A stretch of 64,000 bases of DNA from Spirosoma panaciterrae DSM 21099 (lineage in GTDB: Bacteria; Bacteroidota; Bacteroidia; Cytophagales; Spirosomataceae): NCBI RefSeq assembly GCF_000374025.1, contig NZ_KB893217.1, positions 222,141 to 286,140 on the forward strand, in the 5' to 3' direction. This document shows, piece by piece, positions 1 to 64,000 of this stretch (its first letter is position 1; every line of letters starts with the position of its first letter). The position numbers and the translations under genes were made by a program. The notes beneath the pieces are model-generated. The model was not told where the DNA came from and did no database searches. It saw only the letters and a program-made list of their open reading frames with translations.

Positions 1-648
1 GTCGACCCTCGTCTGGACTGGTCGATTGGTCGTCGGGGTATTCAGTACCTGGACTGGCAGCCTCACCCTGGTCTGGACTGGATTCGTGACCAGAGCTTTG
101 CCGGTCCTTATTCACCCAAGAAGTTCGTTTTCTACAAGTCGCAGGATAAGACCCTGACCGATGGTAGCTCATGGACGGATGGTTACTCGGCCATCAACTA
201 CAACATCATCCGGTTTGCGGATGTGCTGCTGATGGCGGCTGAGTGTGAAGTGGAAGTGGGAAGTTTAGCGACGGCCACCAACTATGTGAATCTGGTGCGT
301 ACCCGGGCGGCTAACCCAGCCGGTTTTGTGATGCAGGATGGCAAGCCAGCGGCCAACTATGTGATCAGCAACTATGCAACGTTTGCTGATAAGGCGACGG
401 CTCGTACAGCGGTGCAGTTCGAGCGGAAATTGGAGCTGTCGGGTGAAGGTCACCGGTTCTATGATCTGGTTCGTTGGGGTACAGCGTCTACGGTGTTGAA
501 CGCGTTCCTGGCGTATGAGAGCAAGCTGTTGCCAACGGCTTATTCGGGGGGCAAGTTCACGGCGGGCAAGGATGAGTATCAGCCCATTCCCCAGACCCAG
601 ATCGACTATCAGGGTAAGGATGTGCTGGCACAAAACCCCGGTTATTAG
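1..648 (+). CDS. SusD/RagB-family nutrient-binding lipoprotein, C-terminal part only
   Basis: The reading frame is open from the first base of the window to a TAA stop, so the 5' part of the gene lies outside. The visible 215 residues are the C-terminal half of a SusD-like outer-membrane glycan-binding protein. Typical landmarks are the helix with IIRFADVLLMAAECEVE, the ERKLELSGEGHRFYDLVRWG segment and the ending in which a YQPIPQTQIDYQG stretch leads to a QNPGY terminus; the last two are hallmarks of the family. SusD proteins sit on the cell surface as the lid of a SusC transporter, so a susC gene is expected just upstream of the window. A strong hairpin terminator follows, so this is the end of its operon. 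The substrate cannot be read from this fragment. Confidence 0.93.
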   Translation, partial: VDPRLDWSIGRRGIQYLDWQPHPGLDWIRDQSFAGPYSPKKFVFYKSQDKTLTDGSSWTDGYSAINYNIIRFADVLLMAAECEVEVGSLATATNYVNLVRTRAANPAGFVMQDGKPAANYVISNYATFADKATARTAVQFERKLELSGEGHRFYDLVRWGTASTVLNAFLAYESKLLPTAYSGGKFTAGKDEYQPIPQTQIDYQGKDVLAQNPGY

Positions 649-670
649 TCAGCTAAGTTACTATTCATTC

Positions 671-705
671 AAAAGCCCAGCCTGCATTGCAGGCTGGGCT
701 TTTTT
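671..705 (+). terminator. Rho-independent terminator after the SusD-like gene
   Basis: A 12-bp perfect inverted repeat (675-686 with 688-699, GCCCAGCCTGCA and its complement) is flanked by AAAA on the left and a run of T on the right. It lies 25 bases after the stop codon, so it can end the upstream operon. The symmetric A and T tracts would also let it work on the opposite strand. Confidence 0.9.
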
Positions 706-919
706 ATTTATATGAAGGCAGGTTAAATCGGCCAATGTGATGGTCATTTAGGACAATTCCGGGTTATACGTTTTGGCTAACTTCCTTAAACTAAGTCGGT
801 CTCTCGGTAAAAAAGGCCATATGGATAGAGGACACATTGTACTTATCTCATAATTTTAAAAATTATTTAGGGATTTCAGCCACTTAATTGACTATACATA
901 AACGGCGATACTCGACTCG

Positions 920-1468
920 ATGCATCCACAGTTAACCGATAGTGAATTGACTTATTTTCTCAAAGAGAGCGACAAAAAAGCTTTTGAGGAAATCTACAAT
1001 CGCTATTGGTATAAGTTATTCTGTGTGGCCTATCATGAAACAGGAAGCCGGGAAGATGCGGAAGAACTGGTGCACGACCTGTTCGAATCGCTCTGGAACA
1101 AACGCCAGCAGACGACCATACAGCATCTGAGTTCGTATCTGGTTGTCTCCATCAAACACCTGTCCACGAACTACATCAAGTCGAAAATTACCCAACGGCG
1201 TTATCAGGAATACCTCATTCTTCACGAATTGCATCAGGCCGAGCTGACCGACGAAACCGTTCAGTTCTCCGATTTATCGAAAGCGGTAGAGGAAGTCATG
1301 AAAAAGCTACCGGAAAAAACCTGCGAAGTATTTAAGCTAAGCCGTTTCGAAAATCAACCTGTGAAAAGTATTGCCCGGCAGCTCAACCTGTCGGAAAAGG
1401 CGGTCGAATATCATATCACCAAGTCGCTCAAAGTACTTCAGGAGCAACTTCGGATTTATCAGAACTGA
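920..1468 (+). CDS. RNA polymerase ECF sigma-70 factor (Bacteroides-type)
   Basis: This is a 182-residue extracytoplasmic-function sigma factor. Region 2 (about residues 22-65) carries FEEIYNRYWYKLF and the AEELVHDLFESLW core-binding helix. Region 4 (about 130-178) has LPEKTCEVFKLSRFEN, then a helix-turn-helix around SIARQLNLSEKAVEYHITKS that reads the -35 element. The gene is followed after 21 bases by a FecR anti-sigma gene and then by a SusC receptor with an STN domain. That is the usual three-part surface-signalling switch: substrate at the receptor releases the sigma factor, which then transcribes the susCD genes. The ATG at 920 is chosen because the conserved N-terminus begins directly after it. 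The 271 bases upstream hold only the previous terminator and no recognisable promoter. Confidence 0.95.
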   Translation: MHPQLTDSELTYFLKESDKKAFEEIYNRYWYKLFCVAYHETGSREDAEELVHDLFESLWNKRQQTTIQHLSSYLVVSIKHLSTNYIKSKITQRRYQEYLILHELHQAELTDETVQFSDLSKAVEEVMKKLPEKTCEVFKLSRFENQPVKSIARQLNLSEKAVEYHITKSLKVLQEQLRIYQN

Positions 1469-1489
1469 TCCGCACAAACACACCACCCC

Positions 1490-2509
1490 ATGAACCAGTA
1501 CGATTTTGATAAACTAATCGAGAAATACCTTGCCGGAGAAACCAGCCCCGACGAGGAAAAACTGATGCGTGAGTGGTCGGATCGTATGATCGAACAAAGT
1601 CAGCTTACCCTGAGTGCCACCGAAAAACAGACCCTCCACACGCGCATCTGGAAACGCATTTATACAAATACAATAGGTCAACAGCCTTTTCTGGTCCGGT
1701 ATGGTTGGTTCCGGATCAGTGCGGTTGCCGCTTCTATCCTCCTTTTTATTCTGGCTGGGTTCTTCGTCAGCCGCCAGGCCACTATCCATCAGGCTAGCCG
1801 ATCAATTGCCCGGAAGGCTGCCGAATCAACAGGGAATATTACGATTAAAAATACATCGAACAAGGCCGAGAAAATCAGCCTGAAAGATGGTAGTTATGTA
1901 TTGCTCAGCCCGCGAAGCAATCTGAGTTATCCTGAACAGTTCGGTACTAAAACACGGGAAATATACCTCCAGGGCGAAGCTACCTTCGATGTTACCCGAG
2001 ATACCTCCCGCCCGTTCATCGTTCATACCGGCAATCTGGTTACCCAGGTATTGGGAACCCGATTCACGGTAAAATCATACGATACCGACAAGTCAATTGA
2101 AGTACGGGTTAGTAAAGGCAAGGTATCGGTATATGAGGCCGCTGAGAAGTCCGACGGCAATCGAAATGGCGTTATTCTGATTCCGAATCAAAAAATAACC
2201 TTCGATAAACTCTCACAGAAACTTACCCCCGGCCTAATCGAAACCCCACAAATGGTGCTGCCCCCCGAAAACAAAACGTCCTTCGTGTTTGATCGGGTAC
2301 CGTTGGGGCAGGTGCTGGCTACACTCAGTAAAGCCTATGGCATTGAATTTATCGTTGAAAACCAAGCCCTTAATAAATGCGCATTCAATGGCGACCTCAA
2401 CGATTTACCACTTTATCTACAACTCGATCTGGTCTGTAAATCCCTGAATGCCACCTACGAACGGCGGGGGACCACCCTTTTTATCAACGGCGAAGGCTGT
2501 CAAAACTAG
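1490..2509 (+). CDS. FecR-family anti-sigma factor
   Basis: A 339-residue inner-membrane regulator. Residues 1-70 form the cytoplasmic anti-sigma part (DFDKLIEKYLAGETSPDEEK is the typical N-terminal pattern). One membrane segment lies at about 75-93 (ISAVAASILLFILAGFFVS). The periplasmic FecR domain spans about 120-217, including QGEATFDVTRD and VLGTRFTVKSY, and a DUF4974-type domain covers about 265-335. It holds the adjacent sigma factor inactive until the N-terminal STN domain of the receptor encoded next contacts its periplasmic part. It starts 21 bases after the sigma gene, so the two are probably co-transcribed. The function follows from family and context. Confidence 0.94.
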   Translation: MNQYDFDKLIEKYLAGETSPDEEKLMREWSDRMIEQSQLTLSATEKQTLHTRIWKRIYTNTIGQQPFLVRYGWFRISAVAASILLFILAGFFVSRQATIHQASRSIARKAAESTGNITIKNTSNKAEKISLKDGSYVLLSPRSNLSYPEQFGTKTREIYLQGEATFDVTRDTSRPFIVHTGNLVTQVLGTRFTVKSYDTDKSIEVRVSKGKVSVYEAAEKSDGNRNGVILIPNQKITFDKLSQKLTPGLIETPQMVLPPENKTSFVFDRVPLGQVLATLSKAYGIEFIVENQALNKCAFNGDLNDLPLYLQLDLVCKSLNATYERRGTTLFINGEGCQN

Positions 2510-2567
2510 ACAAACAAACTTAATAATTACACCTATAGAGTTAATATACTGATAATATTGACAACCC

Positions 2568-2575
2568 TAATTTTG
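2568..2575 (+). promoter_or_regulatory. Candidate -7 box for the susC gene
   Basis: TAATTTTG matches the Bacteroidota -7 consensus TAnnTTTG exactly and lies 93 bases before the receptor start. No TTTG -33 element is present at the usual spacing, so either the match is chance or the ECF sigma factor supplies a different upstream contact. Confidence 0.4.
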
Positions 2576-2667
2576 CGGGATGAAACACGCCATCGCGCTA
2601 TAGATTGCCCTCCAACGCTCAATTTACCCAATTACTCATCTCTCTTTTTCATGAACATCGTATTATT

Positions 2668-5600
2668 ATGACGAGACAATTTTACCTAAAACAGGTTTTG
2701 TGGAACGCCATGAAGACAACGGTTGTGCAGCTACTGCTCTTCGCTCTCTGCTATGGCCTGTCGTTTGCCCGCGACACGCACGCTCAGGAAATCCTTAACA
2801 AAGAGGTCACTCTGAAAATGGAATCGGTCGAGATCTGGAAAATCCTGAATCGACTCGAAAAACAGACGGATGTTAAGTTTGTCTATAGTACCAACAGCAT
2901 CCGGGCCGATCAGAAACTATCGGTCAATGTATCGAACGGCAAGCTTTCCAAAGTGCTGGACGAACTGCTGAGTCCACTGCGCATCTCGTATGAAGTAGTC
3001 GGCACCCGTATTCTCCTTCGCAAAAAAACGATTGAAAATACCTCATTCACGCTGCCTTCTATCAACACCCTGTCGATACCAACCGTTGTCAGTGCCGATC
3101 TGACCATTACGGGTACGATCAGCGACGACAAAGGCGAAGTACTGCCGGGCGTAAGTGTCGTGGTCAAAGGTACGCAGCGGGGTACAACCACCGATGCCAA
3201 AGGGCAGTACCGCATTTCGGTGCCCGATGGGAAGGCAACCCTTATTTACTCGTTTGTAGGCTATCTGAGTCAGGAAATTCTGGTAGGTAACCAGAGTGTG
3301 ATCAGCCTGACGCTCAAAGCCGATTCCAAATCGCTGGAAGAAGTGGTTGTGGTGGGCTACGGTACGCAAAAGAAAGTGAACCTGACCGGCGCTGTCGATC
3401 AGGTAACCAGCGAAGTACTGGAAAATCGCTCGCTGCCTAATTTATCACAAGGGCTTCAGGGTACGATTCCGAACCTGAACCTGACTATGGGTGATGGAAA
3501 GCCTATCCAATCGCCTACTTACAACATCCGGGGAACAACCTCTATTGGTCAGGGTGGTAGCGCCCTGGTGCTCATCGACGGGGTAGAAGGCGATCCGAGC
3601 CGCTTGAATCCGAATGACGTAGCCAGTGTATCGGTGCTGAAAGATGCGGCTTCGGCCGCTATTTACGGGGCACGGGGTGCATTTGGTGTAGTACTGATCA
3701 CGACGAAAAGCCCAACCAAAGACCGGACCAGCGTAACCTATTCGGTCAACCATTCGATCAAGAGCCCTACGTCGGTACCCAATTTTGTGACCAACGGGTA
3801 CACGTTTGCCAAGATGTTTAACGAAGGCTGGTCGGCCTGGAACGATTACGCACAAACCCCGCAGAACATCAACAAAACGGTTAAATTCTCAGCCGCTTAT
3901 CTGGCCGAGCTGGAGCGCCGGAACAACGACCCCAGCCTTCCCAAAACGGTTGTCGATCCCACCACGGGCGAGTATGTTTATTACGAAAACACCGACTGGT
4001 ATGGCGAGCTGTATAAGAAAAACACCAGCGCTACCGAACATAACCTGTCGTTTTCGGGCAGCAGTGGCAAAGCCGATTTCTACGTAACGGGCCGCTATTA
4101 TTCGCAGGATGGTCTTTTCAAATACAACTCCGACGACTACCGGATCATGAGCCTGCGCGCCAAGGGATCAATTCAGCTTTTTCCCTGGCTGAAGGTCACC
4201 AACAATGCCGATTTCTCGTCGATGAAATACCATAATCCGCTCAACGTAGGCGAAGGGGGTGGTATCTGGCGAAACATTTCGGACGAAGGCCATAACGTAG
4301 CCCCCATGTTCAACCCCGACGGTACGCTTACCTATTCGGCGGCCTACACGGTAGGTGATTTCTGGTATGGCAAAAACGGCATCAACATGGACCGGCGGGT
4401 ATTTCGGAATACAGCCGATTTCGCTACCAATTTCTTCGATGACAAACTGCGCATCAAAGGCAACTTCACCTTCCAGACCACCGATAATGACGAGTTTCGG
4501 ACGCGGGTGCCCGTGCCTTATAGCCGCAAACCGGGCGTGATCGAGTATGTGGGAACCAACTACAACGACCTGCAAAATCTGTATCGGCAAACCGTTTATA
4601 CGGCTACGAACCTCTATGCGGAGTACGAACCGCGTTTCAGTCCCAATCATTATCTGAAAGTGCTGGCCGGGTATAACTACGAACATTCGAATTTCCGTCG
4701 GCTCGAAGTGGTTCGGAACGGGCTTATTTTCGCCGATGCACAGGATATAAATCTGGCGCTTGGTCAGTCAATCTCCACCAGTGGCGGTATGGAAACCTGG
4801 GCGATTCTGGGCGGCTTTTATCGACTCAATTATGCATTCAAAGATCGGTATCTGCTCGAACTGAACGGCCGTTATGATGGCTCGTCCAAGTTCCCGACCG
4901 ATCAGCGCTATGCGTTCTTCCCATCAGTATCGGCGGGTTGGCGGGTTTCGAACGAGCCGTTCTGGAAAGTATCGCCCAAAGCCATTACCGACCTGAAAAT
5001 CAGAGCTTCGTACGGCTCGCTGGGCAATGGTAGCATTGGGTCGTATGCCTTTCAGGAACAGTTCAGCATTTCGCAGTCGAGCCGTATCCTGAATGGGGTG
5101 AAACCACAAAAAACCGGACAGCCAACGGTTCTGCCGGACGGCCTGACCTGGGAGACCTCAACTACCTCCGATCTGGGTATTGACCTGGGCATGCTGAACA
5201 ACCGACTGACCTTTACGGGCGATGCCTACCTCCGCAAAACAACCGGCATGTTTACGGTTGGGATGACCTTACCCGCCGTGTTTGGCACCAGCGTACCGAA
5301 AGGCAACTACGCCGACCTGACCACCAAAGGCTGGGAAGCCGTATTGACCTGGCGCGATAAGCTCTCGGTGGCCAGCAAGCCCTTCAACTATGAAGTTCGG
5401 CTGACAATGGCCGACTACACCGCTACGATCGATAACTACAATAACCCCAACAAACGGTTGAGCACCGACAATTCGACCTATTACGTTGGCCAACGAATTG
5501 GTGAAATCTGGGGCTATGAAACGGCTGGTTTCTTCACCTCGACCGACGATGTAGCCCAATCGCCGAAACAAAATCTGTATAAGGCCTCCAATACGGGCCA

Positions 5601-6285
5601 ATGGCTGCCCGGCGATATTAAATTTCGGGATTTGAACGGTGATGGTGTCATCAGCTATGGCGACAATACCGTCAGCAATCCCGGCGACCGGCGCATTATT
5701 GGCAACTCAACGCCCCGATATACCTACGGCATTATGCTGGGCGCCGACTGGAACAACTTCTTCTTCTCGTCGTTCTTCCAGGGCGTTGGCCATCAGGACT
5801 GGTGGCCCGGTGCCGAAGCCAGTATTTTCTGGGGGCAGTATAACCGGCCATACAACAAACTACCGGAGTGGCAGTTGGGCAAAATCTGGTCACCCGAGAA
5901 TCCAGATACCTACTTACCCCGGTATCGTGGCTATGTGTCGCAGAACAGCGCTGGTGAGCTTTACCAGGCCCAGACAAAGTACCTGCAACGGGTAGCCTAC
6001 CTGCGGATGAAAAACATCCAGATCGGTTACAACCTGCCCCGAACCCTGATTCGGAAGGTAGGGATGAATGCTGCTCGTGTGTTCTTGTCCGGCGAAAACC
6101 TGCTGACCTGGTCTCCGCTCTACAAACTGACTCGCGACATTGACGTAGAAAATATCGGTCGCTCCGATGCGGTTTTAAATCCGCCATCCGGTTCAAGCCC
6201 TGACCCAAACAACAACAGCAGTGGTAATGGCAACAACTACCCCATTCTGAAAAGCTTTACGATGGGTATATCCGCCACGTTCTAA
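2668..6285 (+). CDS. SusC/RagA TonB-dependent receptor with N-terminal STN domain
   Basis: An outer-membrane TonB-dependent transporter of 1205 residues. After a signal sequence ending near the ARDTHAQ segment comes an STN domain (about 40-118, VTLKMESVEIWKILNRLEKQ), which signals to FecR. Next are a carboxypeptidase-regulatory-like domain (about 143-215), the SusC hallmark EEVVVVGYGTQKK (about 225), the plug (RGTTSIGQGGSALVLIDGVEG, VSVLKDAASAAIYGARGA in the frame) and a beta-barrel ending in a phenylalanine (GISATF). The frame is open from a TTG at 2605, but the ATG at 2668 is preferred because it gives a normal signal peptide; the ATG at 2710 is also possible. The gene is followed 14 bases later by its SusD partner. 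The imported substrate is not evident. Confidence 0.95.
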   Translation: MTRQFYLKQVLWNAMKTTVVQLLLFALCYGLSFARDTHAQEILNKEVTLKMESVEIWKILNRLEKQTDVKFVYSTNSIRADQKLSVNVSNGKLSKVLDELLSPLRISYEVVGTRILLRKKTIENTSFTLPSINTLSIPTVVSADLTITGTISDDKGEVLPGVSVVVKGTQRGTTTDAKGQYRISVPDGKATLIYSFVGYLSQEILVGNQSVISLTLKADSKSLEEVVVVGYGTQKKVNLTGAVDQVTSEVLENRSLPNLSQGLQGTIPNLNLTMGDGKPIQSPTYNIRGTTSIGQGGSALVLIDGVEGDPSRLNPNDVASVSVLKDAASAAIYGARGAFGVVLITTKSPTKDRTSVTYSVNHSIKSPTSVPNFVTNGYTFAKMFNEGWSAWNDYAQTPQNINKTVKFSAAYLAELERRNNDPSLPKTVVDPTTGEYVYYENTDWYGELYKKNTSATEHNLSFSGSSGKADFYVTGRYYSQDGLFKYNSDDYRIMSLRAKGSIQLFPWLKVTNNADFSSMKYHNPLNVGEGGGIWRNISDEGHNVAPMFNPDGTLTYSAAYTVGDFWYGKNGINMDRRVFRNTADFATNFFDDKLRIKGNFTFQTTDNDEFRTRVPVPYSRKPGVIEYVGTNYNDLQNLYRQTVYTATNLYAEYEPRFSPNHYLKVLAGYNYEHSNFRRLEVVRNGLIFADAQDINLALGQSISTSGGMETWAILGGFYRLNYAFKDRYLLELNGRYDGSSKFPTDQRYAFFPSVSAGWRVSNEPFWKVSPKAITDLKIRASYGSLGNGSIGSYAFQEQFSISQSSRILNGVKPQKTGQPTVLPDGLTWETSTTSDLGIDLGMLNNRLTFTGDAYLRKTTGMFTVGMTLPAVFGTSVPKGNYADLTTKGWEAVLTWRDKLSVASKPFNYEVRLTMADYTATIDNYNNPNKRLSTDNSTYYVGQRIGEIWGYETAGFFTSTDDVAQSPKQNLYKASNTGQWLPGDIKFRDLNGDGVISYGDNTVSNPGDRRIIGNSTPRYTYGIMLGADWNNFFFSSFFQGVGHQDWWPGAEASIFWGQYNRPYNKLPEWQLGKIWSPENPDTYLPRYRGYVSQNSAGELYQAQTKYLQRVAYLRMKNIQIGYNLPRTLIRKVGMNAARVFLSGENLLTWSPLYKLTRDIDVENIGRSDAVLNPPSGSSPDPNNNSSGNGNNYPILKSFTMGISATF

Positions 6286-6299
6286 TCCAACAATCGATC

Positions 6300-8075
6300 A
6301 TGAATACTTTACGATATAGCTGGTTTTTTCTTATCGCCCTGTTTTTGGTTGGCTGTAGCGAACTGGAGCAGATCCCTCAGTCGACGGCATCCAAAGGGGC
6401 CGTATTTAGCAGCACGGCCGGCCTGGATTTATACGTAACCTCGTTTTACGACAATCTACCCAGCGCAAGCGATCTGCACGAAGGCGACCAAATGGCCGAT
6501 TATGCCGCCCGCACACAGGTGCCCGATTTTCTGCGCCCCGGTGCTTATGGCCCTCAGCAAAGCTCGGGCTGGGACTGGACAGCCCTGCGCAACATCAACT
6601 ACTTCATTGCCAACTGCAATAGTCCTGCCATCGCTCCTGACGTACAGCGGCATTACATTGGCATTGCCCGTTTTTTCCGGGCCTGGTTTTACTTCGAAAA
6701 AGTAAAACGGTTTGGTGATGTTCCCTGGATCAATAAAGCCATGGGCGTTAACGATCCCGATCTATACGATGCACGCGACCCCCGGGCCATGGTGATGGAT
6801 TCGGTACTGGCCGACATCAACTATGCCTGTGAAAACATCAAAACGACGAACGACAACACCCGCAGTCTGGTAACGAAGTACGTAGCCTATGGCTTTAAAT
6901 CGCGGGTATGCTTATTTGAAGGCACCTTCCGAAAATACCGCACCAGCTATAATCTGGGCAGTACGTCTGGCAAATGGCTGAACGAAGCCGTCAGTGCCGC
7001 TCAAAAAGTAATGACGGAAGGCGGATTCAGCATCAGCGAAGTTGGTGGTACCGACAAATCGTATCGGCAGTTGTTTACCAGTACCACGCCCGTTACCAGT
7101 GAGATCATGCTGGCCAACATCTCCGACCCTACCCTGAGCGTGTATAACGATGCCAACTGGTGGTGGACCAGCGCTACCTACGGCGCGCGCGTCAGCCTTA
7201 CCCGTACGTTCGTCAACACCTATCTGAACCTTGATGGAACACCGTTCACCTCGAAGCCGGGCTACGAGACCATGACCTTCATGCAGGAAACCAAAAACCG
7301 GGATAAACGCCTGCAACAAACCATTCGTACGCCTGGCTATACCCGTACCAATGGGGGTGCCGTGGAGCCAGGTCCTCCGGTTTTCTCCTATACCTACACG
7401 GGCTACATGCCCATCAAATGGTCGCTGGATGATGTGTATTACGATGGTGGTTCGCGAAACATCAACTCCATCAGTATGATGCGCTATGCCGAAATTCTGC
7501 TGAACTACGCCGAAGCCAAAACGGAATTGGGTACCCTCACCGATGAGGACTGGGCCAAAACAGTCGGTGCTTTGCGCAAACGGGCCGGTATTACGTCAGG
7601 ATTGACCACCAAGCCCACTACCGTAGATCCGTATCTGCAAGCCAACTATTTCCCCGGCATTTCGGACCCGGTTCTGCTCGAAGTACGTCGCGAACGGGGT
7701 ATCGAACTGGCCCTGGAAGGTTTCCGTTTCCCCGACATCATTCGCTGGAACCGGGGGCCGCTGATGGATCAACTCTGGAATGGCTTTTATGTACCGGCTC
7801 TGGATACGCCAATGGACCTCAACGAAGATGGCAAGCCCGATGTGGTGTTCTATAAAGTGAAACCGGCCACGCAGATTTCGGGGGTTACCTATGTCAACGT
7901 AGCCGAAACCGTAAACGGCGTACCGAATCCACAACGGCTCAAAAACGACACCTACGGTGAGCTGACCTGGCTCACGAACATCAACCGCAAATGGGATGAT
8001 AAGTTTTATCTTTACCCCATCCCATCCAACGACCTGCTGGTGAATCCCAAGCTAGGGCAGAATCCGGGCTGGTAG
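6300..8075 (+). CDS. SusD/RagB-family surface glycan-binding lipoprotein
   Basis: A 591-residue partner of the upstream SusC. It begins with a lipoprotein signal (SWFFLIALFLVGC, with the lipobox cysteine at residue 19), so it is anchored by lipid and displayed at the surface. Family marks are the central FFRAWFYFEKVKRFGDVPW segment, the helix MMRYAEILLNYAEAKTELG, the ERGIELALEGFRFPDIIRW motif and the ending PIPSNDLLVNPKLGQNPGW. The start lies 14 bases after susC, giving a tight two-gene unit controlled by the sigma/FecR switch upstream. It is longer than many SusD proteins, with an insertion before the C-terminus that contains a DLNEDGKPD calcium-loop-like stretch. Confidence 0.95.
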   Translation: MNTLRYSWFFLIALFLVGCSELEQIPQSTASKGAVFSSTAGLDLYVTSFYDNLPSASDLHEGDQMADYAARTQVPDFLRPGAYGPQQSSGWDWTALRNINYFIANCNSPAIAPDVQRHYIGIARFFRAWFYFEKVKRFGDVPWINKAMGVNDPDLYDARDPRAMVMDSVLADINYACENIKTTNDNTRSLVTKYVAYGFKSRVCLFEGTFRKYRTSYNLGSTSGKWLNEAVSAAQKVMTEGGFSISEVGGTDKSYRQLFTSTTPVTSEIMLANISDPTLSVYNDANWWWTSATYGARVSLTRTFVNTYLNLDGTPFTSKPGYETMTFMQETKNRDKRLQQTIRTPGYTRTNGGAVEPGPPVFSYTYTGYMPIKWSLDDVYYDGGSRNINSISMMRYAEILLNYAEAKTELGTLTDEDWAKTVGALRKRAGITSGLTTKPTTVDPYLQANYFPGISDPVLLEVRRERGIELALEGFRFPDIIRWNRGPLMDQLWNGFYVPALDTPMDLNEDGKPDVVFYKVKPATQISGVTYVNVAETVNGVPNPQRLKNDTYGELTWLTNINRKWDDKFYLYPIPSNDLLVNPKLGQNPGW

Positions 8076-8083
8076 CTGACCGA

Positions 8084-8128
8084 CCTTCCCTGCACCCTCT
8101 CCTTAAAAGGGAAGGGTGCAGGAGGAAG
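8084..8128. repeat. Imperfect palindromic intergenic repeat (CCCTCTCC type)
   Basis: Two arms share CTGCACCCT and its complement around an AAAA loop, with further partial pairing outside. The element directly follows the susD stop codon. It resembles the C-rich hairpins at 48912-48935 and 49345-49369, a common kind of Bacteroidota intergenic repeat. It may act as a 3' mRNA stabiliser, which is inference. Confidence 0.6.
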
Positions 8129-8166
8129 CTTATTTTATACATTTACGGTTTAAAAAACTTAGTTTC

Positions 8167-9009
8167 ATGCGCTTAACCATTCTTTTATTACTGGGTACTC
8201 TACTGATGGCTCAGCCTATGCTTGCCCAAAAATCGGAACCGATTACAGTGGCGACCTATAACCTGCGTTATAACACGAAAAATGACGGGATCAATGCCTG
8301 GCCCAATCGAAAGGAAAATGTGAAGGCGCTCATTCGCTTCCACGAGTTCGATCTGTTTGGTACGCAGGAAGGGCTTCGCGATCAGTTGAACGATCTGGCC
8401 GAAATGTCTGAATACGCGTTTATCGGGGCGGGGCGGGACGACGGAAAAGAAGCAGGCGAACACTCGGCTATTTTCTACCGGAAAGATCGGTTTAAAGTGC
8501 TCCAGTCAGGCAATTTCTGGTTAAGCGAAACCCCCGACAAACCCGGCAAAGGCTGGGACGCTACCTGTTGCAACCGCATCAGTTCATGGGCCCAGTTTAC
8601 CGATCTGAAAACCAAAAAGAACTTCTACTTTTTCAATGTTCACTTCGATCACCAGGGCGTTGAAGCGCGTCGGCAGTCGGGCAAACTGATGGTGACCAAA
8701 ATCAAGGAAATTGCTAAGGCGGAGCCGGTCATTCTGACGGGTGATTTCAATTCTACTCCCGATACCGAGCAGATTCAGACCATCAAAACGTTGCTGAGCG
8801 ATGCCCATGATGTAACGGCTATGCCAGCCTACGGCCCCGAAGGCACGTTCAATAGCTTCAAATTTGATGCACCGATGAACAACCGCATCGACTACATTTT
8901 TGTGAGCAAATCCTTCAAAGTATGGAAATACGGGGTTCTGACCGATGCCAAAGAGCAGCGTTATCCGTCCGATCACCAGCCCGTGATGGTCAAGGTGACC
9001 ATGAATTAA
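8167..9009 (+). CDS. Secreted endonuclease/exonuclease/phosphatase-fold protein
   Basis: 280 residues. An N-terminal signal peptide (LTILLLLGTLLMAQPMLAQ) is followed by an EEP (DNase I-like) domain: VATYNLRYNTKNDG near the start, the metal site glutamate in TQEG, HFDHQG, the TGDFNSTPDT motif and the C-terminal SDHQPVMVKV with the catalytic Asp-His pair. Such secreted EEP proteins in Bacteroidota are usually annotated as hydrolases of phosphodiesters or phosphoesters. Next to a SusCD pair it may dephosphorylate or trim the imported substrate. The ATG at 8167 is used because an upstream GTG at 8116 would put 17 residues in front of the signal peptide, partly inside a repeat. Nuclease and phosphatase activity cannot be told apart from sequence. 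Confidence 0.88.
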   Translation: MRLTILLLLGTLLMAQPMLAQKSEPITVATYNLRYNTKNDGINAWPNRKENVKALIRFHEFDLFGTQEGLRDQLNDLAEMSEYAFIGAGRDDGKEAGEHSAIFYRKDRFKVLQSGNFWLSETPDKPGKGWDATCCNRISSWAQFTDLKTKKNFYFFNVHFDHQGVEARRQSGKLMVTKIKEIAKAEPVILTGDFNSTPDTEQIQTIKTLLSDAHDVTAMPAYGPEGTFNSFKFDAPMNNRIDYIFVSKSFKVWKYGVLTDAKEQRYPSDHQPVMVKVTMN

Positions 9010-9013
9010 TACC

Positions 9014-9073
9014 TAATTAGCTGAAACGCAGAACGGTTGGCCAGGGCCAACCGTTCTGCGTTTCAGCTAATTA
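9014..9073. terminator. 29-bp perfect palindrome between convergent genes (bidirectional terminator)
   Basis: Arms 9014-9042 and 9045-9073 are exact reverse complements with a two-base centre. The palindrome starts five bases after the stop of the EEP gene and includes the stop codon of the reverse-strand epimerase gene. There is no long T tract, but such a strong hairpin between converging genes can end or protect both transcripts. Confidence 0.75.
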
Positions 9074-10333
9074 CCGTAGCTTATCCAGTCGCTGGATCGA
9101 CTGTACCACTGCCCGAACGGTATGGTAATTGATCTTCCAGGAATGGCTCATGTGTGTCCAGATCGGAGTGCCCTGCCGGGTCATCAGGGGCCACCACTCC
9201 CCTACCGGATGGTTGACCATTTTGTCCATCACAAACCGATGAACATTCTCGTAAGCTTTCCAGTATTTCTCGTCGCCTAAAATCCGATAGGCATCCAGAA
9301 AACCGATCAGCACTTCGGCCTGCTGCCAGAACTCCTTTTCGCGGTCATACACCTGCCCACTGTGCGACCCTTCCACAAAAACACCCCCATGCTCCCAGTC
9401 TACCCCGTTATCGACCGCATGGGCGAATGATTTGTGCAACTGCTCCCGGTAGGTTTCATATGGGATTTCCAATACATCCAATGCATGAATCAGCAACCAG
9501 GCAAACTCGGCATTATGGCCATAGCTCGTGTTATCTTCCGCTTCCCGTTTGATGCCATCTTCGGTAAACCGATCCCATCCCCAGATAATGTCGAATTTGA
9601 TCTGCGGAGCCACCCGCCAGTCGGCCCAGAACTGCGGAATCCCCGTACCATAGACCGGATGCATAATCTTATCCACCAGCAAAGTAATGACTTCCAGCAA
9701 CTTCCGGCGATGAAGCGGCAAACGGGTGCACTCATACAGAGTAGTAAATGCTTCCATCAGGTGCATGTGGGCATCCAGCGTTTTACGGTCTCCACCAGCC
9801 GCTCCGGGGCCTTTGAGGGTCCAGTCGCGCTCAAACATTTCAAAATATCCGCCATAACAGGTGTCAACGGCATGCTTCTGTAACCGATCGAATACCTTTT
9901 GGGCGTACTCGACACCGCGCGGGTCGCCTGTAGCCAGCGTGTATTCACTCAGGCAATAGATAGCAAAGCTCTGACCGTACACGATTTTCTGGTCGTTCAG
10001 TACGTCGCCTTTGCGATTGGTCATCCAGTAAAACCCGCCGTGTTCTGTATCCCACATGCGGGTCAGGAGGTAATCGACACCGTGGCGGGCCATCTCGGCC
10101 AGTTTGCCCTCACCATACCCGGCCCGATGCGCCGATGAATAGGTATAGATCGAACGGGTCTGGGCAATGAGAGATTTTTCGTCCTCGCCCGAATCGTTGC
10201 CCAACTGGTCAAAATGGGTGATAAATCCTCCATGCTCAGCATCGACGGCGCGGTCGATCCAAAAGGGTAATAGTTCGTTGGTCAGGTGATGGTGCAGTTC
10301 CTGACGGCACTGCTGTACGACTTCGTTAGTCAT
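9071..10333 (-). CDS. N-acylglucosamine 2-epimerase (AGE) superfamily sugar epimerase/isomerase
   Basis: 420 residues with the (alpha/alpha)6-barrel pattern of the AGE superfamily, which includes N-acylglucosamine 2-epimerase, cellobiose and mannobiose 2-epimerases and mannose isomerase. Visible motifs are EHGGFITHFDQLGN near the start, EHGGFYWM, the SYGHNAEFAWLLIHA segment with a catalytic-type histidine, WEHGGVFVEG, and HPVGEWWPLM followed by MSHSWKINYH with the second histidine. No signal peptide is present, so it is cytoplasmic. The ATG at 10333 overlaps the end of the kinase gene by 8 bases, implying translational coupling. The substrate is unresolved: the length fits cellobiose-type epimerases as well as mannose isomerases. 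Confidence 0.88.
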   Translation of the reverse strand: MTNEVVQQCRQELHHHLTNELLPFWIDRAVDAEHGGFITHFDQLGNDSGEDEKSLIAQTRSIYTYSSAHRAGYGEGKLAEMARHGVDYLLTRMWDTEHGGFYWMTNRKGDVLNDQKIVYGQSFAIYCLSEYTLATGDPRGVEYAQKVFDRLQKHAVDTCYGGYFEMFERDWTLKGPGAAGGDRKTLDAHMHLMEAFTTLYECTRLPLHRRKLLEVITLLVDKIMHPVYGTGIPQFWADWRVAPQIKFDIIWGWDRFTEDGIKREAEDNTSYGHNAEFAWLLIHALDVLEIPYETYREQLHKSFAHAVDNGVDWEHGGVFVEGSHSGQVYDREKEFWQQAEVLIGFLDAYRILGDEKYWKAYENVHRFVMDKMVNHPVGEWWPLMTRQGTPIWTHMSHSWKINYHTVRAVVQSIQRLDKLR

Positions 10334-11339
10334 TGGAATGGTATGTATGAAACAAATCAAGAATTTCAGGTAGGCTGGCCGTACCCGTCTGCCCCAGTTT
10401 CTGTACGGTAACAGCTGCGGCCAGGTTGGCTATATCGAGTGCCTGTCTGGGTGTAGCGCCTGCCCCCATACAGGCGGCCCAGGCCGCTACCACCGTATCG
10501 CCGGCCCCTACGGTATCAAGTTCGCCCTGTAAGGGCAATCCTTCCACCGACTGCGCTCCCGACTCATCCAGATACAAAATTCCGGCCTGTCCACGCGTAA
10601 TAAGCAACGGTCCGCCCAGTTCGTTTCGCAAGGTTGTTCCGTGCACAACACACCACTGTATATCGGCCTGGTCGGGCAGCTCAATTCCTAAAAAATAAGC
10701 CAGTTCGGCCGTATTTACTTTCAGCGTTACCCCCCGTACCGCTTTGCCTACGGTGCGCATATCGGCTACAAACCGAACCGCCGGGAAACGGGTTATCAAC
10801 TCGTTCAGTTGGTTCATCCGCTGGTCGGTAAGCAATGGCCGGGCAAACTGTTGATTGATAATCAGTACGTCCAGCGTTGGCAGCAGATTTTCCAAACCAG
10901 CCAGTACCTGATCGAACAGGCGCGGTTCCAGTTCATTTGCCGTACCAAAATCGATCCGGTTAGCCTCCTGGGTAGCGATCATAGGCTTGGTATAGAGGCA
11001 GGTATCCCACCCTTGGTCAATAATCTGTAGCTGCTGTACATCGACCCCCTGAGAGCGAAATAAATGCTGCATTTCGCGGCCGTACAGGTCATTACCAACA
11101 CAGCCAACCACATACCGCTGCCCTACCCCTAGAGCGGTCAGATTCTGGATCACATTCCCGGCTGCTCCCAGCGAAGCCTTGGGCTGGCTCCCCCAAAAGA
11201 CATCCAGGCCCGTCTCAATGGACTGCTCGCCGGTATTGGGTTGGAAGTTGAAATATAAATCGATGGCAAAGTCGCCAATCACGCCCACCTTCAGGGTGGA
11301 GAGCTTTTCAAAGATTGTCTGGATATCGGTAGCGGTCAT
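10326..11339 (-). CDS. PfkB-family carbohydrate kinase (RfaE/HldE kinase-domain-like)
   Basis: 337 residues of ribokinase/PfkB fold. The N-terminal part has KVGVIGDFAIDLYF and the KASLGAAGNVIQNLTALG signature of the ADP-heptose-synthase kinase branch. The C-terminal PfkB signature is DTVGAGDTVVAAWA, with the catalytic aspartate in GAGD. It would phosphorylate a free sugar with ATP. No nucleotidyltransferase domain follows, unlike full-length HldE. The next gene, an AGE-type epimerase, overlaps its end, so the pair probably processes one sugar, for example isomerisation then phosphorylation. An alternative GTG start at 11366 adds nine residues; the ATG at 11339 fits the conserved start better. 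Confidence 0.88.
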   Translation of the reverse strand: MTATDIQTIFEKLSTLKVGVIGDFAIDLYFNFQPNTGEQSIETGLDVFWGSQPKASLGAAGNVIQNLTALGVGQRYVVGCVGNDLYGREMQHLFRSQGVDVQQLQIIDQGWDTCLYTKPMIATQEANRIDFGTANELEPRLFDQVLAGLENLLPTLDVLIINQQFARPLLTDQRMNQLNELITRFPAVRFVADMRTVGKAVRGVTLKVNTAELAYFLGIELPDQADIQWCVVHGTTLRNELGGPLLITRGQAGILYLDESGAQSVEGLPLQGELDTVGAGDTVVAAWAACMGAGATPRQALDIANLAAAVTVQKLGQTGTASLPEILDLFHTYHSND

Positions 11340-11445
11340 CAGAACGGTAAAGCATTCAACTTTCACTCTAAACCCATAATAGTACGATGGCTACTCACTT
11401 CAGGCTATTTATCAAAGCAGAATAAAGGTTAAAGCTACATTTCTT

Positions 11446-11520
11446 AAACCGCGAGGGCGCAAAGACGCAAGGAATAAGATCCTGACCTGTACACCGTTGC
11501 GTCCATCGCGTTCCTGCGGT
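11446..11520. repeat. Imperfect palindrome containing a dispersed GCGAGGGCGCAAAGACGC repeat
   Basis: The left arm (about 11446-11471) and right arm (about 11497-11520) are imperfect reverse complements. Bases 11448-11468 recur exactly, in inverted orientation, at 49022-49042. The palindrome sits between the divergent kinase and methyltransferase genes. This looks like a REP-type intergenic repeat; the rest of the 268-base gap shows only a promoter box. Confidence 0.7.
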
Positions 11521-11596
11521 TTATCGAAAAAGAATTGTACCGGGCTGCCTGAGTAGTAAAACGAGCCCAGAACAGGCTTCCTCAACCAATAGGTTT

Positions 11597-11604
11597 TAGT
11601 TTTG
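11597..11604 (+). promoter_or_regulatory. Candidate -7 box for the methyltransferase gene
   Basis: TAGTTTTG matches TAnnTTTG exactly, 31 bases before the ATG at 11635. No clear -33 TTTG is seen at the expected distance. Its position argues against an earlier TTG start at 11602. Confidence 0.5.
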
Positions 11605-11634
11605 CAGCCTGATCGTTCGTTAAAAACTTTTCTC

Positions 11635-12684
11635 ATGCCAGATTCCTCTCCACTCGATTTAGCCCCAATTACCCGTCAGTTACGCGCCATGTTTGGCTCC
11701 CGATTATTGATTGCGGCCGTTCATTACCTGCCTGTTTTTGACGAACTGACAACCGCCCCTCTGTCCATCTCAGCCCTTCGTACCCGGCTTGGACTGGCCG
11801 AACGTCCGGCCATGGTGCTGTTGCCGGCACTATGTGCCATGGACCTGCTTGCCTTCGATCAGCAGGGACGTCTGTATATAACCGAGTTGGGGAAGTACGT
11901 CACTCAGGCCAATACGCCCAACCTGACGGGGTACCTGGGACTCGAAAAAGACGATGCGGGTGTAGTGGAAATGGTCGCCCGGCTTCGGAACGACGGGCCG
12001 CTTCATGCCGAAGATGGGATTTCGTTTGTCAAAGATGATGAAAGTCCGTCACCCATGGATGATCCCGAACTGGCCCGGTTTCTGACGCTTGGTCTGGCAG
12101 GCCGCGCCCGGCATCTGTCGCCTATTGTAGCCGCCAGGATGAACCAACGCGAAGGGCATCTGCTCGATGTGGCCGGTGGTACGGGCTTTTACACCTACGA
12201 ATGGTTACTGGCCAACCCGACCTCAACCGCCACGATTCTGGACCGACCCGCTGTACTAACTGTGGCTTCTGAATTGCTGGATGAATTTTCTCAGAGCGGA
12301 CGACCGGGCGCAACTACGGTTAAAGAACGGGTAAGTTTCTTACCGGGCGATATGCTTACGGATGCATTGCCGCAAACGGATATCTTACTGGCTGCCAGCC
12401 TCTTTCATGACTGGCCAACGCCCACCTGTCAGTGGCTGGCCCACCGTTTTGCCGAAGCCCTGCGGCCGGGGGGCGAATTGTGGGTTCACGATGCGTTTCT
12501 GAACGATACACTGGATGGCCCGCTGGCGGTTACCGACTACTCCGCACAATTATTCTGGAATACCAAAGGGCGCTGCTACAGCCGGGCCGAATACCGAAGC
12601 TGGTTGATGGAGGCCGGATTACAACCCACACCCGACAACATTCCTACCCAAATGGACTATGGGCTGATCTGGGCGAAGAAGTAA
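11635..12684 (+). CDS. SAM-dependent O-methyltransferase (plant COMT/acetylserotonin OMT-like)
   Basis: 349 residues. The N-terminal part (about 15-105) is a winged-helix dimerisation domain of the small-molecule O-methyltransferase class. The C-terminal Rossmann domain has the SAM motif I (HLLDVAGGTGFYTYEWL), the acidic residue after it (ILDRPAVL), an ADP-type GDML segment and DILLAASLFHDWPTPTCQWL with the catalytic-type histidine in FHDW. Such enzymes methylate phenolic or polyketide hydroxyls. It stands alone, with no biosynthetic cluster around it, so the acceptor is unknown. The ATG at 11635 is chosen because the promoter-like box overlaps the upstream TTG. Confidence 0.88.
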   Translation: MPDSSPLDLAPITRQLRAMFGSRLLIAAVHYLPVFDELTTAPLSISALRTRLGLAERPAMVLLPALCAMDLLAFDQQGRLYITELGKYVTQANTPNLTGYLGLEKDDAGVVEMVARLRNDGPLHAEDGISFVKDDESPSPMDDPELARFLTLGLAGRARHLSPIVAARMNQREGHLLDVAGGTGFYTYEWLLANPTSTATILDRPAVLTVASELLDEFSQSGRPGATTVKERVSFLPGDMLTDALPQTDILLAASLFHDWPTPTCQWLAHRFAEALRPGGELWVHDAFLNDTLDGPLAVTDYSAQLFWNTKGRCYSRAEYRSWLMEAGLQPTPDNIPTQMDYGLIWAKK

Positions 12685-12806
12685 GTTCCGACCACTGTTG
12701 GCCTTTCAACCTGTCTTATCCACTCTATTTTTACCCCTCAGACAGTAAAGTTTCTGGCCTATTCAGCTTTCCCAACTAGCGAATCATCGAACTTCCCGAC
12801 TAAAAA

Positions 12807-14087
12807 ATGAGCCAGCCCCTTGCTAAATCCCGTTGGTATCGACTGCTGCCCATCGCGTTTATTACGTATAGCCTGGCTTATCTGGACCGAGCCAATTTCG
12901 GATTTGGGACCGCAAGCGGTATGGCTGCCGATCTGCACATTACCCCGGCCATGTCGTCGTTGCTGGGCTCGCTTTTCTTTCTGGGTTACTTTTTCTTTCA
13001 GGTGCCAGGGGCGGTGTATGCCGAGAAAAAGAGCGCGAAAAAGCTCATTTTCTGGTCATTGATTCTGTGGGGAGGTCTGGCCGTAGCTACGGGGGTTGTA
13101 AGCAATGTTAATCTGCTGATCTTGATCCGGTTTATGCTGGGCGTGGTCGAAAGCGCGGTGATGCCCTCGATGCTGCTTTTCCTGAGTCGGTGGTTTACTA
13201 AAACGGAGCGATCCCAGGCCAATACGTTTCTGATCCTTGGCAACCCGGCTACCATTCTCTGGATGTCGATTTTGTCGGGCTATCTGATCAAAGCCGTTGG
13301 CTGGCGCTGGATGTTTATTGTAGAAGGGCTTCCGGCCATTATCTGGGCGTTTTTCTGGTGGAAACTCGTCGATGATAATCCGAATGATGCCGACTGGCTC
13401 ACCGAAGCCGAAAAAGAAGCCGTTGCCGACCAGCTACAACAGGAACAACAGGGTATCAAGCCCGTCAAAAATTACGGCGAAGCGTTCAAATCCCGCACTG
13501 TCATTCTGCTGAGCCTTCAGTATGCGTTGTGGAGCATTGGCGTGTACGGCTTCGTGATGTGGCTTCCCTCCATCATAAAAGCTGCGCCCAATATGACCAT
13601 TGTCGAAACGGGCTGGTTATCGTCGGTGCCCTATGTGCTGGCCATTATCGGTATGCTAAGTGCCTCTTACTATTCCGACAAAACCCTGAACCGGAAAGCC
13701 TTTGTCTGGCCGTTTCTGTTGCTGGGAGCCATTGCGTTTTATGCATCGTACCTGATCGGTGTGGATCATTTCTGGTTGTCTTTTGTGTTGCTGATTATTG
13801 CGGGCGGAGCCATGTATGCGCCCTACGGCCCGTTCTTCGCCATCATTCCGGACCTGTTGCCCAAAAATGTGGCGGGGGGCGCTATGGCCCTCATCAATAG
13901 CTTTGGTGCCCTGGGGTCATTTATTGGCGCTTATGTAGTGGGGTATCTAAACGGAGAAACGGGTGGCTTTGGCGCTTCCTATATTTTTATGGCAGGCTCC
14001 CTTCTGCTCTCCGCCATTATTACGCTGGTTGCGGTTCAATCTCCTTCCAAACAGCACACACACAAGCCAGAAAAACTTACGCTGTAA
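12807..14087 (+). CDS. MFS transporter, anion:cation symporter (ACS) type
   Basis: 426 residues with about 12 membrane helices and a central cytoplasmic loop near 195-220. The N-terminal ITYSLAYLDRANFGFG is the signature of the ACS family (glucarate, hexuronate, 4-hydroxyphenylacetate, tartrate and phthalate carriers), and the loop after helix 2 with YAEKKSAKKLIFW fits the family A-motif position. It would import an organic acid with protons through the inner membrane. It starts 122 bases after the methyltransferase gene without an obvious terminator, so co-transcription is possible. The substrate cannot be assigned. Confidence 0.9.
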   Translation: MSQPLAKSRWYRLLPIAFITYSLAYLDRANFGFGTASGMAADLHITPAMSSLLGSLFFLGYFFFQVPGAVYAEKKSAKKLIFWSLILWGGLAVATGVVSNVNLLILIRFMLGVVESAVMPSMLLFLSRWFTKTERSQANTFLILGNPATILWMSILSGYLIKAVGWRWMFIVEGLPAIIWAFFWWKLVDDNPNDADWLTEAEKEAVADQLQQEQQGIKPVKNYGEAFKSRTVILLSLQYALWSIGVYGFVMWLPSIIKAAPNMTIVETGWLSSVPYVLAIIGMLSASYYSDKTLNRKAFVWPFLLLGAIAFYASYLIGVDHFWLSFVLLIIAGGAMYAPYGPFFAIIPDLLPKNVAGGAMALINSFGALGSFIGAYVVGYLNGETGGFGASYIFMAGSLLLSAIITLVAVQSPSKQHTHKPEKLTL

Positions 14088-14238
14088 AAACCCTTCCGAT
14101 CGGTTAATTAAGGGAGCTGGCTCCCAAAAGCCGCACGAATCAGGTATGTGTCAACAGCATCGGTCTAAGCAATGGTAAATGGGCACAAAACCCCCTTACA
14201 TTGTCGCGATTGCCCTTCATGCCCTACCTCATCTGCTC

Positions 14239-14246
14239 TAACTTTG
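14239..14246 (+). promoter_or_regulatory. Candidate -7 box upstream of the DHFR-like gene
   Basis: TAACTTTG matches TAnnTTTG exactly, 27 bases before the ATG at 14274. A TTG lies 26 bases upstream, farther than the usual 19-21, so only the -7 element is called. Confidence 0.5.
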
Positions 14247-14273
14247 TGGAAACAGTAAACAAATAGCCCCATA

Positions 14274-14849
14274 ATGAGAACGATCCGAATCATGGCCCAT
14301 GTCACGCTGGACGGCATAATACAGCACGAGAACACCGAAAACTTTTCGTATGGCAACTGGTCGACACCCTATCAAAGCCCGGCTGGTTTAGCGGCCGTCA
14401 TGGAAGCCCATGGCAACCGTTTCGATCTGCTGCTTGGTCGCCATACCTACGATCTCTGGGTCGGCTACTGGCCTAATGCTGGCGACACGCCAATAGCCAA
14501 CGGTATAAATGGCGCGACGAAATATGTGGCGACGCACAGGCCGGAGAGTCTCGAATGGGGGCCGGTTGAAGATTTAGGTGCAGACATCATTGAGGGCATA
14601 CGCGCTGTCAAGTCAACAGAGGGGCCCGACCTGATTGTCTGGGGTAGCTCAACGCTGACATCCATATTGCTCGATCAGGGATTGGCCGACGAGGTTGTCC
14701 TTTTGGTCTATCCGGTCTTGCTGGGCCGGGGCAAACGCTTTTTTTCGGATAGTGTGGACCCATGTCAGCTTGCTTACGTCAGCACGAAGGTTAGCCCCAC
14801 AGGTGTGCTCATCAACACCTATCGGCCCGTTGGATCGATACGCTCCTGA
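14274..14849 (+). CDS. Dihydrofolate reductase family protein (RibD C-terminal-like)
   Basis: 191 residues of the RibD-C/DHFR-like fold. It opens with IRIMAHVTLDGIIQ, has LLLGRHTYDLWVGYWP (the conserved G-R-x-T-Y segment), a dinucleotide-binding strand (DLIVWGSSTLTSILLDQGL) and the terminal DEVVLLVYPVLLGRGKRFF motif. These stand-alone proteins are widespread in Bacteroidota and are probably NADPH-dependent reductases, but they are neither the biosynthetic DHFR nor RibD, and the substrate is unknown. It has its own promoter-like box and is followed by a DUF1801 gene on the same strand. Confidence 0.88.
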   Translation: MRTIRIMAHVTLDGIIQHENTENFSYGNWSTPYQSPAGLAAVMEAHGNRFDLLLGRHTYDLWVGYWPNAGDTPIANGINGATKYVATHRPESLEWGPVEDLGADIIEGIRAVKSTEGPDLIVWGSSTLTSILLDQGLADEVVLLVYPVLLGRGKRFFSDSVDPCQLAYVSTKVSPTGVLINTYRPVGSIRS

Positions 14850-14988
14850 GTTCGTTTGGGGTTAGCCCCAAAGTTGGCAACAGGCTTCGTTGGCTACCAA
14901 CTCTCGTATAGTGCCTAAAGGCAAGGCAATCGACGATTTCACCATTCTATTTTTTGTCAATCACTGGCCAAACAAGGCATCGTTTTAT

Positions 14989-15414
14989 ATGGACGTTCAA
15001 GGGCAAATCAAGGCGTATATTACAAACCTGCCAGAACCCAAACGCAGTGATATTCAAACGCTGCACCGAATTATTCTGGAGGTAATGCCAGCCTGTCAAT
15101 TATGGTTCCTCGACGGAAAAGACGCTGAAAACAAATCCGTTAGTAATCCTAGCATTGGCTACGGGCTGCGCACGATACACTATGCAGACGGAAAAACCAG
15201 ACCGTTTTATCAAATTGGTATCAGTGCCAACAAAACGGGCATCTCTGTCTATATCCTCGGTGTCGAGGATAAGACCTACTTAGCCCAAACGTATGGAGAC
15301 AAAATAGGCAGGGCAAGTATAACCGGCTATTGCATTAAATTCAAAACGTTAAAAGACATACATACGGAAATACTAAAAGCAGCCATACGGTATGGAATTG
15401 GGCAGGAACCGTAA
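14989..15414 (+). CDS. DUF1801 (YdhG-like) domain protein
   Basis: 141 residues. The DUF1801 pattern is visible: an N-terminal helix with IKAYITNLPEPKRSDIQTLH, the central GYGLRTIHYADGKTRPFYQI block, ISVYILG and the closing GRASITGYCIKFKTLKDI. DUF1801 proteins are small, often iron-chaperone-like in annotation, but without a firm function. The ATG at 14989 is preferred; a TTG at 14890 extends the frame by 33 residues that look unlike the family. Confidence 0.8.
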   Translation: MDVQGQIKAYITNLPEPKRSDIQTLHRIILEVMPACQLWFLDGKDAENKSVSNPSIGYGLRTIHYADGKTRPFYQIGISANKTGISVYILGVEDKTYLAQTYGDKIGRASITGYCIKFKTLKDIHTEILKAAIRYGIGQEP

Positions 15415-15489
15415 CTCCGGGGTAAGCATTGAGCCATTAGACTTCATTGCAGGCAATAACCTGGGTGCGGTCATGGCCAATTACAAGCC

Positions 15490-16089
15490 TCAGTGCGCCT
15501 TCCCATACGATTTCTCGCCCGCTTCGATGGGGATAAGTAATTCGTTCTCTTTGGGCGGAATGGGGCAGGAATAGCCATCCTGAAACGCGCAATAGGGATT
15601 GTAGGCTTTGTTGAAATCCAGCATCAGTTTCCCCTCTTTTATGTCACCAGTACGCAGGTCCATATAGCGGCCTCCGCCGTAGGTCTCTTTGCTCGACGTG
15701 GCATCTTTGAACGGCAAAAACAGATAATCCCGGTATTCGGGTACGCGCATCAGATTCAGGCTTCGGTACAGGGTCAACTGTTGAGGTTTTCCATGCAGTA
15801 CAAACGACAGCCGCGCATAGGCTACATGCTCTTTGGTTTTGCCGCTGTAGGTCGGCATATCGAAGGGCTCGGCTTTCGTAATCCGTTCGACGGTGGCCGT
15901 AACCCGGTAGGTTGAATCGGGCGCGTAAAACTGGACAAACGCCAGATCGTCGGGTTTCAGCGGCCCGCCCGATGTGGTCAGTAAGTCCTTTTTGTAGGCT
16001 TCGCGGTGTTTGGCTATCTGTTCGGCAAAAGGCGTTTGCGCCAGCGCAACCGTCGTTAACAGACTCATTAACACGAAACCTTTTATCAT
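15490..16089 (-). CDS. DUF1684 domain protein, secreted
   Basis: 199 residues with a short signal peptide (FVLMSLLTTVALAQ). The mature part matches DUF1684: an AEQIAKHREAYKKDLL start, the YARLSFVLHGKPQQLTLYRS strand region, LFLPFKDATSSKETYGGGRY and DFNKAYNPYCAFQDGYSCP with the typical C-terminal YNPYCAY-like motif. Function is unknown; these are annotated as conserved hypothetical proteins. The start is set at the ATG at 16089, 27 bases after the upstream peptidase stop, so the two genes form an operon. It converges with the DUF1801 gene. Confidence 0.88.
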   Translation of the reverse strand: MIKGFVLMSLLTTVALAQTPFAEQIAKHREAYKKDLLTTSGGPLKPDDLAFVQFYAPDSTYRVTATVERITKAEPFDMPTYSGKTKEHVAYARLSFVLHGKPQQLTLYRSLNLMRVPEYRDYLFLPFKDATSSKETYGGGRYMDLRTGDIKEGKLMLDFNKAYNPYCAFQDGYSCPIPPKENELLIPIEAGEKSYGKAH

Positions 16090-16115
16090 GGCCAGCCTAT
16101 ACAAATAGTCCATCA

Positions 16116-17699
16116 TTACAGCGGTGTATTCAAAATAGCCAGACAGGTTTTCAGGCCCGTCCGCAGATTACCGAGTCGCAGGTTTTCATTCGGGCTGTGC
16201 TGGTTGTTGTCCATATTCACCAGCGGAACCAGCACGGCAGGTACGTTCAATTCCTGGATAAACGGCACTACGGGTACGGTTCCACCCATCATCCGAATAA
16301 TTACCGGGTCTTTACCAAAGCTTTCCGTAATCGCTTTACGCAACCAAACACCCATGGGTGCATTAATGTTCGTGCGGAAAGCAGGTGTACCGGCGCTGCC
16401 TTCAAAAAAAACGATCTGGCTGTATTTCAACCGTTCTTCGGGTGTTGGCGCATGATCCAGTACGGTGAACCCCTGCTTCTCAATATGTTTTCGAACCAGA
16501 TCGATCATTCGTTGGCCATCCGTTTCGGGTACTAGCCGAATATCGAAACTGGCAACGGCTTCTTCCGGAATAATCGTGCCGGACCCTTTGCCAACTACAG
16601 CGGCCTTCATCCCCCGAATATTGAGCGATGGATATTGTAACGATTCCTGATAATTGTGACCCACTTTTTCCTCGTCGGCAATCAACAGGGTTTTATTGAT
16701 TTCGGCCTTGTTATCGGGCACAGCCGCCATGATCTTCTGGGTCGCTTCGTCGAACGAAATGCCCTCGTAAAAGCCCGGAATCAATACTCGTCCCTGCTCA
16801 TCTTTCATCGACGTAATCAACCGGGCGAGCCGGAACCCCGGATTGGGTGCATAATTGCCAAAATGTCCACTGTGCTGCTGGGTAATGGGCCCATAGGTGG
16901 TTATGGTAAACCCGGCATTGCCCCGACAGCCGAAGGTAAGCGTTGGAATATTCGACGAGTGCATGGGGCCATCCATCACGATCATATAATCGGCCCGCAG
17001 TTTGTCTTTATGAGCAGTCAATGCGCCTTTTAGCCCGGCTGAACCCTTTTCTTCTTCCGTATCGATGATCACCTTCACATGAAAAGGGGGCGTTTTGCCC
17101 TCAGCCTGAACAATATCGAGGGCGTTCAACAGCATGATAATTGGCCCTTTATCGTCGGAAGTGGATCGGCCAAACAATCGCCATTCGTCGTTGACAGTCG
17201 TTTTGGGCAAATCGCCAGCCAATTCTTTATACGGACCGCTACCCGTCTTTTCTTTTAATACCGTACCGAACGGATCTTTCTGATTCCATTCATTTGCCCG
17301 CACAGGTTGCCCATCCAGATGGAAATAAAACAGAACGGTTTTCGTGGCTTTGGGATACATTTTTTCGGCTAAGACCACGGGCAGACTGGGCGTTTGCAGC
17401 ACGCTGGTCTGAAACCCCCGCTTCGCGAATGCTTTTTCGGTCCAGGCTATATTTTTCGTAATGTCGGCCGGATTGATGGCATCATTGGGGAGCGAGACAT
17501 AATCACTGAGTTCGTCGATGGCCGACCACATCTTTTTTTCGACCAGTGCGTCCATCTTTGCAGCTGTCATCTTTTGAGCCGATAAGCCAAGTGGTACCAG
17601 GCTCAACATAACCCAGCAGGCAGTTGATAAAAACGGCACAGCAGCCAGTGGGTGTCGTTGATATTTTTTCGTAAATGCGCGTGTTTGTTGGGTAGTCAT
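16116..17699 (-). CDS. M20-family metallopeptidase, secreted
   Basis: 527 residues. An N-terminal export signal (about 18-41, ending PLGLSAQ) precedes a dizinc M20 peptidase domain. Metal-site motifs are visible: FHLDGQPV with the H-x-D pair near residue 125, STSDDKGPI near 180 with the bridging aspartate, and the catalytic DTEEEKGS near 216. A dimerisation lid follows, and the final histidine is probably in the region with NQHSPNENLRLG. M20 enzymes remove amino acids from dipeptides or N-acyl amino acids; a periplasmic dipeptidase role is likely. The ATG at 17699 is chosen over a 27-residue in-frame extension that would hide the signal peptide. It is followed by the DUF1684 gene. Confidence 0.9.
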   Translation of the reverse strand: MTTQQTRAFTKKYQRHPLAAVPFLSTACWVMLSLVPLGLSAQKMTAAKMDALVEKKMWSAIDELSDYVSLPNDAINPADITKNIAWTEKAFAKRGFQTSVLQTPSLPVVLAEKMYPKATKTVLFYFHLDGQPVRANEWNQKDPFGTVLKEKTGSGPYKELAGDLPKTTVNDEWRLFGRSTSDDKGPIIMLLNALDIVQAEGKTPPFHVKVIIDTEEEKGSAGLKGALTAHKDKLRADYMIVMDGPMHSSNIPTLTFGCRGNAGFTITTYGPITQQHSGHFGNYAPNPGFRLARLITSMKDEQGRVLIPGFYEGISFDEATQKIMAAVPDNKAEINKTLLIADEEKVGHNYQESLQYPSLNIRGMKAAVVGKGSGTIIPEEAVASFDIRLVPETDGQRMIDLVRKHIEKQGFTVLDHAPTPEERLKYSQIVFFEGSAGTPAFRTNINAPMGVWLRKAITESFGKDPVIIRMMGGTVPVVPFIQELNVPAVLVPLVNMDNNQHSPNENLRLGNLRTGLKTCLAILNTPL

Positions 17700-17847
17700 C
17701 GGGAGAGGCTGTATCAATCTGTATACAAACGAATGTACGGCAACTTGACGATCAATACCAATAATGAAGCACAAATACATCTTTATACCATATAAACCAT
17801 CAGATAATTCCTGAACTTCGCAATAATATACCTCTTTCTCTACGGTT

Positions 17848-19503
17848 ATGATTGCTTCATCAGGACGCCCGCTATGTCTTATCGGTAAGGTTGTGGATGC
17901 ACAAGGGCACGAATCCCTTCAAACGATCCTGATTCAGAATGGGCGAATTACAGCGATTCAACCGGGGAAAGTACCGTTCTCATTACCCGATCTGATTAGC
18001 CTCGAACTGGCTGACCATGAGGCTATCTTTCCGGGACTCATCAACTTGCACGTTCATTCGGAATACAATATTTTCCCACTCTGGCAGAGTCCAGCTGTGT
18101 GGAGCAACCGCTTTCAATGGCGGAATAATGAGCAGTATCTGCGTGAAATCAAAAGCTTCAAAGACTATGTGGATGCCCGTTGGGTAAAGGATTATCTGGG
18201 TTTTACGCAGCCGATCATTCAGGCTCTGACGGCCGAAAAAAACACGTTACCAACACCTACCATGCTGGCGTCGGCCATTACCGAAGTCCAGAAAATGTAT
18301 GGGGTTGTTACCGAGTTACAGGCTGTAGCGGGTGGTACTACACTGGCCCAGCAAACCATCCGGCTGGAAACGAATGCGAGCCTACCCAACTTTATTATCC
18401 GCAACACAGGGGCACCAGCCGAACTGGGTCTGCCACTTACCCAAAAAGTGTTTTCGGTGGTTGATTTCGTGAGGCCGGGCCCTGATTTCGACCCACCGGG
18501 TAGCCCTATACGCGCTCAGGAAGATACGTCGGCCTGGCCGATGATGCGGCATCCAAGTTTCGATGATTTCCTGACGTCAGTACAACAGGGAAATAATCGG
18601 TATTATGCGTCCATTGCCCATATTGCCGAAGGACGGGCAGGTTATCTTCAACCCGGAAAACCCGATGGATTTAGCCGACGGGAGTTTTCTGAATTTCGAC
18701 AGGCACTTGCCAGCCTATCTAACAAAGATGCCTTGAAAACGGCGCATCTGACGCTCACGCATGCCTGCGGGCTGGATTATTCGGACCCATCGACGATTGA
18801 TTTCCTCCGCGACAATCACATCAGTATCGTCTGGTCGCCCGTTTCGAACCTGATCCTGTATCGCGATACCATTCCGGTAAAAACGCTGCTCGACCAGGGG
18901 GTCAATGTGTGTTTGGGATCGGACTGGGCTCCCAGTGGCAGCAAGCATGTTTGGGATGAGCTGAAGTTTGCCCGTCACTTCTGCGATATGGTCGGACTTT
19001 CGGTTTCCGATGCTCAGCTACTCGCTATGGTTACGCAAAATCCGGCGAAAGCGTTGGGGCATGTACCGGCCGGGGCTATCCAAACCGGCTACAACGCTGA
19101 CTTCTTTATTCTCCAGAAACAATCATCTCAACAGTCGGCTCTTGCAGCACTGCATACTCAGGACGACCGTTCGGTTCGGTGTACGATTGTCAATGGCCGG
19201 GTAATCTATGGCGATCAGGATCTATTTACCAATACCCTTACGGTCGATTACGAGCGTATCCCTATCGGCGAAGGCAACGCGGCCGCCCAAAAGGCAGTAA
19301 GTATTAATTCGTCGCTCCACTTCGATCTGACGAAGTCTCTGAATCAGGTTGATGCCCTCATGCATCGGTACGCTACCGATGCCCTGCGTTCGCCCAACTT
19401 GCGCCGTACCCGACTCCTCTCTGCCGACGATCATCTGTATCTGACTCGCATTCATATGGTCAAGACCCATTTGGCCGAACTGGTACAGAATCTGAAAAAA
19501 TAA
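17848..19503 (+). CDS. Amidohydrolase-superfamily metal-dependent hydrolase
   Basis: 551 residues with a composite N- and C-terminal beta-sandwich and a TIM-barrel core. Metal motifs are LHVHSEYN (the H-x-H pair near residue 70), the LTHACGLDY histidine segment, and GSDWAPSGSKHVWDELKFA with the conserved aspartate. The barrel is followed by the usual amidohydrolase ending in which NPAKALGHVPAGAIQTGYNA leads to DFFILQ. This resembles the cytosine deaminase/chlorohydrolase-type branch, but no substrate can be named. About 80 C-terminal residues after the barrel have no counterpart in short amidohydrolases. No signal peptide is seen. It is divergent from the M20 peptidase gene, and the 148-base gap must hold both promoters. 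Confidence 0.88.
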   Translation: MIASSGRPLCLIGKVVDAQGHESLQTILIQNGRITAIQPGKVPFSLPDLISLELADHEAIFPGLINLHVHSEYNIFPLWQSPAVWSNRFQWRNNEQYLREIKSFKDYVDARWVKDYLGFTQPIIQALTAEKNTLPTPTMLASAITEVQKMYGVVTELQAVAGGTTLAQQTIRLETNASLPNFIIRNTGAPAELGLPLTQKVFSVVDFVRPGPDFDPPGSPIRAQEDTSAWPMMRHPSFDDFLTSVQQGNNRYYASIAHIAEGRAGYLQPGKPDGFSRREFSEFRQALASLSNKDALKTAHLTLTHACGLDYSDPSTIDFLRDNHISIVWSPVSNLILYRDTIPVKTLLDQGVNVCLGSDWAPSGSKHVWDELKFARHFCDMVGLSVSDAQLLAMVTQNPAKALGHVPAGAIQTGYNADFFILQKQSSQQSALAALHTQDDRSVRCTIVNGRVIYGDQDLFTNTLTVDYERIPIGEGNAAAQKAVSINSSLHFDLTKSLNQVDALMHRYATDALRSPNLRRTRLLSADDHLYLTRIHMVKTHLAELVQNLKK

Positions 19504-19576
19504 TACTGGCCAGGCTTCGGCCGAATCGCTGCTTAGACAACGACCATCAAACCGGAACCTGACCAGGCTAATTTAC

Positions 19577-20128
19577 TTACGGCATCAACACCGTATCGAT
19601 CACGTGAATGACCCCGTTCGACTGGAAAACATCAGGAATGGTTACCGTTGCCATACCGCCTTTCGCATCGGTCAGTTCGATTTTCTTACCTTTCTGCATG
19701 GCCGTCAGCGTGCCACCCGCTACGGTTTTCAGGGTAGCTTTTCCCCCCCCGGCTTTGATGGCGTCCATAAGATCCTGGGCACTCATACGGCCCGGCACAA
19801 CGTGGTAGGTCAGAATACCTGTCAGCGTTTGTTTGTTTTCGGGTTTCACCAGTGTTTCAACCGTACCTTTTGGCAATTTGTCGAAGGCTTTGTTGGTTGG
19901 TGCAAACACGGTGAATGGACCAGGCCCCGACAAGGTTTCGACCAGACCAGCCGCTTTAACGGCAGCCACCAGCGTGGTGTGATCTTTCGAGTTAACGGCA
20001 TTCTCAATGATATTTTTGGAAGGGTACATAGGCGCCCCACCAACGGTTACCGTTTTTTCCTGGGCAAACGAAACCTGACTGATAGCTACTAAGCTGAGTA
20101 TAGCAAATGCGATTTTAAGCGTCTTCAT
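19577..20128 (-). CDS. Secreted fasciclin (FAS1) domain protein
   Basis: 183 residues with a signal peptide (IAFAILSLVAISQVSFAQ) and one FAS1 domain covering nearly all of the mature protein. The H1 motif appears as GPFTVFAPTNKAFDKLP, followed by YHVVPGRMSAQDLM and the C-terminal SNGVIHVIDTVLMP. FAS1 proteins mediate adhesion or sit in the cell envelope; in bacteria their partners are mostly unknown. The ATG at 20128 is chosen because the 17 residues encoded further upstream are not signal-like. It is a single-gene unit with its promoter somewhere in the 492-base gap to the right. Confidence 0.93.
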   Translation of the reverse strand: MKTLKIAFAILSLVAISQVSFAQEKTVTVGGAPMYPSKNIIENAVNSKDHTTLVAAVKAAGLVETLSGPGPFTVFAPTNKAFDKLPKGTVETLVKPENKQTLTGILTYHVVPGRMSAQDLMDAIKAGGGKATLKTVAGGTLTAMQKGKKIELTDAKGGMATVTIPDVFQSNGVIHVIDTVLMP

Positions 20129-20296
20129 TGTTGTTTGACTTGGTTGATGTGTTTTGAAAAATTTACTGTGTGTCGACAACAGGCAGACTTACGCAAACAG
20201 AGGCTAAGTTGGATTGGGCAAAACAGAAAATATTTACAAGACCCTGAACAACAACAGCTTCCAACAGGGCTAACCAGTCGCTTGGCGCATAAAAAA

Positions 20297-20318
20297 ACGC
20301 CGGACGGCTGTCCGGCGT
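20297..20318 (-). terminator. Rho-independent terminator pointing left (reverse strand)
   Basis: ACGCCGGAC (20297-20305) pairs with GTCCGGCGT (20310-20318) around a four-base loop. Read on the reverse strand the stem is followed by seven T (20290-20296). It therefore ends a reverse-strand RNA starting somewhere to the right, although no reverse-strand gene lies there. It could also be an attenuator in a long leader of the fasciclin gene. Confidence 0.75.
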
Positions 20319-20443
20319 ACAATCTGATTACGAGGGAAGATGTGACGTGATAGAGGAAGAAAGCTGTACAAATATGGACAATAGACTTAACATTTCTTCA
20401 TATAAAAACACGCGAAAACAACTGTGGAAACGACGGTTTTTTT
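20319..20443. other. Gene-free stretch between two opposite-facing terminators (candidate small RNA)
   Basis: This interval is part of the 492-base gap between the fasciclin gene and the 20621 operon. It has no credible ORF, yet it is bracketed by a leftward terminator (20297-20318) and a rightward one (20444-20468). Either strand could therefore yield an RNA of roughly 100-150 bases. No promoter of the TAnnTTTG type was found for such an RNA, so the call is tentative. Confidence 0.3.
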
Positions 20444-20468
20444 AAACGGGTTTTTTCCCGTTTTTTTT
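20444..20468 (+). terminator. Rho-independent terminator pointing right
   Basis: AAACGGG (20444-20450) pairs with CCCGTTT (20457-20463) across a six-T loop and is followed by five more T. No forward-strand gene precedes it. It also insulates the promoter of the 20621 operon from read-through. Confidence 0.65.
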
Positions 20469-20563
20469 ACCAAAAACAACGTACCCGCCAAAGAGTACTT
20501 ATATAATATATTAATTATCAATAACTTACCTGTAAATATATTTTTCCAGCTTTACGGATACCG

Positions 20564-20594
20564 TTGCTTATGACTGGGTAAGCTCTTAGGTTTG
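20564..20594 (+). promoter_or_regulatory. Promoter of the 20621-23193 operon
   Basis: TTG at 20564-20566 and TAGGTTTG at 20587-20594 are separated by 20 bases, fitting the Bacteroidota housekeeping consensus at both boxes. The ATG of the first gene is 26 bases downstream. Confidence 0.72.
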
Positions 20595-20620
20595 AGCGAA
20601 CCATCTAACCCATATACACC

Positions 20621-20962
20621 ATGAATACGCCAGCCAATACAGTGCCTTATCCTACCGATCCTATCAGGCTTAAAGAAGCCTGCGAACGTTATGATCAACT
20701 TCTGGCCGAAAAAGATTTGCAGGGATTTTATCGTGTCGATTTCTTTGACGTTGCCGAAATCAGGGCGATTCTGGATCTTTGCCAGTCTGAACATGCAAAA
20801 ATCTATTACGGCATTGATGAAACAGGCCGCCACTTTCTATTCATGGCTCCTACACAGGCTGATGGTCGGGCCCGTGAAGATGTCGATACAACCGTAGCCC
20901 CCTGCTGCTGTCAGATTCCGCCATGCCCCAAAGAGGAGGATGATCGGTATACAAGTATGTAA
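20621..20962 (+). CDS. Small hypothetical protein with a C-terminal cysteine cluster
   Basis: 113 residues, not recognised. The first 80 residues look like a compact alpha/beta domain (LKEACERYDQLLAEKDLQGF, FDVAEIRAILDLCQ, IYYGIDETGRHFLFMAP). The C-terminal tail has a cluster of four cysteines in APCCCQIPPCPKEE, which could bind a metal or iron-sulfur group or be redox-active. No signal peptide or membrane segment is present. It has a well-formed promoter and is the first gene of a four-gene unit (small protein, membrane protein, histidine kinase, response regulator). The next gene starts 9 bases later. A role linked to the sensor system is inferred from position only. Confidence 0.75.
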   Translation: MNTPANTVPYPTDPIRLKEACERYDQLLAEKDLQGFYRVDFFDVAEIRAILDLCQSEHAKIYYGIDETGRHFLFMAPTQADGRAREDVDTTVAPCCCQIPPCPKEEDDRYTSM

Positions 20963-20971
20963 ATTGAGACT

Positions 20972-21625
20972 ATGTGGGATACGTATCTCTATATGACGTT
21001 ATTGGGCGTAGGTACTGGTTTGTATTTATTCAACTACCGGATACTTACGCCCCCACTCCGAATTTTAGGTAGTACCATTGCCATTACCTGGCTTGGTACT
21101 GGATACAGCATTTATATAGGGGCGGTTCATCACAAACCCAATATCCATGTTTATCACATTCTTATCATTATCCAGTATGCGCTATATGGCCTGATGTTCG
21201 AAAAACTGATCGATCAGCCGCTCGTCAAACGCATTATCCGGGCTTCCCTCGTTCTGTTTGCTCTTATATCTCTTTCGCTATCCCTTACCATCCAACCCTG
21301 GAACCAGTATAACTCCTACGCGACTACGCTCTTCAATGCCTTAATTGCCATTTGGTCCAGCTATTACTTATGGCGGATGTTTGTCGATATAAAAGTTGAA
21401 GCGCTGGAGCAGGAAGCCTCTTTCTGGATTTCGACAGGGTTGTTGTTTTCTTCCCTGGGCAGCTTCTTTGCCCAGGGATTGATGAATTATCTGTTAGTCA
21501 ATACTGCTAATTACGCCATTATGGTTTACTGGATTCATGAATTAATGGATTTTATATTGTTTGTGTTTTTTTTGTTGGCTATATATATATATCTACGATA
21601 TTTGCCACATACCCAACGATCTTAA
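20972..21625 (+). CDS. Hypothetical multi-pass membrane protein
   Basis: 217 residues, not recognised. About seven hydrophobic helices can be drawn: MTLLGVGTGLYLFNYRIL, ILGSTIAITWLGTGYSIYIG, YHILIIIQYALYGLMF, ASLVLFALISLSLSLTI, TTLFNALIAIWSSYYLWRMF, FWISTGLLFSSLGSFFAQGL and ELMDFILFVFFLLAIYIYL. There is no long soluble domain. The stop is three bases before the start of a histidine kinase whose own sensor part is only one membrane helix, so this protein is a plausible membrane input partner. That is inference. The seven-helix layout recalls 7TM sensor modules, but no signature supports one. Confidence 0.75.
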   Translation: MWDTYLYMTLLGVGTGLYLFNYRILTPPLRILGSTIAITWLGTGYSIYIGAVHHKPNIHVYHILIIIQYALYGLMFEKLIDQPLVKRIIRASLVLFALISLSLSLTIQPWNQYNSYATTLFNALIAIWSSYYLWRMFVDIKVEALEQEASFWISTGLLFSSLGSFFAQGLMNYLLVNTANYAIMVYWIHELMDFILFVFFLLAIYIYLRYLPHTQRS

Positions 21626-21628
21626 CGT

Positions 21629-22468
21629 ATGCCTTCCTCTCCCCCACCCGATGTTGTTCTGGTTATTTTGGTGGGGACATTACTATTGCTCATTCTCGCA
21701 GGTTTTATTACCTCGATCATTTTTCTGTATAAGCAGCGACATAAAGCTCAGCAACAGGAAATGACCCGCCTTCAGGAAGCCTACCAGCGGGAGCTTCTAC
21801 AATCACAAATTGAGATTCAGAATCAGACACTTCAACAAATCGCTCAGGATCTGCACGACAATATCGGGCAACTATTAACGGTGGTGACCATGCGCCTGAA
21901 CACACTTGAAGACGATGTTCAGGAACCTGATACCCAGCAAGCCGTTCAGCAAACGCGCGACCTGGTCAAAACAATTATCCAGGAAGTGCGTATGCTTTCC
22001 AAAAGCCTCAATCAGGATGTGGTAGGCCGATTTGGGCTGCTGCCCAGTTTAACCCATGAACTGGAGCGCATCGAGCGGAGCGGAAAAATAAAAACAACCT
22101 TACTTACCCAGGGCGAACCTTATTCGCTGGGCGAAAAAACCGAAATCGTGTTGCTGCGTATGGCTCAGGAATCGCTGAATAATGCGCTCAAACATGCAAG
22201 ACCCCGCCATCTGACACTCATTACCGACTATAGACCCGATGCCTTTATCCTAACCATTGCAGATGATGGGCGCGGATTCGATGTAGAGGAAGCCAAAGCC
22301 CGCGATCTTAAACAAACGGGGTCGGGGCTATATAATCTTTACCATCGGTCGGCACTGCTGAAAGGTACGTGTACCATTACCAGCCAACCCGGCCAGGGCA
22401 CTCAAATCGAAATTCGTTTACCAGCAAAACAACCTCTAATCAGTTCACCAGCTCTGGTCAGTTCGTAG
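21629..22468 (+). CDS. Sensor histidine kinase, NarL/DesK-type (HisKA_3)
   Basis: 279 residues. One membrane helix spans about 9-34, then a coiled segment to about 68. The HisKA_3 phospho-acceptor is IAQDLHDNIGQLLT with His76. The HATPase domain shows an N-box (RMAQESLNNALKHARP), the ADDGRGFD G1 box and GSGLYNLYHRS. The very short N-terminus has no extracytoplasmic sensor domain, so the signal probably comes from the membrane protein encoded three bases upstream. It phosphorylates the LuxR-type regulator encoded next, whose reading frame also overlaps this 3' end in a different frame. Confidence 0.93.
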   Translation: MPSSPPPDVVLVILVGTLLLLILAGFITSIIFLYKQRHKAQQQEMTRLQEAYQRELLQSQIEIQNQTLQQIAQDLHDNIGQLLTVVTMRLNTLEDDVQEPDTQQAVQQTRDLVKTIIQEVRMLSKSLNQDVVGRFGLLPSLTHELERIERSGKIKTTLLTQGEPYSLGEKTEIVLLRMAQESLNNALKHARPRHLTLITDYRPDAFILTIADDGRGFDVEEAKARDLKQTGSGLYNLYHRSALLKGTCTITSQPGQGTQIEIRLPAKQPLISSPALVSS

Positions 22469-22533
22469 CGTACGTTTGTATTCACAGCAGTCTACTTTTC
22501 GGTAAGAATCCCTGCTCCACTCCCCTTACTTTG

Positions 22534-23193
22534 ATGCCTTTTCAGATAGCCATTATTGATGATCACCGCCTTGTAGCGGCCGGTATAGCCGATTTAATTC
22601 GGAAATTTGAGAACTACGACGTCCAGTTGATGGCCGAAAACGGCCTGGATTTACTCAGCCAGCTGGAACAAAGCAGTCAGTTGCCCGATATAGCACTGGT
22701 CGATGTGAACATGCCCGAAATGGACGGTTTCGAAACAACCGAACAACTCCGACTGCGTTATCCCGCTGTACGGGTACTGGTTTTGTCGATGGAGGATCGG
22801 GAAGACCAGATCATCCGTATGATCCGAAATGGAGCCCGAGGCTACCTGCTTAAAGATTGCCGTCCGGCCGAACTTCGCCAGGCATTTGATGATGTGATGT
22901 CGAAAGGGTTTTATTACTCCGATTTTCTGGCCAATCATCTTGTCAATAATCTGGTGGCTCCTTCTACGCATCCTGTCTCCACTCCGCCACAATCCTTCAA
23001 CCTGAACGATCGGGAACAGGAGTTTCTGACACTGGCCTGTAGTGAGTTGACCTATAATGAGATAGCCGATCGGATGTTTGTCAGTCCGCGAACTGTAGAA
23101 GGCTACCGCGACAGCGTTTTTCAGAAACTGAATGTCAAAACCCGGGTTGGCATGGTATTGGTGGCCATAAAGCACAGATTAGTAAAGATTTAA
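22534..23193 (+). CDS. NarL/LuxR-family response regulator
   Basis: 219 residues. The receiver domain (1-120) has the acidic pair in AIIDDHR, the phospho-acceptor Asp57 in ALVDVNMPEMDG and the conserved lysine in GYLLKDCRPAEL. The C-terminal LuxR-type DNA-binding domain (about 150-215) contains LNDREQEFLTLACSELTYNE and a recognition helix in MFVSPRTVEGYRDSVFQKL. The frame is open from 22369, but the ATG at 22534 gives the correct receiver N-terminus. It is the output partner of the kinase encoded just upstream and probably controls genes outside this window as well as its own operon. Confidence 0.94.
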   Translation: MPFQIAIIDDHRLVAAGIADLIRKFENYDVQLMAENGLDLLSQLEQSSQLPDIALVDVNMPEMDGFETTEQLRLRYPAVRVLVLSMEDREDQIIRMIRNGARGYLLKDCRPAELRQAFDDVMSKGFYYSDFLANHLVNNLVAPSTHPVSTPPQSFNLNDREQEFLTLACSELTYNEIADRMFVSPRTVEGYRDSVFQKLNVKTRVGMVLVAIKHRLVKI

Positions 23194-23270
23194 AGCTTCG
23201 GGATTGGTCCCAAACCAGCGTTAAAGGGCTGTCGGGCCTGTACTAGGTTTATAAAAATTCATTCATACGC

Positions 23271-24293
23271 ATGCAATTGCGCTTCCATCCGGTCGATCTG
23301 CGACTGAACCATACATTCACCATTGCTCACGACAGCCGCGATGTACAACCTTCCCTGATCGTAGAGCTTCAGGATGGTGCGCATCGGGGCTTTGGCGAAG
23401 CTACGGCAACGAAGTACTATGGCATTACCATCGAGGGTATGATGGCTGCTCTGGAAGCCATCCGTGAGCCTATCGAAGCCCATGAACTGGTAACGCCCGA
23501 ACAGTTCTGGGCCGATATGTACCCTTATCTGGCACAGAATCCATTTGCCCTGTGTGCGCTCGACCAGGCCGCCTGGGACTTATGGGGAAAACGGCAGGGC
23601 CAACCGCTCTACAAGCTCTGGCAACTCGATCCTGCCAGGAGCCCCATCACCGATTATACCATTGGTCTCGACACCCCCCAGCGGATGGTCGAAAAAATGC
23701 AGGAACGTCCCTGGCCGCTCTACAAAATAAAGCTGGGCCGCCCCGATGAGGATATAAATCTGGTGCAGACCTTACGGCAACATACCGATGCGTTGTTTCG
23801 GGTCGATGCGAACTGTGGCTGGAAACCCGACGAAGCCATTGCCAAATCCCGAATCCTTAAAGACCTGAACGTTGAGTTTATCGAGCAACCCCTTCCGGCT
23901 GCCGATTGGGACGGGGCCAAACGGGTTTATGAACAAAGCGCCCTGCCCGTTATTGCCGATGAAAGCTGTATTATCGAAAGCGACGTGGACCGATGCGCGG
24001 GCTATTTTCATGGGGTCAACATTAAACTCACCAAATGTGGCGGCATTACGCCCGCCCGACGCATGATTGCCCGCGCTCGTGAGCTGGGCTTACAGGTGAT
24101 GGTTGGCTGCATGACCGAATCGAGCGTGGGGATTTCGGCTATTGCGCAGTTGCTTCCGTTGCTGGATTATGCCGATCTGGATGGTGCTATGCTTATTGCC
24201 AACGATCCCGCTACAGGTGTCACGTTCGATTATGGCCAGGTTGTTTACGCCACCGAGAATGGCACCGGAGTACGTTTAATCACAGGCCACTGA
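23271..24293 (+). CDS. L-Ala-D/L-Glu (dipeptide) epimerase, enolase superfamily
   Basis: 340 residues of the muconate-lactonising-enzyme subgroup. The capping domain is at 1-120, then the barrel. Catalytic residues can be placed: the K-x-K pair Lys152/Lys154 (YKIKLGRP), metal ligands Asp179 (RVDANCGW), Glu205 (EFIEQPLP) and Asp230 (IADESC), and the opposing lysine in KLTKCGGI (252-259). That last motif is typical of dipeptide epimerases, which act on L-Ala-D-Glu from murein turnover. The stop codon overlaps the ATG of the next gene by one base. A near-match TAGGTTTA box lies at 23244-23251. Other dipeptide specificities exist in this subgroup and cannot be excluded. Confidence 0.9.
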   Translation: MQLRFHPVDLRLNHTFTIAHDSRDVQPSLIVELQDGAHRGFGEATATKYYGITIEGMMAALEAIREPIEAHELVTPEQFWADMYPYLAQNPFALCALDQAAWDLWGKRQGQPLYKLWQLDPARSPITDYTIGLDTPQRMVEKMQERPWPLYKIKLGRPDEDINLVQTLRQHTDALFRVDANCGWKPDEAIAKSRILKDLNVEFIEQPLPAADWDGAKRVYEQSALPVIADESCIIESDVDRCAGYFHGVNIKLTKCGGITPARRMIARARELGLQVMVGCMTESSVGISAIAQLLPLLDYADLDGAMLIANDPATGVTFDYGQVVYATENGTGVRLITGH

Positions 24294-25384
24294 TGGCTTG
24301 TAAAAGAATGAACCCATTTTTTGACATCGATCATCTACCCAACCGGACGATCACCCACAACGACCAGGAATACCTATTTTTTAGCGGGACGGCCTACCTT
24401 GGCTTACCTCAACACCCTGCATTTCAGCAATTAATGCTGGAATCTATTCGGCGTTATGGAACCGTTTTTGGCAGTTCGCGGAATGGAAATCTACGGCTGG
24501 GTATTTATGAACAGGCAGAAGCCAGGCTGGCCTCAGTGGTATCAGCAGGGTTAGGGCAAGCCCCTTCGGCCCTCACGCTCTCGTCGGGTATGATGGCCGG
24601 ACAAGTAATCATGAACTGGCTCCGCCGACAGGGGGTTACGTTCATTTATGCGCCCAATGCTCACCCCGCCATCTGGCATGAACCGGCTGTTGCCTTGCCA
24701 AGCGTTTCCTTCAATGATTGGGCCGCCCAATTACCCGATCAGGTCCATGCAACTCCACCGGGGCCAATTGCCATTTTGACCAACTCTCTGGATGCTGTTC
24801 GTTCGGAATACTACTCGTTTGACTGGATCGACCACCTACCGAGCGACCATCCAATCACCCTGATCGTCGACGATTCGCATGGGCTGGGCGTGTTAAACAA
24901 GGGCCGGGGTATCTGGCCGCAACTCTTCGACAAACCCAATGTAAATCTGCTGGTTACGGCTTCATTGGCAAAAGCTATGGGTCTGCCGGGGGGCGTTATT
25001 CTGGGTAGCCCTGATACGATTCAGGCTATACGGCAAACGGCTTTTTTCGGAGCCTGTTCACCGATGGCCCCTGCCAGTCTGGATGCCTATCTCCGAGCCG
25101 ATACGCTTTATTCAGAGAGCTATGACCGTCTATGTCAAAACATCGCATTAGCCGAAGAACTGCTCCTGCCAACCGGCCTTTTTCACCATGCCGAGGGCTA
25201 TCCCGTCTTTTTTACCCAACAGGATACTCTTTACCCGTATTTGCTCGACCATCAGACGTTAATCTACTCGTTTGCGTATCCAACAGCCACCGACCGCGCC
25301 AATACCCGAATTGTCATCAGTGCTTTTCATAGACCGGAGGATATTGAAACACTAGCCCGTCAGGTTCAGGATTTTAATCAATAG
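24293..25384 (+). CDS. Alpha-oxoamine synthase-like PLP enzyme (aminotransferase class I/II)
   Basis: 363 residues of PLP fold type I resembling 8-amino-7-oxononanoate synthase and 2-amino-3-ketobutyrate CoA ligase. It shows SGTAYLGLPQHPAFQ, GTVFGSSRNGNLRLGIYEQA (the substrate-entry motif), TLSSGMMAGQ, LIVDDSHGLGVLNKGRG with the cofactor aspartate, and the PLP lysine Lys227 in TASLAKAMGLPGGVILG. The start overlaps the stop of the dipeptide epimerase gene by one base, so the two are translationally coupled. The coupling suggests a joint pathway in amino-acid or murein-peptide recycling. No biotin genes are nearby, so a biotin role is not favoured. An alternative ATG is at 24308. Confidence 0.85.
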   Translation: MACKRMNPFFDIDHLPNRTITHNDQEYLFFSGTAYLGLPQHPAFQQLMLESIRRYGTVFGSSRNGNLRLGIYEQAEARLASVVSAGLGQAPSALTLSSGMMAGQVIMNWLRRQGVTFIYAPNAHPAIWHEPAVALPSVSFNDWAAQLPDQVHATPPGPIAILTNSLDAVRSEYYSFDWIDHLPSDHPITLIVDDSHGLGVLNKGRGIWPQLFDKPNVNLLVTASLAKAMGLPGGVILGSPDTIQAIRQTAFFGACSPMAPASLDAYLRADTLYSESYDRLCQNIALAEELLLPTGLFHHAEGYPVFFTQQDTLYPYLLDHQTLIYSFAYPTATDRANTRIVISAFHRPEDIETLARQVQDFNQ

Positions 25385-25432
25385 AACACAGATGATTATG
25401 ATCTGTGTAAATCATAACAATCTGCGTTCTAT
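25381..25432. repeat. Palindromic repeat of the ATAGAACACAGA family, copy 1
   Basis: Begins ATAGAACACAGAT and ends with the near-complement ATCTGCGTTCTAT, with a degenerate middle. It overlaps the stop codon of the preceding gene. The same arms occur in a long perfect form at 35304-35383 and in a degenerate form at 37929-38160. Confidence 0.7.
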
Positions 25433-25435
25433 CTT

Positions 25436-26269
25436 TTACTTCAATCCTTCCAGAAAAGCCACACTTTGCGGGACCTGCTCCATCGAACGAGATGATTCAT
25501 CTTCAATAAAGAAGTGCTTTACGCCCGATTTCTTCGCCTGTTTCATCAGAGCCGTAATGCCTACATCGCCCTGCCCCAGCGTCACGTTCGACTCAATATC
25601 CGAATGCCCCGTCTGGCTATCGGGCGTGCCGGGCTTCCGGTCTTTCAGGTGCATCAGCACAAAGCGTTTAGGGTATTTCTGCAGCAGGGCAACCGGATCA
25701 TAGCCCGGCGATTTCACCCAGAACACATCCATCTCGAAATTCACTACTTTACGATCCAGGTTCTCAGCCAGGTAATCGAAAAAGGTGCCATTCTGATACG
25801 TTTGAAACTCGTAGCCGTGATTATGGTAACAGAGCGAAATGCCATTTTCGGCTAAAAGTTTCCCGGCCGTATTGAACACATCGATGGCCCGGTCGGCATC
25901 GTGTATCATGAACTGATCACCCGCGTGAGGTATCCAGGTACAAACCACATATTTTGCTCCCAACGCCTTCGCTTCGGCCAACACTTTCGGAACGTTCGAG
26001 TCCAGGTCCTCAAAACTGGCTCCTGTACTGATCGCTTTTATCCCGTTCTGATCCAGCAGTTTACGAAAATCGGTTAGACTCATCCCGTAGGTTCCGGCAA
26101 TCTCGGCTTCATGAAACCCCATTTGCTTTACTTTCGCCATCGTACCTGGTACATCTTTCGCAAACTGGTTCCGAAAACTATAAAGCTGAATACCAACGGG
26201 CGCGGGCTTCTGGGCCAGCGAAACCAGACTACTCATCAGCAGCCCAGCGAGTATAAAAGGAAGTTTCAT
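25436..26269 (-). CDS. Secreted sugar phosphate isomerase/epimerase-like TIM-barrel protein
   Basis: 277 residues with a signal peptide (PFILAGLLMSSLVSLAQ) and a xylose-isomerase-like TIM barrel (AP endonuclease 2 fold). Visible features are PVGIQLYSFRNQF at strand 1, KQMGFHEAEIAG, ISLCYHNHGYEFQ with metal-type histidines, VNFEMDVFWVKSPGYD with Glu and Asp ligands, and HLKDRKPG. Such secreted homologues are common in Bacteroidota near sugar genes; the substrate is unknown. The gene starts 27 bases after the stop of the DUF1338 gene on the same strand, so both are probably one operon. Confidence 0.9.
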   Translation of the reverse strand: MKLPFILAGLLMSSLVSLAQKPAPVGIQLYSFRNQFAKDVPGTMAKVKQMGFHEAEIAGTYGMSLTDFRKLLDQNGIKAISTGASFEDLDSNVPKVLAEAKALGAKYVVCTWIPHAGDQFMIHDADRAIDVFNTAGKLLAENGISLCYHNHGYEFQTYQNGTFFDYLAENLDRKVVNFEMDVFWVKSPGYDPVALLQKYPKRFVLMHLKDRKPGTPDSQTGHSDIESNVTLGQGDVGITALMKQAKKSGVKHFFIEDESSRSMEQVPQSVAFLEGLK

Positions 26270-26296
26270 GAGGGTTTAGGAGTTGTAAGCTGTGAA

Positions 26297-27211
26297 CTAC
26301 TTACCGGTTTGGGTGGTGAATGTACTTTCAAAAATCTTGTCGGCATTTCCGGTTTCGAACCCTTCACGCCGATGCTGACGAGATATCTGATCGGCAGGTA
26401 AATCGCGAAACGGAGGAAGCACGCGCCGTTCAGCAAACTCGACATACGATCCGGCAATGCGATGGACATCCCCACCGGCAAATTCAGCATCGATCATCTG
26501 GGCAACTGTCGACGCCTGACGCAGATCACCGTCGGGGCTAACTTTAATGGTTCCTCCGGCCGTATTGAGCCGGAAACCCCGCCGTTCCAGAAACGCTACG
26601 TATTCATCGATGGTGTTGTATCCAGGCTTAAGGTTATGCACACTGATGGTAAAGTGATTCAGGTAGTAGCGATTAAAAATAACCCAGGCGGCATACTCGC
26701 TCTCGTCCAGCAGACGCTGATAATCGGCTAATGTAGGTGTTGTCCAAAGGGGCTGGTGCAGGAACTGATCGACTGCAGCCGCATCGTCCAGATCCAATGA
26801 ATCGACAGGGTCGCTCGTCACGGTATCCGTGTAGCGATGAATAATCTGCCGCGCTTCGTCGGAAAGCTCGTGCACGCGCAGCTCACTGACGAAAATGCGC
26901 GGATAATGCGGCTCGGGTGGGCTAAACCAATACGCCGTTAGTTTCTTTCCGGTAAAATTGAACTCATCCCGCTTTTCATACCCGTAATGCAGGAAAATCT
27001 TCTCGAACGACGCAATGCCCAGGTTGGGGACGCCCATCGTCCGAAAAGCGATGTGGTCATTCTCAATCTCGCTGGCCGCGCCGATAATGCCTTCATCGAT
27101 CATGGCATCAATGACTTTCTGCACATCGGGAACGCGTTCGCTATATCGTCGCATCAGACCGCCCAATACGGCATCGAGGGTCTGCGTAGTCGTTTGTTGA
27201 TTGGTTAGCAT
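26297..27211 (-). CDS. DUF1338 protein (2-oxoadipate dioxygenase/decarboxylase-like)
   Basis: 304 residues. It fits the DUF1338/YdcJ family, whose characterised member HglS is an iron(II) enzyme converting 2-oxoadipate to 2-hydroxyglutarate in lysine catabolism. Likely metal-site residues are the histidine in IENDHIAFRTMG (near 55, with the substrate-binding-type arginine four residues on), the histidines in LNHFTISVHNLKPG, and the glutamate in AGSYVEFAERRVLPP. No signal peptide. The ATG at 27211 is preferred to a TTG two codons upstream. It is followed by the TIM-barrel gene. No other lysine-degradation genes are seen here, so the physiological substrate is open. Confidence 0.86.
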   Translation of the reverse strand: MLTNQQTTTQTLDAVLGGLMRRYSERVPDVQKVIDAMIDEGIIGAASEIENDHIAFRTMGVPNLGIASFEKIFLHYGYEKRDEFNFTGKKLTAYWFSPPEPHYPRIFVSELRVHELSDEARQIIHRYTDTVTSDPVDSLDLDDAAAVDQFLHQPLWTTPTLADYQRLLDESEYAAWVIFNRYYLNHFTISVHNLKPGYNTIDEYVAFLERRGFRLNTAGGTIKVSPDGDLRQASTVAQMIDAEFAGGDVHRIAGSYVEFAERRVLPPFRDLPADQISRQHRREGFETGNADKIFESTFTTQTGK

Positions 27212-27353
27212 GGGCAATGAATCGTCTTTTCAGGTTTTATGGCTCAATATACTCGTTTATTAAACCGATCAGCTTCTGAAAACCAGATCGGTGTGCCAAC
27301 CCTTTATAGCCATGAAATTATTTCTATTTGATTAAAAAAAAATACCATAACAG

Positions 27354-27385
27354 TTGATTTTTTCTTTTTCAGACTTATATCTTTG
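27354..27385 (+). promoter_or_regulatory. Promoter of the MFS carrier gene
   Basis: TTG at 27354-27356 and TATCTTTG at 27378-27385 are 21 bases apart, matching both boxes of the Bacteroidota consensus. Transcription should start near 27392, right at the palindromic operator. Confidence 0.7.
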
Positions 27386-27393
27386 CATACACT

Positions 27394-27411
27394 AACTTAG
27401 TGCGTTAAGTA
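27394..27411 (+). promoter_or_regulatory. Operator-like palindrome AACTTAGTGCGTTAAGTA (copy 1)
   Basis: An 18-bp imperfect palindrome located between the predicted transcription start and the ATG at 27414. Its left ten bases are identical to the perfect palindrome at 28945-28962 upstream of the isomerase gene. The position immediately after the promoter fits repression by a dimeric regulator, possibly the GntR protein encoded at 43482-44282. Confidence 0.65.
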
Positions 27412-27413
27412 AA

Positions 27414-28676
27414 ATGCAAAAGCACCTGCGCTGGTTGATTGTTTTCCTGCTTTTCATTGCCACAGGACTCAGCTTTCTGGACCGTCAGGTGTTGTCCATT
27501 GCCATTCTGAAAATTCAGGAAGAATTCAGGATTACGGATGTACAATATGGTCTGATCAACACCAGTTTCCTGATTAGCTATGCCATCATGTTCACCCTGG
27601 GCGGCTGGCTGATCGACCGGGTAGGTGGAAAACTCGGGTTAGCCCTTTCGGTTGGCATTTGGTCGGTGGCGAATAGCCTTCATGCGGTAATGAATTCCTT
27701 CACCCAGCTATTGACCTTCCGGTTCTTTCTGGGCATGGGCGAGGGCGGCTGTTTTCCGGGTGCAGCCTGGACGGTCTATCGTTGGTTCGACAAAAAAGAA
27801 CGGGCGTTAGCCAACGGTATCGCCATTGGTGGATCAGCCATCGGAGCCGTCGTAGCCCCACCATTAACCATCTGGCTATCTACTAATTACGGCTGGCGGG
27901 GCGGATTTTTAATACCCGGCCTAATCGGTATAGCCTGGGTGATTATCTGGCTGTTTATTCCCTGGAAAAAAGAAAATTTAGTTGCCGATGAACCGTCTGA
28001 AATAATTACAACAGAAACAATTCCCTTTTTGACCTTGCTCCGGCAAAAGGCTACCTGGGTGTTTATCGTGATTCGTTTTCTGCTCGATCCGGTCTTCTAT
28101 TTTATGATGTTCTGGATTCCGAAATACCTAAGCTCCGTTCGGAATGTGCCTTTCGAGCAAATTGGAAGCCTGTTCTGGATACCGTTTCTGGCACTCGGTA
28201 TTGCCAATATAGCCGGAGGCTGGTTTTCGGGACAGCTAATTGCCTTTAACTTTTCAGTCGATAAAGCCCGGAAAACGGTTATGGGTATTGCGGCAATTCT
28301 GACGCTGGCAGCACCGGCTATTGAGTGGGTATCGTCGGTCCATATAGCGGTTGCCTTGATGGCCGTGTTCATGTTTGCGCATGGCTTCTGGATTACCAAT
28401 TACATCACGGCCATTTCAGACATGTTCGGCCAGAAGGCAACCTCTACGGTTGTTGGGTTGTCAGGAACAGCCGGGGCCGTGTCGGGGTTACTGCTCAATC
28501 CGCTGATGGGGGTTGTTATCCAGCAGTACTCGTATCGACCGCTTTGGATTGCGTCAGGCTTGTTATACCCGTTTGCGTTTGTACTGTTATTGGTACTCAT
28601 TCCTAAAATTGAAGCCCTGTCGCTCAATACAACACGAGTGGATTCTAACAAGAGGCTAAGCGAAATAGAACGATAA
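27414..28676 (+). CDS. MFS transporter, hexuronate/sugar-acid (ACS) type
   Basis: 420 residues with 12 predicted helices. ATGLSFLDRQVLSIAILKIQ and the DVQYGLINTSFLISYAIMF region match the ACS branch that includes hexuronate carriers such as ExuT. GMGEGGCFPGAAWTVYRWF in helix 4 is a further family mark. It would carry a monosaccharide or sugar acid across the inner membrane with protons. It shares an operator with the isomerase-SusCD transcription unit downstream, so it is probably the cytoplasmic entry route for the product of that polysaccharide locus. Uronate, rhamnose and fucose are all possible cargo. Confidence 0.9.
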   Translation: MQKHLRWLIVFLLFIATGLSFLDRQVLSIAILKIQEEFRITDVQYGLINTSFLISYAIMFTLGGWLIDRVGGKLGLALSVGIWSVANSLHAVMNSFTQLLTFRFFLGMGEGGCFPGAAWTVYRWFDKKERALANGIAIGGSAIGAVVAPPLTIWLSTNYGWRGGFLIPGLIGIAWVIIWLFIPWKKENLVADEPSEIITTETIPFLTLLRQKATWVFIVIRFLLDPVFYFMMFWIPKYLSSVRNVPFEQIGSLFWIPFLALGIANIAGGWFSGQLIAFNFSVDKARKTVMGIAAILTLAAPAIEWVSSVHIAVALMAVFMFAHGFWITNYITAISDMFGQKATSTVVGLSGTAGAVSGLLLNPLMGVVIQQYSYRPLWIASGLLYPFAFVLLLVLIPKIEALSLNTTRVDSNKRLSEIER

Positions 28677-28792
28677 GGCACTGATTTTAAACGTTATAAA
28701 ACTCTTTCTCTTCAGTGATCGGCGTGATATACCTGGGCAAGGATGGTTGGTAATTTGTCCAGGTAACGCGCTGTTTTATCGAAATAAGTCAG

Positions 28793-28885
28793 TTTTTCTG
28801 TCATCCCGACGCAGGAGGGATCTTCGGAGATGATTCTTTTTTCACATTTCCCGAAGATCCCTCCTGCGTCGGGATGACAGAAAAA
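28793..28885. repeat. Long palindromic repeat (TCATCCCGACGCAGGAGGGA family), copy 1
   Basis: Two perfect 35-base arms (28793-28827 and 28851-28885) surround a 23-base loop. The core of the arms recurs at 38009-38097. The 314-base gap between the MFS and isomerase genes holds this element, a -7 box and an operator. The form, two arms with a variable centre, is typical of a non-autonomous REPIN or MITE element. Confidence 0.88.
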
Positions 28886-28911
28886 CGCGACTGGTTTAAA
28901 GTGTGAGCACG

Positions 28912-28919
28912 TAGGTTTG
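28912..28919 (+). promoter_or_regulatory. Candidate -7 box for the isomerase-susCD unit
   Basis: TAGGTTTG matches TAnnTTTG exactly and lies 25 bases before the perfect operator palindrome. No TTG stands at the usual -33 spacing; the right arm of the palindromic repeat ends at about that place. Confidence 0.5.
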
Positions 28920-28944
28920 GACAGGGGTTATTACACGAAAAATC

Positions 28945-28962
28945 AACTTAGTGCACTAAGTT
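28945..28962 (+). promoter_or_regulatory. Perfect 18-bp palindromic operator AACTTAGTGCACTAAGTT (copy 2)
   Basis: A perfect palindrome in the leader of the isomerase gene, 28 bases before its ATG. It matches the site at 27394-27411 in front of the MFS gene, so both transcription units are probably under one regulator. Confidence 0.72.
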
Positions 28963-28990
28963 AACTAGACAAAGACATAAACTAAACAGT

Positions 28991-30490
28991 ATGAAAAATT
29001 CATCTCCAAATGGTTTGGCGGTACAACAAACGGAATGGGTAAAACGAAAAAAGACGCGCCCACGCATTGGCGTTTTCGGCGTAGGCTATTTCAAATACTG
29101 GGGCCAATTTGACGGCTTGCTGGACGACATGCTACAAAAACAGGCCGTGTTCATCAGCAAGATTGAAGCACTTGATACGGCTGAAGTCATTGATCTGGGG
29201 CTTGTCGATGATGCAGCGAAAGCGTATGAGATGGTACCGAAACTTCAGGCGGCCAATCTGGACCTTATCTTCTGCGACATGCTTACCTACGCTACGTCGA
29301 GTACGTTTGGCGTCATCATCAAAAGTATCGACGTTCCGATTGTTCTGGTCGCCCTGCAGCCTGATAAGGCGATGGACTACAGCCGGGCGTCAACATACAT
29401 GCAGTTGTACAACGACGACATCTGTTCACTGCCGGAGTTTGCCGGTGTGGCGGTTCGAATGGGCAAGAAAGTACCCCAGATGATCATCGGCACGCTCCAC
29501 GACGATCCGGCTGCCGATGCCGACATTGAAGAATACTGCCGCATTGCTGCTGTATTGCATGACCTGAAAACAGCCCGAATCGGTCATATCGGTCACCCAA
29601 TTGAGGCCATGCTCGATATGCACTCCGATTCGACCATGCTCACGGCTCATTTTGGAGCACACATCGTACAATGTGAAGCGCATGAAATTGTTTCGCAGTA
29701 CCAGAAAGCCACAGAGCCCGAAATTGACGCCATTAAAGAGCGAATTCTGGCGTATTTCGACACGCCCGACCCTGTTTCAGACCCCATTTCCGAAAAACTA
29801 CGCGACTCTGATCTGCACATTGCCGCCCAGGCGGCCGTAGCCCTGGAAAAATTCATCAAAGCCAAAAAACTGGATGGGCTGGCCTATTACTACGATGGCC
29901 CGGAGGGAAGCGACACCCGCGTCGTGATGTCAAACCTGATTGTCGGCAACTCGCTGTTACAAGGAGCTGGCTTTCCGATGTGTGGCGAATCGGATCTGAA
30001 AACCTGTATTGCCATGCTCATCATGGAACGGCTGGGTATTGGCGGCAGTTTCGCGGAGTTTCACCCGGTCGATTTCAAGGAAGACTTCGTTCTCGTCGGG
30101 CACGATGGCCCGCATAACATCGCCATTGCCGAAGGCCAGCCCGTGTTGCGCAGCCTGAAAAAATACCACGGCAAACCCGGTTTTGGAGCGGGTGTAGAGT
30201 TCAAGATCAAGGAAGGGCCGATTACCATGCTCAGCATCAGTTCGACCTACGAAGGCAAGATGAAATTCGTGATTGCCGAAGGCGAGTCGATTGCCGGGCC
30301 GATTCCTCCAACGGGCAATACCAACACGCGCGGCTTTTTCAAACCCGATGTGCGCACTTTCCTGAAACGCTGGATTAGCGAAGGCCCAACGCACCACTTC
30401 GCCCTGGGCGTCGGGCACCACGCCAAAACCATCCAGAAAATTGCCGACTACCTCAAAGTCGAATCGGTCATTGTGCCGACCCATGCGTGA
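28991..30490 (+). CDS. L-fucose/L-arabinose isomerase-like protein
   Basis: 499 residues related to the FucI/AraA fold. The N-terminal Rossmann-like part has PRIGVFGVGYFKYWGQFDG. Manganese-site residues are likely the glutamate in GFPMCGESDLKT, the acidic residues in GSFAEFHPVDFKED and the histidines in THHFALGVGHH near the C-terminus. Such proteins interconvert an aldose and a ketose in the cytoplasm. It is the first gene of a unit that continues into SusC, SusD, an unassigned secreted protein and a GH106-like rhamnosidase, so its sugar is probably released by those enzymes. L-rhamnose, L-fucose and L-arabinose cannot be told apart from sequence. The leader carries an operator palindrome. 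Confidence 0.88.
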   Translation: MKNSSPNGLAVQQTEWVKRKKTRPRIGVFGVGYFKYWGQFDGLLDDMLQKQAVFISKIEALDTAEVIDLGLVDDAAKAYEMVPKLQAANLDLIFCDMLTYATSSTFGVIIKSIDVPIVLVALQPDKAMDYSRASTYMQLYNDDICSLPEFAGVAVRMGKKVPQMIIGTLHDDPAADADIEEYCRIAAVLHDLKTARIGHIGHPIEAMLDMHSDSTMLTAHFGAHIVQCEAHEIVSQYQKATEPEIDAIKERILAYFDTPDPVSDPISEKLRDSDLHIAAQAAVALEKFIKAKKLDGLAYYYDGPEGSDTRVVMSNLIVGNSLLQGAGFPMCGESDLKTCIAMLIMERLGIGGSFAEFHPVDFKEDFVLVGHDGPHNIAIAEGQPVLRSLKKYHGKPGFGAGVEFKIKEGPITMLSISSTYEGKMKFVIAEGESIAGPIPPTGNTNTRGFFKPDVRTFLKRWISEGPTHHFALGVGHHAKTIQKIADYLKVESVIVPTHA

Positions 30491-30541
30491 CGGTTTCCCA
30501 CAAACCACCTTACAAACTTCTTAAACCTTAATTTTTAACTC

Positions 30542-33500
30542 ATGGACCACTTTTTATTCCATCGACTGCGACTCTTAGTGATTGGCAGTATGCTAAGTCT
30601 ATTGGCTGCTGTTACGGTTGGGTTTGCCCAATCGGCCAAAGTGACAATCAGTGGTAAAATCACCGCATTGGAAGATGGCGACGTTCTGGTAGGCGCCACC
30701 GTAACCGAAAAAGGAACCACCAATGGCAGTACGTCCGATGCCAGCGGGAACTTTCGAATCAACGTTGCTCCCAATGCCACCCTGGTTGTCAGTTTTATCG
30801 GCTATGCTCCTCAGGAACTCGCTGTTGGCAATCGTTCGCAGCTCAATGTAGCCCTAAAAACCGACCAGCAGCAATTGCAGGACGTAGTAGTGGTTGGGTA
30901 CGGAACTCAGCGAAAAAAAGACTTGACGGGTTCTATTGTCAACCTGACCAGCAAAGATCTGGTGCCAGTGCCATCTGCCACCAGCGTCGATCAGATGATG
31001 CAGGGGAAAGTAGCGGGTGTGCAGATTACCCAGACCTCGGGCGCACCGGGCGGCAACGTTAACGTGATTGTCCGGGGCATTAGCTCCATTACGGGCGGTA
31101 ATTCGCCCTTGTATGTGGTCGATGGCTATGCGATTGGTACGGGTGGCGGTGGTTCGGATTTGAGCAACTACGCATCCAATTCCTACTCGGCCAGCGGGAT
31201 TGCCAGCAGTAGCTCGGTTAACCGGATCAATCCGCTGAGCATTATCAATCCCGCTGATATTGAGTCGATTCAGGTGCTGAAAGATGCATCGGCAACGGCA
31301 ATTTACGGCTCGCGCGGTTCCAACGGGGTCATCATCATTACCACCAAACGGGGGAAGCTCGGCAAACCAACCATCAGTTTCGAGCAATCGACGGGGATGC
31401 AGGAGTTGGCGAAGAAACTGAAACTACTCACTCCTCGCCAGTACGCGGAATACGTAGCCGAAGGGCGCGACAATGCCTGGGTATTTGCCGGAGGAAAAGC
31501 GTCGGACCCCAACAGCGTTCGGAGCACGGCTACGCAGGTAAAACCCGAATTCCGCAACCCCAGCCAATTTGCCGATCAGGGCTACGGCACCGACTGGCAG
31601 GACGTTATTTTTCAGAAAGGCATGGTTCAGAATTACCAGCTTTCGGCCAGCGGAACGGGCAAGGATGTGAGCTATTACGTATCAGGTGGCTATTTTACAA
31701 ACAAAGGCATCATCATCGGCTCCGACTTCAACAAGTTTACCCTACGTACGAACATCGACGCCCACCTAACTGAAAAGCTCAAAATCGGCGCTTCGTTTTC
31801 GGGGGCTCACTCGTATGGGAATTTCGCCCGTGCCGAAGGGCACCTGCAATACCGGGGATTGATTTCGGCCGCTCTCGCCAGCGACCCAACCATTCCCGTA
31901 TACAATGCCGACGGTACGCCCTACTCCGAATTTTCCAGCCCGACGGGTATTCCGGTGGAGAACCCCGTGGTGATCGCGGCCGAATTCTCCGACAAACGAA
32001 ACAACTCCAACGTATTCACCAACAACTATTTGCAATACGAGCTGATGCCCGGTCTGGTGCTGAAAACATCGGTTGGGGTCAATTACTCCAACAACGTGAC
32101 CCGTCTGTGGAAATCCTCGAAGGTAGGGTTGGCGACAAGCCGGACGGGAGCAGCCACCGCCGGGGCCACTGAGATCAAAAGTCTGAACTGGCTGAACGAA
32201 AATACCATCAACTACCGCCATAAGTTCGGCCAGCATGATATCGACGCGCTGGCGGGGTATACCATTCAGAAAAGCTCCGACGAGATTTTACAGGCGGGTG
32301 CTACGGGTTTTTCGACCGACTATGTTCCTTTCCTATCGGCCGGAACGGTATCGAACGGCACCAACTACGTTAGCGAATGGGCCATTATGTCGTGGCTGGC
32401 GCGGGTCAACTATTCCTTTGCTAATAAATACCTGCTCACGGCCACCATTCGAACCGACGGCAGTTCCCGGTTCGGTTCCAAAAACCGTTGGGGAACGTTT
32501 CCTTCCCTCTCACTGGCGTACCGGCTTTCGGACGAGGCCTTTATGAAACCCATTTCGGTCATCAGCGATCTGAAACTTCGGGCGAGTTATGGCATTGCGG
32601 GTAACAACCTGATTCCCAACTATGCCACGCAGGGTTTGTTAGGCGTATCGCGAACCGTCTCGAACGGGCAGATTGTGTCGGGTATTGTACCAACGAGTCT
32701 GGCCAACGATCAACTGACCTGGGAGCAGTCAGTGCAAACCAACCTCGGCATGGATCTCTCGTTGTTCCAGAATCGCCTGTCGTTTACCATTGATGCGTAT
32801 CGGGCTTATAAGAAAAACCTGCTTTTGAACGTCACGCTGCCAGCGGCTTCGGGCTTTGGCAGTTCGGTACAGAACATTGGCGAGGTCGAAAATAAAGGGT
32901 TGGAACTGACCGTCAATTCGCAGAACATTGTGAAAGGCCCGTTCCAGTGGAGCACCGATTTCAACATTAGCTGGAACCGCAATAAAGTCACGGCCCTCAA
33001 TTCGGATGCCGCCCGAATCGTTACGTCCGACTATCAGGTAGCGCAGGTGGGTTACGCCATTTCCAGCTTCCGGCTCCTGAATATTCTGGGTATTTTCCAG
33101 ACGCAGGAAGAAATCAGCAAAAGCCCAATCCAGAACCCACGCGTTCAACCCGGCGACTATAAATACCAGGATGTCGATGGCAATGGCACAATCAATACGT
33201 CGGACAAAACCATCGTTGGAACGCCCTGGCCTAAGTTTACCTGGGGTTTTGGCAACCGATTCAGCTTCAAAAACTTCAACCTGAGCGTCAGCCTGAATGG
33301 CTCGTACGGCAACCAGATTTATTTCCAGGGGGGCGAAGTCTCGCTCAACGATGCGGGTGTGCAGAACCAGTTGGCAGCCATTGCCAATCGCTGGCGTTCA
33401 CCAGAAAATCCGGGCGATGGCCTGTATACCAGAGCCATTCGGAACGACTACGCCTTTGGTTTCAGCGCCGGAACGACCAAATACCTGTTCGACGGCTCGT

Positions 33501-33739
33501 ATACGCGCATCCGGGATGTCAATCTGTCGTATACCTTCCCGGCAGCGGTGATTGGCAAGTTGAAGCTTCAGGCCCTTTCAGTTTATGCCGACGTAACCAA
33601 CCTGTACACTTTCACCAAATATCCGGGCTACGACCCCGAAGGCAGCACAGGTGGTGATAATCTGGCGAAAAGCGGTGTCGACTTTTTCTCGTATCCGAAC
33701 CCCCGGACGTATACTGTTGGACTACGTGTGACCTTTTAA
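30542..33739 (+). CDS. SusC/RagA TonB-dependent outer-membrane receptor
   Basis: 1065 residues. A signal peptide (ending AVTVGFAQ near residue 30) is followed directly by a carboxypeptidase-regulatory-like domain (about 35-110), the SusC motif LQDVVVVGYGTQRKKDLTGS (about 117), the plug with ADIESIQVLKDASATAIYGS, and a beta-barrel ending in GLRVTF. Unlike the receptor at 2668 it has no STN domain, which agrees with control by an operator and one-component regulator instead of sigma/FecR. It lies 51 bases after the isomerase gene and before its SusD partner. It imports oligosaccharides through the outer membrane. Confidence 0.95.
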   Translation: MDHFLFHRLRLLVIGSMLSLLAAVTVGFAQSAKVTISGKITALEDGDVLVGATVTEKGTTNGSTSDASGNFRINVAPNATLVVSFIGYAPQELAVGNRSQLNVALKTDQQQLQDVVVVGYGTQRKKDLTGSIVNLTSKDLVPVPSATSVDQMMQGKVAGVQITQTSGAPGGNVNVIVRGISSITGGNSPLYVVDGYAIGTGGGGSDLSNYASNSYSASGIASSSSVNRINPLSIINPADIESIQVLKDASATAIYGSRGSNGVIIITTKRGKLGKPTISFEQSTGMQELAKKLKLLTPRQYAEYVAEGRDNAWVFAGGKASDPNSVRSTATQVKPEFRNPSQFADQGYGTDWQDVIFQKGMVQNYQLSASGTGKDVSYYVSGGYFTNKGIIIGSDFNKFTLRTNIDAHLTEKLKIGASFSGAHSYGNFARAEGHLQYRGLISAALASDPTIPVYNADGTPYSEFSSPTGIPVENPVVIAAEFSDKRNNSNVFTNNYLQYELMPGLVLKTSVGVNYSNNVTRLWKSSKVGLATSRTGAATAGATEIKSLNWLNENTINYRHKFGQHDIDALAGYTIQKSSDEILQAGATGFSTDYVPFLSAGTVSNGTNYVSEWAIMSWLARVNYSFANKYLLTATIRTDGSSRFGSKNRWGTFPSLSLAYRLSDEAFMKPISVISDLKLRASYGIAGNNLIPNYATQGLLGVSRTVSNGQIVSGIVPTSLANDQLTWEQSVQTNLGMDLSLFQNRLSFTIDAYRAYKKNLLLNVTLPAASGFGSSVQNIGEVENKGLELTVNSQNIVKGPFQWSTDFNISWNRNKVTALNSDAARIVTSDYQVAQVGYAISSFRLLNILGIFQTQEEISKSPIQNPRVQPGDYKYQDVDGNGTINTSDKTIVGTPWPKFTWGFGNRFSFKNFNLSVSLNGSYGNQIYFQGGEVSLNDAGVQNQLAAIANRWRSPENPGDGLYTRAIRNDYAFGFSAGTTKYLFDGSYTRIRDVNLSYTFPAAVIGKLKLQALSVYADVTNLYTFTKYPGYDPEGSTGGDNLAKSGVDFFSYPNPRTYTVGLRVTF

Positions 33740-33741
33740 AT

Positions 33742-33844
33742 GAGCGAAAGAGTGAATGAGTGAAAGAGCGAAAAATCGCTAGTCACTCCGCTTCGGTGCA
33801 GGGCGGCCCGTGCCGTCCGTTTTCACTCATTCACTCTTTCGCTC
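33742..33844. repeat. Long inverted repeat between susC and susD (GAGTGAAAGAGCG type)
   Basis: Perfect 24-base arms at 33742-33765 and 33821-33844 flank about 55 bases that contain smaller GC-rich hairpins. The arms are built from low-complexity GAGTGA/GAGCGA units. The element fills almost all of the 123 bases between the receptor and its binding partner, where it could tune their relative expression. Confidence 0.8.
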
Positions 33845-33862
33845 TTTCACTCTTTACATCTC

Positions 33863-35299
33863 ATGAAAACGAAATTACTGGCCATACTCTTCCTGACGGC
33901 CACCTTAACTTCCTGCCATGATTTTCTGAATCTTAAGCCCGCCTATCAGATCAGCGATCAGAGCTTTTATCAGAACCAGAACGACTTCGAAACGGCACTG
34001 GTTGGTGTATACAGCACTTTCCGGGGGCTCTACAGCACCAGTAACATTCTATACATGACCGAGCTAACAACCGACAACACCGAAATTCAGTGGTCGTCGC
34101 CCTCGGCCGATGAGATGCAGATGGATCAGAACGCCGTTACTCCGACCAACGCCTTTGTTCGGGGCGTCTGGAGTACCTGCCTGTATACGATCTCGCAGAG
34201 TTCAAACATCCTGAACCGAATCGACGCCGTAAATTTTGACCAGACGGCCAAGAACCGGATCAAAGGCGAAGCGCAGTTTCTGCGGGCGTTTAGCTACTTC
34301 TACATGGTCCGTTTGTTTGGCAATGTGCCCATTACGAATACTACTTTCACAAGTCCGGCACAGGTAGCCTCGGCCGATCTGACGCTGAAACCGAAAGAGG
34401 ACGTCTACAAGCAGATTCTTTCCGACCTGACCAGTGCCGAAAGTTTGTTACCCGCCACGCTCAACGCCGATAAAACCCGCGCTTCGCAGATGACGGTGAA
34501 AGCGTTGCTTGGTAAGGTTTACCTGACCCAGCAGAACTATGATCTGGCCGGTACGAAACTGAAGGAAGTCATCGACTCAAAACAGTACTCGCTGGTAGCC
34601 GATTATAAAACCCTGTCGACCAATGGCAATACTAATCTGGCCGAAACGATCCTGGAAGTAGATTACCTGTCGGGGCAGTCGCTGGGCAACAACTACTCGG
34701 CGTTGTTCACACCCGCCATCACCAGCATGGCGATCTTCCCGAATAATTTGCAGGGTTCGGGCCGCATCGTTCCAACGCTCGATGTCATCAAAGCTTATGA
34801 AACTGGCGATGCACGCAAAGCGATCTCGGTCAACGATTCCGTCACACTGATTGGCGGCAAGAAATCGTATAGTCGTTACGGACTCAAATTCGTTGACTTC
34901 AAAGCGGTCGATCTATCAGACGGAGCGGTTTCGTTTACCATTCTCCGCTATGCCGATGTGCTGCTGATGTATGCCGAAGTGCTGAACGAACAAGGTAAAC
35001 CAGCCGATGCGCTGCCTTATCTGAATCAGGTGCGCCAACGGGCTAAATTGCCTGCGCTGTCGGGCTTATCACAGGCCGATACCCGACTGGCGCTGGAACG
35101 CGAGCGACGCACCGAATTCCTGTTTGAAGGCCACCGCTGGTTCGATCTGGTCCGTACTGGCCGCGCCCAAACCGTTCTGAACGCTCATTATGCCAACCAG
35201 AAGCTGAACTTCTCCGTACAGGATTTTGAGCTGCTGTTCCCGATACCGCAAGCTGAAATAGATCTGAATCCGGCCTTGAAGCAAAATCCGGGGTATTAA
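33863..35299 (+). CDS. SusD/RagB-family surface glycan-binding lipoprotein
   Basis: 478 residues, near the typical SusD size. The lipoprotein signal is LLAILFLTATLTSC, with the lipobox cysteine at residue 18. Family motifs are AQFLRAFSYFYMVRLFGNVP, the ILRYADVLLMYAEVLNEQG helix, ERERRTEFLFEGHRWFDLVR and the end QAEIDLNPALKQNPGY. It pairs with the upstream SusC and captures glycan at the surface. The two genes are separated by an unusually large hairpin-bearing gap of 123 bases, in contrast with the 14-base gap in the other susCD pair of this window. Confidence 0.95.
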   Translation: MKTKLLAILFLTATLTSCHDFLNLKPAYQISDQSFYQNQNDFETALVGVYSTFRGLYSTSNILYMTELTTDNTEIQWSSPSADEMQMDQNAVTPTNAFVRGVWSTCLYTISQSSNILNRIDAVNFDQTAKNRIKGEAQFLRAFSYFYMVRLFGNVPITNTTFTSPAQVASADLTLKPKEDVYKQILSDLTSAESLLPATLNADKTRASQMTVKALLGKVYLTQQNYDLAGTKLKEVIDSKQYSLVADYKTLSTNGNTNLAETILEVDYLSGQSLGNNYSALFTPAITSMAIFPNNLQGSGRIVPTLDVIKAYETGDARKAISVNDSVTLIGGKKSYSRYGLKFVDFKAVDLSDGAVSFTILRYADVLLMYAEVLNEQGKPADALPYLNQVRQRAKLPALSGLSQADTRLALERERRTEFLFEGHRWFDLVRTGRAQTVLNAHYANQKLNFSVQDFELLFPIPQAEIDLNPALKQNPGY

Positions 35300-35303
35300 A
35301 CAC

Positions 35304-35383
35304 ATAGAACACAGATTAGTATGATGCCTATGATTTATAAAGATCTGCGCAAATCATAGGCATCATACTAATCTGTGTTCTAT
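35304..35383. repeat. Palindromic repeat of the ATAGAACACAGA family, copy 2
   Basis: Perfect 33-base arms (35304-35336 and 35351-35383) with a 14-base loop. It fills the gap between the SusD stop and the next start, leaving 4 and 14 bases. It is the best-preserved of three copies in the window. No T tract follows, so it is not a standard terminator. Confidence 0.88.
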
Positions 35384-35397
35384 AGACTTTTCAACTT

Positions 35398-37923
35398 ATG
35401 CGTACTCAACTAGTCATTATACTTTGTATCGGTCTGCTGGGCTTTACTTACGATACGCCCAATCTGGATAATTCGACACTAAAGGGTAAGCCGTTCAATA
35501 CCATCACGCTGGAACTATCGCTGAAGCCGTTTAAGAAGAATGACAAAGCCTACATCGGGCAGGTGGCAACGGAACTGTTTACGCAATGGTCGTCGCTGCT
35601 GCGGCATACCGATACGGTAGCAGTGATGCTCTGGACATCCGATGGGTCCGAGATTCTGGATTATACGGGGAAGCTGGATCAGCCGCTGGAATGGGCGAAG
35701 TACATGGGCAACCCGAACACAGAGCATGAAGTAGGCTCGGGACCAGCCGACCTGTCGCTCCACCAGCGGGCACTCCTGTACATGGACAACCCACCCGCTT
35801 TTACCTACGGCGATCTGAAATACATTATCCAGTCGCTGAAAGATGCGGGCAAACGCATTACGGGCAAACCTATTCGTGTTGGCGCTACCTTCGATCCGGG
35901 ACCGGAGTTTGCCCATTCGGAGTTTAAGTACAAAAAACACCCCGAAATTCTGGGCGGCAACGCGATGGGTCATAAAACGATGGTGAGTTGCTACTCTACC
36001 CTGAACGCCGACAAGCAGGCCTATGCGGGTTTTTCGAAAGGCATTCCGGCCAATACGCCATTCGGTACGTTTCTGGGTCGCCAGAGCCAGCACTTTCTGA
36101 CCGACCTGGGGTATGATTATCTCTGGCTCAGCAACGGATTTGGCTTTGGCGTAGAAGGCTGGTCATCGACGGGCGCTATTTTCGACGGGAAAGCCTTTGC
36201 GGCTGAAAAACTGGCCAACACCCGCGCGTTGATTGCGGGCTTCTGGAACCTGTTTCGGAACGAATGTCCTGCTTTTCAAATTCAGACGCGCGGTACCAAC
36301 CTCTCTACGGGAGCCGATCTGGCCCGCGATGGGGTTGATCTGAAACAGATCTACAGCGGCCATTACAATATGCTGCCTCCGCCCAATTCACCCTGGGCCG
36401 CGCTCGACGGTGATTTTGGCCTCGAAATGGTAGGCTATATGTCACGTATGGCTGAGTTGCCGGATGAGCGCTACCTGTTTCGTTACTACACGCACGACCC
36501 CTGGTGGGTCAACAGCCCCTGGCTGGATCGCTACGGGCAGGAACCGCACGACATTTACCTGCCGATGGCCGTAGCACGCATCAACGCGAAAGGCGAAATT
36601 AAGCTACCGACGCACCTGAATTTCCTGACGGCCGACAATACCTACGGCGAAATGCCTGCTCAGGTGCCCGACGAGGTGACCCCACACATTCTGAAGGCCC
36701 GTTACGATTCGCCAACGGCTCCGGGACCGCTCGTCTGGGTGTATCCGTTCGAAGAGTACCACACCTGGGCTTATAAAGATGGCAAACGCCTGCCCGAAAT
36801 CTATTACGGCGACTGGCTGATTCGTCAGGCGATCAACAACGGTTTCCCGCTCAACACCGTCCTGTCGACCAACTCGTTTCAGAACGTAGTGGCGGCAAAA
36901 CCGACTTATTTTAAGGAATCGGTATTGGTGTCGATTGTACCGGAAGCGAATTCTCCGCTCGAAAAGTCATTGATCGATTTCGTACAGAATGGGGGTAAAC
37001 TGCTGGTCTATGGCCCCGCCGATCATGCGGGTACCGCTTTTATGAATCTGCTGAATCTGCAAAATACGTCGGCGCTGGAGGGTGATTTTCAGGTGAGTTC
37101 AACTATTACTTTCGACAAACTGAGTCAGCCGTTTCCTGACAAGATTACGCACCGGGCCTTGTTTTCGGGCGGTGGTATTGCTACGCAGGTGAAGAACAAA
37201 GCTGATGCTGGTACAAAAGTCCTGGCAAAAATGACCCAGGGCAGCAACAGCCGCGATGTGGTGTGGGTACGCGAAAAATCCGATTGGAAAGGGGGCAAAG
37301 TGGCGTATGTACGGGGCACCAATTCGAGCAAATTTACCGGAGGAAAGCTCCTGACGCCCGACGATCCCGAACAACTGTTTACGGGCCCTCTACTCATGCG
37401 CTACGTTCTGAACGAGTTTGGGCTGGACTACCGCATCGACAAGAAGAATCCATCCGTTAAAAGCCCGGTTCTGGCCATCTCCCGCAGCAGCAACGGCTTT
37501 TTCTTCTCCGGCTATTGCCCCAACACGACTGTCACGCATCGCTTCAAAATGCCGCAGGGGGCCCCACTCCTGACAGGCTATGAAACTGAACTGACAAACG
37601 GCTACTCGGTCTATAACCTGCCGAAAGCCTGGCATAAGGAAAGCCGCTTTTTCGTCGAGCAGCCAGACGGTATCGTCTCTTGCCAGGAAATGACCTCCGG
37701 GGTTCAGCACATGAAACGCTGTGTACGACTGTCGGGCCTCAAAAACGCTACGGTACGCATTTATCCCGACGAAGGTGTGAGCGCGCAAGGCCTTCATGTG
37801 TATGCGAATACGGGCTATCCGTGGGGCAAAAAGCCACAAGCACCGCTCAAACCCGGCGATATGAAGTACGGCAATCACTACGTCGTCGAAAACGCAACTG
37901 GCGATTTAGTGGTGTTCTGGTGA
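35398..37923 (+). CDS. Unassigned secreted protein of a polysaccharide locus (glycosidase-like architecture)
   Basis: 841 residues; I do not recognise a family. An N-terminal signal segment (LVIILCIGLLGFTYD) indicates export. Residues about 30-420 have the rhythm of a TIM barrel with acidic and aromatic active-site-like stretches: RVGATFDPGPEFAHSEFKYK, YDYLWLSNGFGFGVEGW, YSGHYNMLPPPNSPW and YYTHDPWWVNSPWLDRYG. Residues about 510-700 resemble the glutamine-amidotransferase-like domain found in some beta-galactosidases (SPLEKSLIDFVQNGGKLLVY). A short beta-rich tail follows. It lies between SusD and a GH106-like rhamnosidase in one operon, so a glycoside hydrolase role is likely. The catalytic residues are guesses, and a carbohydrate-binding or lyase role is possible. 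Confidence 0.8.
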   Translation: MRTQLVIILCIGLLGFTYDTPNLDNSTLKGKPFNTITLELSLKPFKKNDKAYIGQVATELFTQWSSLLRHTDTVAVMLWTSDGSEILDYTGKLDQPLEWAKYMGNPNTEHEVGSGPADLSLHQRALLYMDNPPAFTYGDLKYIIQSLKDAGKRITGKPIRVGATFDPGPEFAHSEFKYKKHPEILGGNAMGHKTMVSCYSTLNADKQAYAGFSKGIPANTPFGTFLGRQSQHFLTDLGYDYLWLSNGFGFGVEGWSSTGAIFDGKAFAAEKLANTRALIAGFWNLFRNECPAFQIQTRGTNLSTGADLARDGVDLKQIYSGHYNMLPPPNSPWAALDGDFGLEMVGYMSRMAELPDERYLFRYYTHDPWWVNSPWLDRYGQEPHDIYLPMAVARINAKGEIKLPTHLNFLTADNTYGEMPAQVPDEVTPHILKARYDSPTAPGPLVWVYPFEEYHTWAYKDGKRLPEIYYGDWLIRQAINNGFPLNTVLSTNSFQNVVAAKPTYFKESVLVSIVPEANSPLEKSLIDFVQNGGKLLVYGPADHAGTAFMNLLNLQNTSALEGDFQVSSTITFDKLSQPFPDKITHRALFSGGGIATQVKNKADAGTKVLAKMTQGSNSRDVVWVREKSDWKGGKVAYVRGTNSSKFTGGKLLTPDDPEQLFTGPLLMRYVLNEFGLDYRIDKKNPSVKSPVLAISRSSNGFFFSGYCPNTTVTHRFKMPQGAPLLTGYETELTNGYSVYNLPKAWHKESRFFVEQPDGIVSCQEMTSGVQHMKRCVRLSGLKNATVRIYPDEGVSAQGLHVYANTGYPWGKKPQAPLKPGDMKYGNHYVVENATGDLVVFW

Positions 37924-37928
37924 TAACA

Positions 37929-38160
37929 ATAGAACCGCATCGGCGGACCGACAGATTATTATGATCTGCGTAAACCATAAAGCTGTTTAGGCTTTCAGTT
38001 CGAGAGATTTTTTTTCATCCCGACGCAGGAGGGATCTTTGGGAAAGGCTGAAAATGGCCAGCCACAGAAGATCCCTCCTGCGTCGGGATGAAAAAAACCA
38101 CTCAACTCTTATCCCTTTTTCAAAATCCCTAAACAGGTCCCATAAGAACCTGTGTTCTAT
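37929..38160. repeat. Degenerate ATAGAACACAGA-family repeat, apparently split by another repeat (copy 3)
   Basis: The outer ends ATAGAAC (37929-37935) and GTTCTAT (38154-38160) match the ends of the 35304-35383 element, and the inner stretch with ACAGATTATTATGATCTGCG resembles its left arm. The middle is occupied by the second family, at 38009-38097. The simplest reading is insertion of one repeat into another. Confidence 0.5.
38009..38097. repeat. Long palindromic repeat (TCATCCCGACGCAGGAGGGA family), copy 2
   Basis: Perfect 30-base arms (38009-38038 and 38068-38097) flank a 29-base loop. The arms share a 23-base core with the element at 28793-28885, while the loops differ. Confidence 0.87.
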
Positions 38161-38180
38161 CTGACAATCCTTATACCTTC

Positions 38181-40919
38181 ATGAAATTCATTTTTACACT
38201 CCCTGTCATAGGGTTGTTTGCGGTTATGGGTTTGTTTCAGAAGCCCATTCCGAAAGCCGATACAATTACCTATGCATCCCTGAAAGAAGGGTTCAAAAAT
38301 CCACCCATCCACGCCCGGCCAAAGGTATACTGGTGGTGGCTCAATGGGTATGTCGATACGGTTCGGCTGAAAGAAGAACTCCAGGCCATTAAAAAGGCGG
38401 GCATGGGCGGTGTCGATATTTTTGAGATCGGCCTCCCTCCTGCCAGCGATGCCAACCGGATGATTCCGGCAGGACCTGCTTTCATGGGCGACACCTCGGT
38501 TAAAACCATTGCAATGGCCATCCGCGAAGCGGGCAAGCTGGGGCTGGAGGTTGGCCTGAATCTGGCTAGTAGCTGGAATGCAGGAGGTAGTTGGGTGAAA
38601 CCGCAGTACGCAGCCAAAACCATCTACTTCTCCAAACTGACAGCCAAAGGAAGTGACGGGGTGTCTATCAAACTGCCTTTCCCCACCATTACACCCGATC
38701 GACAGGGGGCGAAACGGCCTATTGCGTATCGGCCCGATGGCAAACCAGCCTACTACGAGGAAATTGCCGTAGTCGCGCTACCCGCTGGTCAGAATGCCCA
38801 GTTAGATACGACCAACATCATCAATGTATCGGCCTTTTTCGACCCTAAAACCGAACAGTTAAGCTGGAAAGCCCCCGCAGGGAACTGGGACATCTATCGG
38901 TACATCTGCTCCAACTCGGGCGAGCAACTGATCCGACCCACACCGCATTCGGTTGGACCAATCATTGACCATTTCGATTCGACGGCGACCCGAATGCACG
39001 TCATGTATTTTATTAATAAGCTGAAACCATACATCGGCGACTTTAGCAAGAGTCCGCTCAAAAACCTGTACCTTGCCAGCTACGAAGCCAAAGAATTTAC
39101 CTGGACGCCTACTCTACCCGCAGCGTTTCGAAAGCTACACGGCTACGACCTATACAAGTTTCTACCCGCCATTTTCAACAAAGACGCGTATCGACCCGAA
39201 CAAGTAAAATCATTCCAGTTCGACTTCGACAAAACCCTGTCGGAACTGATGATTAACAACCACTACCGCAAGTCGAAAGAGATTTGTAATAGCTTTGGTT
39301 TACAGATCATTTCGGAATCGGGCGGGCCAGGGCATTTGCATCACATTCCGGTAGAAACCCTGAAAGCCTTGGGCACACTGGACGTACCGCGTGGCGAATA
39401 CTGGTACAACCGGGAGTTCTTCATGGAAGCCGATAAGGATAGTCTGGTCGATATGATTTACCTGGTGAAGGAGATTGCAGCCGCGTCGCACATTTACAAA
39501 CGCGGGATCGTCGAAGAAGAGTCGTTCACCAGCTACTGGGACTGGCAGGAAGGTCCCTCCGATCTCAAACCTCTGGCCGACCGGGCGTTCTGCGAAGGGA
39601 TGAATCGACTGGTTATTCACGGGTTTACCCATAATCCAACGGGCATGGGCTATCCGGGCATTGCGTATTTTGCAGGTACGCATTATAACGACCGCAACGG
39701 CTGGTGGCCCAAAGCCAAACCGTTCAACGACTACCTGGCTCGCATTTCGTACATCCTGCAAAAGACGCATTTTGTAGCCGACGTGCTTCATTATTATGGC
39801 GACAACATTCCGAATCTGATACCGCCCAAAAACACCCGCTTTGCCGTTGGGCCGGGCTACGATTACGAGGTCATTAACACGGACGTTTTGCTGAACGATC
39901 TGACCGTTGAAAATGGAAAATGGGTATTGCCGGGCGTTGGCCAGTATTCGGTTATGCATATGGGCAGCGAAGGGAAGACACCACCGGAAGTCCGGGCAAA
40001 ACTGAAGCAGTTGGCGGCCAAAGGGGCCAAACTGGTGGAAGCGACCAATTCTCCGCTCGAAGCGCTGCAATCTATGAACATTGGCCCCGACTTCAGCTAT
40101 ACCGGGCAGAAAGCCGATCAACGTCATACACCCATCGACCACATACATTACCAGCACAATGGTCTGGATTTTTATCTGATTCGGAATACAACGAACCGCT
40201 GGGTTTCGAAAGATTGCTATTTCCGGCAAACGGCCAAAACTCCCGAACTTTGGAACCCCGTATCGGGTGAAGTGAGCGCGATTGCTTCGTATCAGCGGGA
40301 GACCCATCGCATCAAAATTCCAATCACGTTGCCCCCATACGGTACTTATTTCGTAGTCTTTAACCCAACGGCTACCAATTCGAAAGTGGTGGCAACAGGG
40401 TTGGAAGACCCGTCAAAAGCCGTTCCGGTCATGGCGCTGGACGGTCCCTGGCAACTTACGTTCCCAAAAGGATGGGGCGCTCCGGCATCGGCCACCTTTC
40501 CGAAACTGATTTCCTGGACCCAGTCAGACCAGAACGGGATCAGGTATTTTTCGGGTATAGCGACCTATCAGCAAACGTTTCAGTATAATCCTCTGGCTAG
40601 TAAACCAAAGCGACTTTATCTGGACCTGGGCCGGATTGCTAAAGTTGGGGAAGTCTGGCTGAACAACAAGCCGCTCGGCATCGCCTGGACGCCCCCCTAC
40701 CGTGTCGATATTACAGATGCCATCAAACCCGGCTCCAACGTACTGAAAGTAGAGGTGGGCAATACCTGGTCGAATCGACTAACGGGTGATGGCATTACGG
40801 GTGAGAAATTCACCAAAACCAATATTACGAAAGCCAACAAAAATCTGGTTTCGTGGGGTGAATTACCGCTGATTGAGTCGGGGTTATTAGGGCCAGTGAA
40901 GGTGTTGATGGTGCCATAA
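38181..40919 (+). CDS. Glycoside hydrolase, GH106-like (alpha-L-rhamnosidase)
   Basis: 912 residues with an export signal (FIFTLPVIGLFAVMGLF). The opening ARPKVYWWWLNGYVDT and the GMGGVDIFEIGLPP stretch are typical of the GH106 catalytic barrel. Conserved acidic positions lie in LQIISESGGPGHLHH and RGIVEEESFTSYWDWQ, the latter followed by LVIHGFTHNPTGMGYPG. The C-terminal 200 residues form a galactose-binding-like beta-sandwich (LYLDLGRIAKVGEVWLNNKP). Characterised GH106 enzymes remove alpha-L-rhamnose from pectins such as rhamnogalacturonan II. It ends the SusCD-linked run before the REP array. At 912 residues it is shorter than the well-studied Bacteroides enzyme. Confidence 0.88.
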   Translation: MKFIFTLPVIGLFAVMGLFQKPIPKADTITYASLKEGFKNPPIHARPKVYWWWLNGYVDTVRLKEELQAIKKAGMGGVDIFEIGLPPASDANRMIPAGPAFMGDTSVKTIAMAIREAGKLGLEVGLNLASSWNAGGSWVKPQYAAKTIYFSKLTAKGSDGVSIKLPFPTITPDRQGAKRPIAYRPDGKPAYYEEIAVVALPAGQNAQLDTTNIINVSAFFDPKTEQLSWKAPAGNWDIYRYICSNSGEQLIRPTPHSVGPIIDHFDSTATRMHVMYFINKLKPYIGDFSKSPLKNLYLASYEAKEFTWTPTLPAAFRKLHGYDLYKFLPAIFNKDAYRPEQVKSFQFDFDKTLSELMINNHYRKSKEICNSFGLQIISESGGPGHLHHIPVETLKALGTLDVPRGEYWYNREFFMEADKDSLVDMIYLVKEIAAASHIYKRGIVEEESFTSYWDWQEGPSDLKPLADRAFCEGMNRLVIHGFTHNPTGMGYPGIAYFAGTHYNDRNGWWPKAKPFNDYLARISYILQKTHFVADVLHYYGDNIPNLIPPKNTRFAVGPGYDYEVINTDVLLNDLTVENGKWVLPGVGQYSVMHMGSEGKTPPEVRAKLKQLAAKGAKLVEATNSPLEALQSMNIGPDFSYTGQKADQRHTPIDHIHYQHNGLDFYLIRNTTNRWVSKDCYFRQTAKTPELWNPVSGEVSAIASYQRETHRIKIPITLPPYGTYFVVFNPTATNSKVVATGLEDPSKAVPVMALDGPWQLTFPKGWGAPASATFPKLISWTQSDQNGIRYFSGIATYQQTFQYNPLASKPKRLYLDLGRIAKVGEVWLNNKPLGIAWTPPYRVDITDAIKPGSNVLKVEVGNTWSNRLTGDGITGEKFTKTNITKANKNLVSWGELPLIESGLLGPVKVLMVP

Positions 40920-40928
40920 AGTTGTTGC

Positions 40929-41251
40929 GCCCCTCTGGGGCTTATTAGATTAGGATGTGCATGAAAGCTACCTACATTACGCCCCGCTGGGGCTTGTTAG
41001 GCGCGTATGGTCATGAAAGCTACTGACATTATGCCCCACTGGGGCATGTACATAGAGATGAACATGGCAGCTATCAGCATTAAACTCCTCTGACGCTTAG
41101 CAAATTAACATACCAATTATTTTCGTCGACATTGTATTCTTCACGAGTCATTGATACAAACTGTAAGTCTAAACGACAAAGTTAAGCCCCGGAGGGGCAC
41201 AATGTCGGTAGCTATCGATAGTACGCCCCAACCTAAAAGCCCCATAGGGGC
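40929..41251. repeat. REP array: five GCCCC-N3-GGGGC hairpins in two orientations
   Basis: Three forward units have hairpins at 40929-40941, 40981-40993 and 41033-41045, exactly 52 bases apart, and the second and third are preceded by the shared leader CATGAAAGCTAC. Two inverted units have hairpins at 41186-41198 and 41239-41251, 53 bases apart, with the complementary leader. About 140 bases of A+T-rich unique DNA lie between the two sets. The array fills the 372-base gap just upstream of the Y1 transposase gene, the classic setting of REP sequences and their RAYT. Confidence 0.85.
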
Positions 41252-41291
41252 GCAATACTAGTAGCCATAAACAACTTTAACCCCTTTAAGC

Positions 41292-41765
41292 ATGGCCAAC
41301 ACGTATACACAACTTGACATTCAATTAGTATTCGCTGTAAAAGGGCGCGATAGTCTAATTGAGAAAAGCTGGAAGGAAGAATTATACCGATACATTACCA
41401 GTATCGTGCAAAACCATAATCATAAACTACTGGCTATCAATGGCATGCCCGATCACATTCACATTTTCATCGGCTATAATCCCGCTCAACTGCTTCCTAA
41501 ATTAGTGGAAGAAATAAAGACCTCCTCGAACAAACATATCAATACCAACCGGCTATCCCGCTTCCCATTTAGCTGGCAAGCAGGGTACGGTGCTTTCTCC
41601 TACGGCCGTTCACAACGCGCCGATGTCATTCGTTACATTGATCGACAGGAGGATCATCACCGACGGAGATCGCTTGGCGACGAATACCGACTCATGCTGC
41701 AAAAATTTGAAGTGGACTACAAAGAAGCCTACCTGTTTGAGTTTCTTGAGAACGTAACTGAATAA
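41292..41765 (+). CDS. REP-associated tyrosine transposase (IS200/IS605 Y1 family)
   Basis: 157 residues of the Y1 (HUH) single-strand transposase fold. The HUH pair is His55/His57 in MPDHIHIFIG and the nucleophile is Tyr115 in ADVIRYIDRQEDHH. It begins with TQLDIQLVFAVKGRD, as in IS200 TnpA. It is not flanked by insertion-sequence ends but by an array of REP-like hairpins, so it is best read as a RAYT. The coding stretch looks richer in A+T than its neighbours. It sits inside a polysaccharide locus and its stop is two bases before the next start, so it may have inserted between operon genes. Confidence 0.88.
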   Translation: MANTYTQLDIQLVFAVKGRDSLIEKSWKEELYRYITSIVQNHNHKLLAINGMPDHIHIFIGYNPAQLLPKLVEEIKTSSNKHINTNRLSRFPFSWQAGYGAFSYGRSQRADVIRYIDRQEDHHRRRSLGDEYRLMLQKFEVDYKEAYLFEFLENVTE

Positions 41766-41767
41766 TT

Positions 41768-42691
41768 ATGACAAAACCTATCTGGCATCTTCTGCTGATA
41801 CTAATTGTGTTGAGTAATCTCGCATTTTCGGCTGGTGGTCAGTCTGTCGCGACTTCTTCCTCAAATACCCCCACTCGTGTTCACGATGTGGTATACGGGC
41901 GCAAATTCGGTACGGCCCTTACGATGGATGTGCTGAAACCGGCCAAACCGAATGGTATTGGCGTCGTGTTTTTAATGAGCGGTGGCTGGCATTCCGACTA
42001 CAGTATGATTGAGAAGCGGCTTAAGCACTTTCATTATTTCACCGAACGAGGACAAACCGTCTTTCTGATTCTGCATGGTTCGGCGCCCCGCTTTCAGGTT
42101 GCTGAAGCAGTGCAGGATATTCATCGGGCCATACGCTTTATTCGGTACCATGCGGCAGAGTATAGCGTCGATCCCAATCGATTGGGCATATCGGGTATGA
42201 GTTCGGGGGGACATTTATCTGTATCAATTGGTACGGGTGTTGCGCGTAAGGAGGTAGCAGATACGGTCAGAACCGACGACCCTATTGACCGAGTATCGAG
42301 CCGAGTACAAGCCGTAGCCTGTTTCTTTCCACCAGCCGATCTGGTCAATTATGGCAATACCGGACGACTGTTTGTCGAATGTGATACAGTTCGTCGTTTC
42401 TGGCCGCAGTTTGGGGTAGAAGGTAAATCCAGAGCAGAGAAGTTGAAAGTCATGGAAGATTTATCGCCATACAAGGCTATCAGTCCCGACGATGCCCCAA
42501 CGCTCATATTGCACGGGACCGTCGATCCACTGGTGCCGCTCGAACAATCTGAACGGTTTATCGCCAAATTGAAAGCGACGGGCGTACCTGCTCAATTGAT
42601 CATTCATCAGGGCGGGGCACACGGCTGGGATGAAACCTGGGAATCGGACCTGAACATACTGGCCGACTGGTTTGAAAAATATACGAAATAG
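41768..42691 (+). CDS. Secreted alpha/beta hydrolase (esterase/lipase-like)
   Basis: 307 residues. A signal peptide (LLLILIVLSNLAFSAGGQ) is followed by an alpha/beta hydrolase domain. The nucleophile elbow is GISGMSSGGHLS, with the serine in G-M-S-S-G; the acid is the aspartate in HGTVDPLVPLEQ and the histidine is in GGAHGWDE. The oxyanion region is FLMSGGWHSDY. Enzymes of this kind in polysaccharide loci remove acetyl or feruloyl groups. It lies two bases after the transposase gene and before an SGNH hydrolase, so two esterases act side by side. The exact ester is inferred only from context. Confidence 0.9.
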   Translation: MTKPIWHLLLILIVLSNLAFSAGGQSVATSSSNTPTRVHDVVYGRKFGTALTMDVLKPAKPNGIGVVFLMSGGWHSDYSMIEKRLKHFHYFTERGQTVFLILHGSAPRFQVAEAVQDIHRAIRFIRYHAAEYSVDPNRLGISGMSSGGHLSVSIGTGVARKEVADTVRTDDPIDRVSSRVQAVACFFPPADLVNYGNTGRLFVECDTVRRFWPQFGVEGKSRAEKLKVMEDLSPYKAISPDDAPTLILHGTVDPLVPLEQSERFIAKLKATGVPAQLIIHQGGAHGWDETWESDLNILADWFEKYTK

Positions 42692-42772
42692 GAGACTGAT
42701 GTAACACGGGTGGGAACCCATGATAAGTAGCAGCCAATCGTGGGTTTTCATCCGTGTTACATCAGCTTCCTA
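42689..42772. repeat. Imperfect 36-base palindrome between two esterase genes
   Basis: Left arm 42689-42724 and right arm 42737-42772 are near reverse complements (a few mismatches) around a 12-base loop. The left arm includes the stop codon of the alpha/beta hydrolase gene. It has no T tract. It does not match the other palindromic families of the window. Confidence 0.75.
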
Positions 42773-42787
42773 TAAATCTGTTAGGCA

Positions 42788-43492
42788 ATGAAAACACTCC
42801 TTCTCATCCTCAGCTTATTCTGTTTATCCATTGTCAGTTTAGCGCAACCGGCTGATTCAGCGACCTATTTAGCCCATGTCAAAACCGAATTAAACGCGGT
42901 TTGGCCGAAAAACCGGACTATCAACCTGGTCTTTCATGGGCATTCGGTACCCGCTGGCTACTGGCACGACCACGAAGTGCATACCCTGGAATCGTATCCG
43001 AATTTATTACTGGCGAAACTAAAGGCCCAATATCCATACGCCGTTGTCAATGTGATTGTTACGGCCATCGGGGGCGAAAACGCCATTAAAGGCCAAACCC
43101 GATTTGAATCGGATGTGCTCGTTCACAAACCCGATGTGCTGTTTATCGACTACGCCCTCAACGACCGCTTTTCCGATATCGGTAAGGTTCGGGAAGCCTG
43201 GGAGAAAATGATTCAATCAACTCAGGCTCAACACATACCCGTTATTCTGCTTACGCCCTCTCCCGACCAGCGGTTGAACATACTCGATGATAAAAACCTA
43301 CTGGAACCCTATGTGCAGTTGATCCACCAATTGGCGGGTCAGTACCATACCGGTCTGGCAGATCCGTACACGTCATTTAAGCAGATTGCCAAACGGGGTG
43401 AGTTAACAAATTACATGTCGCACGTAAACCACCCGAATAAAGCCGGGCATGAGGTTATCGTGGGTGAGTTGCTGAAATGGTTCAGGAAGTGA
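42788..43492 (+). CDS. Secreted SGNH/GDSL-family hydrolase
   Basis: 234 residues with a signal peptide (LLLILSLFCLSIVSLAQ). SGNH blocks are present: block I as LVFHGHSVPAGYW, where GHS replaces GDS, block III with IDYALNDR, and block V as SHVNHPNKAGHEVI with the D/N-x-x-H-like catalytic histidine. Such enzymes deacetylate carbohydrates, for example rhamnogalacturonan acetylesterases. With the neighbouring alpha/beta hydrolase it suggests that the target glycan is acetylated. Its 3' end overlaps the convergent regulator gene by 11 bases. Confidence 0.88.
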   Translation: MKTLLLILSLFCLSIVSLAQPADSATYLAHVKTELNAVWPKNRTINLVFHGHSVPAGYWHDHEVHTLESYPNLLLAKLKAQYPYAVVNVIVTAIGGENAIKGQTRFESDVLVHKPDVLFIDYALNDRFSDIGKVREAWEKMIQSTQAQHIPVILLTPSPDQRLNILDDKNLLEPYVQLIHQLAGQYHTGLADPYTSFKQIAKRGELTNYMSHVNHPNKAGHEVIVGELLKWFRK

Positions 43493-44282
43493 TTGGATTG
43501 GACGGCCGCTGAAGCTGCTCAGGATTGGCGATCACCGCAAATTTGTACTTATCACCGTGGTAATATGACTGCTCGATCTCGACGATTTGATCGCCCGTAC
43601 AGATCACCGCACTATCCAGCACAAAAACGGGAGTCGGCTTGCTCAGGTCAAAATTGGTGGTATTCGGTTCCAGAATTTTCACCCCCAGCGTTTGCTGCAC
43701 CTCCGCTATTTTGAGTCGGTAATTATCTTCGTAGACTTTGAAATACGAAATCTCTGTAGGTAACCGATTGATTTTGGGGCACAACGTCAGCGAAATATAT
43801 TTTACCTCATCCTTGATCAACAGATCGTCGGCATAGCGCAGTTGGTGCAGTTTCATAACGGGCCCATCGATAATAAAATGACGCCCGTTGATTTCCGACG
43901 AAATCCCATCCTGTAGAATCGTCTTTTCCAGCACAATATTCTTAGGCGTAAACCCTTCCGCGATCAGGCTATCGTGAAACCCCCGCCGGGTAGCGTATAT
44001 CGATCCCAAGGTACGGAGCAGGTGATGGTCTTCGGTGCGATTGAGGACGTAGGTTCCCTTGCCTTTAATGCGCCGGGCCCAGCCTTTCGATTCAATTTCG
44101 AGCAGGGTTTTACGGGCCGTGGTATTGCTGATATGGAACGTTTTGATCAGTTCGTTCTCCGACGGAATCTGGTCGCCCGGTTGCAGTTCTCCCCGTTTTA
44201 TTTTGTCAATGATGCTTTCGCTAAGAGCGATAAATTTCGCCTTATGGGTTTCGGGTTCAGCAACTGTTCGTTTCTTTTCCAT
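43482..44282 (-). CDS. GntR-family regulator with UTRA ligand domain (HutC type)
   Basis: 266 residues. The N-terminal winged helix (about 17-82) has IDKIKRGELQPGDQIPSENE and the recognition helix in ISNTTARKTLLEIESKGWAR, followed by the wing RRIKGKGTYV. The UTRA effector domain (about 100-255) includes EVKYISLTLCPKIN and ends with VEIEQSYYHGDKYKFAVI. HutC-type regulators bind small sugars or acids and release palindromic operators. Located at the end of the polysaccharide locus, it is the best candidate to bind the matching palindromes at 27394 and 28945. It is transcribed with the thioesterase gene upstream (40-base gap). The ATG at 44282 is chosen over a TTG at 44300. Confidence 0.92.
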   Translation of the reverse strand: MEKKRTVAEPETHKAKFIALSESIIDKIKRGELQPGDQIPSENELIKTFHISNTTARKTLLEIESKGWARRIKGKGTYVLNRTEDHHLLRTLGSIYATRRGFHDSLIAEGFTPKNIVLEKTILQDGISSEINGRHFIIDGPVMKLHQLRYADDLLIKDEVKYISLTLCPKINRLPTEISYFKVYEDNYRLKIAEVQQTLGVKILEPNTTNFDLSKPTPVFVLDSAVICTGDQIVEIEQSYYHGDKYKFAVIANPEQLQRPSNPITS

Positions 44283-44322
44283 TCGGTGCAGCGATACCAA
44301 CGTTTTCTGGTACCAGGGTTAT

Positions 44323-45075
44323 CTATTCACTATCCCGCCATCGACTTCTTGCCAGCAACACTTCTTTGCCTGATTCATACTGGCTTATCCGGTGTAACAG
44401 CGTATCGGAAGTTTCGGTTGCCAGTTCGATCCGAAGCTGATCCCGCCAATGGCTTTCGGTACGGTAAACTAAATCAATTTCGGCTAATTCCCGCGTCTGA
44501 AGCCAGGAATCTGTAACGGATTCGAGCAACCAGCCTACATACGCCACATTATTCACATGTTGATTCTGATCAATGCTTAACCAACCAACTTCAACCTGTT
44601 TTTCCAGGTCCGACGTAAATGTCGCTGTCTGAAAGTCTGGTTTTGACAAAAGTTTAGGCAGGGGTTCAGGCCCTGAAGGCGGATTTAGACTACGGATGAA
44701 ATCGGGCATAGGCACCATCGTCCGTTTTTCGGTACTAAAGACAAGCCAGGTACTGCTGGCATCAGCCAGTAGCGTATCATCCTCAGCCCGAACCTGGAAA
44801 TCACGGTAAATAAAGTATTTCTCAACTGCCGTCGGGTAGGTCATCAGCCGAATGGTCTGCCCATACCGTGGATAGTGATGAACCCTTAGCCGGAACCGCA
44901 TTAACATCCAGCCCAGGCCCTGACTTGCCAGATCGGCAATGCCGATGCCATAATCCAGCGCATTTCGGTTCGCCGACTCCTGCATCTGGTTCATCAGCGC
45001 CGGGATACTTATACGCCCAAAGGCATCGCACTCATACCCATGCAGGGTAAAGGTATCAGTTTGGATAAAAGCCAT
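44323..45075 (-). CDS. Acyl-ACP thioesterase (FatA/FatB-like)
   Basis: 250 residues with two tandem hotdog folds (about 1-130 and 145-250). The second domain carries the NQHVNN motif at 171-176 (SIDQNQHVNNVAYVGW), as in plant FatA and bacterial acyl-ACP thioesterases, which release free fatty acids from acyl carrier protein. The early ECDAFGRISIPALMNQMQE segment is also conserved. A canonical promoter ends four bases before the ATG at 45075, so the mRNA may be leaderless. Upstream TTG codons are ruled out by the position of the -7 box. The GntR gene follows in the same direction. Confidence 0.9.
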   Translation of the reverse strand: MAFIQTDTFTLHGYECDAFGRISIPALMNQMQESANRNALDYGIGIADLASQGLGWMLMRFRLRVHHYPRYGQTIRLMTYPTAVEKYFIYRDFQVRAEDDTLLADASSTWLVFSTEKRTMVPMPDFIRSLNPPSGPEPLPKLLSKPDFQTATFTSDLEKQVEVGWLSIDQNQHVNNVAYVGWLLESVTDSWLQTRELAEIDLVYRTESHWRDQLRIELATETSDTLLHRISQYESGKEVLLARSRWRDSE

Positions 45076-45079
45076 GCTG

Positions 45080-45109
45080 CAAAGGTACAACAGTATAAAC
45101 GGGCCACAA
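45080..45109 (-). promoter_or_regulatory. Promoter of the thioesterase gene, probably leaderless
   Basis: On the reverse strand, TTG (45109-45107), a 19-base spacer and TACCTTTG (45087-45080) match the Bacteroidota consensus. Only four bases separate the -7 box from the ATG at 45075, so transcription would start at or very near the A of the start codon. Confidence 0.68.
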
Positions 45110-45155
45110 CTATAACTATTTTCCGAAAAACTTATCCTATTCTGCTAAGTTACTA

Positions 45156-45163
45156 TATATTTG
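45156..45163 (+). promoter_or_regulatory. Candidate -7 box for the zinc-ribbon protein gene
   Basis: TATATTTG matches TAnnTTTG exactly, 23 bases before the ATG at 45187. It is divergent from the thioesterase promoter. No -33 TTG is at the right spacing. Confidence 0.5.
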
Positions 45164-45186
45164 CTAAATTGAGATAGATACCCTGT

Positions 45187-45606
45187 ATGGCCGCTCCAAA
45201 ATGCCCCAAATGTAATTCGACTGAAGCCGTTCGCAACGGCATTATTAACCAACGCCAGCGCTTTCGCTGTCGGCAGTGCAACTACAACTTTACGGTCGAT
45301 AAAGTCGGGAAAGGCATCAGCACCTACTATGTTATAAAAGCGCTTCAGCTCTACATCGAAGGCGTCAGTTTCCGCGAAATTGAGCGATTATTGGGTATCA
45401 GCCACGTGTCGGTGATGAACTGGGTCAAGAAATACCAGATCAAAGTACCCGAAAAAAACACCTATCATCCTACCTATAAAATCCTCAATCACAAAGAACT
45501 AGCTGAGTTCATCACGAACAAGGAAAACGTAGAGGGAGCGGGTATGATCATTACCGAATTGGGCGATAAGTTCATGCTGATTAAATGGGAACGTTTTCGG
45601 GATTAA
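45187..45606 (+). CDS. Zinc-ribbon plus helix-turn-helix protein, IS1 InsA-like, stand-alone
   Basis: 139 residues. Residues 1-40 form an IS1-type zinc ribbon (KCPKCNSTEAVRNG and FRCRQCNYNFTVD; two C-x-x-C pairs). Residues about 57-85 form a helix-turn-helix (FREIERLLGISHVSVMNWVK). The C-terminal 50 residues (from about 90) have no DDE transposase features, no inverted repeats flank the gene, and it has its own promoter-like box. It therefore looks like a transposase-derived DNA-binding protein now acting as a regulator, not an active element. A remnant of an IS1-family element is the alternative reading. Confidence 0.82.
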   Translation: MAAPKCPKCNSTEAVRNGIINQRQRFRCRQCNYNFTVDKVGKGISTYYVIKALQLYIEGVSFREIERLLGISHVSVMNWVKKYQIKVPEKNTYHPTYKILNHKELAEFITNKENVEGAGMIITELGDKFMLIKWERFRD

Positions 45607-45614
45607 GTCGACTC

Positions 45615-45632
45615 ATGGTGGTCATCCACCAT
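45615..45632 (+). terminator. Weak hairpin terminator after the zinc-ribbon gene
   Basis: ATGGTGG (45615-45621) pairs with CCACCAT (45626-45632) around TCAT, nine bases after the stop codon, followed by the T-rich CGTTTCTTCG. The T tract is interrupted, so strength is uncertain. The remaining bases to 45760 show nothing else. Confidence 0.45.
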
Positions 45633-45760
45633 CGTTTCTTCGATTTCAACGAACTACAGGCATTTCTATAGAATTTTAGCATATCAACACCATTCATTTG
45701 CGTACATCGGTCAAACAGAAGCAGTTTTGAATCGCTTAACCTAAACTTCTTCCTGACCAA

Positions 45761-47155
45761 ATGAATGCATTTTCTAACCGTTTGCTGTGGGCTGGCGCTA
45801 TTACACTAGCAAGTGCCAGCCTTATGCAACCAGCACAGGCCCAGACGAATACAGGGCCACAAGCCACTGGCAACACGACGATGATCCCCATGACATCATC
45901 GGTAGCCAGTACCCCTTCTGCCACCGTACCGGCAACGACCTCACCGACCAGCACACCGACATCAGCCAAACCTGCCGAAACACCCGTCTTCTCGGTTAAG
46001 TTTACTGGCTTTGTGCGGAACGATGTATCCTGGGATTCGCGCCAGACCGTAAACCTGCGCGAAGCCTCTGTCGATCTCTGGGCGAAAGACAAACAACTCG
46101 ACATGAACGGCAACGACATCAATGCCGTACCCAATTTAAACATGCTGGGCATCAACAGCCGCTTGGGCGTTACGTTCAACGGCCCCGATGCCTGGGGCGC
46201 TAAAACATCCGGTTTACTGGAAATGGAATGGTTCGGGCCGTCGGACGCAGCCGTTGGGGGAGTACGGTTGCGCCACGCCTGGGCTAAGCTGGACTGGGCC
46301 AAGACCCAACTAGCGTTTGGCCAGTTCTGGCATCCGCTGTTCGTTACGGACTGTTTCCCTGGTGTTGTGAATTTCAATACGGGTATTCCCTTCCAGCCGT
46401 TTAACCGCAGCCCGCAGGTTCGTCTGACCAAACACCTGAACGCCGACTGGCACCTGATCGTAGCAGCCATTGCTCAGCGCGATTTTACCAACTCGGGTAT
46501 CAACGGTAGTTCGTCTGAATACCTCCGCAACACCTCCGTACCGAATCTGCATGCCCAACTTCAGTTGAAACGCGAAAAAGTGCTGGCCGGGATTGCCTTC
46601 GATTATAAAGTCATTCGTCCACGACTATCGGTAGGTAGCGGCACTACCCTTCAGGAATTGAACGCTACTGTCGGCAGTACGGCCATCATGGGTTATCTAA
46701 AAGTGATAAGCAGCCGGACAACGTTTAAAGCGGAGATTGTATCGGGCTCTAACCTGACCGACCATGTGATGCTGGGTGGGTTTCTGGCCTACGGCACCAA
46801 TGGTATTGAATCGTCGTACAAGCCTGTCAAAATAACCTCGATGTGGGCCGAAATCCACGGCAACGGCAAAAAAGTAGTACCGGGCCTGTTCGTCGGCTAC
46901 TGCAAAAATGCAGGCAACGACCCCAACGCCATTGCCGCCTACGGCCGGGGAATCGGGATAACGGGCCGTGGGGGTATCGACAACCTGATGCGGATTGCAC
47001 CCCGTATTGAGTTTATTGCGGGCAAATTCAAACTGGGCACCGAGTACGAATACACGGCCGCCGGTTATGGTACGTCTACCTCCGACGCTCGCGTGACCAG
47101 CGTCGAAACCATTTCCAACTCGCGTCTGCTGCTAACTACCACGTTCGCGTTCTAA
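45761..47155 (+). CDS. Outer-membrane beta-barrel porin
   Basis: 464 residues. A signal peptide (LLWAGAITLASASLMQPAQAQ) is followed by a Thr/Ser/Pro/Ala-rich linker of about 50 residues and then an array of amphipathic strands typical of a 16- to 18-strand porin (FSVKFTGFVRNDVSWDSRQT, RLRHAWAKLDWAKTQLAFGQ, LGTEYEYTAAGYGTST). It closes with LLLTTTFAF, a terminal phenylalanine as in outer-membrane barrels. It is the first gene of the acetate/propionate module, so it probably lets short organic acids cross the outer membrane. The low-complexity linker is unusual for a porin and may sit in the periplasm or bind peptidoglycan. Confidence 0.85.
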   Translation: MNAFSNRLLWAGAITLASASLMQPAQAQTNTGPQATGNTTMIPMTSSVASTPSATVPATTSPTSTPTSAKPAETPVFSVKFTGFVRNDVSWDSRQTVNLREASVDLWAKDKQLDMNGNDINAVPNLNMLGINSRLGVTFNGPDAWGAKTSGLLEMEWFGPSDAAVGGVRLRHAWAKLDWAKTQLAFGQFWHPLFVTDCFPGVVNFNTGIPFQPFNRSPQVRLTKHLNADWHLIVAAIAQRDFTNSGINGSSSEYLRNTSVPNLHAQLQLKREKVLAGIAFDYKVIRPRLSVGSGTTLQELNATVGSTAIMGYLKVISSRTTFKAEIVSGSNLTDHVMLGGFLAYGTNGIESSYKPVKITSMWAEIHGNGKKVVPGLFVGYCKNAGNDPNAIAAYGRGIGITGRGGIDNLMRIAPRIEFIAGKFKLGTEYEYTAAGYGTSTSDARVTSVETISNSRLLLTTTFAF

Positions 47156-47307
47156 TCTATAGATGAAAATAGAACAATTTCCGGCAATTGTTGACTCTTT
47201 CCCAAGGCTTTGCTAATTCGCATACGGAAACTGCCTGATCAATAGCCAGCCTCATTTTCAAATCCAATTCGAATCGTTCCTTAACCCCTTAACACGCTAA
47301 ATCTCAT

Positions 47308-48894
47308 ATGGTTGCATCTCCTGCATCCCGAAAGCCCTCGACCACCAGTACCCGCTCGCTGGTTAGCATTATTGGCGCGTCGTCGGTTGGTACCCTCATC
47401 GAGTGGTACGACTTTTATATCTTCGGTTCGCTGGCTACCGTGCTGGCTACCAAATTCTTTCCCGAAGGCAACCCAACGGCCGCTTTCCTATCCACGCTGG
47501 CTACGTTTGCTGCCGGTTTCGTGGTGCGGCCCTTTGGTGCCTTGTTCTTCGGTCGTCTGGGCGATCTGATCGGGCGTAAGTACACGTTCATGGTCACGCT
47601 ACTGCTGATGGGTGGTGCCACCTTTGCCATCGGCCTGATACCCAGCTATGAGACCATCGGGTTTCTGGCGCCGACCCTGGTGCTGATTCTGCGGCTGTTG
47701 CAGGGGCTGGCCCTGGGCGGTGAATACGGTGGAGCCGCCACCTACGTAGCCGAACATTCGCCCGTTGAAAAACGGGGGTACTGGACCTCCTGGATTCAGA
47801 CAACGGCCACGGCTGGGTTGTTCATTTCGCTACTGGTCATTATGGCTACCCGCGTTTCGCTGTCGAAAGAAGCGTTCGATGATTGGGGATGGCGCGTCCC
47901 GTTCTGGGTGTCGATTATTATGGTAGCGGTTTCGTACATCATCCGCCAGAACATGCACGAGTCGCCCCTGTTTGCCAAGGCCAAAGCCGAAGGAAAAACG
48001 TCGGCTAATCCTCTGAAAGAAAGTTTTGGGAATAAATACAACTTCAAATTTGTGTTGCTGGCACTGTTCGGGGCAACGATGGGCCAGGGCGTGGTTTGGT
48101 ATACGGGGCAGTTTTATGCCATGAGCTTTATCAAAACGGTTTGTAGCGTCGACGCCATGCAGTCGGACGGGCTGATGTCGATTGCCCTACTGATGGGAAC
48201 TCCGTTCTTTGTTGTCTTTGGCTGGCTGTCGGACCGGATTGGTCGTAAACCCATTATGCTGGCGGGGATGCTGATTGCCATTCTTTCGTATCGGACCCTG
48301 TACGAAAACATTTACCAGACCACCAACCTCAAAAACAAGCAGGAGATTACCGAAAAAACGACCTCCGAAACAACCTTAGCGCCTGACCCAAAAGCTGCTG
48401 GTGTATCGATCAGCACCCTCACCGTCAAGAAAGAATACACCGACGGGACTAAACTGACGGAGGTTACCAAAACCAAAATCCTGGCCGAACCTGCTGCCGA
48501 ACCCGCCAAACCAGAGGTCAAGAAAACCATCACCATCAACGATAGCGACCGCTGGACCCTGATCTGGCTGGTATTCGTTCAGGTTATTTTTGTGACGATG
48601 GTGTACGGCCCAATCGCGGCCTTCCTGGTCGAAATGTTCCCGACCAAAATCCGGTACACGTCGATGTCGCTTCCGTATCATATTGGCAATGGCGTGTTTG
48701 GCGGATTGCTTCCAGCCGTGGCTACCTATCTGGCCACCAAAGCCAAAGATGCCAACACAGCCGCCGAAAAAGCGGGCGAACTCATCCCCAATGCCGCTCC
48801 CTACCTGGAAGGACTTTGGTACCCGATCATCGTAACGGCTGTTTGCCTGGTGATTGGCGTTTTCTATATCAAAGACAAGCGAGTAACGGATTAA
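47308..48894 (+). CDS. MFS transporter, metabolite:H+ symporter (MHS) type with a central insertion
   Basis: 528 residues. IGASSVGTLIEWYDFYIFGS at the N-terminus, GRLGDLIGRKYTF after helix 2 and LRLLQGLALGGEYGGAATY in helix 4 are hallmarks of the MHS family (ProP, ShiA, KgtP, dicarboxylate and acetate-type carriers). About 75 residues at 336-411 (Lys, Thr and Glu rich, with TLTVKKEYTDGTKLTEVT) are inserted between transmembrane helices where relatives have a short loop. The last helices (MVYGPIAAFLVEMFPTKIR) are intact. It would import a monocarboxylate or dicarboxylate with protons; the neighbouring acyl-CoA synthetases favour acetate or propionate. The gene lies 152 bases after the porin gene. 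Confidence 0.9.
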   Translation: MVASPASRKPSTTSTRSLVSIIGASSVGTLIEWYDFYIFGSLATVLATKFFPEGNPTAAFLSTLATFAAGFVVRPFGALFFGRLGDLIGRKYTFMVTLLLMGGATFAIGLIPSYETIGFLAPTLVLILRLLQGLALGGEYGGAATYVAEHSPVEKRGYWTSWIQTTATAGLFISLLVIMATRVSLSKEAFDDWGWRVPFWVSIIMVAVSYIIRQNMHESPLFAKAKAEGKTSANPLKESFGNKYNFKFVLLALFGATMGQGVVWYTGQFYAMSFIKTVCSVDAMQSDGLMSIALLMGTPFFVVFGWLSDRIGRKPIMLAGMLIAILSYRTLYENIYQTTNLKNKQEITEKTTSETTLAPDPKAAGVSISTLTVKKEYTDGTKLTEVTKTKILAEPAAEPAKPEVKKTITINDSDRWTLIWLVFVQVIFVTMVYGPIAAFLVEMFPTKIRYTSMSLPYHIGNGVFGGLLPAVATYLATKAKDANTAAEKAGELIPNAAPYLEGLWYPIIVTAVCLVIGVFYIKDKRVTD

Positions 48895-48911
48895 AATTTA
48901 CCCCTCCCCAA

Positions 48912-48935
48912 CCCTCCCCTGCTTTCAGGGGAGGG
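48912..48935. repeat. C-rich hairpin repeat (CCCTCCCCT type)
   Basis: CCCTCCCCT (48912-48920) pairs with AGGGGAGGG (48927-48935) around a six-base loop, just after the MHS carrier stop. It is of the same kind as the hairpins at 8084-8128 and 49345-49369. Confidence 0.7.
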
Positions 48936-49021
48936 AGACTTTCAACCTAGTGGCTGGACACTTTTATTTAGCCCAGCGTAAGGACGCTGATGACAATGAC
49001 TATCAATGCGTTTTACTCCTC

Positions 49022-49042
49022 GCGTCTTTGCGCCCTCGCGGT
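49022..49042. repeat. Dispersed repeat, inverted copy of 11448-11468
   Basis: These 21 bases are the exact reverse complement of 11448-11468 (core GCGAGGGCGCAAAGACGC). Here only one arm is present, without the partner arm that makes a palindrome at the first site. Confidence 0.75.
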
Positions 49043-49108
49043 AAAAAAACAGATCCAGCTATTTAACTTATACAAAGTCATTTTTAAGTCCTGATAACGA
49101 TTAACATC

Positions 49109-49333
49109 ATGAACGCGATAAAACGAATTCTGGGTATTGTATGGCTGGCGATCGCTGCGCTGGCGGGTTATTTTGGCATCTTTCAGTTTGGTATTCCCAA
49201 GCTGGCTACCGGCAAGCAGGAAGACCTTGTCTTTGGTATCATCATCCTGTTTGTCCTCATGCCGATTATTGTCGGAGGATTAGCCGTTTTCGGTTTTTAT
49301 GCCTTGCAAAACGAGTACGCCGACGAAGCGTAA
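49109..49333 (+). CDS. Small two-helix membrane protein (DUF6814-like)
   Basis: 74 residues. Two hydrophobic helices, ILGIVWLAIAALAGYFGIF and LVFGIIILFVLMPIIVGGLA, are joined by the short loop IPKLATGKQED, and an acidic tail follows (NEYADEA). I believe it matches a small Bacteroidota membrane family found beside acetate-type carriers, but this rests on memory of the family. It may be a helper subunit of the MHS carrier encoded upstream. No catalytic residue is visible. Confidence 0.78.
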   Translation: MNAIKRILGIVWLAIAALAGYFGIFQFGIPKLATGKQEDLVFGIIILFVLMPIIVGGLAVFGFYALQNEYADEA

Positions 49334-49344
49334 CCTCACCCCTG

Positions 49345-49369
49345 CCCCTCTCCTAAAACAGGAGAGGGG
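49345..49369. repeat. C-rich hairpin (CCCCTCTCCT type), possible terminator
   Basis: CCCCTCTCCT (49345-49354) and AGGAGAGGGG (49360-49369) form a perfect 10-bp stem with a five-base loop, followed by TTTC. It is placed 12 bases after the small membrane protein stop. It could slow or stop transcription before the sensor-kinase unit. Confidence 0.65.
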
Positions 49370-49437
49370 TTTCAAAAACGGGTCTCTGATATTTCAACAC
49401 TAGCCGTTACAGAGTCCACTTTTTTCATCTTCCCACC

Positions 49438-49650
49438 GTGAAACGTGCCCGCCTTATTTTTCTGAGCCTGCTGTTTGTACTGCTGTTCAACGAGCCGCTG
49501 ATTTCCATTGTCAACCGTCCCGTTCTGGTAGCCGGACTACCCATGCTGTATGCATACGTACTGGGCGTTTGGGCAGTTATGATCGGCTTGATTGCTCTGG
49601 TATTGCACCGCTCGCGTTCGACCGACGACCCGTCCAACTCCGATGAATAG
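49438..49650 (+). CDS. Small membrane protein coupled to the SLC5-histidine kinase
   Basis: 70 residues starting at GTG. Two hydrophobic helices (LIFLSLLFVLLFNEPLISIV and MLYAYVLGVWAVMIGLIALV) and a charged C-terminus (HRSRSTDDPSNSDE). The layout resembles the small partner proteins encoded just before SLC5-type symporters. Its stop codon overlaps the start of the transporter-kinase fusion by eight bases, which implies coupled translation and probably a physical partnership. This function is inferred from the overlap and layout. Confidence 0.78.
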   Translation: MKRARLIFLSLLFVLLFNEPLISIVNRPVLVAGLPMLYAYVLGVWAVMIGLIALVLHRSRSTDDPSNSDE

Positions 49651-52363
49651 CCTTACGATTATCGTCTGCTCGCTGCTGTATCTGGGGCTGCTGTTCGGTA
49701 TTGCCTTCTGGGCCGAACGTCGGGAGCGGACACTGGTTGCCCGGCAGAAACAGAGCTTACTCAACAATCCCTACATCTACGCCCTGTCGTTGGCCGTGTA
49801 CTGTACAGCCTGGACGTTCTATGGGAGTGTGGGGCAGGCGGCCACGCAGGGCATCAACTTTTTGTCGGTCTACATTGGCCCAACGCTGGCGGCTCCGCTC
49901 TGGTGGATCGTTCTTCGGAAAATCATTCGTATCTGTAAAGTCCATCGCATTACCAGCATTGCCGACTTCATTTCAGCTCGCTATGGTAAAAACCGAGGGC
50001 TCGGCATTCTGGTGACCGTTATCTGTGTGGCCGGAATTATCCCCTATATCTCCATTCAGTTAAAAGCCACAGCCGTCAGTTTCGCCCTCCTGTCGGGCCA
50101 ATCGTCGGCTACGCACAAGCCATCATTTCTCACCGATCAGGCGTTTTACATGACGTTATTGCTCGGGGCATTCACCATTTTGTTTGGTACGCGCAAACTG
50201 GAAGCCACCGAACGGCACGAAGGACTGGTAACGGCCATTGCCTTCGAGTCGCTGGTCAAACTAATCGCTTTTCTGGCCGTAGGCTTATATGTCACGTTTG
50301 GGCTGTTCAACGGGCCGGGCGATATTTTCGGGCGAGCCAGTCAACAGCCAGCTTTACAGGCCAGCCTGACCTTTGGTCCGGGGCACTCGTCGGCCGACTG
50401 GTTCTGGTACACGCTACTCTCCATCCCGGCCATTCTGTTTTTGCCCCGGCAGTTTCAGGTGGCGGTTGTCGAAAATGTGGAGGAACGCCATCTCAATAAA
50501 GCCATGTGGCTGTTCCCGCTCTATCTGTTTCTGATCACCCTGTTTGTATTGCCTGTAGCCTTTGGCGGTAAATTGTGGTTTGGCAATACAGGACTCGATG
50601 CGGATGGCTACGTTCTTTCGCTCCCTCTCCTGACGGGGCAGAAAGGACTGGCGCTACTCGCGTACATCGGTGGATTATCAGCGGCAACAAGCATGATCAT
50701 CGTTGAAACGACAGCCTTGAGTGTCATGATTAGTAACAATGTCGTGATGCCCTGGCTGGTTAGCCGCCCGGCCTGGCAACTGAAGCTGGGCAATCAGTCG
50801 AGTCGGTTTGTGATGTACACCCGGCGGCTGGCCATTCTGGTTCTGTTGCTGATCTCATACGGCTACTATCGGGATGTATCGGACCGTTTTTCACTAGTCT
50901 CGGTGGGTATGATTTCCTTTGCGGCCGTAGCCCAGTTCAGCCCGGCCATCATTGGTGGTATCTGCTGGAAAAATGGCGCTCAGGCCGGGGCACGGTTGGG
51001 CCTTATTGTTGGTACAGCGATCTGGTTTTACACGTTGATTGTGCCCACGCTCGTTCCAGTGCTATTGCCCGAATCGTTGCTGAACGATGGTCCGTTTGGA
51101 CTGAGTTTTCTGAAACCACAAGCCCTGTTTGGGCTAACTAGCCTAACCCCCATTGCCCATTCGGTATTCTGGTCGTTGTTTTTTAATGTGGGCTGTTACG
51201 TCTGGGGTTCCATCAACCGCCCGCAAACGGCACTCGACCACAATCAGGCCATCCTGTTTGTCGATGTGTTTCAGTTCAACCGCCCGTCCGAAAACACCGC
51301 CATCTGGAAAGGGAAAGTTTCCGTCGATGCCTTACGTAAACTGCTGATTACATTTTTTGGCCCCGAACAAAGCCAGAAAACGCTGGAACGATTCGCCCGA
51401 CGCAACCGGCTGATGGACCGTCAGTCCTACGCCGATCCGGGGTTGGTTACCTTCACCGAAAAAATGCTGGCCGGGGCCATTGGTACCGCTTCGGCCCGGA
51501 TTCTGGTATCGTCTATCGCTAAAGAAGATCCGATTACAGTCGATGAAATCATCCGAATTCTGAAAACCTCGCAGGAACTGATGACCGTCAATAAAGAGCT
51601 GGAACGCAAATCGAACGAGTTGCAGCAACTAACCCGGCAGCTCAGCGAAACCAACGAACGGCTGAAACAGATGGACCAGCAGAAAGACGAGTTTCTATCG
51701 ACGATCACACACGAGATTCGTACCCCGATCACGTCGATCCGGGCCTTGACCGAAATTTTGCACGACAACGATGATGTAGATACGGCCACCCGGCAGCAAT
51801 TTCTCGGAACCGTTATCAAAGAATCGGAACGACTGACCCGGCTGATCAACCAGGTGCTGGACCTCGAACGGTTTGAGTCTGGCCGGATGCGGCTGCATCT
51901 GGAACCACTTCTCCTACGCGACGTCATCAAAGATGCGGTTGAAGCGACTGGCCAACTGGCTTCGGAGAAATACGTAGATGTACAGTTCCTGGCCGATTGC
52001 CCGCCCACGCCCGTTGTGGCCGACCGTGACCGGCTCATGCAGGTGCTGATCAATCTGCTCTCGAACGCCATCAAATTCTGTGAACCTGAAAAAGGTAGGA
52101 TTATCGTCCGGTTGGTGGTGGAAGGAACTACCTGCAACGTCAGTGTCTGCGACAATGGCGCGGGCATCGACCCCGCCCTTCATGAACTCATTTTCGAGAA
52201 GTTTTACCAGGTGCAGGGCGACCATCGAAAACCAAAAGGCAGCGGACTGGGATTGGCGATCACGAAAAAAATCATAGAATTGCATAACGGTAGTATCGAT
52301 GTAGACAGCCAGCCCGGACACGGTTCGGTGTTTACCTTTCAATTGCCGTTATCCACAGGGTAG
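49643..52363 (+). CDS. SLC5 transporter-STAC-sensor histidine kinase fusion (CbrA/CrbS type)
   Basis: 906 residues. The N-terminal 540 or so residues form a sodium:solute symporter domain with about 13 helices (YIYALSLAVYCTAWTFYGSV, ITSIADFISARYGKNRGLG). A STAC-like linker follows, with YADPGLVTFTEKMLAGAIG and ASARILVSSIAKEDP. Then come a coiled coil (ELERKSNELQQLTRQLSETN) and the kinase core: phospho-acceptor His690 in STITHEIRTPITSIRALTE, an N-box (QVLINLLSNAIKFCEP), a G1 box (VCDNGAGIDP) and a GSGLGLAITKKIIELH lid. CrbS and CbrA control acetate and carbon use in gammaproteobacteria. The start at 49643 overlaps the previous gene. Confidence 0.93.
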   Translation: MNSLTIIVCSLLYLGLLFGIAFWAERRERTLVARQKQSLLNNPYIYALSLAVYCTAWTFYGSVGQAATQGINFLSVYIGPTLAAPLWWIVLRKIIRICKVHRITSIADFISARYGKNRGLGILVTVICVAGIIPYISIQLKATAVSFALLSGQSSATHKPSFLTDQAFYMTLLLGAFTILFGTRKLEATERHEGLVTAIAFESLVKLIAFLAVGLYVTFGLFNGPGDIFGRASQQPALQASLTFGPGHSSADWFWYTLLSIPAILFLPRQFQVAVVENVEERHLNKAMWLFPLYLFLITLFVLPVAFGGKLWFGNTGLDADGYVLSLPLLTGQKGLALLAYIGGLSAATSMIIVETTALSVMISNNVVMPWLVSRPAWQLKLGNQSSRFVMYTRRLAILVLLLISYGYYRDVSDRFSLVSVGMISFAAVAQFSPAIIGGICWKNGAQAGARLGLIVGTAIWFYTLIVPTLVPVLLPESLLNDGPFGLSFLKPQALFGLTSLTPIAHSVFWSLFFNVGCYVWGSINRPQTALDHNQAILFVDVFQFNRPSENTAIWKGKVSVDALRKLLITFFGPEQSQKTLERFARRNRLMDRQSYADPGLVTFTEKMLAGAIGTASARILVSSIAKEDPITVDEIIRILKTSQELMTVNKELERKSNELQQLTRQLSETNERLKQMDQQKDEFLSTITHEIRTPITSIRALTEILHDNDDVDTATRQQFLGTVIKESERLTRLINQVLDLERFESGRMRLHLEPLLLRDVIKDAVEATGQLASEKYVDVQFLADCPPTPVVADRDRLMQVLINLLSNAIKFCEPEKGRIIVRLVVEGTTCNVSVCDNGAGIDPALHELIFEKFYQVQGDHRKPKGSGLGLAITKKIIELHNGSIDVDSQPGHGSVFTFQLPLSTG

Positions 52364-52440
52364 CCTGTACGGTTTTCGGTATCAGCCAGCGGATTACCGC
52401 CCTGTTCCTGACTACCGAAGGCAACCGTAAATCGAGCGTT

Positions 52441-52806
52441 ATGGCTAATGTACTGATCGCCGACGACGAGCCGAATATTCTGCTGTCGCTGGAGTTTTTG
52501 ATGAAAAAAGAAGGACATAAGGTATTCATTGCCCGCGATGGTGGCGAAGCGTATGAACTACTTCAGCATCATAAGCCCGACCTGCTGATGCTGGACATCA
52601 TGATGCCCCGCATGAACGGACTTGAGCTTTGCCGATACGTTAAAAGCACAGACGGGTTTCAGCATAGTAAAATCATTATTCTGAGTGCCAAAGGAAAAGA
52701 AGCCGATATACAGCGTGGATACGAATCGGGAGCCGACCTCTACGTGGCCAAGCCCTTTTCGACCCGCGACCTGGTTGTCAAAGTAAATCAACTCCTGTCG
52801 GCCTGA
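52441..52806 (+). CDS. Receiver-only response regulator (CheY-like)
   Basis: 121 residues made of a single receiver domain: the acidic pair in VLIADDEPN, phospho-acceptor Asp52 in LLMLDIMMPRMNG, Ser82 in IILSAKGKE and Lys104 in LYVAKPFSTRD. There is no DNA-binding domain, unlike the LuxR-type partner CrbR of the proteobacterial system. It starts 78 bases after the transporter-kinase fusion and is presumably its phosphorylation target. It must act through another protein or by binding a partner, and the output is unknown. Confidence 0.94.
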   Translation: MANVLIADDEPNILLSLEFLMKKEGHKVFIARDGGEAYELLQHHKPDLLMLDIMMPRMNGLELCRYVKSTDGFQHSKIIILSAKGKEADIQRGYESGADLYVAKPFSTRDLVVKVNQLLSA

Positions 52807-52875
52807 CCCTGGCCAAGTACGTCTGCTTTCGTGGCGTCAGATGGGGTAGCTTTCAGGAACTAAACCCTAATCACC

Positions 52876-54801
52876 ATGGAAACGCAAACGCTTTCCTATA
52901 CCGAGGAGTACCGCCGAAGCCTGGATGAACCAGCCGCCTTCTGGGCCGAACAAGCCGGTGAAATTCCCTGGTTTCGTAAGCCAGGCCGGATTTTATCGAC
53001 CGACTCGGCTGGTCTGACCCGCTGGTTTGCCGGGGGGAAGCTCAACACCTGTTATGCCGCCGTCGATTACCACGTCGAAAACGGCCGGGCCGACCAAACC
53101 GCGCTGATCTATGACTCGCCCGTTACCAATACCATCCGTCGATATACCTATACCGAACTCCGCGACGAAGTGGCTCAACTGGCCGGGACTCTAAAGCGAT
53201 TGGGCGTCCAGAAAGGCGATACAGTGGTCATTTATATGCCAATGGTGCCCGAAGCGGTGTTTGCCATGCTGGCCTGCGCCCGGATCGGGGCCATTCATTC
53301 GGTGGTGTTTGGTGGGTTTGCTCCGCATGAACTGGCGCTGCGTATCGACGATGCTCATCCGAAAGTCGTTCTGTCGGCCTCCTGCGGTATCGAGTTCGAC
53401 CGGATTATACCTTACAAACCGCTGCTGGATGAAGCCCTGAGACTGGCCTCTTTTTCGCCGAACCACTGCCTAATCTTACAACGGCCCATGCTGGAAGCTG
53501 AATTGACACCCAGCCGTGATCTGGACTGGACAACGGCGGTTCAGCAATCGCTCAAAGCCAGTGTAGTTCCGGTCAATGCAACTGACCCACTGTATATTCT
53601 CTATACGTCCGGTACAACAGGCAAGCCGAAAGGGATTATCCGCGACAATGGAGGGCATGCGGTGGCGTTGAAATACAGCATGCGGGTGGTGTACGATGTG
53701 CAACCCGGCGATACATTCTGGGCGGCATCCGATCTGGGCTGGGCCGTTGGGCACAGTTATATCGTGTATGGCCCCTTGCTGCATGGCTGTACCACCGTTT
53801 TGTTTGAAGGCAAGCCCGTTCGCACGCCCGACGCGGGCACGTTCTGGCGAGTGATTCAGCAACATGGGGTCAAGGCTTTTTTTACAGCACCAACGGCGTT
53901 TCGGGCAATTAAAAAGGAAGACCCGGAAGGCTTACTCCGACAGCAATACGACTTATCATCGCTGAAATACCTGTTCGTAGCGGGTGAGCGCTGCGATCCG
54001 CCTACACTGCATTGGCTGGAGCAAACGGTAGGGGTTCCGGTCATCGACCATTGGTGGCAAACGGAATCAGGCTGGCCGATGGTTGCCAATCAAATGGGTA
54101 TAGAGCCGGTTCCTGTCAAAGCGGGTTCATCGACCCGCCCGGTAGCGGGTTTCGACTTACAGATTCTGGGCGAAAACGGTCAGCAACTTGGTCCCAACGA
54201 AGAAGGGTACGTTTGCCTGAAGCTTCCCTTACCGCCCGGTTGCCTGCCAACCCTCTGGAACGATACTCCTCGCTTCCGGCAGTCGTACCTGAGTCGGTTT
54301 CCGGGCTATTACCTCACGGGCGATGGCGGCTACGTCGATACCGATGGGTATGTGTTTATCATGGGCCGGGTTGATGATGTGATTAATGTAGCCGGACACC
54401 GACTATCGACCGGCGAGATGGAGGAAATTGTGGGCGGCCACCCGGCCATTGCCGAATGTGCTGTAGTAGGTATTGCTGACGAACTGCGTGGACAGCGACC
54501 GATTGGCCTGGTTGTGCTGAAAGACGGCGTTTCGACCGAAGAAGCGACACTGGAGACGGAGCTAGTAACGATGATTCGGGATACCATTGGAGCCGTGGCT
54601 TATTTCCGGCAGGCAGCCGTCGTAAAACGATTACCCAAAACCCGATCCGGTAAAATCCTTCGGAAAACGATTCGTCAGATTGCCGATGGCGAAGCGTTCA
54701 CAACACCCTCGACCATCGACGACCCGACCATTCTGGACGAAATCCGGAACCGATTATTGGAGCGAGGTATCGGCAACGCCTTTGCCTTTGCGGGTTTGTA
54801 A
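52876..54801 (+). CDS. AMP-forming acyl-CoA synthetase, propionyl-CoA synthetase (PrpE)-like
   Basis: 641 residues of the ANL superfamily. The P-loop-like YTSGTTGKPKGIIRDNGGH is at about 243-261; IRDNGGHAVAL is characteristic of propionyl-CoA synthetases, where acetyl-CoA synthetases have a VVHTxGGY-type sequence. The YYLTGDGGYVDTDGYVFIMG hinge region, VDDVINVAGHRLSTGEMEE and [11 protein letters not shown] (catalytic lysine Lys593, a known acetylation target in the family) are intact. It activates a short-chain acid, most likely propionate, with ATP and CoA. It follows the transporter-kinase and receiver genes and precedes acetyl-CoA synthetase. Confidence 0.9.
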   Translation: METQTLSYTEEYRRSLDEPAAFWAEQAGEIPWFRKPGRILSTDSAGLTRWFAGGKLNTCYAAVDYHVENGRADQTALIYDSPVTNTIRRYTYTELRDEVAQLAGTLKRLGVQKGDTVVIYMPMVPEAVFAMLACARIGAIHSVVFGGFAPHELALRIDDAHPKVVLSASCGIEFDRIIPYKPLLDEALRLASFSPNHCLILQRPMLEAELTPSRDLDWTTAVQQSLKASVVPVNATDPLYILYTSGTTGKPKGIIRDNGGHAVALKYSMRVVYDVQPGDTFWAASDLGWAVGHSYIVYGPLLHGCTTVLFEGKPVRTPDAGTFWRVIQQHGVKAFFTAPTAFRAIKKEDPEGLLRQQYDLSSLKYLFVAGERCDPPTLHWLEQTVGVPVIDHWWQTESGWPMVANQMGIEPVPVKAGSSTRPVAGFDLQILGENGQQLGPNEEGYVCLKLPLPPGCLPTLWNDTPRFRQSYLSRFPGYYLTGDGGYVDTDGYVFIMGRVDDVINVAGHRLSTGEMEEIVGGHPAIAECAVVGIADELRGQRPIGLVVLKDGVSTEEATLETELVTMIRDTIGAVAYFRQAAVVKRLPKTRSGKILRKTIRQIADGEAFTTPSTIDDPTILDEIRNRLLERGIGNAFAFAGL

Positions 54802-54805
54802 TCAT

Positions 54806-54915
54806 TGAACCTGTTTAAACGTATGCCGCATTAACGCTTTTGTCATCCCGAGGAACTAGGAATGAAAAAAACACACCTATCGGGCAGCAATTTTCTAAAT
54901 GTTTAAACAGGTTCA
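54806..54915. repeat. Intergenic element with 15-base terminal inverted repeats
   Basis: TGAACCTGTTTAAAC (54806-54820) and its exact complement GTTTAAACAGGTTCA (54901-54915) enclose 80 bases that include GTCATCCCGAGGAACTAGG, reminiscent of the 28793 repeat family. The element begins four bases after the synthetase stop. It looks like a small non-autonomous mobile element. The rest of the 320-base gap (54916-55121) is A+T-rich, with only a near-match TACTTTTA box at 55041-55048. Confidence 0.65.
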
Positions 54916-55121
54916 TTGGATAAGGCGTTTTGACGGACGCTTTCTATCAAGTTTATGACGTATTCTATCAAAGCGCTTAAATCTATAGCAATTTAGCAAT
55001 TTTCGACTTCAAAATCTCCAACCCTTTGGCTGTATCTTCCTACTTTTACCAGTCCTTAATTTAGTCGGCTGGACGGTATCCGTAGTGATGATGCTCAGCC
55101 AGCATAAACCCTTTTGTACCC

Positions 55122-57029
55122 ATGCGTATCAGAACCTTTGACGAATATCAGTCGGCATACAACCACAGTGTGGAAGACCCGGAAGGTTTTTGGGCCGAAA
55201 TCGCCCAGGAATTTCAATGGCGTAAACCCTGGAAAAAAGTACTGCAATGGAATTTCGAGCAGCCCGACGTAAAATGGTTTTTAGGCGGTAAACTCAACAT
55301 TACCGAAAACTGCCTGGATCGTCATGCCCACGAAAAGCCGAACTATCCGGCCATCATCTGGGAACCGAACGACCCTGCCGAACCGAGTGTTACGTTTACC
55401 TACAAAATGCTGCATGAGTACGTCTGCCGTTTTGCCAACGTACTCAAGCGCAATGGCGTACAAAAAGGCGATCGGGTCTGTATCTATATGCCAATGGTAC
55501 CCGAACTGGCCGTGGCGGTATTGGCCTGTGCTCGCATCGGAGCCATTCATTCGGTGGTGTTTGGCGGCTTCTCGGCCCAGTCTATTGCCGACCGCATCAA
55601 CGACGCGCAGTGTTCGGTGGTGATCACTTCGGATGGGGCACTACGCGGCAACAAAGCCATCCCGATGAAAGATACGGTCGATGATGCGTTGATCGGCTGC
55701 CCTTCGGTGAAACGGGTTATCGTACTCACGCATACCCGTACCGCTGTTTCGATGCTGAAAGGCCGGGATGCGTGGTGGGAGCAGGAAATGAAACAGGTTA
55801 CCTCCGACTGCCCCGCCGAAGTGATGGACGCCGAAGACCCTCTGTTTATTCTCTACACGTCTGGATCGACCGGAAAACCGAAAGGCGTGGTGCATACCTG
55901 TGGAGGGTATATGGTGTACGCTGCCTATACGTTCCAGAATGTATTTCAGTACGAACCCGGCGATGTTCATTTCTGTACTGCCGATATTGGCTGGATTACG
56001 GGGCATAGCTACATTGTGTACGGGCCGTTGCTCAACGGTGCTACCTCGCTCCTGTTTGAGGGCGTACCCACCTGGCCTAATGCCGGACGGTTCTGGGATA
56101 TTGTCGACCGTCACCGCGTCAATATTCTGTATACAGCCCCAACGGCTATCCGATCGCTGATGGGTTTCGGCCTGGAACCACTGGAAGGCAAAGATTTGAG
56201 TTCGTTACGGGTACTGGGCTCGGTTGGTGAGCCCATCAACGAAGAAGCCTGGCATTGGTACGACGAACACATCGGCAAAGGCCGCTGCCCCATCGTTGAT
56301 ACCTGGTGGCAGACCGAAACAGGGGGTATCCTGATCTCGCCACTGGCCGGTATCACCAAAACCAAACCCACCTATGCCACGCTACCCTTACCCGGTGTGC
56401 AACCGATCCTGGTCGATGAGAACGGCAAGGAAATCGAAGGCAATGGCGTGAGTGGCAATCTCTGCATGAAATTCCCCTGGCCGGGTATTCTACGCACCAC
56501 CTGGGGCGACCATGAGCGATGCCGCACCAACTATTTTGCTACCTATCCGGGTTTATACTTTACGGGCGACGGCTGCCTGCGCGACGAAGAGGGCTATTAC
56601 CGCATCACGGGCCGGGTCGATGATGTGTTGAACGTATCGGGCCACCGGATTGGGACTGCCGAAGTCGAAAATGCCATCAACATGCACACGGGTGTGGTCG
56701 AAAGTGCGGTAGTGGGTTATCCGCACGACATCAAAGGGCAGGGCATTTATGCCTATGTGATTACTGAAAATGACCCTGATCATAGCGCCGATCTGATGCG
56801 CCGGGATATTCTGGCCACGGTAAGCCGGATCATTGGCCCGATTGCCAAGCCCGACAAAATTCAGTTTGTCAGTGGTTTACCCAAAACCCGTTCGGGCAAG
56901 ATCATGCGTCGAATTCTGCGCAAAATTGCCGAAGGCGATGTCTCGAATCTGGGCGATACCTCCACCTTACTCGACCCCAATGTAGTGGAAGAGATCAAAG
57001 CAGGGGCATTGATCGAAATAAAGGCCTGA
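55122..57029 (+). CDS. acs: Acetyl-CoA synthetase (AMP-forming)
   Basis: 635 residues, the usual Acs size. Motifs in order: the early [40 protein letters not shown], the P-loop [19 protein letters not shown] (about 245-263), [47 protein letters not shown] and the C-terminal [11 protein letters not shown] with Lys593, the position acetylated in Salmonella Acs. It converts acetate, ATP and CoA to acetyl-CoA. It is the last gene of the acetate module, separated from the propionyl-type enzyme by a mobile-element-like repeat, so it may have its own promoter. A long terminator palindrome follows. Confidence 0.95.
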
Positions 57030-57032
57030 GCA

Positions 57033-57096
57033 GGAGTTGAGTCATAAAAAAGGGCGTTGAGATTGATCTCAACGCCCTTTTTTATGACTCAACTCC
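57033..57096. terminator. 31-bp perfect palindrome, bidirectional terminator
   Basis: Arms 57033-57063 and 57066-57096 are exact reverse complements. Inside the stem AAAAAAGGGCGTTGAGAT pairs with its complement, so each strand shows a GC-rich inner hairpin followed by six T. It lies between the converging acs and lipoprotein genes and can terminate both. Confidence 0.9.
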
Positions 57097-57101
57097 CAAT
57101 T

Positions 57102-57605
57102 TTACGGATTTGGAATTGCTTTTACTTCAATTTTGGCACCACTGGCCGTTGAGAATCCATACGATTTGATCAGGGCTAACCAGCTCTGATCGCTTGGATC
57201 GGTAGAGTTACCGGCAATTTGGCGGCTGAAGTTCAGGTTTGTTTCGGTCAGGTTATCAATAGCCCAGGTATCGACCGATCCCGAAGTACTGGTAATAATA
57301 AATGCCGTTTCATCGGCATTGAACTTCCAGGTTCCCGTCGTTGTCGTACCGGGCAGAATTACCTGCGAAAATGACTTATCAGCTTTGAAGTTCATATACG
57401 ACGACGAAAAATCAACCAGGTTACCAGCACCGCCCCCTTTTGTATAGGCTGTTACGGGTATGGTTCCGAGGGTAACCGACGCTGTCTGGAACTGCCAGTT
57501 ACGTACGATCAGATCCGTTTTCGTTTTCGCGGCCGGTGTATCATCTTTTTTACATCCCCAAAGGAGCGTTACGCTTAAGCAAAGTAGAGCAAAAAGCTTT
57601 TTCAT
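57102..57605 (-). CDS. Lipocalin-like lipoprotein of unknown function
   Basis: 167 residues. The lipoprotein signal is LFALLCLSVTLLWGC, with the cysteine at residue 18, so it is lipid-anchored in the envelope. The mature part starts with DLIVRNWQFQTASVTLG, the W of a lipocalin-like first strand, and continues with YMNFKADKSFSQV, TGTWKFNADETAFIIT and a strand-rich C-terminus. This fits the small Bacteroidota lipocalin-like family with one eight-stranded barrel. Ligand and role are unknown. It is a single-gene unit converging on acs. Confidence 0.85.
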   Translation of the reverse strand: MKKLFALLCLSVTLLWGCKKDDTPAAKTKTDLIVRNWQFQTASVTLGTIPVTAYTKGGGAGNLVDFSSSYMNFKADKSFSQVILPGTTTTGTWKFNADETAFIITSTSGSVDTWAIDNLTETNLNFSRQIAGNSTDPSDQSWLALIKSYGFSTASGAKIEVKAIPNP

Positions 57606-57781
57606 GATTGGTCAAAAAAAGAGAAGTTTAGTGAATTATTTACCCAAAGTAAGTGAATAAATAGGAAACCTCCTGTGCTTTAGTGAGTAAAAAAATAGTC
57701 AGTCCTTTCAGAAGCGAACACAACTAGTTCAGAATATTCCGTATACCACTGATTATGAACCTTTTTTCATACAAATAACCG

Positions 57782-60700
57782 CTATGCCGTCGCTAACTCC
57801 CTGGGCTTGTGTGTAGTATTCTGGCGATAAAATAGTCGGTAGATAATTGGGAAGATCAACAGCGTCAGAACAGTTGCGGTTATCAGCCCACCGATCACAA
57901 CAATAGCCAGAGGTTTCTGCGTTTCGGAACCGATTCCGGTCGAAATGGCCGCTGGGAGCAGGCCAATGGCCGCCATCAGAGCCGTCATCACCACCGGGCG
58001 AATGCGCGTCTGTACCCCTTCTCGTATCGCTGTATCGAGTGGCATTTTCTGCAGCCGATTGTTGTTGAATACCGAAATCAGGATAACCCCATTCTGGACA
58101 CAGATACCAAACAGGGCAATGAAGCCCACCCCTGCCGATATGCCGAAGTTCATGCCTGTTACGTGCAGGGCCAGAATCCCACCAATGAGGGCAAAGGGAA
58201 CGTTGAGCAACACCAGTCCGGCATCTTTCGCATTGCCAAACAGAATAAACAAAATGACAAAAATAGCCGCCAGACTCAACGGCACTACCTGCCCCAGTCG
58301 CTTGGTAGCCCGAACCTGATTCTCGAACTCGCCCGTCCAGTTGATCGAATACCCTTTAGGCAGACTTTTTAGAGCCGCATTCACCCGGCGTTGTGCATCG
58401 GCAATGGTACTGCCCAGATCGCGCTCACGGACCGAGAATTTGACCCCAATAAATCGTTTGTTGTTATCCCGATACACAAAAGCCGGGCCGGTAACTTCGC
58501 GGATGGTTGCAATTTCGCGTAATGGGATTTTGTTGCCTCGCAAGGTGGGCACCATAAGCCGCATAATATCATCTTCGGTTTTCCGATAGCTTTCGCCATA
58601 CCGCACCCGAATATCGAATTTACGTTCTCCTTCATACAAAATCGACGCGGTTTTACCGCCAATCGCCATTTCGATCACCGCCTGGGCATCGGCTGTCGAA
58701 ACACCGTATAAAGCCATTTTCTGGTCGTGAAATAATACGCTGATTTCGGGCTGACCAATGTTGCGCAGAATCCCGACATCTTTTACACCGGGCACGTCGT
58801 GGATAGCCGCCAGAACGGTGTTCGCCAATTTGTTCAGTTCATTCAGATCATCGCCAAAGATTTTTACGGCATTGCTGGCATTCATCCCGGCCACAGCTTC
58901 GGCTACGTTGTCGATGATCGGCTGCGAATAGTTGTAGTTGATGCCCTGAAACTGTTTCAGTTTCGCATCCATTTCCTCAATCAGTTCATCGGTCGTAATT
59001 TTCCGCGTCCACTCGTCTATCGGCTTCAGGTTTACCTGCATCTGCACGTAGTAAAAGCCGGAAGGATCGGTACCATCGTTGGAACGTCCCGTCTGCGACA
59101 AAACCCCATTCACTTCCGGAAACTCCATCAGTTTCTTCCGCAGTATTCGCACCATGCCTACCGTTTGGTTGAGCGAACTACTCATGGGCAATTTGGCCTC
59201 AACCCACAACGCCCCTTCGTTTAGTGTCGGCAGGAATTCGGTTCCGAGAAAGGTGGCCGAGAAAAAGGTAGCGATCATAAACGCGATAGCCGCCAGCAGA
59301 CTTAACCGACGATTGGCGTAGCATTTGGAGAAGCCCGCCATCACAATCCGGTTAAAGAAATTTACCAGCGGGTTGTTTTTCTCCCGCACGTTTTTCTTCA
59401 GCAGGATGGAACAAAGGAGCGGGACCAGCGTCAGGGTAAACAACAGAGCGCCCAACAACGCGAAACCAAGCGTCCAGGCCAGCGGAGAAAACATCTTGCC
59501 TTCTACTTTCTGGAACGAGAAAATGGGCAACAAAGCGGTGATAATGATGAGCTTGGAGAAGAAAACAGCCTTCCCTAACTCGCCCCCCGTTTTCTTGATA
59601 AGTCCTAGTTTACTCATCCGATTGAACCGGGCCATACCCGTCTGATGAGCCAGGTGATCGAGCGCCACAAAAATGCCTTCGACCATGACCACCGCTCCGT
59701 CGATGATGATCCCAAAATCGACCGCTCCCATCGATAGCAAATTGGCCGACATACCCCGCATTCGCAAACACATAAACGCGAAGAGCAAGGCCAGCGGGAT
59801 AATGATCGACACAATCACCGTAGTTCGCCAGTCGGCCATAAACAGGAACACAATCACCGTAACCAGAATAATCCCTTCCGTAAGGTTGTGCAAAACGGTT
59901 TTCGTACAAAAACTAATCAGGTTATCGCGGTCGTAGAACGTAACCATCTTCACATCCGACGGCAGGATGCGGGTATTCAGTTCGTCGATTTTGGCCTTGA
60001 CCCGCGCCAGCACCTCGCTCGGATTTTCGTTTTTCCGCATCACCACAATGCCTTCGACCACATCATCATCGTCATTCAATCCAACCTGACCTACGCGCGG
60101 GAAATTCGATTCGGCCACTTCGGCCACGTTTTTCACCAGTACCGGATTACCATCCAGATCTTCTACGATCAGGTTTTCGATATCCTGAATAGACGTCAGC
60201 AAACCGATTCCCCGCACCACATACGCCTGTCCGTTTCGCTCGATCACATCCCCCCCCACATTAATATTACTGCGCGTAACGGCCTGATACACTTCCAGTG
60301 GGGTAATATCGTACTTAGCCAGCTGCGTGGGGTTGACCCGGATTTCGTAGCTCTTATCCCGTCCGCCAAAAGCCACTACATCGGCCACGCCCGATACTGA
60401 ACGGAGCTGCCGGTCAATGACCCAGTTGTGGAGCGTGAGTAGTTCACGACTGTCGCGGGTAGGCGATTTAAGGGTAAACCGGAAAATCTCGCCCGTTGGT
60501 CCGTAAGGGGGCTGGACTTCAGGTTCGACGCCATCGGGAAGCGATACCGTACGGAGTTGGTTGTTGACCTGCTGCCGGGCAAAAAAGTCTTCCACATCAT
60601 CCTCAAAAATGATCTTGATGATGCTCAGCCCAAACATGGTGATGGAGCGCACATTGGTTTTACGTTGTACCGAGTTCATCGATACTTCGATAGGCACCGT

Positions 60701-60904
60701 TACAAACCGTTCGATTTCCTCCGCAGAGCGCCCTTTCCACTCCGTCACGACGATAATCTGGGTATTCGTAACATCCGGGAAAGCCTCAATGGGTGTGTTC
60801 AGATAGCTGGCGATACCCGCCACGACCAGCCCAAAGGTCATGAAAAAGATAAAGAAGCGGTTCTTGAGTGAAAAACCGACAATATTGCGGATGAATTTGT
60901 TCAT
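57782..60904 (-). CDS. czcA: Heavy-metal efflux RND pump (CzcA-like)
   Basis: 1040 residues, the inner-membrane pump of a tripartite efflux system. It opens with FIRNIVGFSLKNRFFIFFMT and YLNTPIEAFPDVTNTQIIVV. The transmembrane-helix-4 motif is VDFGIIIDGAVVMVEG, with Asp396, Asp402 and Glu409; this acidic set marks the Zn/Co/Cd/Ni branch, while Cu/Ag pumps such as CusA lack it. The large periplasmic loops and a second helix set (GVGFIALFGICVQNGVILIS) are intact. The ATG at 60904 is preferred to a TTG at 60910. It is the last gene of a TolC-adaptor-pump operon and uses proton influx to expel metal. Confidence 0.94.
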   Translation of the reverse strand: MNKFIRNIVGFSLKNRFFIFFMTFGLVVAGIASYLNTPIEAFPDVTNTQIIVVTEWKGRSAEEIERFVTVPIEVSMNSVQRKTNVRSITMFGLSIIKIIFEDDVEDFFARQQVNNQLRTVSLPDGVEPEVQPPYGPTGEIFRFTLKSPTRDSRELLTLHNWVIDRQLRSVSGVADVVAFGGRDKSYEIRVNPTQLAKYDITPLEVYQAVTRSNINVGGDVIERNGQAYVVRGIGLLTSIQDIENLIVEDLDGNPVLVKNVAEVAESNFPRVGQVGLNDDDDVVEGIVVMRKNENPSEVLARVKAKIDELNTRILPSDVKMVTFYDRDNLISFCTKTVLHNLTEGIILVTVIVFLFMADWRTTVIVSIIIPLALLFAFMCLRMRGMSANLLSMGAVDFGIIIDGAVVMVEGIFVALDHLAHQTGMARFNRMSKLGLIKKTGGELGKAVFFSKLIIITALLPIFSFQKVEGKMFSPLAWTLGFALLGALLFTLTLVPLLCSILLKKNVREKNNPLVNFFNRIVMAGFSKCYANRRLSLLAAIAFMIATFFSATFLGTEFLPTLNEGALWVEAKLPMSSSLNQTVGMVRILRKKLMEFPEVNGVLSQTGRSNDGTDPSGFYYVQMQVNLKPIDEWTRKITTDELIEEMDAKLKQFQGINYNYSQPIIDNVAEAVAGMNASNAVKIFGDDLNELNKLANTVLAAIHDVPGVKDVGILRNIGQPEISVLFHDQKMALYGVSTADAQAVIEMAIGGKTASILYEGERKFDIRVRYGESYRKTEDDIMRLMVPTLRGNKIPLREIATIREVTGPAFVYRDNNKRFIGVKFSVRERDLGSTIADAQRRVNAALKSLPKGYSINWTGEFENQVRATKRLGQVVPLSLAAIFVILFILFGNAKDAGLVLLNVPFALIGGILALHVTGMNFGISAGVGFIALFGICVQNGVILISVFNNNRLQKMPLDTAIREGVQTRIRPVVMTALMAAIGLLPAAISTGIGSETQKPLAIVVIGGLITATVLTLLIFPIIYRLFYRQNTTHKPRELATA

Positions 60905-60988
60905 GAGCAAAGGGGAAAGGGCATAGGGCGAAGGGGAAAAGCAGCAGCGAAACAGCCCCTTTGCCCCATACCCTCTGCTCCATGCGTT

Positions 60989-62077
60989 TTAATCATTTAT
61001 CGCGTCGTAGACCAGAAGCTGATTTTGAGAAATGACCCGTTCGCCGGGTTTCAGGCCGGTTTTGATATAGGCGATATCCCCAATGGTCTTCAGCACATTC
61101 ACTTCACGGGTTTCGATGTCGGAGCGACTCTTGAACACCATCACAAAGTGTTTCGACTGATCGAAAATGACCGATCCTGCCGGTACAGTAGCCAGCTGCC
61201 CGCCATCCTCGTAGCGTAAGGTAACCGTTGCGTGCATCTCGGGGCGAAGTTTCAGCCCGGTATTATTCAGCCGAATCCGAACCGTCATGGCTTTGGTACC
61301 TGGGTCCAGTACGGTGTAAATTTTATCGACCTGGCCTTTAAACAATTGATCGGGGTAGCTCAGGGTCTGGATGGAAGCGTCCATACCAATCCGTACCCGA
61401 CCAATATCACTTTCATTGACGTTGGCCAGCACCCATACTTCAGATATTTGCCCAATCGTGAACAGATTATCGGCATTATCGGAGCGAAGCTGCATGCCCC
61501 GGTTCACATTCTTTTCGATCACATAGCCATCCAGGGGCGCTTTTACGGTATAGATCGACGTTTTGCCAAGCCCATAAATATGAGCCACTTCTTTTACCCG
61601 ATTGGCCTCTGCCTGTGCTTTCTCCACCTCTTTCTGAGCTGCCACCACTTCACGCTGTGAGACCAGTTTGGTTTCGAACATATCCTGCGCTACCCGCAGA
61701 TTTTTCTCCGCCAGCAGTAAATCCGACTGGGCCTGAATGCTCTGCCGCTCAATATCGGCTACTTCACCTGACCGGATCGATGCCAGGGTCTGTCCCTTAT
61801 GTACATAATCTCCAAGCTCTACCTTCACATCCTCGACATTGCCGCCCACCAGTGGAAACACTTTAATCACCCGGTTTTCATCGGCGACCACCTTCCCAAC
61901 CAGCGTCAGTTCGCTTCGTACAGGCTGCATCACCGTACTATCCAGACGAATCCGGTGCATCATCGTATCCGACAGCATAAAGGCTTTCTGCTCTTCCTGC
62001 GCAGGCTTGGGAGCGCAACCTACCAAAGCTGCTAACCCGCTAATCAGCAGGAGACTAGGACAAACAAAGCGATTCAT
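60989..62077 (-). CDS. RND efflux periplasmic adaptor (membrane fusion protein)
   Basis: 362 residues. A lipoprotein signal (LLLISGLAALVGC, lipobox cysteine at 21) anchors it in the membrane. The barrel-sandwich hybrid half (KVFPLVGGNVEDVKVELGDY) is followed by a helical hairpin with coiled-coil character (about 105-160, IERQSIQAQSDLLLAEKNLR) and the second half-motif TVKAPLDGYVIEKNVNRGMQ. Then come a beta-barrel domain and a membrane-proximal domain (PAGSVIFDQSKHFVMV). It links the pump to the outer-membrane channel. No His- or Met-rich metal-binding extension is present. The gene lies between the TolC-like and pump genes. Confidence 0.93.
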   Translation of the reverse strand: MNRFVCPSLLLISGLAALVGCAPKPAQEEQKAFMLSDTMMHRIRLDSTVMQPVRSELTLVGKVVADENRVIKVFPLVGGNVEDVKVELGDYVHKGQTLASIRSGEVADIERQSIQAQSDLLLAEKNLRVAQDMFETKLVSQREVVAAQKEVEKAQAEANRVKEVAHIYGLGKTSIYTVKAPLDGYVIEKNVNRGMQLRSDNADNLFTIGQISEVWVLANVNESDIGRVRIGMDASIQTLSYPDQLFKGQVDKIYTVLDPGTKAMTVRIRLNNTGLKLRPEMHATVTLRYEDGGQLATVPAGSVIFDQSKHFVMVFKSRSDIETREVNVLKTIGDIAYIKTGLKPGERVISQNQLLVYDAIND

Positions 62078-62128
62078 AGATAATTTGTGGTTTTGTTGTA
62101 CCAGGCTTACGGAATACCGGAAACCTTA

Positions 62129-63412
62129 TTATCGAAACAAATCTGTTCCGACCAGATAATTCAACTCTTCGTACGCGCTGATTCGGTCGGCCTTCAGCCG
62201 GTTAAGCTGGCGAATACTATCGTTATAGGCTTCAATCAGGTCGACGAATTCAATCAACGACAGGTTACCTTTTTGAAAACTGGTGATCACACCCCGGTTC
62301 AACTCATCAAACTGATTGGTAAACTGCCCTTCAACGGACTGCACGCGACGTTCTACTTCCTGCACTTTCTGCAACGCAGTAGCCACATCGTTACTCACCT
62401 GAACGGCTTTCTGCTGATGCAGTTGTTTCTGATAGCTGATCTGGCTCCGGGCCGCCCGAATGGCCCCCTGATTGCGGTTAAAAACAGGCACATCGGCCGA
62501 AACCGACAACCCGACGTAATTCTGAATGTAACTTCCGGCCTGGTCGTAGGTGCCCCCTACCCGCAGGTCGGGAGTTGCCAGGGCACGTTGCAGGTTATAA
62601 TTCAATTCAGCCTGACGGGTCAATGATTCGGCAGCTTTCAGGTCGGGGCGGTTACGGAGCGCCATTTGCTGAAGAGTATCTTCCGACTGATTGGGCAGGT
62701 GATAACGGGGCAATGTCTCATTAAACACACGTGGCCGGATTGGCTGATCGACGGATAACAGGGTTCTCAGCGCCCGCTGGTCATCGGCCAACTGAAACAC
62801 GATTTCAGTCCGGTCATTGTTGAGTTGAAAAAGAAGGGCTTTCAGCCGCAGCAGTTCACGAAGCGATATATTGTTCCGTTGGTACTGTTGTTCATAGGCC
62901 GATACCGTCGTCTGAAGTGTGGCCATCTGCTGATCAAAACGTGCCAGGGTCTGTTCCTGAAAGTAAATCGAGAAGAACCGGCTTCGGAGGTCGAAACGCA
63001 ACCCACGCAGCAAATCAAGCAATTCAAACTCCGTCAATCGAGCGGCTTCCGATGCCAGCGCAATTCGTTTGTTACGCTTTCCGGCCGTATATAGCAATTG
63101 CTGAATCGAGATAATTTTCTCCCCCTGACGCCCCACATCCAATACCCGACGGGCTTCGTTATTGTAGGCACTAAGCTCAAGGGTTACGTTCGGATTATCG
63201 TATAAACTGGCCTGTAACACCTGCGCCTGGCTGGCATCGATCCGAAAACGTTCGGCCAGCAATAGCAAATTGTTTTTCAAAAACAGGCTATCTGCCTGCC
63301 GAAGACTTATCGTCAGCGAATCCCGACGGGGCTGAGCGGCTGCACTCGTTTGTGCCTGAGTAAATTCCGCAGAAAAAAATACTAAAAAAGAAATAACTGT
63401 CAGTAGCCGCAT
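62129..63412 (-). CDS. TolC-family outer-membrane efflux channel (CzcC-like)
   Basis: 427 residues. A signal peptide (LTVISFLVFFSAEFTQAQ) precedes two TolC/OEP repeats of long helices and short strands. The first contains SLRQADSLFLKNNLLLLAER and NVTLELSAYNNEARRV, the second ALRNRPDLKAAESLTRQAEL and VGLSVSADVPVFNRNQGAIR, a typical OEP stretch. It forms the outer-membrane exit duct for the RND pump. It is the first gene of the operon, and its upstream region holds a phased array of GATTAr hexamers, probably response-regulator sites. Confidence 0.92.
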   Translation of the reverse strand: MRLLTVISFLVFFSAEFTQAQTSAAAQPRRDSLTISLRQADSLFLKNNLLLLAERFRIDASQAQVLQASLYDNPNVTLELSAYNNEARRVLDVGRQGEKIISIQQLLYTAGKRNKRIALASEAARLTEFELLDLLRGLRFDLRSRFFSIYFQEQTLARFDQQMATLQTTVSAYEQQYQRNNISLRELLRLKALLFQLNNDRTEIVFQLADDQRALRTLLSVDQPIRPRVFNETLPRYHLPNQSEDTLQQMALRNRPDLKAAESLTRQAELNYNLQRALATPDLRVGGTYDQAGSYIQNYVGLSVSADVPVFNRNQGAIRAARSQISYQKQLHQQKAVQVSNDVATALQKVQEVERRVQSVEGQFTNQFDELNRGVITSFQKGNLSLIEFVDLIEAYNDSIRQLNRLKADRISAYEELNYLVGTDLFR

Positions 63413-63450
63413 ACATTGCCTGAACTTGGGCTACAAAGGTCTTTAATCCA

Positions 63451-63511
63451 GATTAATATAGGATTAAATAAAGATTAGAGCAGCTTTAAAAAGAGATTAG
63501 AAAAACATTAG
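63451..63511 (-). promoter_or_regulatory. Array of GATTAr hexamers at exact 11-base spacing (probable response-regulator sites)
   Basis: Hexamers start at 63451 (GATTAA), 63462 (GATTAA), 63473 (GATTAG), 63484 (degenerate, CTTTAA), 63495 (GATTAG) and 63506 (CATTAG), always 11 bases apart. On the operon strand they read as yTAATC. Direct repeats on one helical face are typical of OmpR/PhoB-type regulators. The array begins 38 bases upstream of the tolC-like start. The rest of the 325-base gap to 63737 is A+T-rich with no gene. Confidence 0.6.
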
Positions 63512-63737
63512 AACCCAGCCGTATATAGTTATTTATACTTACGAATAGAGCCTTATTCCCTAAGAATATTACCTGAAAATCAAACTATTAAAACAGATAT
63601 AGATTTAAAACATGGGCACACCCGTTTGCCTGGGCAACATTAAAATTAGTTTTAACTAACTTAATCTGTTTGTTTAATACCTTAATCCATAGAATAGGCT
63701 ACCTGTGGCTCGATAGCCTGGCCCGATACAGATCGGA

Positions 63738-64000
63738 TTACAAATGCGGAAGGGAAATGGTAAAGGTACTCCCCTCACCTACTTTACTCTCGACTGCCAA
63801 CGTACCCTGGTGCAGTTCAACTAATTTGGCGCAGATCGACAACCCAATACCAAACCCCTGATAATCAAACGCATTGGTGGCCCGATAAAAAGGCTCGAAG
63901 ATCCGGGTTATCTCCTCCTCCGAAATACCGATTCCGGTATCCCGAACAACTACCCGACAAAAACGGGTATCGGTGCCAATACGGACTTGAGCCGTTTGAT
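63738..64000 (-). CDS. Sensor histidine kinase, C-terminal ATPase part only
   Basis: Read on the reverse strand, the frame is open from the window edge to a TAA at 63740-63738. The visible 86 or so residues are the end of a HATPase domain: a G1 box in VVVRDTGIGISEEE, then ITRIFEPFYRATNAFDYQG, the G2 box GFGIGLSICAKLVELHQGTL and the closing GEGSTFTISLPHL. It lies upstream of the metal-efflux operon in the same direction. A CzcS/CusS-like kinase with an OmpR-type partner gene beyond the window would fit the phased repeats in front of tolC. Confidence 0.9.
   Translation of the reverse strand, partial: QTAQVRIGTDTRFCRVVVRDTGIGISEEEITRIFEPFYRATNAFDYQGFGIGLSICAKLVELHQGTLAVESKVGEGSTFTISLPHL

Follow-up and report, generated by a model that had tools for sequence, protein, structure and literature searches.

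Six tandem YTAA half-sites upstream of a heavy-metal efflux operon in Spirosoma panaciterrae: a likely operator for the adjacent response regulator

Genes and direct repeats at the locus

The stretch analyzed here, called the window, comprises 64,000 nucleotides of Spirosoma panaciterrae DSM 21099. Towards its end lie the genes of a heavy-metal efflux RND system of the CusA/CzcA family, consisting of a pump that scores above the cut-off of its family model together with adaptor and outer-membrane genes. They are preceded by a response regulator (RR) and a histidine kinase (HK) gene, which gives the order RR-HK-array-tolC-cusB-cusA. The genes and repeats are as follows.

57782..60910, minus strand: CusA/CzcA heavy-metal efflux RND pump (TIGR00914, 954.7 bits, cut-off 701.45)
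60989..62077, minus strand: CusB/CzcB-like periplasmic adaptor (HlyD_D23; RND_mfp above its cut-off)
62129..63412, minus strand: TolC/CusC-like outer-membrane efflux protein, operon gene 1 (Pfam OEP)
63451..63511, minus strand: array of six tandem half-sites with an 11-bp period (sequence, shuffles, period control, conservation in related species)
63511-63506, minus strand: half-site 1, promoter-distal end, CTAATG (sequence)
63500-63495, minus strand: half-site 2, CTAATC (sequence)
63489-63484, minus strand: half-site 3, TTAAAG (sequence)
63478-63473, minus strand: half-site 4, CTAATC (sequence)
63467-63462, minus strand: half-site 5, TTAATC (sequence)
63456-63451, minus strand: half-site 6, promoter-proximal end, TTAATC (sequence)
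63738..64000, minus strand: 3' end of the histidine kinase gene (Pfam HAMP/HisKA/HATPase_c), the full gene running to L003:4246, beyond the window
L003:4374-5060 (= window 65233-65919), upstream of the kinase gene: response regulator gene (Pfam Response_reg/Trans_reg_C)

The initial annotation had described a kinase gene ending just upstream of the repeats and had placed the partner regulator beyond the window; both statements proved right, the kinase stop codon lying at 63738 on the strand of the operon. The regulator belongs to the OmpR/PhoB family, and the RR and HK genes lie directly upstream of the array. The best NCBIfam model for the regulator is cztR_silR_copR (TIGR01387), at 241.8 bits and below the cut-off of 279.2, and the nearest one for the kinase is a heavy-metal model (215.3, below the cut-off of 292.55). 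Because both scores fall below the heavy-metal cut-offs, CopR/CusR membership is not established. A small gene with a lipoprotein-like start (MKKLFALLCLSVTLLWGCKK) directly follows the pump gene on the same strand (57102-57605, minus strand) and may be in the operon. The gap between the RR and HK genes (L003:4247-4373) holds purine-rich GGGAGGA-type repeats set against pyrimidine-rich CTCCCT-type ones, by eye a long imperfect inverted repeat.

On the plus strand the repeats read GATTAA at 63451, GATTAA at 63462, GATTAG at 63473, CTTTAA at 63484, GATTAG at 63495 and CATTAG at 63506, as the initial annotation had listed them, and the 11-base phasing is exact across all six hexamers. Since the kinase gene, the tolC-type gene and the gap that holds the array are all on the minus strand, the array is to be read on that strand; we therefore kept the positions and corrected the strand assignment. 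Its unit on the operon strand is YTAAN-N6. With six repeats at 11 bp the array exceeds the definition of a direct-repeat site that we applied (at least two repeats at 10-11 bp), and by reading it consists of direct repeats only, the AgrR-type inverted repeat ATTACA-N4-TGTAAT being absent from it. One further candidate unit, CTTTAA at 63441, lies in the spacer at 10 bp from the sixth unit and overlaps the -7 octamer described below, and was not counted; similar letters occur in L083-L087 and L093, not in most other relatives. Near the HK stop codon, an A+T-rich stretch (63640-63700) contains several TTAAT words out of the 11-bp phase and is possibly a terminator or a second weak site.

The array lies in a gap of 325 bp (66% A+T) between the HK stop at 63738 and the start codon of the tolC-type gene at 63412. 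With the strict hexamer class this gap contains a run of six, and 5000 dinucleotide shuffles gave runs of at most three at any period from 6 to 20; with the TAA/TTA core the run is again six and the shuffles reached five at most (5 of 5000). When both strands of the window were scanned for runs of at least four NTAA at periods 6-20, with one interior miss tolerated, the array was the single run found. Among 40 Markov resamples of the window (both strands, period 11) we obtained one run only, of length 4.

Conservation upstream of tolC relatives and promoter geometry

Relatives of the first operon gene were present in 151 of the 222 genomes of the family (E <= 1e-60). We assembled 61 upstream regions, our own and 60 chosen by hand among the matches listed, from high to low identity; some genomes contribute two copies, and the stretches fetched were usually 4.8 kb long. 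At period 11, TAA runs reached at least four units in 42 of the 61 regions and at least six in 27, and each other period from 5 to 19 gave runs of at least four in none of the 61. The order RR-HK-tolC on one strand was found at 36 of the 61 loci, with the end of the HK gene at most 500 bp from tolC in 33 of them. At most of the remaining loci the RR or the HK gene was not found within the stretch fetched, and in L129 and L132 both run in the opposite direction.

When the 48 regions with the best fit to a six-unit template (33 once rows at least 80% alike are removed) are aligned without gaps, they read TTCTAATnTTTTTCTAAt...cTAA...TcTAAt...tTAAg...gTAAt...GAccTTTG. The aligned units were partly selected for by the fit to the template; GAccTTTG was not, as it lies outside it. 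This octamer resembles the Bacteroidota -7 box TAnnTTTG, which spans -12 to -5 according to the accessible part of PMC9723704, and the corresponding features of the window are predicted as follows.

63442..63451, minus strand: 10-bp spacer from the last 5-mer unit (63456-63452) to the -7 octamer (relatives with the octamer at +10)
63434..63441, minus strand: predicted -7 element GACCTTTG (conserved in aligned relatives; published consensus)
63429, minus strand: predicted +1, 17 nt before the ATG (from the -7 element spanning -12 to -5)

The predicted -7 element differs from the consensus in its first base, and the published position of the box places the +1 near 63429. At least three units were recognized in 53 of the 61 relatives. 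Among these 53, an NANNNYTG octamer lies exactly at +10 after the last unit in 36 (NANNTTTG in 30), and any other offset accounts for at most two relatives; the array thus holds a fixed position relative to the core promoter, whose start is a predicted one. An automatic count of unit places in the 36 gave six in 29, four in 4, and three, seven and eight in one each, the seven and eight units being those of L105 and L095 respectively. By direct reading, six-unit arrays are found in most Spirosoma copies (g1) and in those read in genera g10, g22 and g36, two units being degenerate in g36, and four-unit arrays in those of g5, g8, g28 and g35 and in L130 of g30; L128 of g30 has three units and a fourth at 10 bp. 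The distance from array to octamer is unchanged between the six-unit and four-unit lineages.

By the same rule 17 of the 53 relatives lack NANNNYTG at +10. Five of them (L134, L136-L138, L140) carry another conserved octamer, GAATATCG, at this place, L099 carries GATCTTTA, and the arrays of L088, L090, L112, L113 and L124 are degenerate at their promoter end. The eight regions with fewer than three units by rule are L111, L115, L127, L129, L132, L135, L139 and L141. Two of these, L129 and L132, have TTAAG-N6-TTTAT-N6-TTAAG/T followed 10 bp on by CACATTTG or CACCTTTG, L111, L115 and L135 have two units, and by reading no recognizable array was seen in the upstream regions of L127, L139 and L141.

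The Bacteroidota promoter is unusual in having a -7 element TAnnTTTG and a -33 element that is weak or not found. In the accessible parts of PMC7366714, TTTG is reported near -33 in B. fragilis, and that motif was not identified in F. johnsoniae. From the octamer and the published position of the -7 box, units 5 and 6 of the array cover the -33 region, and no TTTG, the ordinary -33 match, occurs in the array upstream of the octamer. This overlap with the -33 position would also be expected if the bound regulator were a repressor whose occupancy of units 5-6 blocks RNA polymerase. We consider such repression improbable, because a separation of 10 bp between array and -7 box and the absence of TTTG ahead of the octamer fit an activator-dependent promoter, and in E. 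coli, too, the pho boxes stop about 10 bp short of the -10 box.

Recurrence of the array and the regulators beside it

The genome scan suggested in the initial annotation, for at least three GATTAr units at 11-base spacing, returned two places in the S. panaciterrae genome (reversed-pattern control: 1), the array itself and C11:146210, both between HK and TolC genes. The kinase gene at C11 is a paralogue, with a paralogous RR gene further upstream, and at +10 after the array stands TAGCTTTG, which matches the -7 consensus completely; the recognition-helix stretch of the C11 regulator is nearly the same as that of the window regulator. Six sites of the C11 type were fetched (L159-L164), all with a TolC relative of 79-91% identity just downstream.

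The 11-mers of the C11 array are nearly identical to one another, and such arrays could thus begin by duplication. Even so, it is extremely improbable that the window array merely lines up by chance, or is a tandem duplication undergoing decay, in an A+T-rich gap, since this is contradicted by the shuffles, the period controls and the conservation, and the spacers between its six units are all different from each other. The initial annotation had itself raised the concern that similar arrays might turn up at random in A+T-rich gaps; the sets examined contained no runs of four at other periods.

Nineteen proteins of the S. panaciterrae genome have an OmpR-type winged helix. In the 144 kb around their genes (one of the 19 regions being shortened by a contig end) period 11 yielded 12 runs of at least four units, whereas periods 8-10 and 12-15 yielded none. 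As TTAA runs are detected on both strands, the 12 runs correspond by reading to 9 places; these are spread over 7 loci, in each of which the neighbouring regulator has a recognition stretch of the CopR-like type (NVVEVYVNYLRKKID or one similar to it), and several paralogous regulators share nearly the same recognition-helix stretch. Grouped afterwards, arrays lie beside 7 or 8 of the 10 CopR/CusR-like regulators versus none of the 9 other OmpR-type proteins; the comparison of 7/10 with 0/9 gives a Fisher p of 0.003 that is only indicative, as the grouping is post hoc and the counts were typed by hand. The CopR-like class was set by the recognition-helix pattern; C11 was included despite a run of only three units, L189, whose A-rich run lies on the opposite strand, was left out, and L184, which belongs to the class by tree (support 88/90), is among the 9. 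No convincing array was seen near three of the 10 CopR-like regulators, and an array with a -7-type octamer at +10 occurs at only 4 of the 19 RR loci (L003, L004, L186, L193). Within L193, an array CTAAA TTAAG CTAAT CTAAT (G000:C67:91944-91989) lies upstream of the DNA-binding domain of a paralogous regulator, perhaps for autoregulation, and a similar match was seen at G202:C45:92902.

This link to one regulator class also bears on the idea that the repeats are phased A/T tracts that bend DNA intrinsically, as a UP-like or nucleoid-protein element, instead of a sequence-specific operator. Units that are A+T-rich and recur once per helical turn would suit bending, but what is conserved is the YTAA core, its orientation and its distance to the -7 box, and together with the association with a single class of regulators this leaves intrinsic bending very improbable.

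A strict scan for four ATTAR units at 11 bp found 63 places in 52 of the 222 family genomes; it misses the window array because the CTTTAA unit is degenerate. Its reversed-pattern control (22 matches) is contaminated, as RATTA also matches GATTA arrays, so other periods served as the control. Of the 70 loci read around strict-scan arrays, 30 of which had at most 1.5 kb of flank, only 16 showed a relative of HK or TolC close to the array, the queries being only the HK, RR and TolC of the window and C11 systems. In 36 Spirosoma genomes, two units followed by TAnnTTTG within 0-30 bp gave 148 matches versus 89 in the reversed control, so most single two-unit matches are background. The gap between units and octamer peaked at 10 (19 rows, 16 genomes), at 21, which is one unit further (23 rows, 17 genomes), and at 12 (16 rows, 16 genomes), where several recurring sites depart from the 10-bp frame. 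Fixing the gap at 10 left 71 matches (control 39), and the unit period peaked at 11 (17 rows), 22 (11) and 32 (8), all others reaching at most 4. The period-11 rows mostly resemble C11-site orthologues by their letters, and one array may yield several rows; the Spirosoma peaks thus reflect conservation of a few sites and not an independent genome-wide rule. Recurring two-unit sites appear among the rows with gaps of 11-12, for example TTAATNGTTTTTTAATCTGA... with TAnnTTTG 11-12 bp on, and CTAATGNTNTATTAATATTGTGCAAATATAGGTTTG.

Across 395 genomes of the phylum, three units with TAnnTTTG within 0-30 bp were found in 27 (35 rows; reversed control 8), with gaps of 10 in 12 rows, 21 in 9 and 24 in 9, and gap 10 is present in families f1, f4 and f7. 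From the phylum and Spirosoma match lists we read 20 array loci. In 9 of them the array directly follows an HK gene and directly precedes a TolC gene; 6 of these 9 belong to family f4, and the other 3 are Spirosoma sites of the C11 type. L145, in family f7, has RR-HK-array with another gene downstream. A second array class was noted in other families of the class (L155, L156, L158), where TTAAT-N6-TTAAT-N6-TTAAT is followed after 24-25 bp by TATTTTTG and directly precedes two paired genes that are weakly similar to HK and RR genes. SulP-type (Sulfate_transp) genes, too, are preceded by TTAAT arrays, of four units at 11 bp, in L042 (4022-4059, G000:C26) and L052, and arrays similar in sequence to these are found in L051, L054, L059 and L062; no CopR-like regulator was seen beside any of these six.

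Because such arrays stand before SulP genes that no such regulator adjoins, adjacency does not prove a cognate pair. A different OmpR-family regulator, a paralogue or several competing ones, might bind the array, the adjacent RR being one user among them, and the nearly identical recognition-helix stretches of several paralogues would allow for this. We regard this as rather unlikely, given that an RR-HK-tolC set enclosing the array is a common arrangement in the family and is seen again in f4.

Proposed activation and comparison with known systems

From these sequence comparisons we consider it likely that the adjacent OmpR/PhoB-family regulator uses the array as a Pho-box-like tandem operator and would activate the pump promoter from the -33 position. 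The initial annotation had proposed a binding array of the partner regulator at a metal-efflux promoter, and the conserved phase and position, the RR-HK-tolC order and the OmpR/PhoB family of the regulator support it. Preservation in many related species makes it very likely that the array lines up copies of the neighbouring regulator. The kinase would sense a signal, probably excess metal, whereupon the CopR/CusR-like regulator encoded two genes upstream would bind the array and tolC-cusB-cusA would be switched on. The promoter-proximal units lie over the -33 place and stop 10 bp short of the -7 octamer, so that the regulator, once bound, would bring the housekeeping sigma factor to the promoter and take the place of an upstream promoter element. 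Cooperative binding by several dimers, stacked along the DNA, is plausible; further units may add affinity and cooperativity, their number depending on the lineage (mostly six or four) while the promoter-proximal spacing stays constant.

There is perhaps an even chance that this reflects a modular code in Bacteroidota, in which CopR-like regulators would bind (YTAAN-N6) x4 or x6 placed 10 bp before a TAnnTTTG-type box and replacing the -33 element, with activator strength evolving by whole dimer sites (22 bp) off a fixed promoter edge. If true, such a code would set these regulators apart from the proteobacterial AgrR with its inverted-repeat operator, and the regulons of many uncharacterized two-component systems of the phylum could be read from sequence, the array motif serving to assign their targets. 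An operator that varies by whole dimer sites at a fixed distance to the -7 element would also be a clean test system for activation at these promoters, and in the literature searched we found no account of a response regulator meeting a Bacteroidota promoter.

Long arrays at 11 bp are already known, and the suggestion that six units exceed any normal box of this kind is not supported. In the accessible text of PMC7866108, Streptomyces coelicolor PhoP protects 64 nt at pitH2, with four core and two ancillary 11-nt repeats, and the parts of PMC7866108 and PMC4415409 available describe repeats overlapping the -35 region at glpQ1/glpQ2. For E. coli ArcA, the available part of PMC3798270 reports sites of two to five direct repeats whose centres are mostly 11 bp apart, with 92 of 158 sites having three to five, binding that appears cooperative, and occupancy that varies with repeat number and strength. 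An 11-bp repeat in the accessible part of PMC10197871 lies inside a tolC gene and is unrelated to the array. The unit YTAAN, the frame in which it stands to the Bacteroidota -7 box, and the link to CopR-like regulators seem to be undescribed, as we found no publication on any of them in the open-licence literature.

The array thus shares with the PHO box of E. coli PhoB and Streptomyces PhoP, as far as the sources seen describe it, head-to-tail 11-nt direct repeats and a regulator of the OmpR/PhoB family. It differs in its unit, YTAAN versus CTGTCAT/GTTCACC, in its place at the -7 promoter of a Bacteroidota metal-efflux operon, and in a regulator closest to CopR/CusR models and not to PhoB. 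Multiple direct repeats, mainly at 11 bp, are likewise a feature of ArcA sites, but the ArcA sites covered by the source text differ from one another in how many repeats they have, how these are spaced and where they lie, whereas the arrays described here keep a fixed frame to the -7 box and have a unit count that follows the lineage. The likeness to Cupriavidus AgrR, an OmpR-family regulator of the CusR/CzcR type acting in metal resistance, lies in the nearest named model of the window regulator, the heavy-metal TIGR01387, matched below its cut-off. According to the accessible part of PMC7380067, AgrR recognizes ATTACA-N4-TGTAAT, an inverted repeat to which some operators add direct half-sites; the array upstream of the Spirosoma pump operon is instead built of direct repeats throughout.
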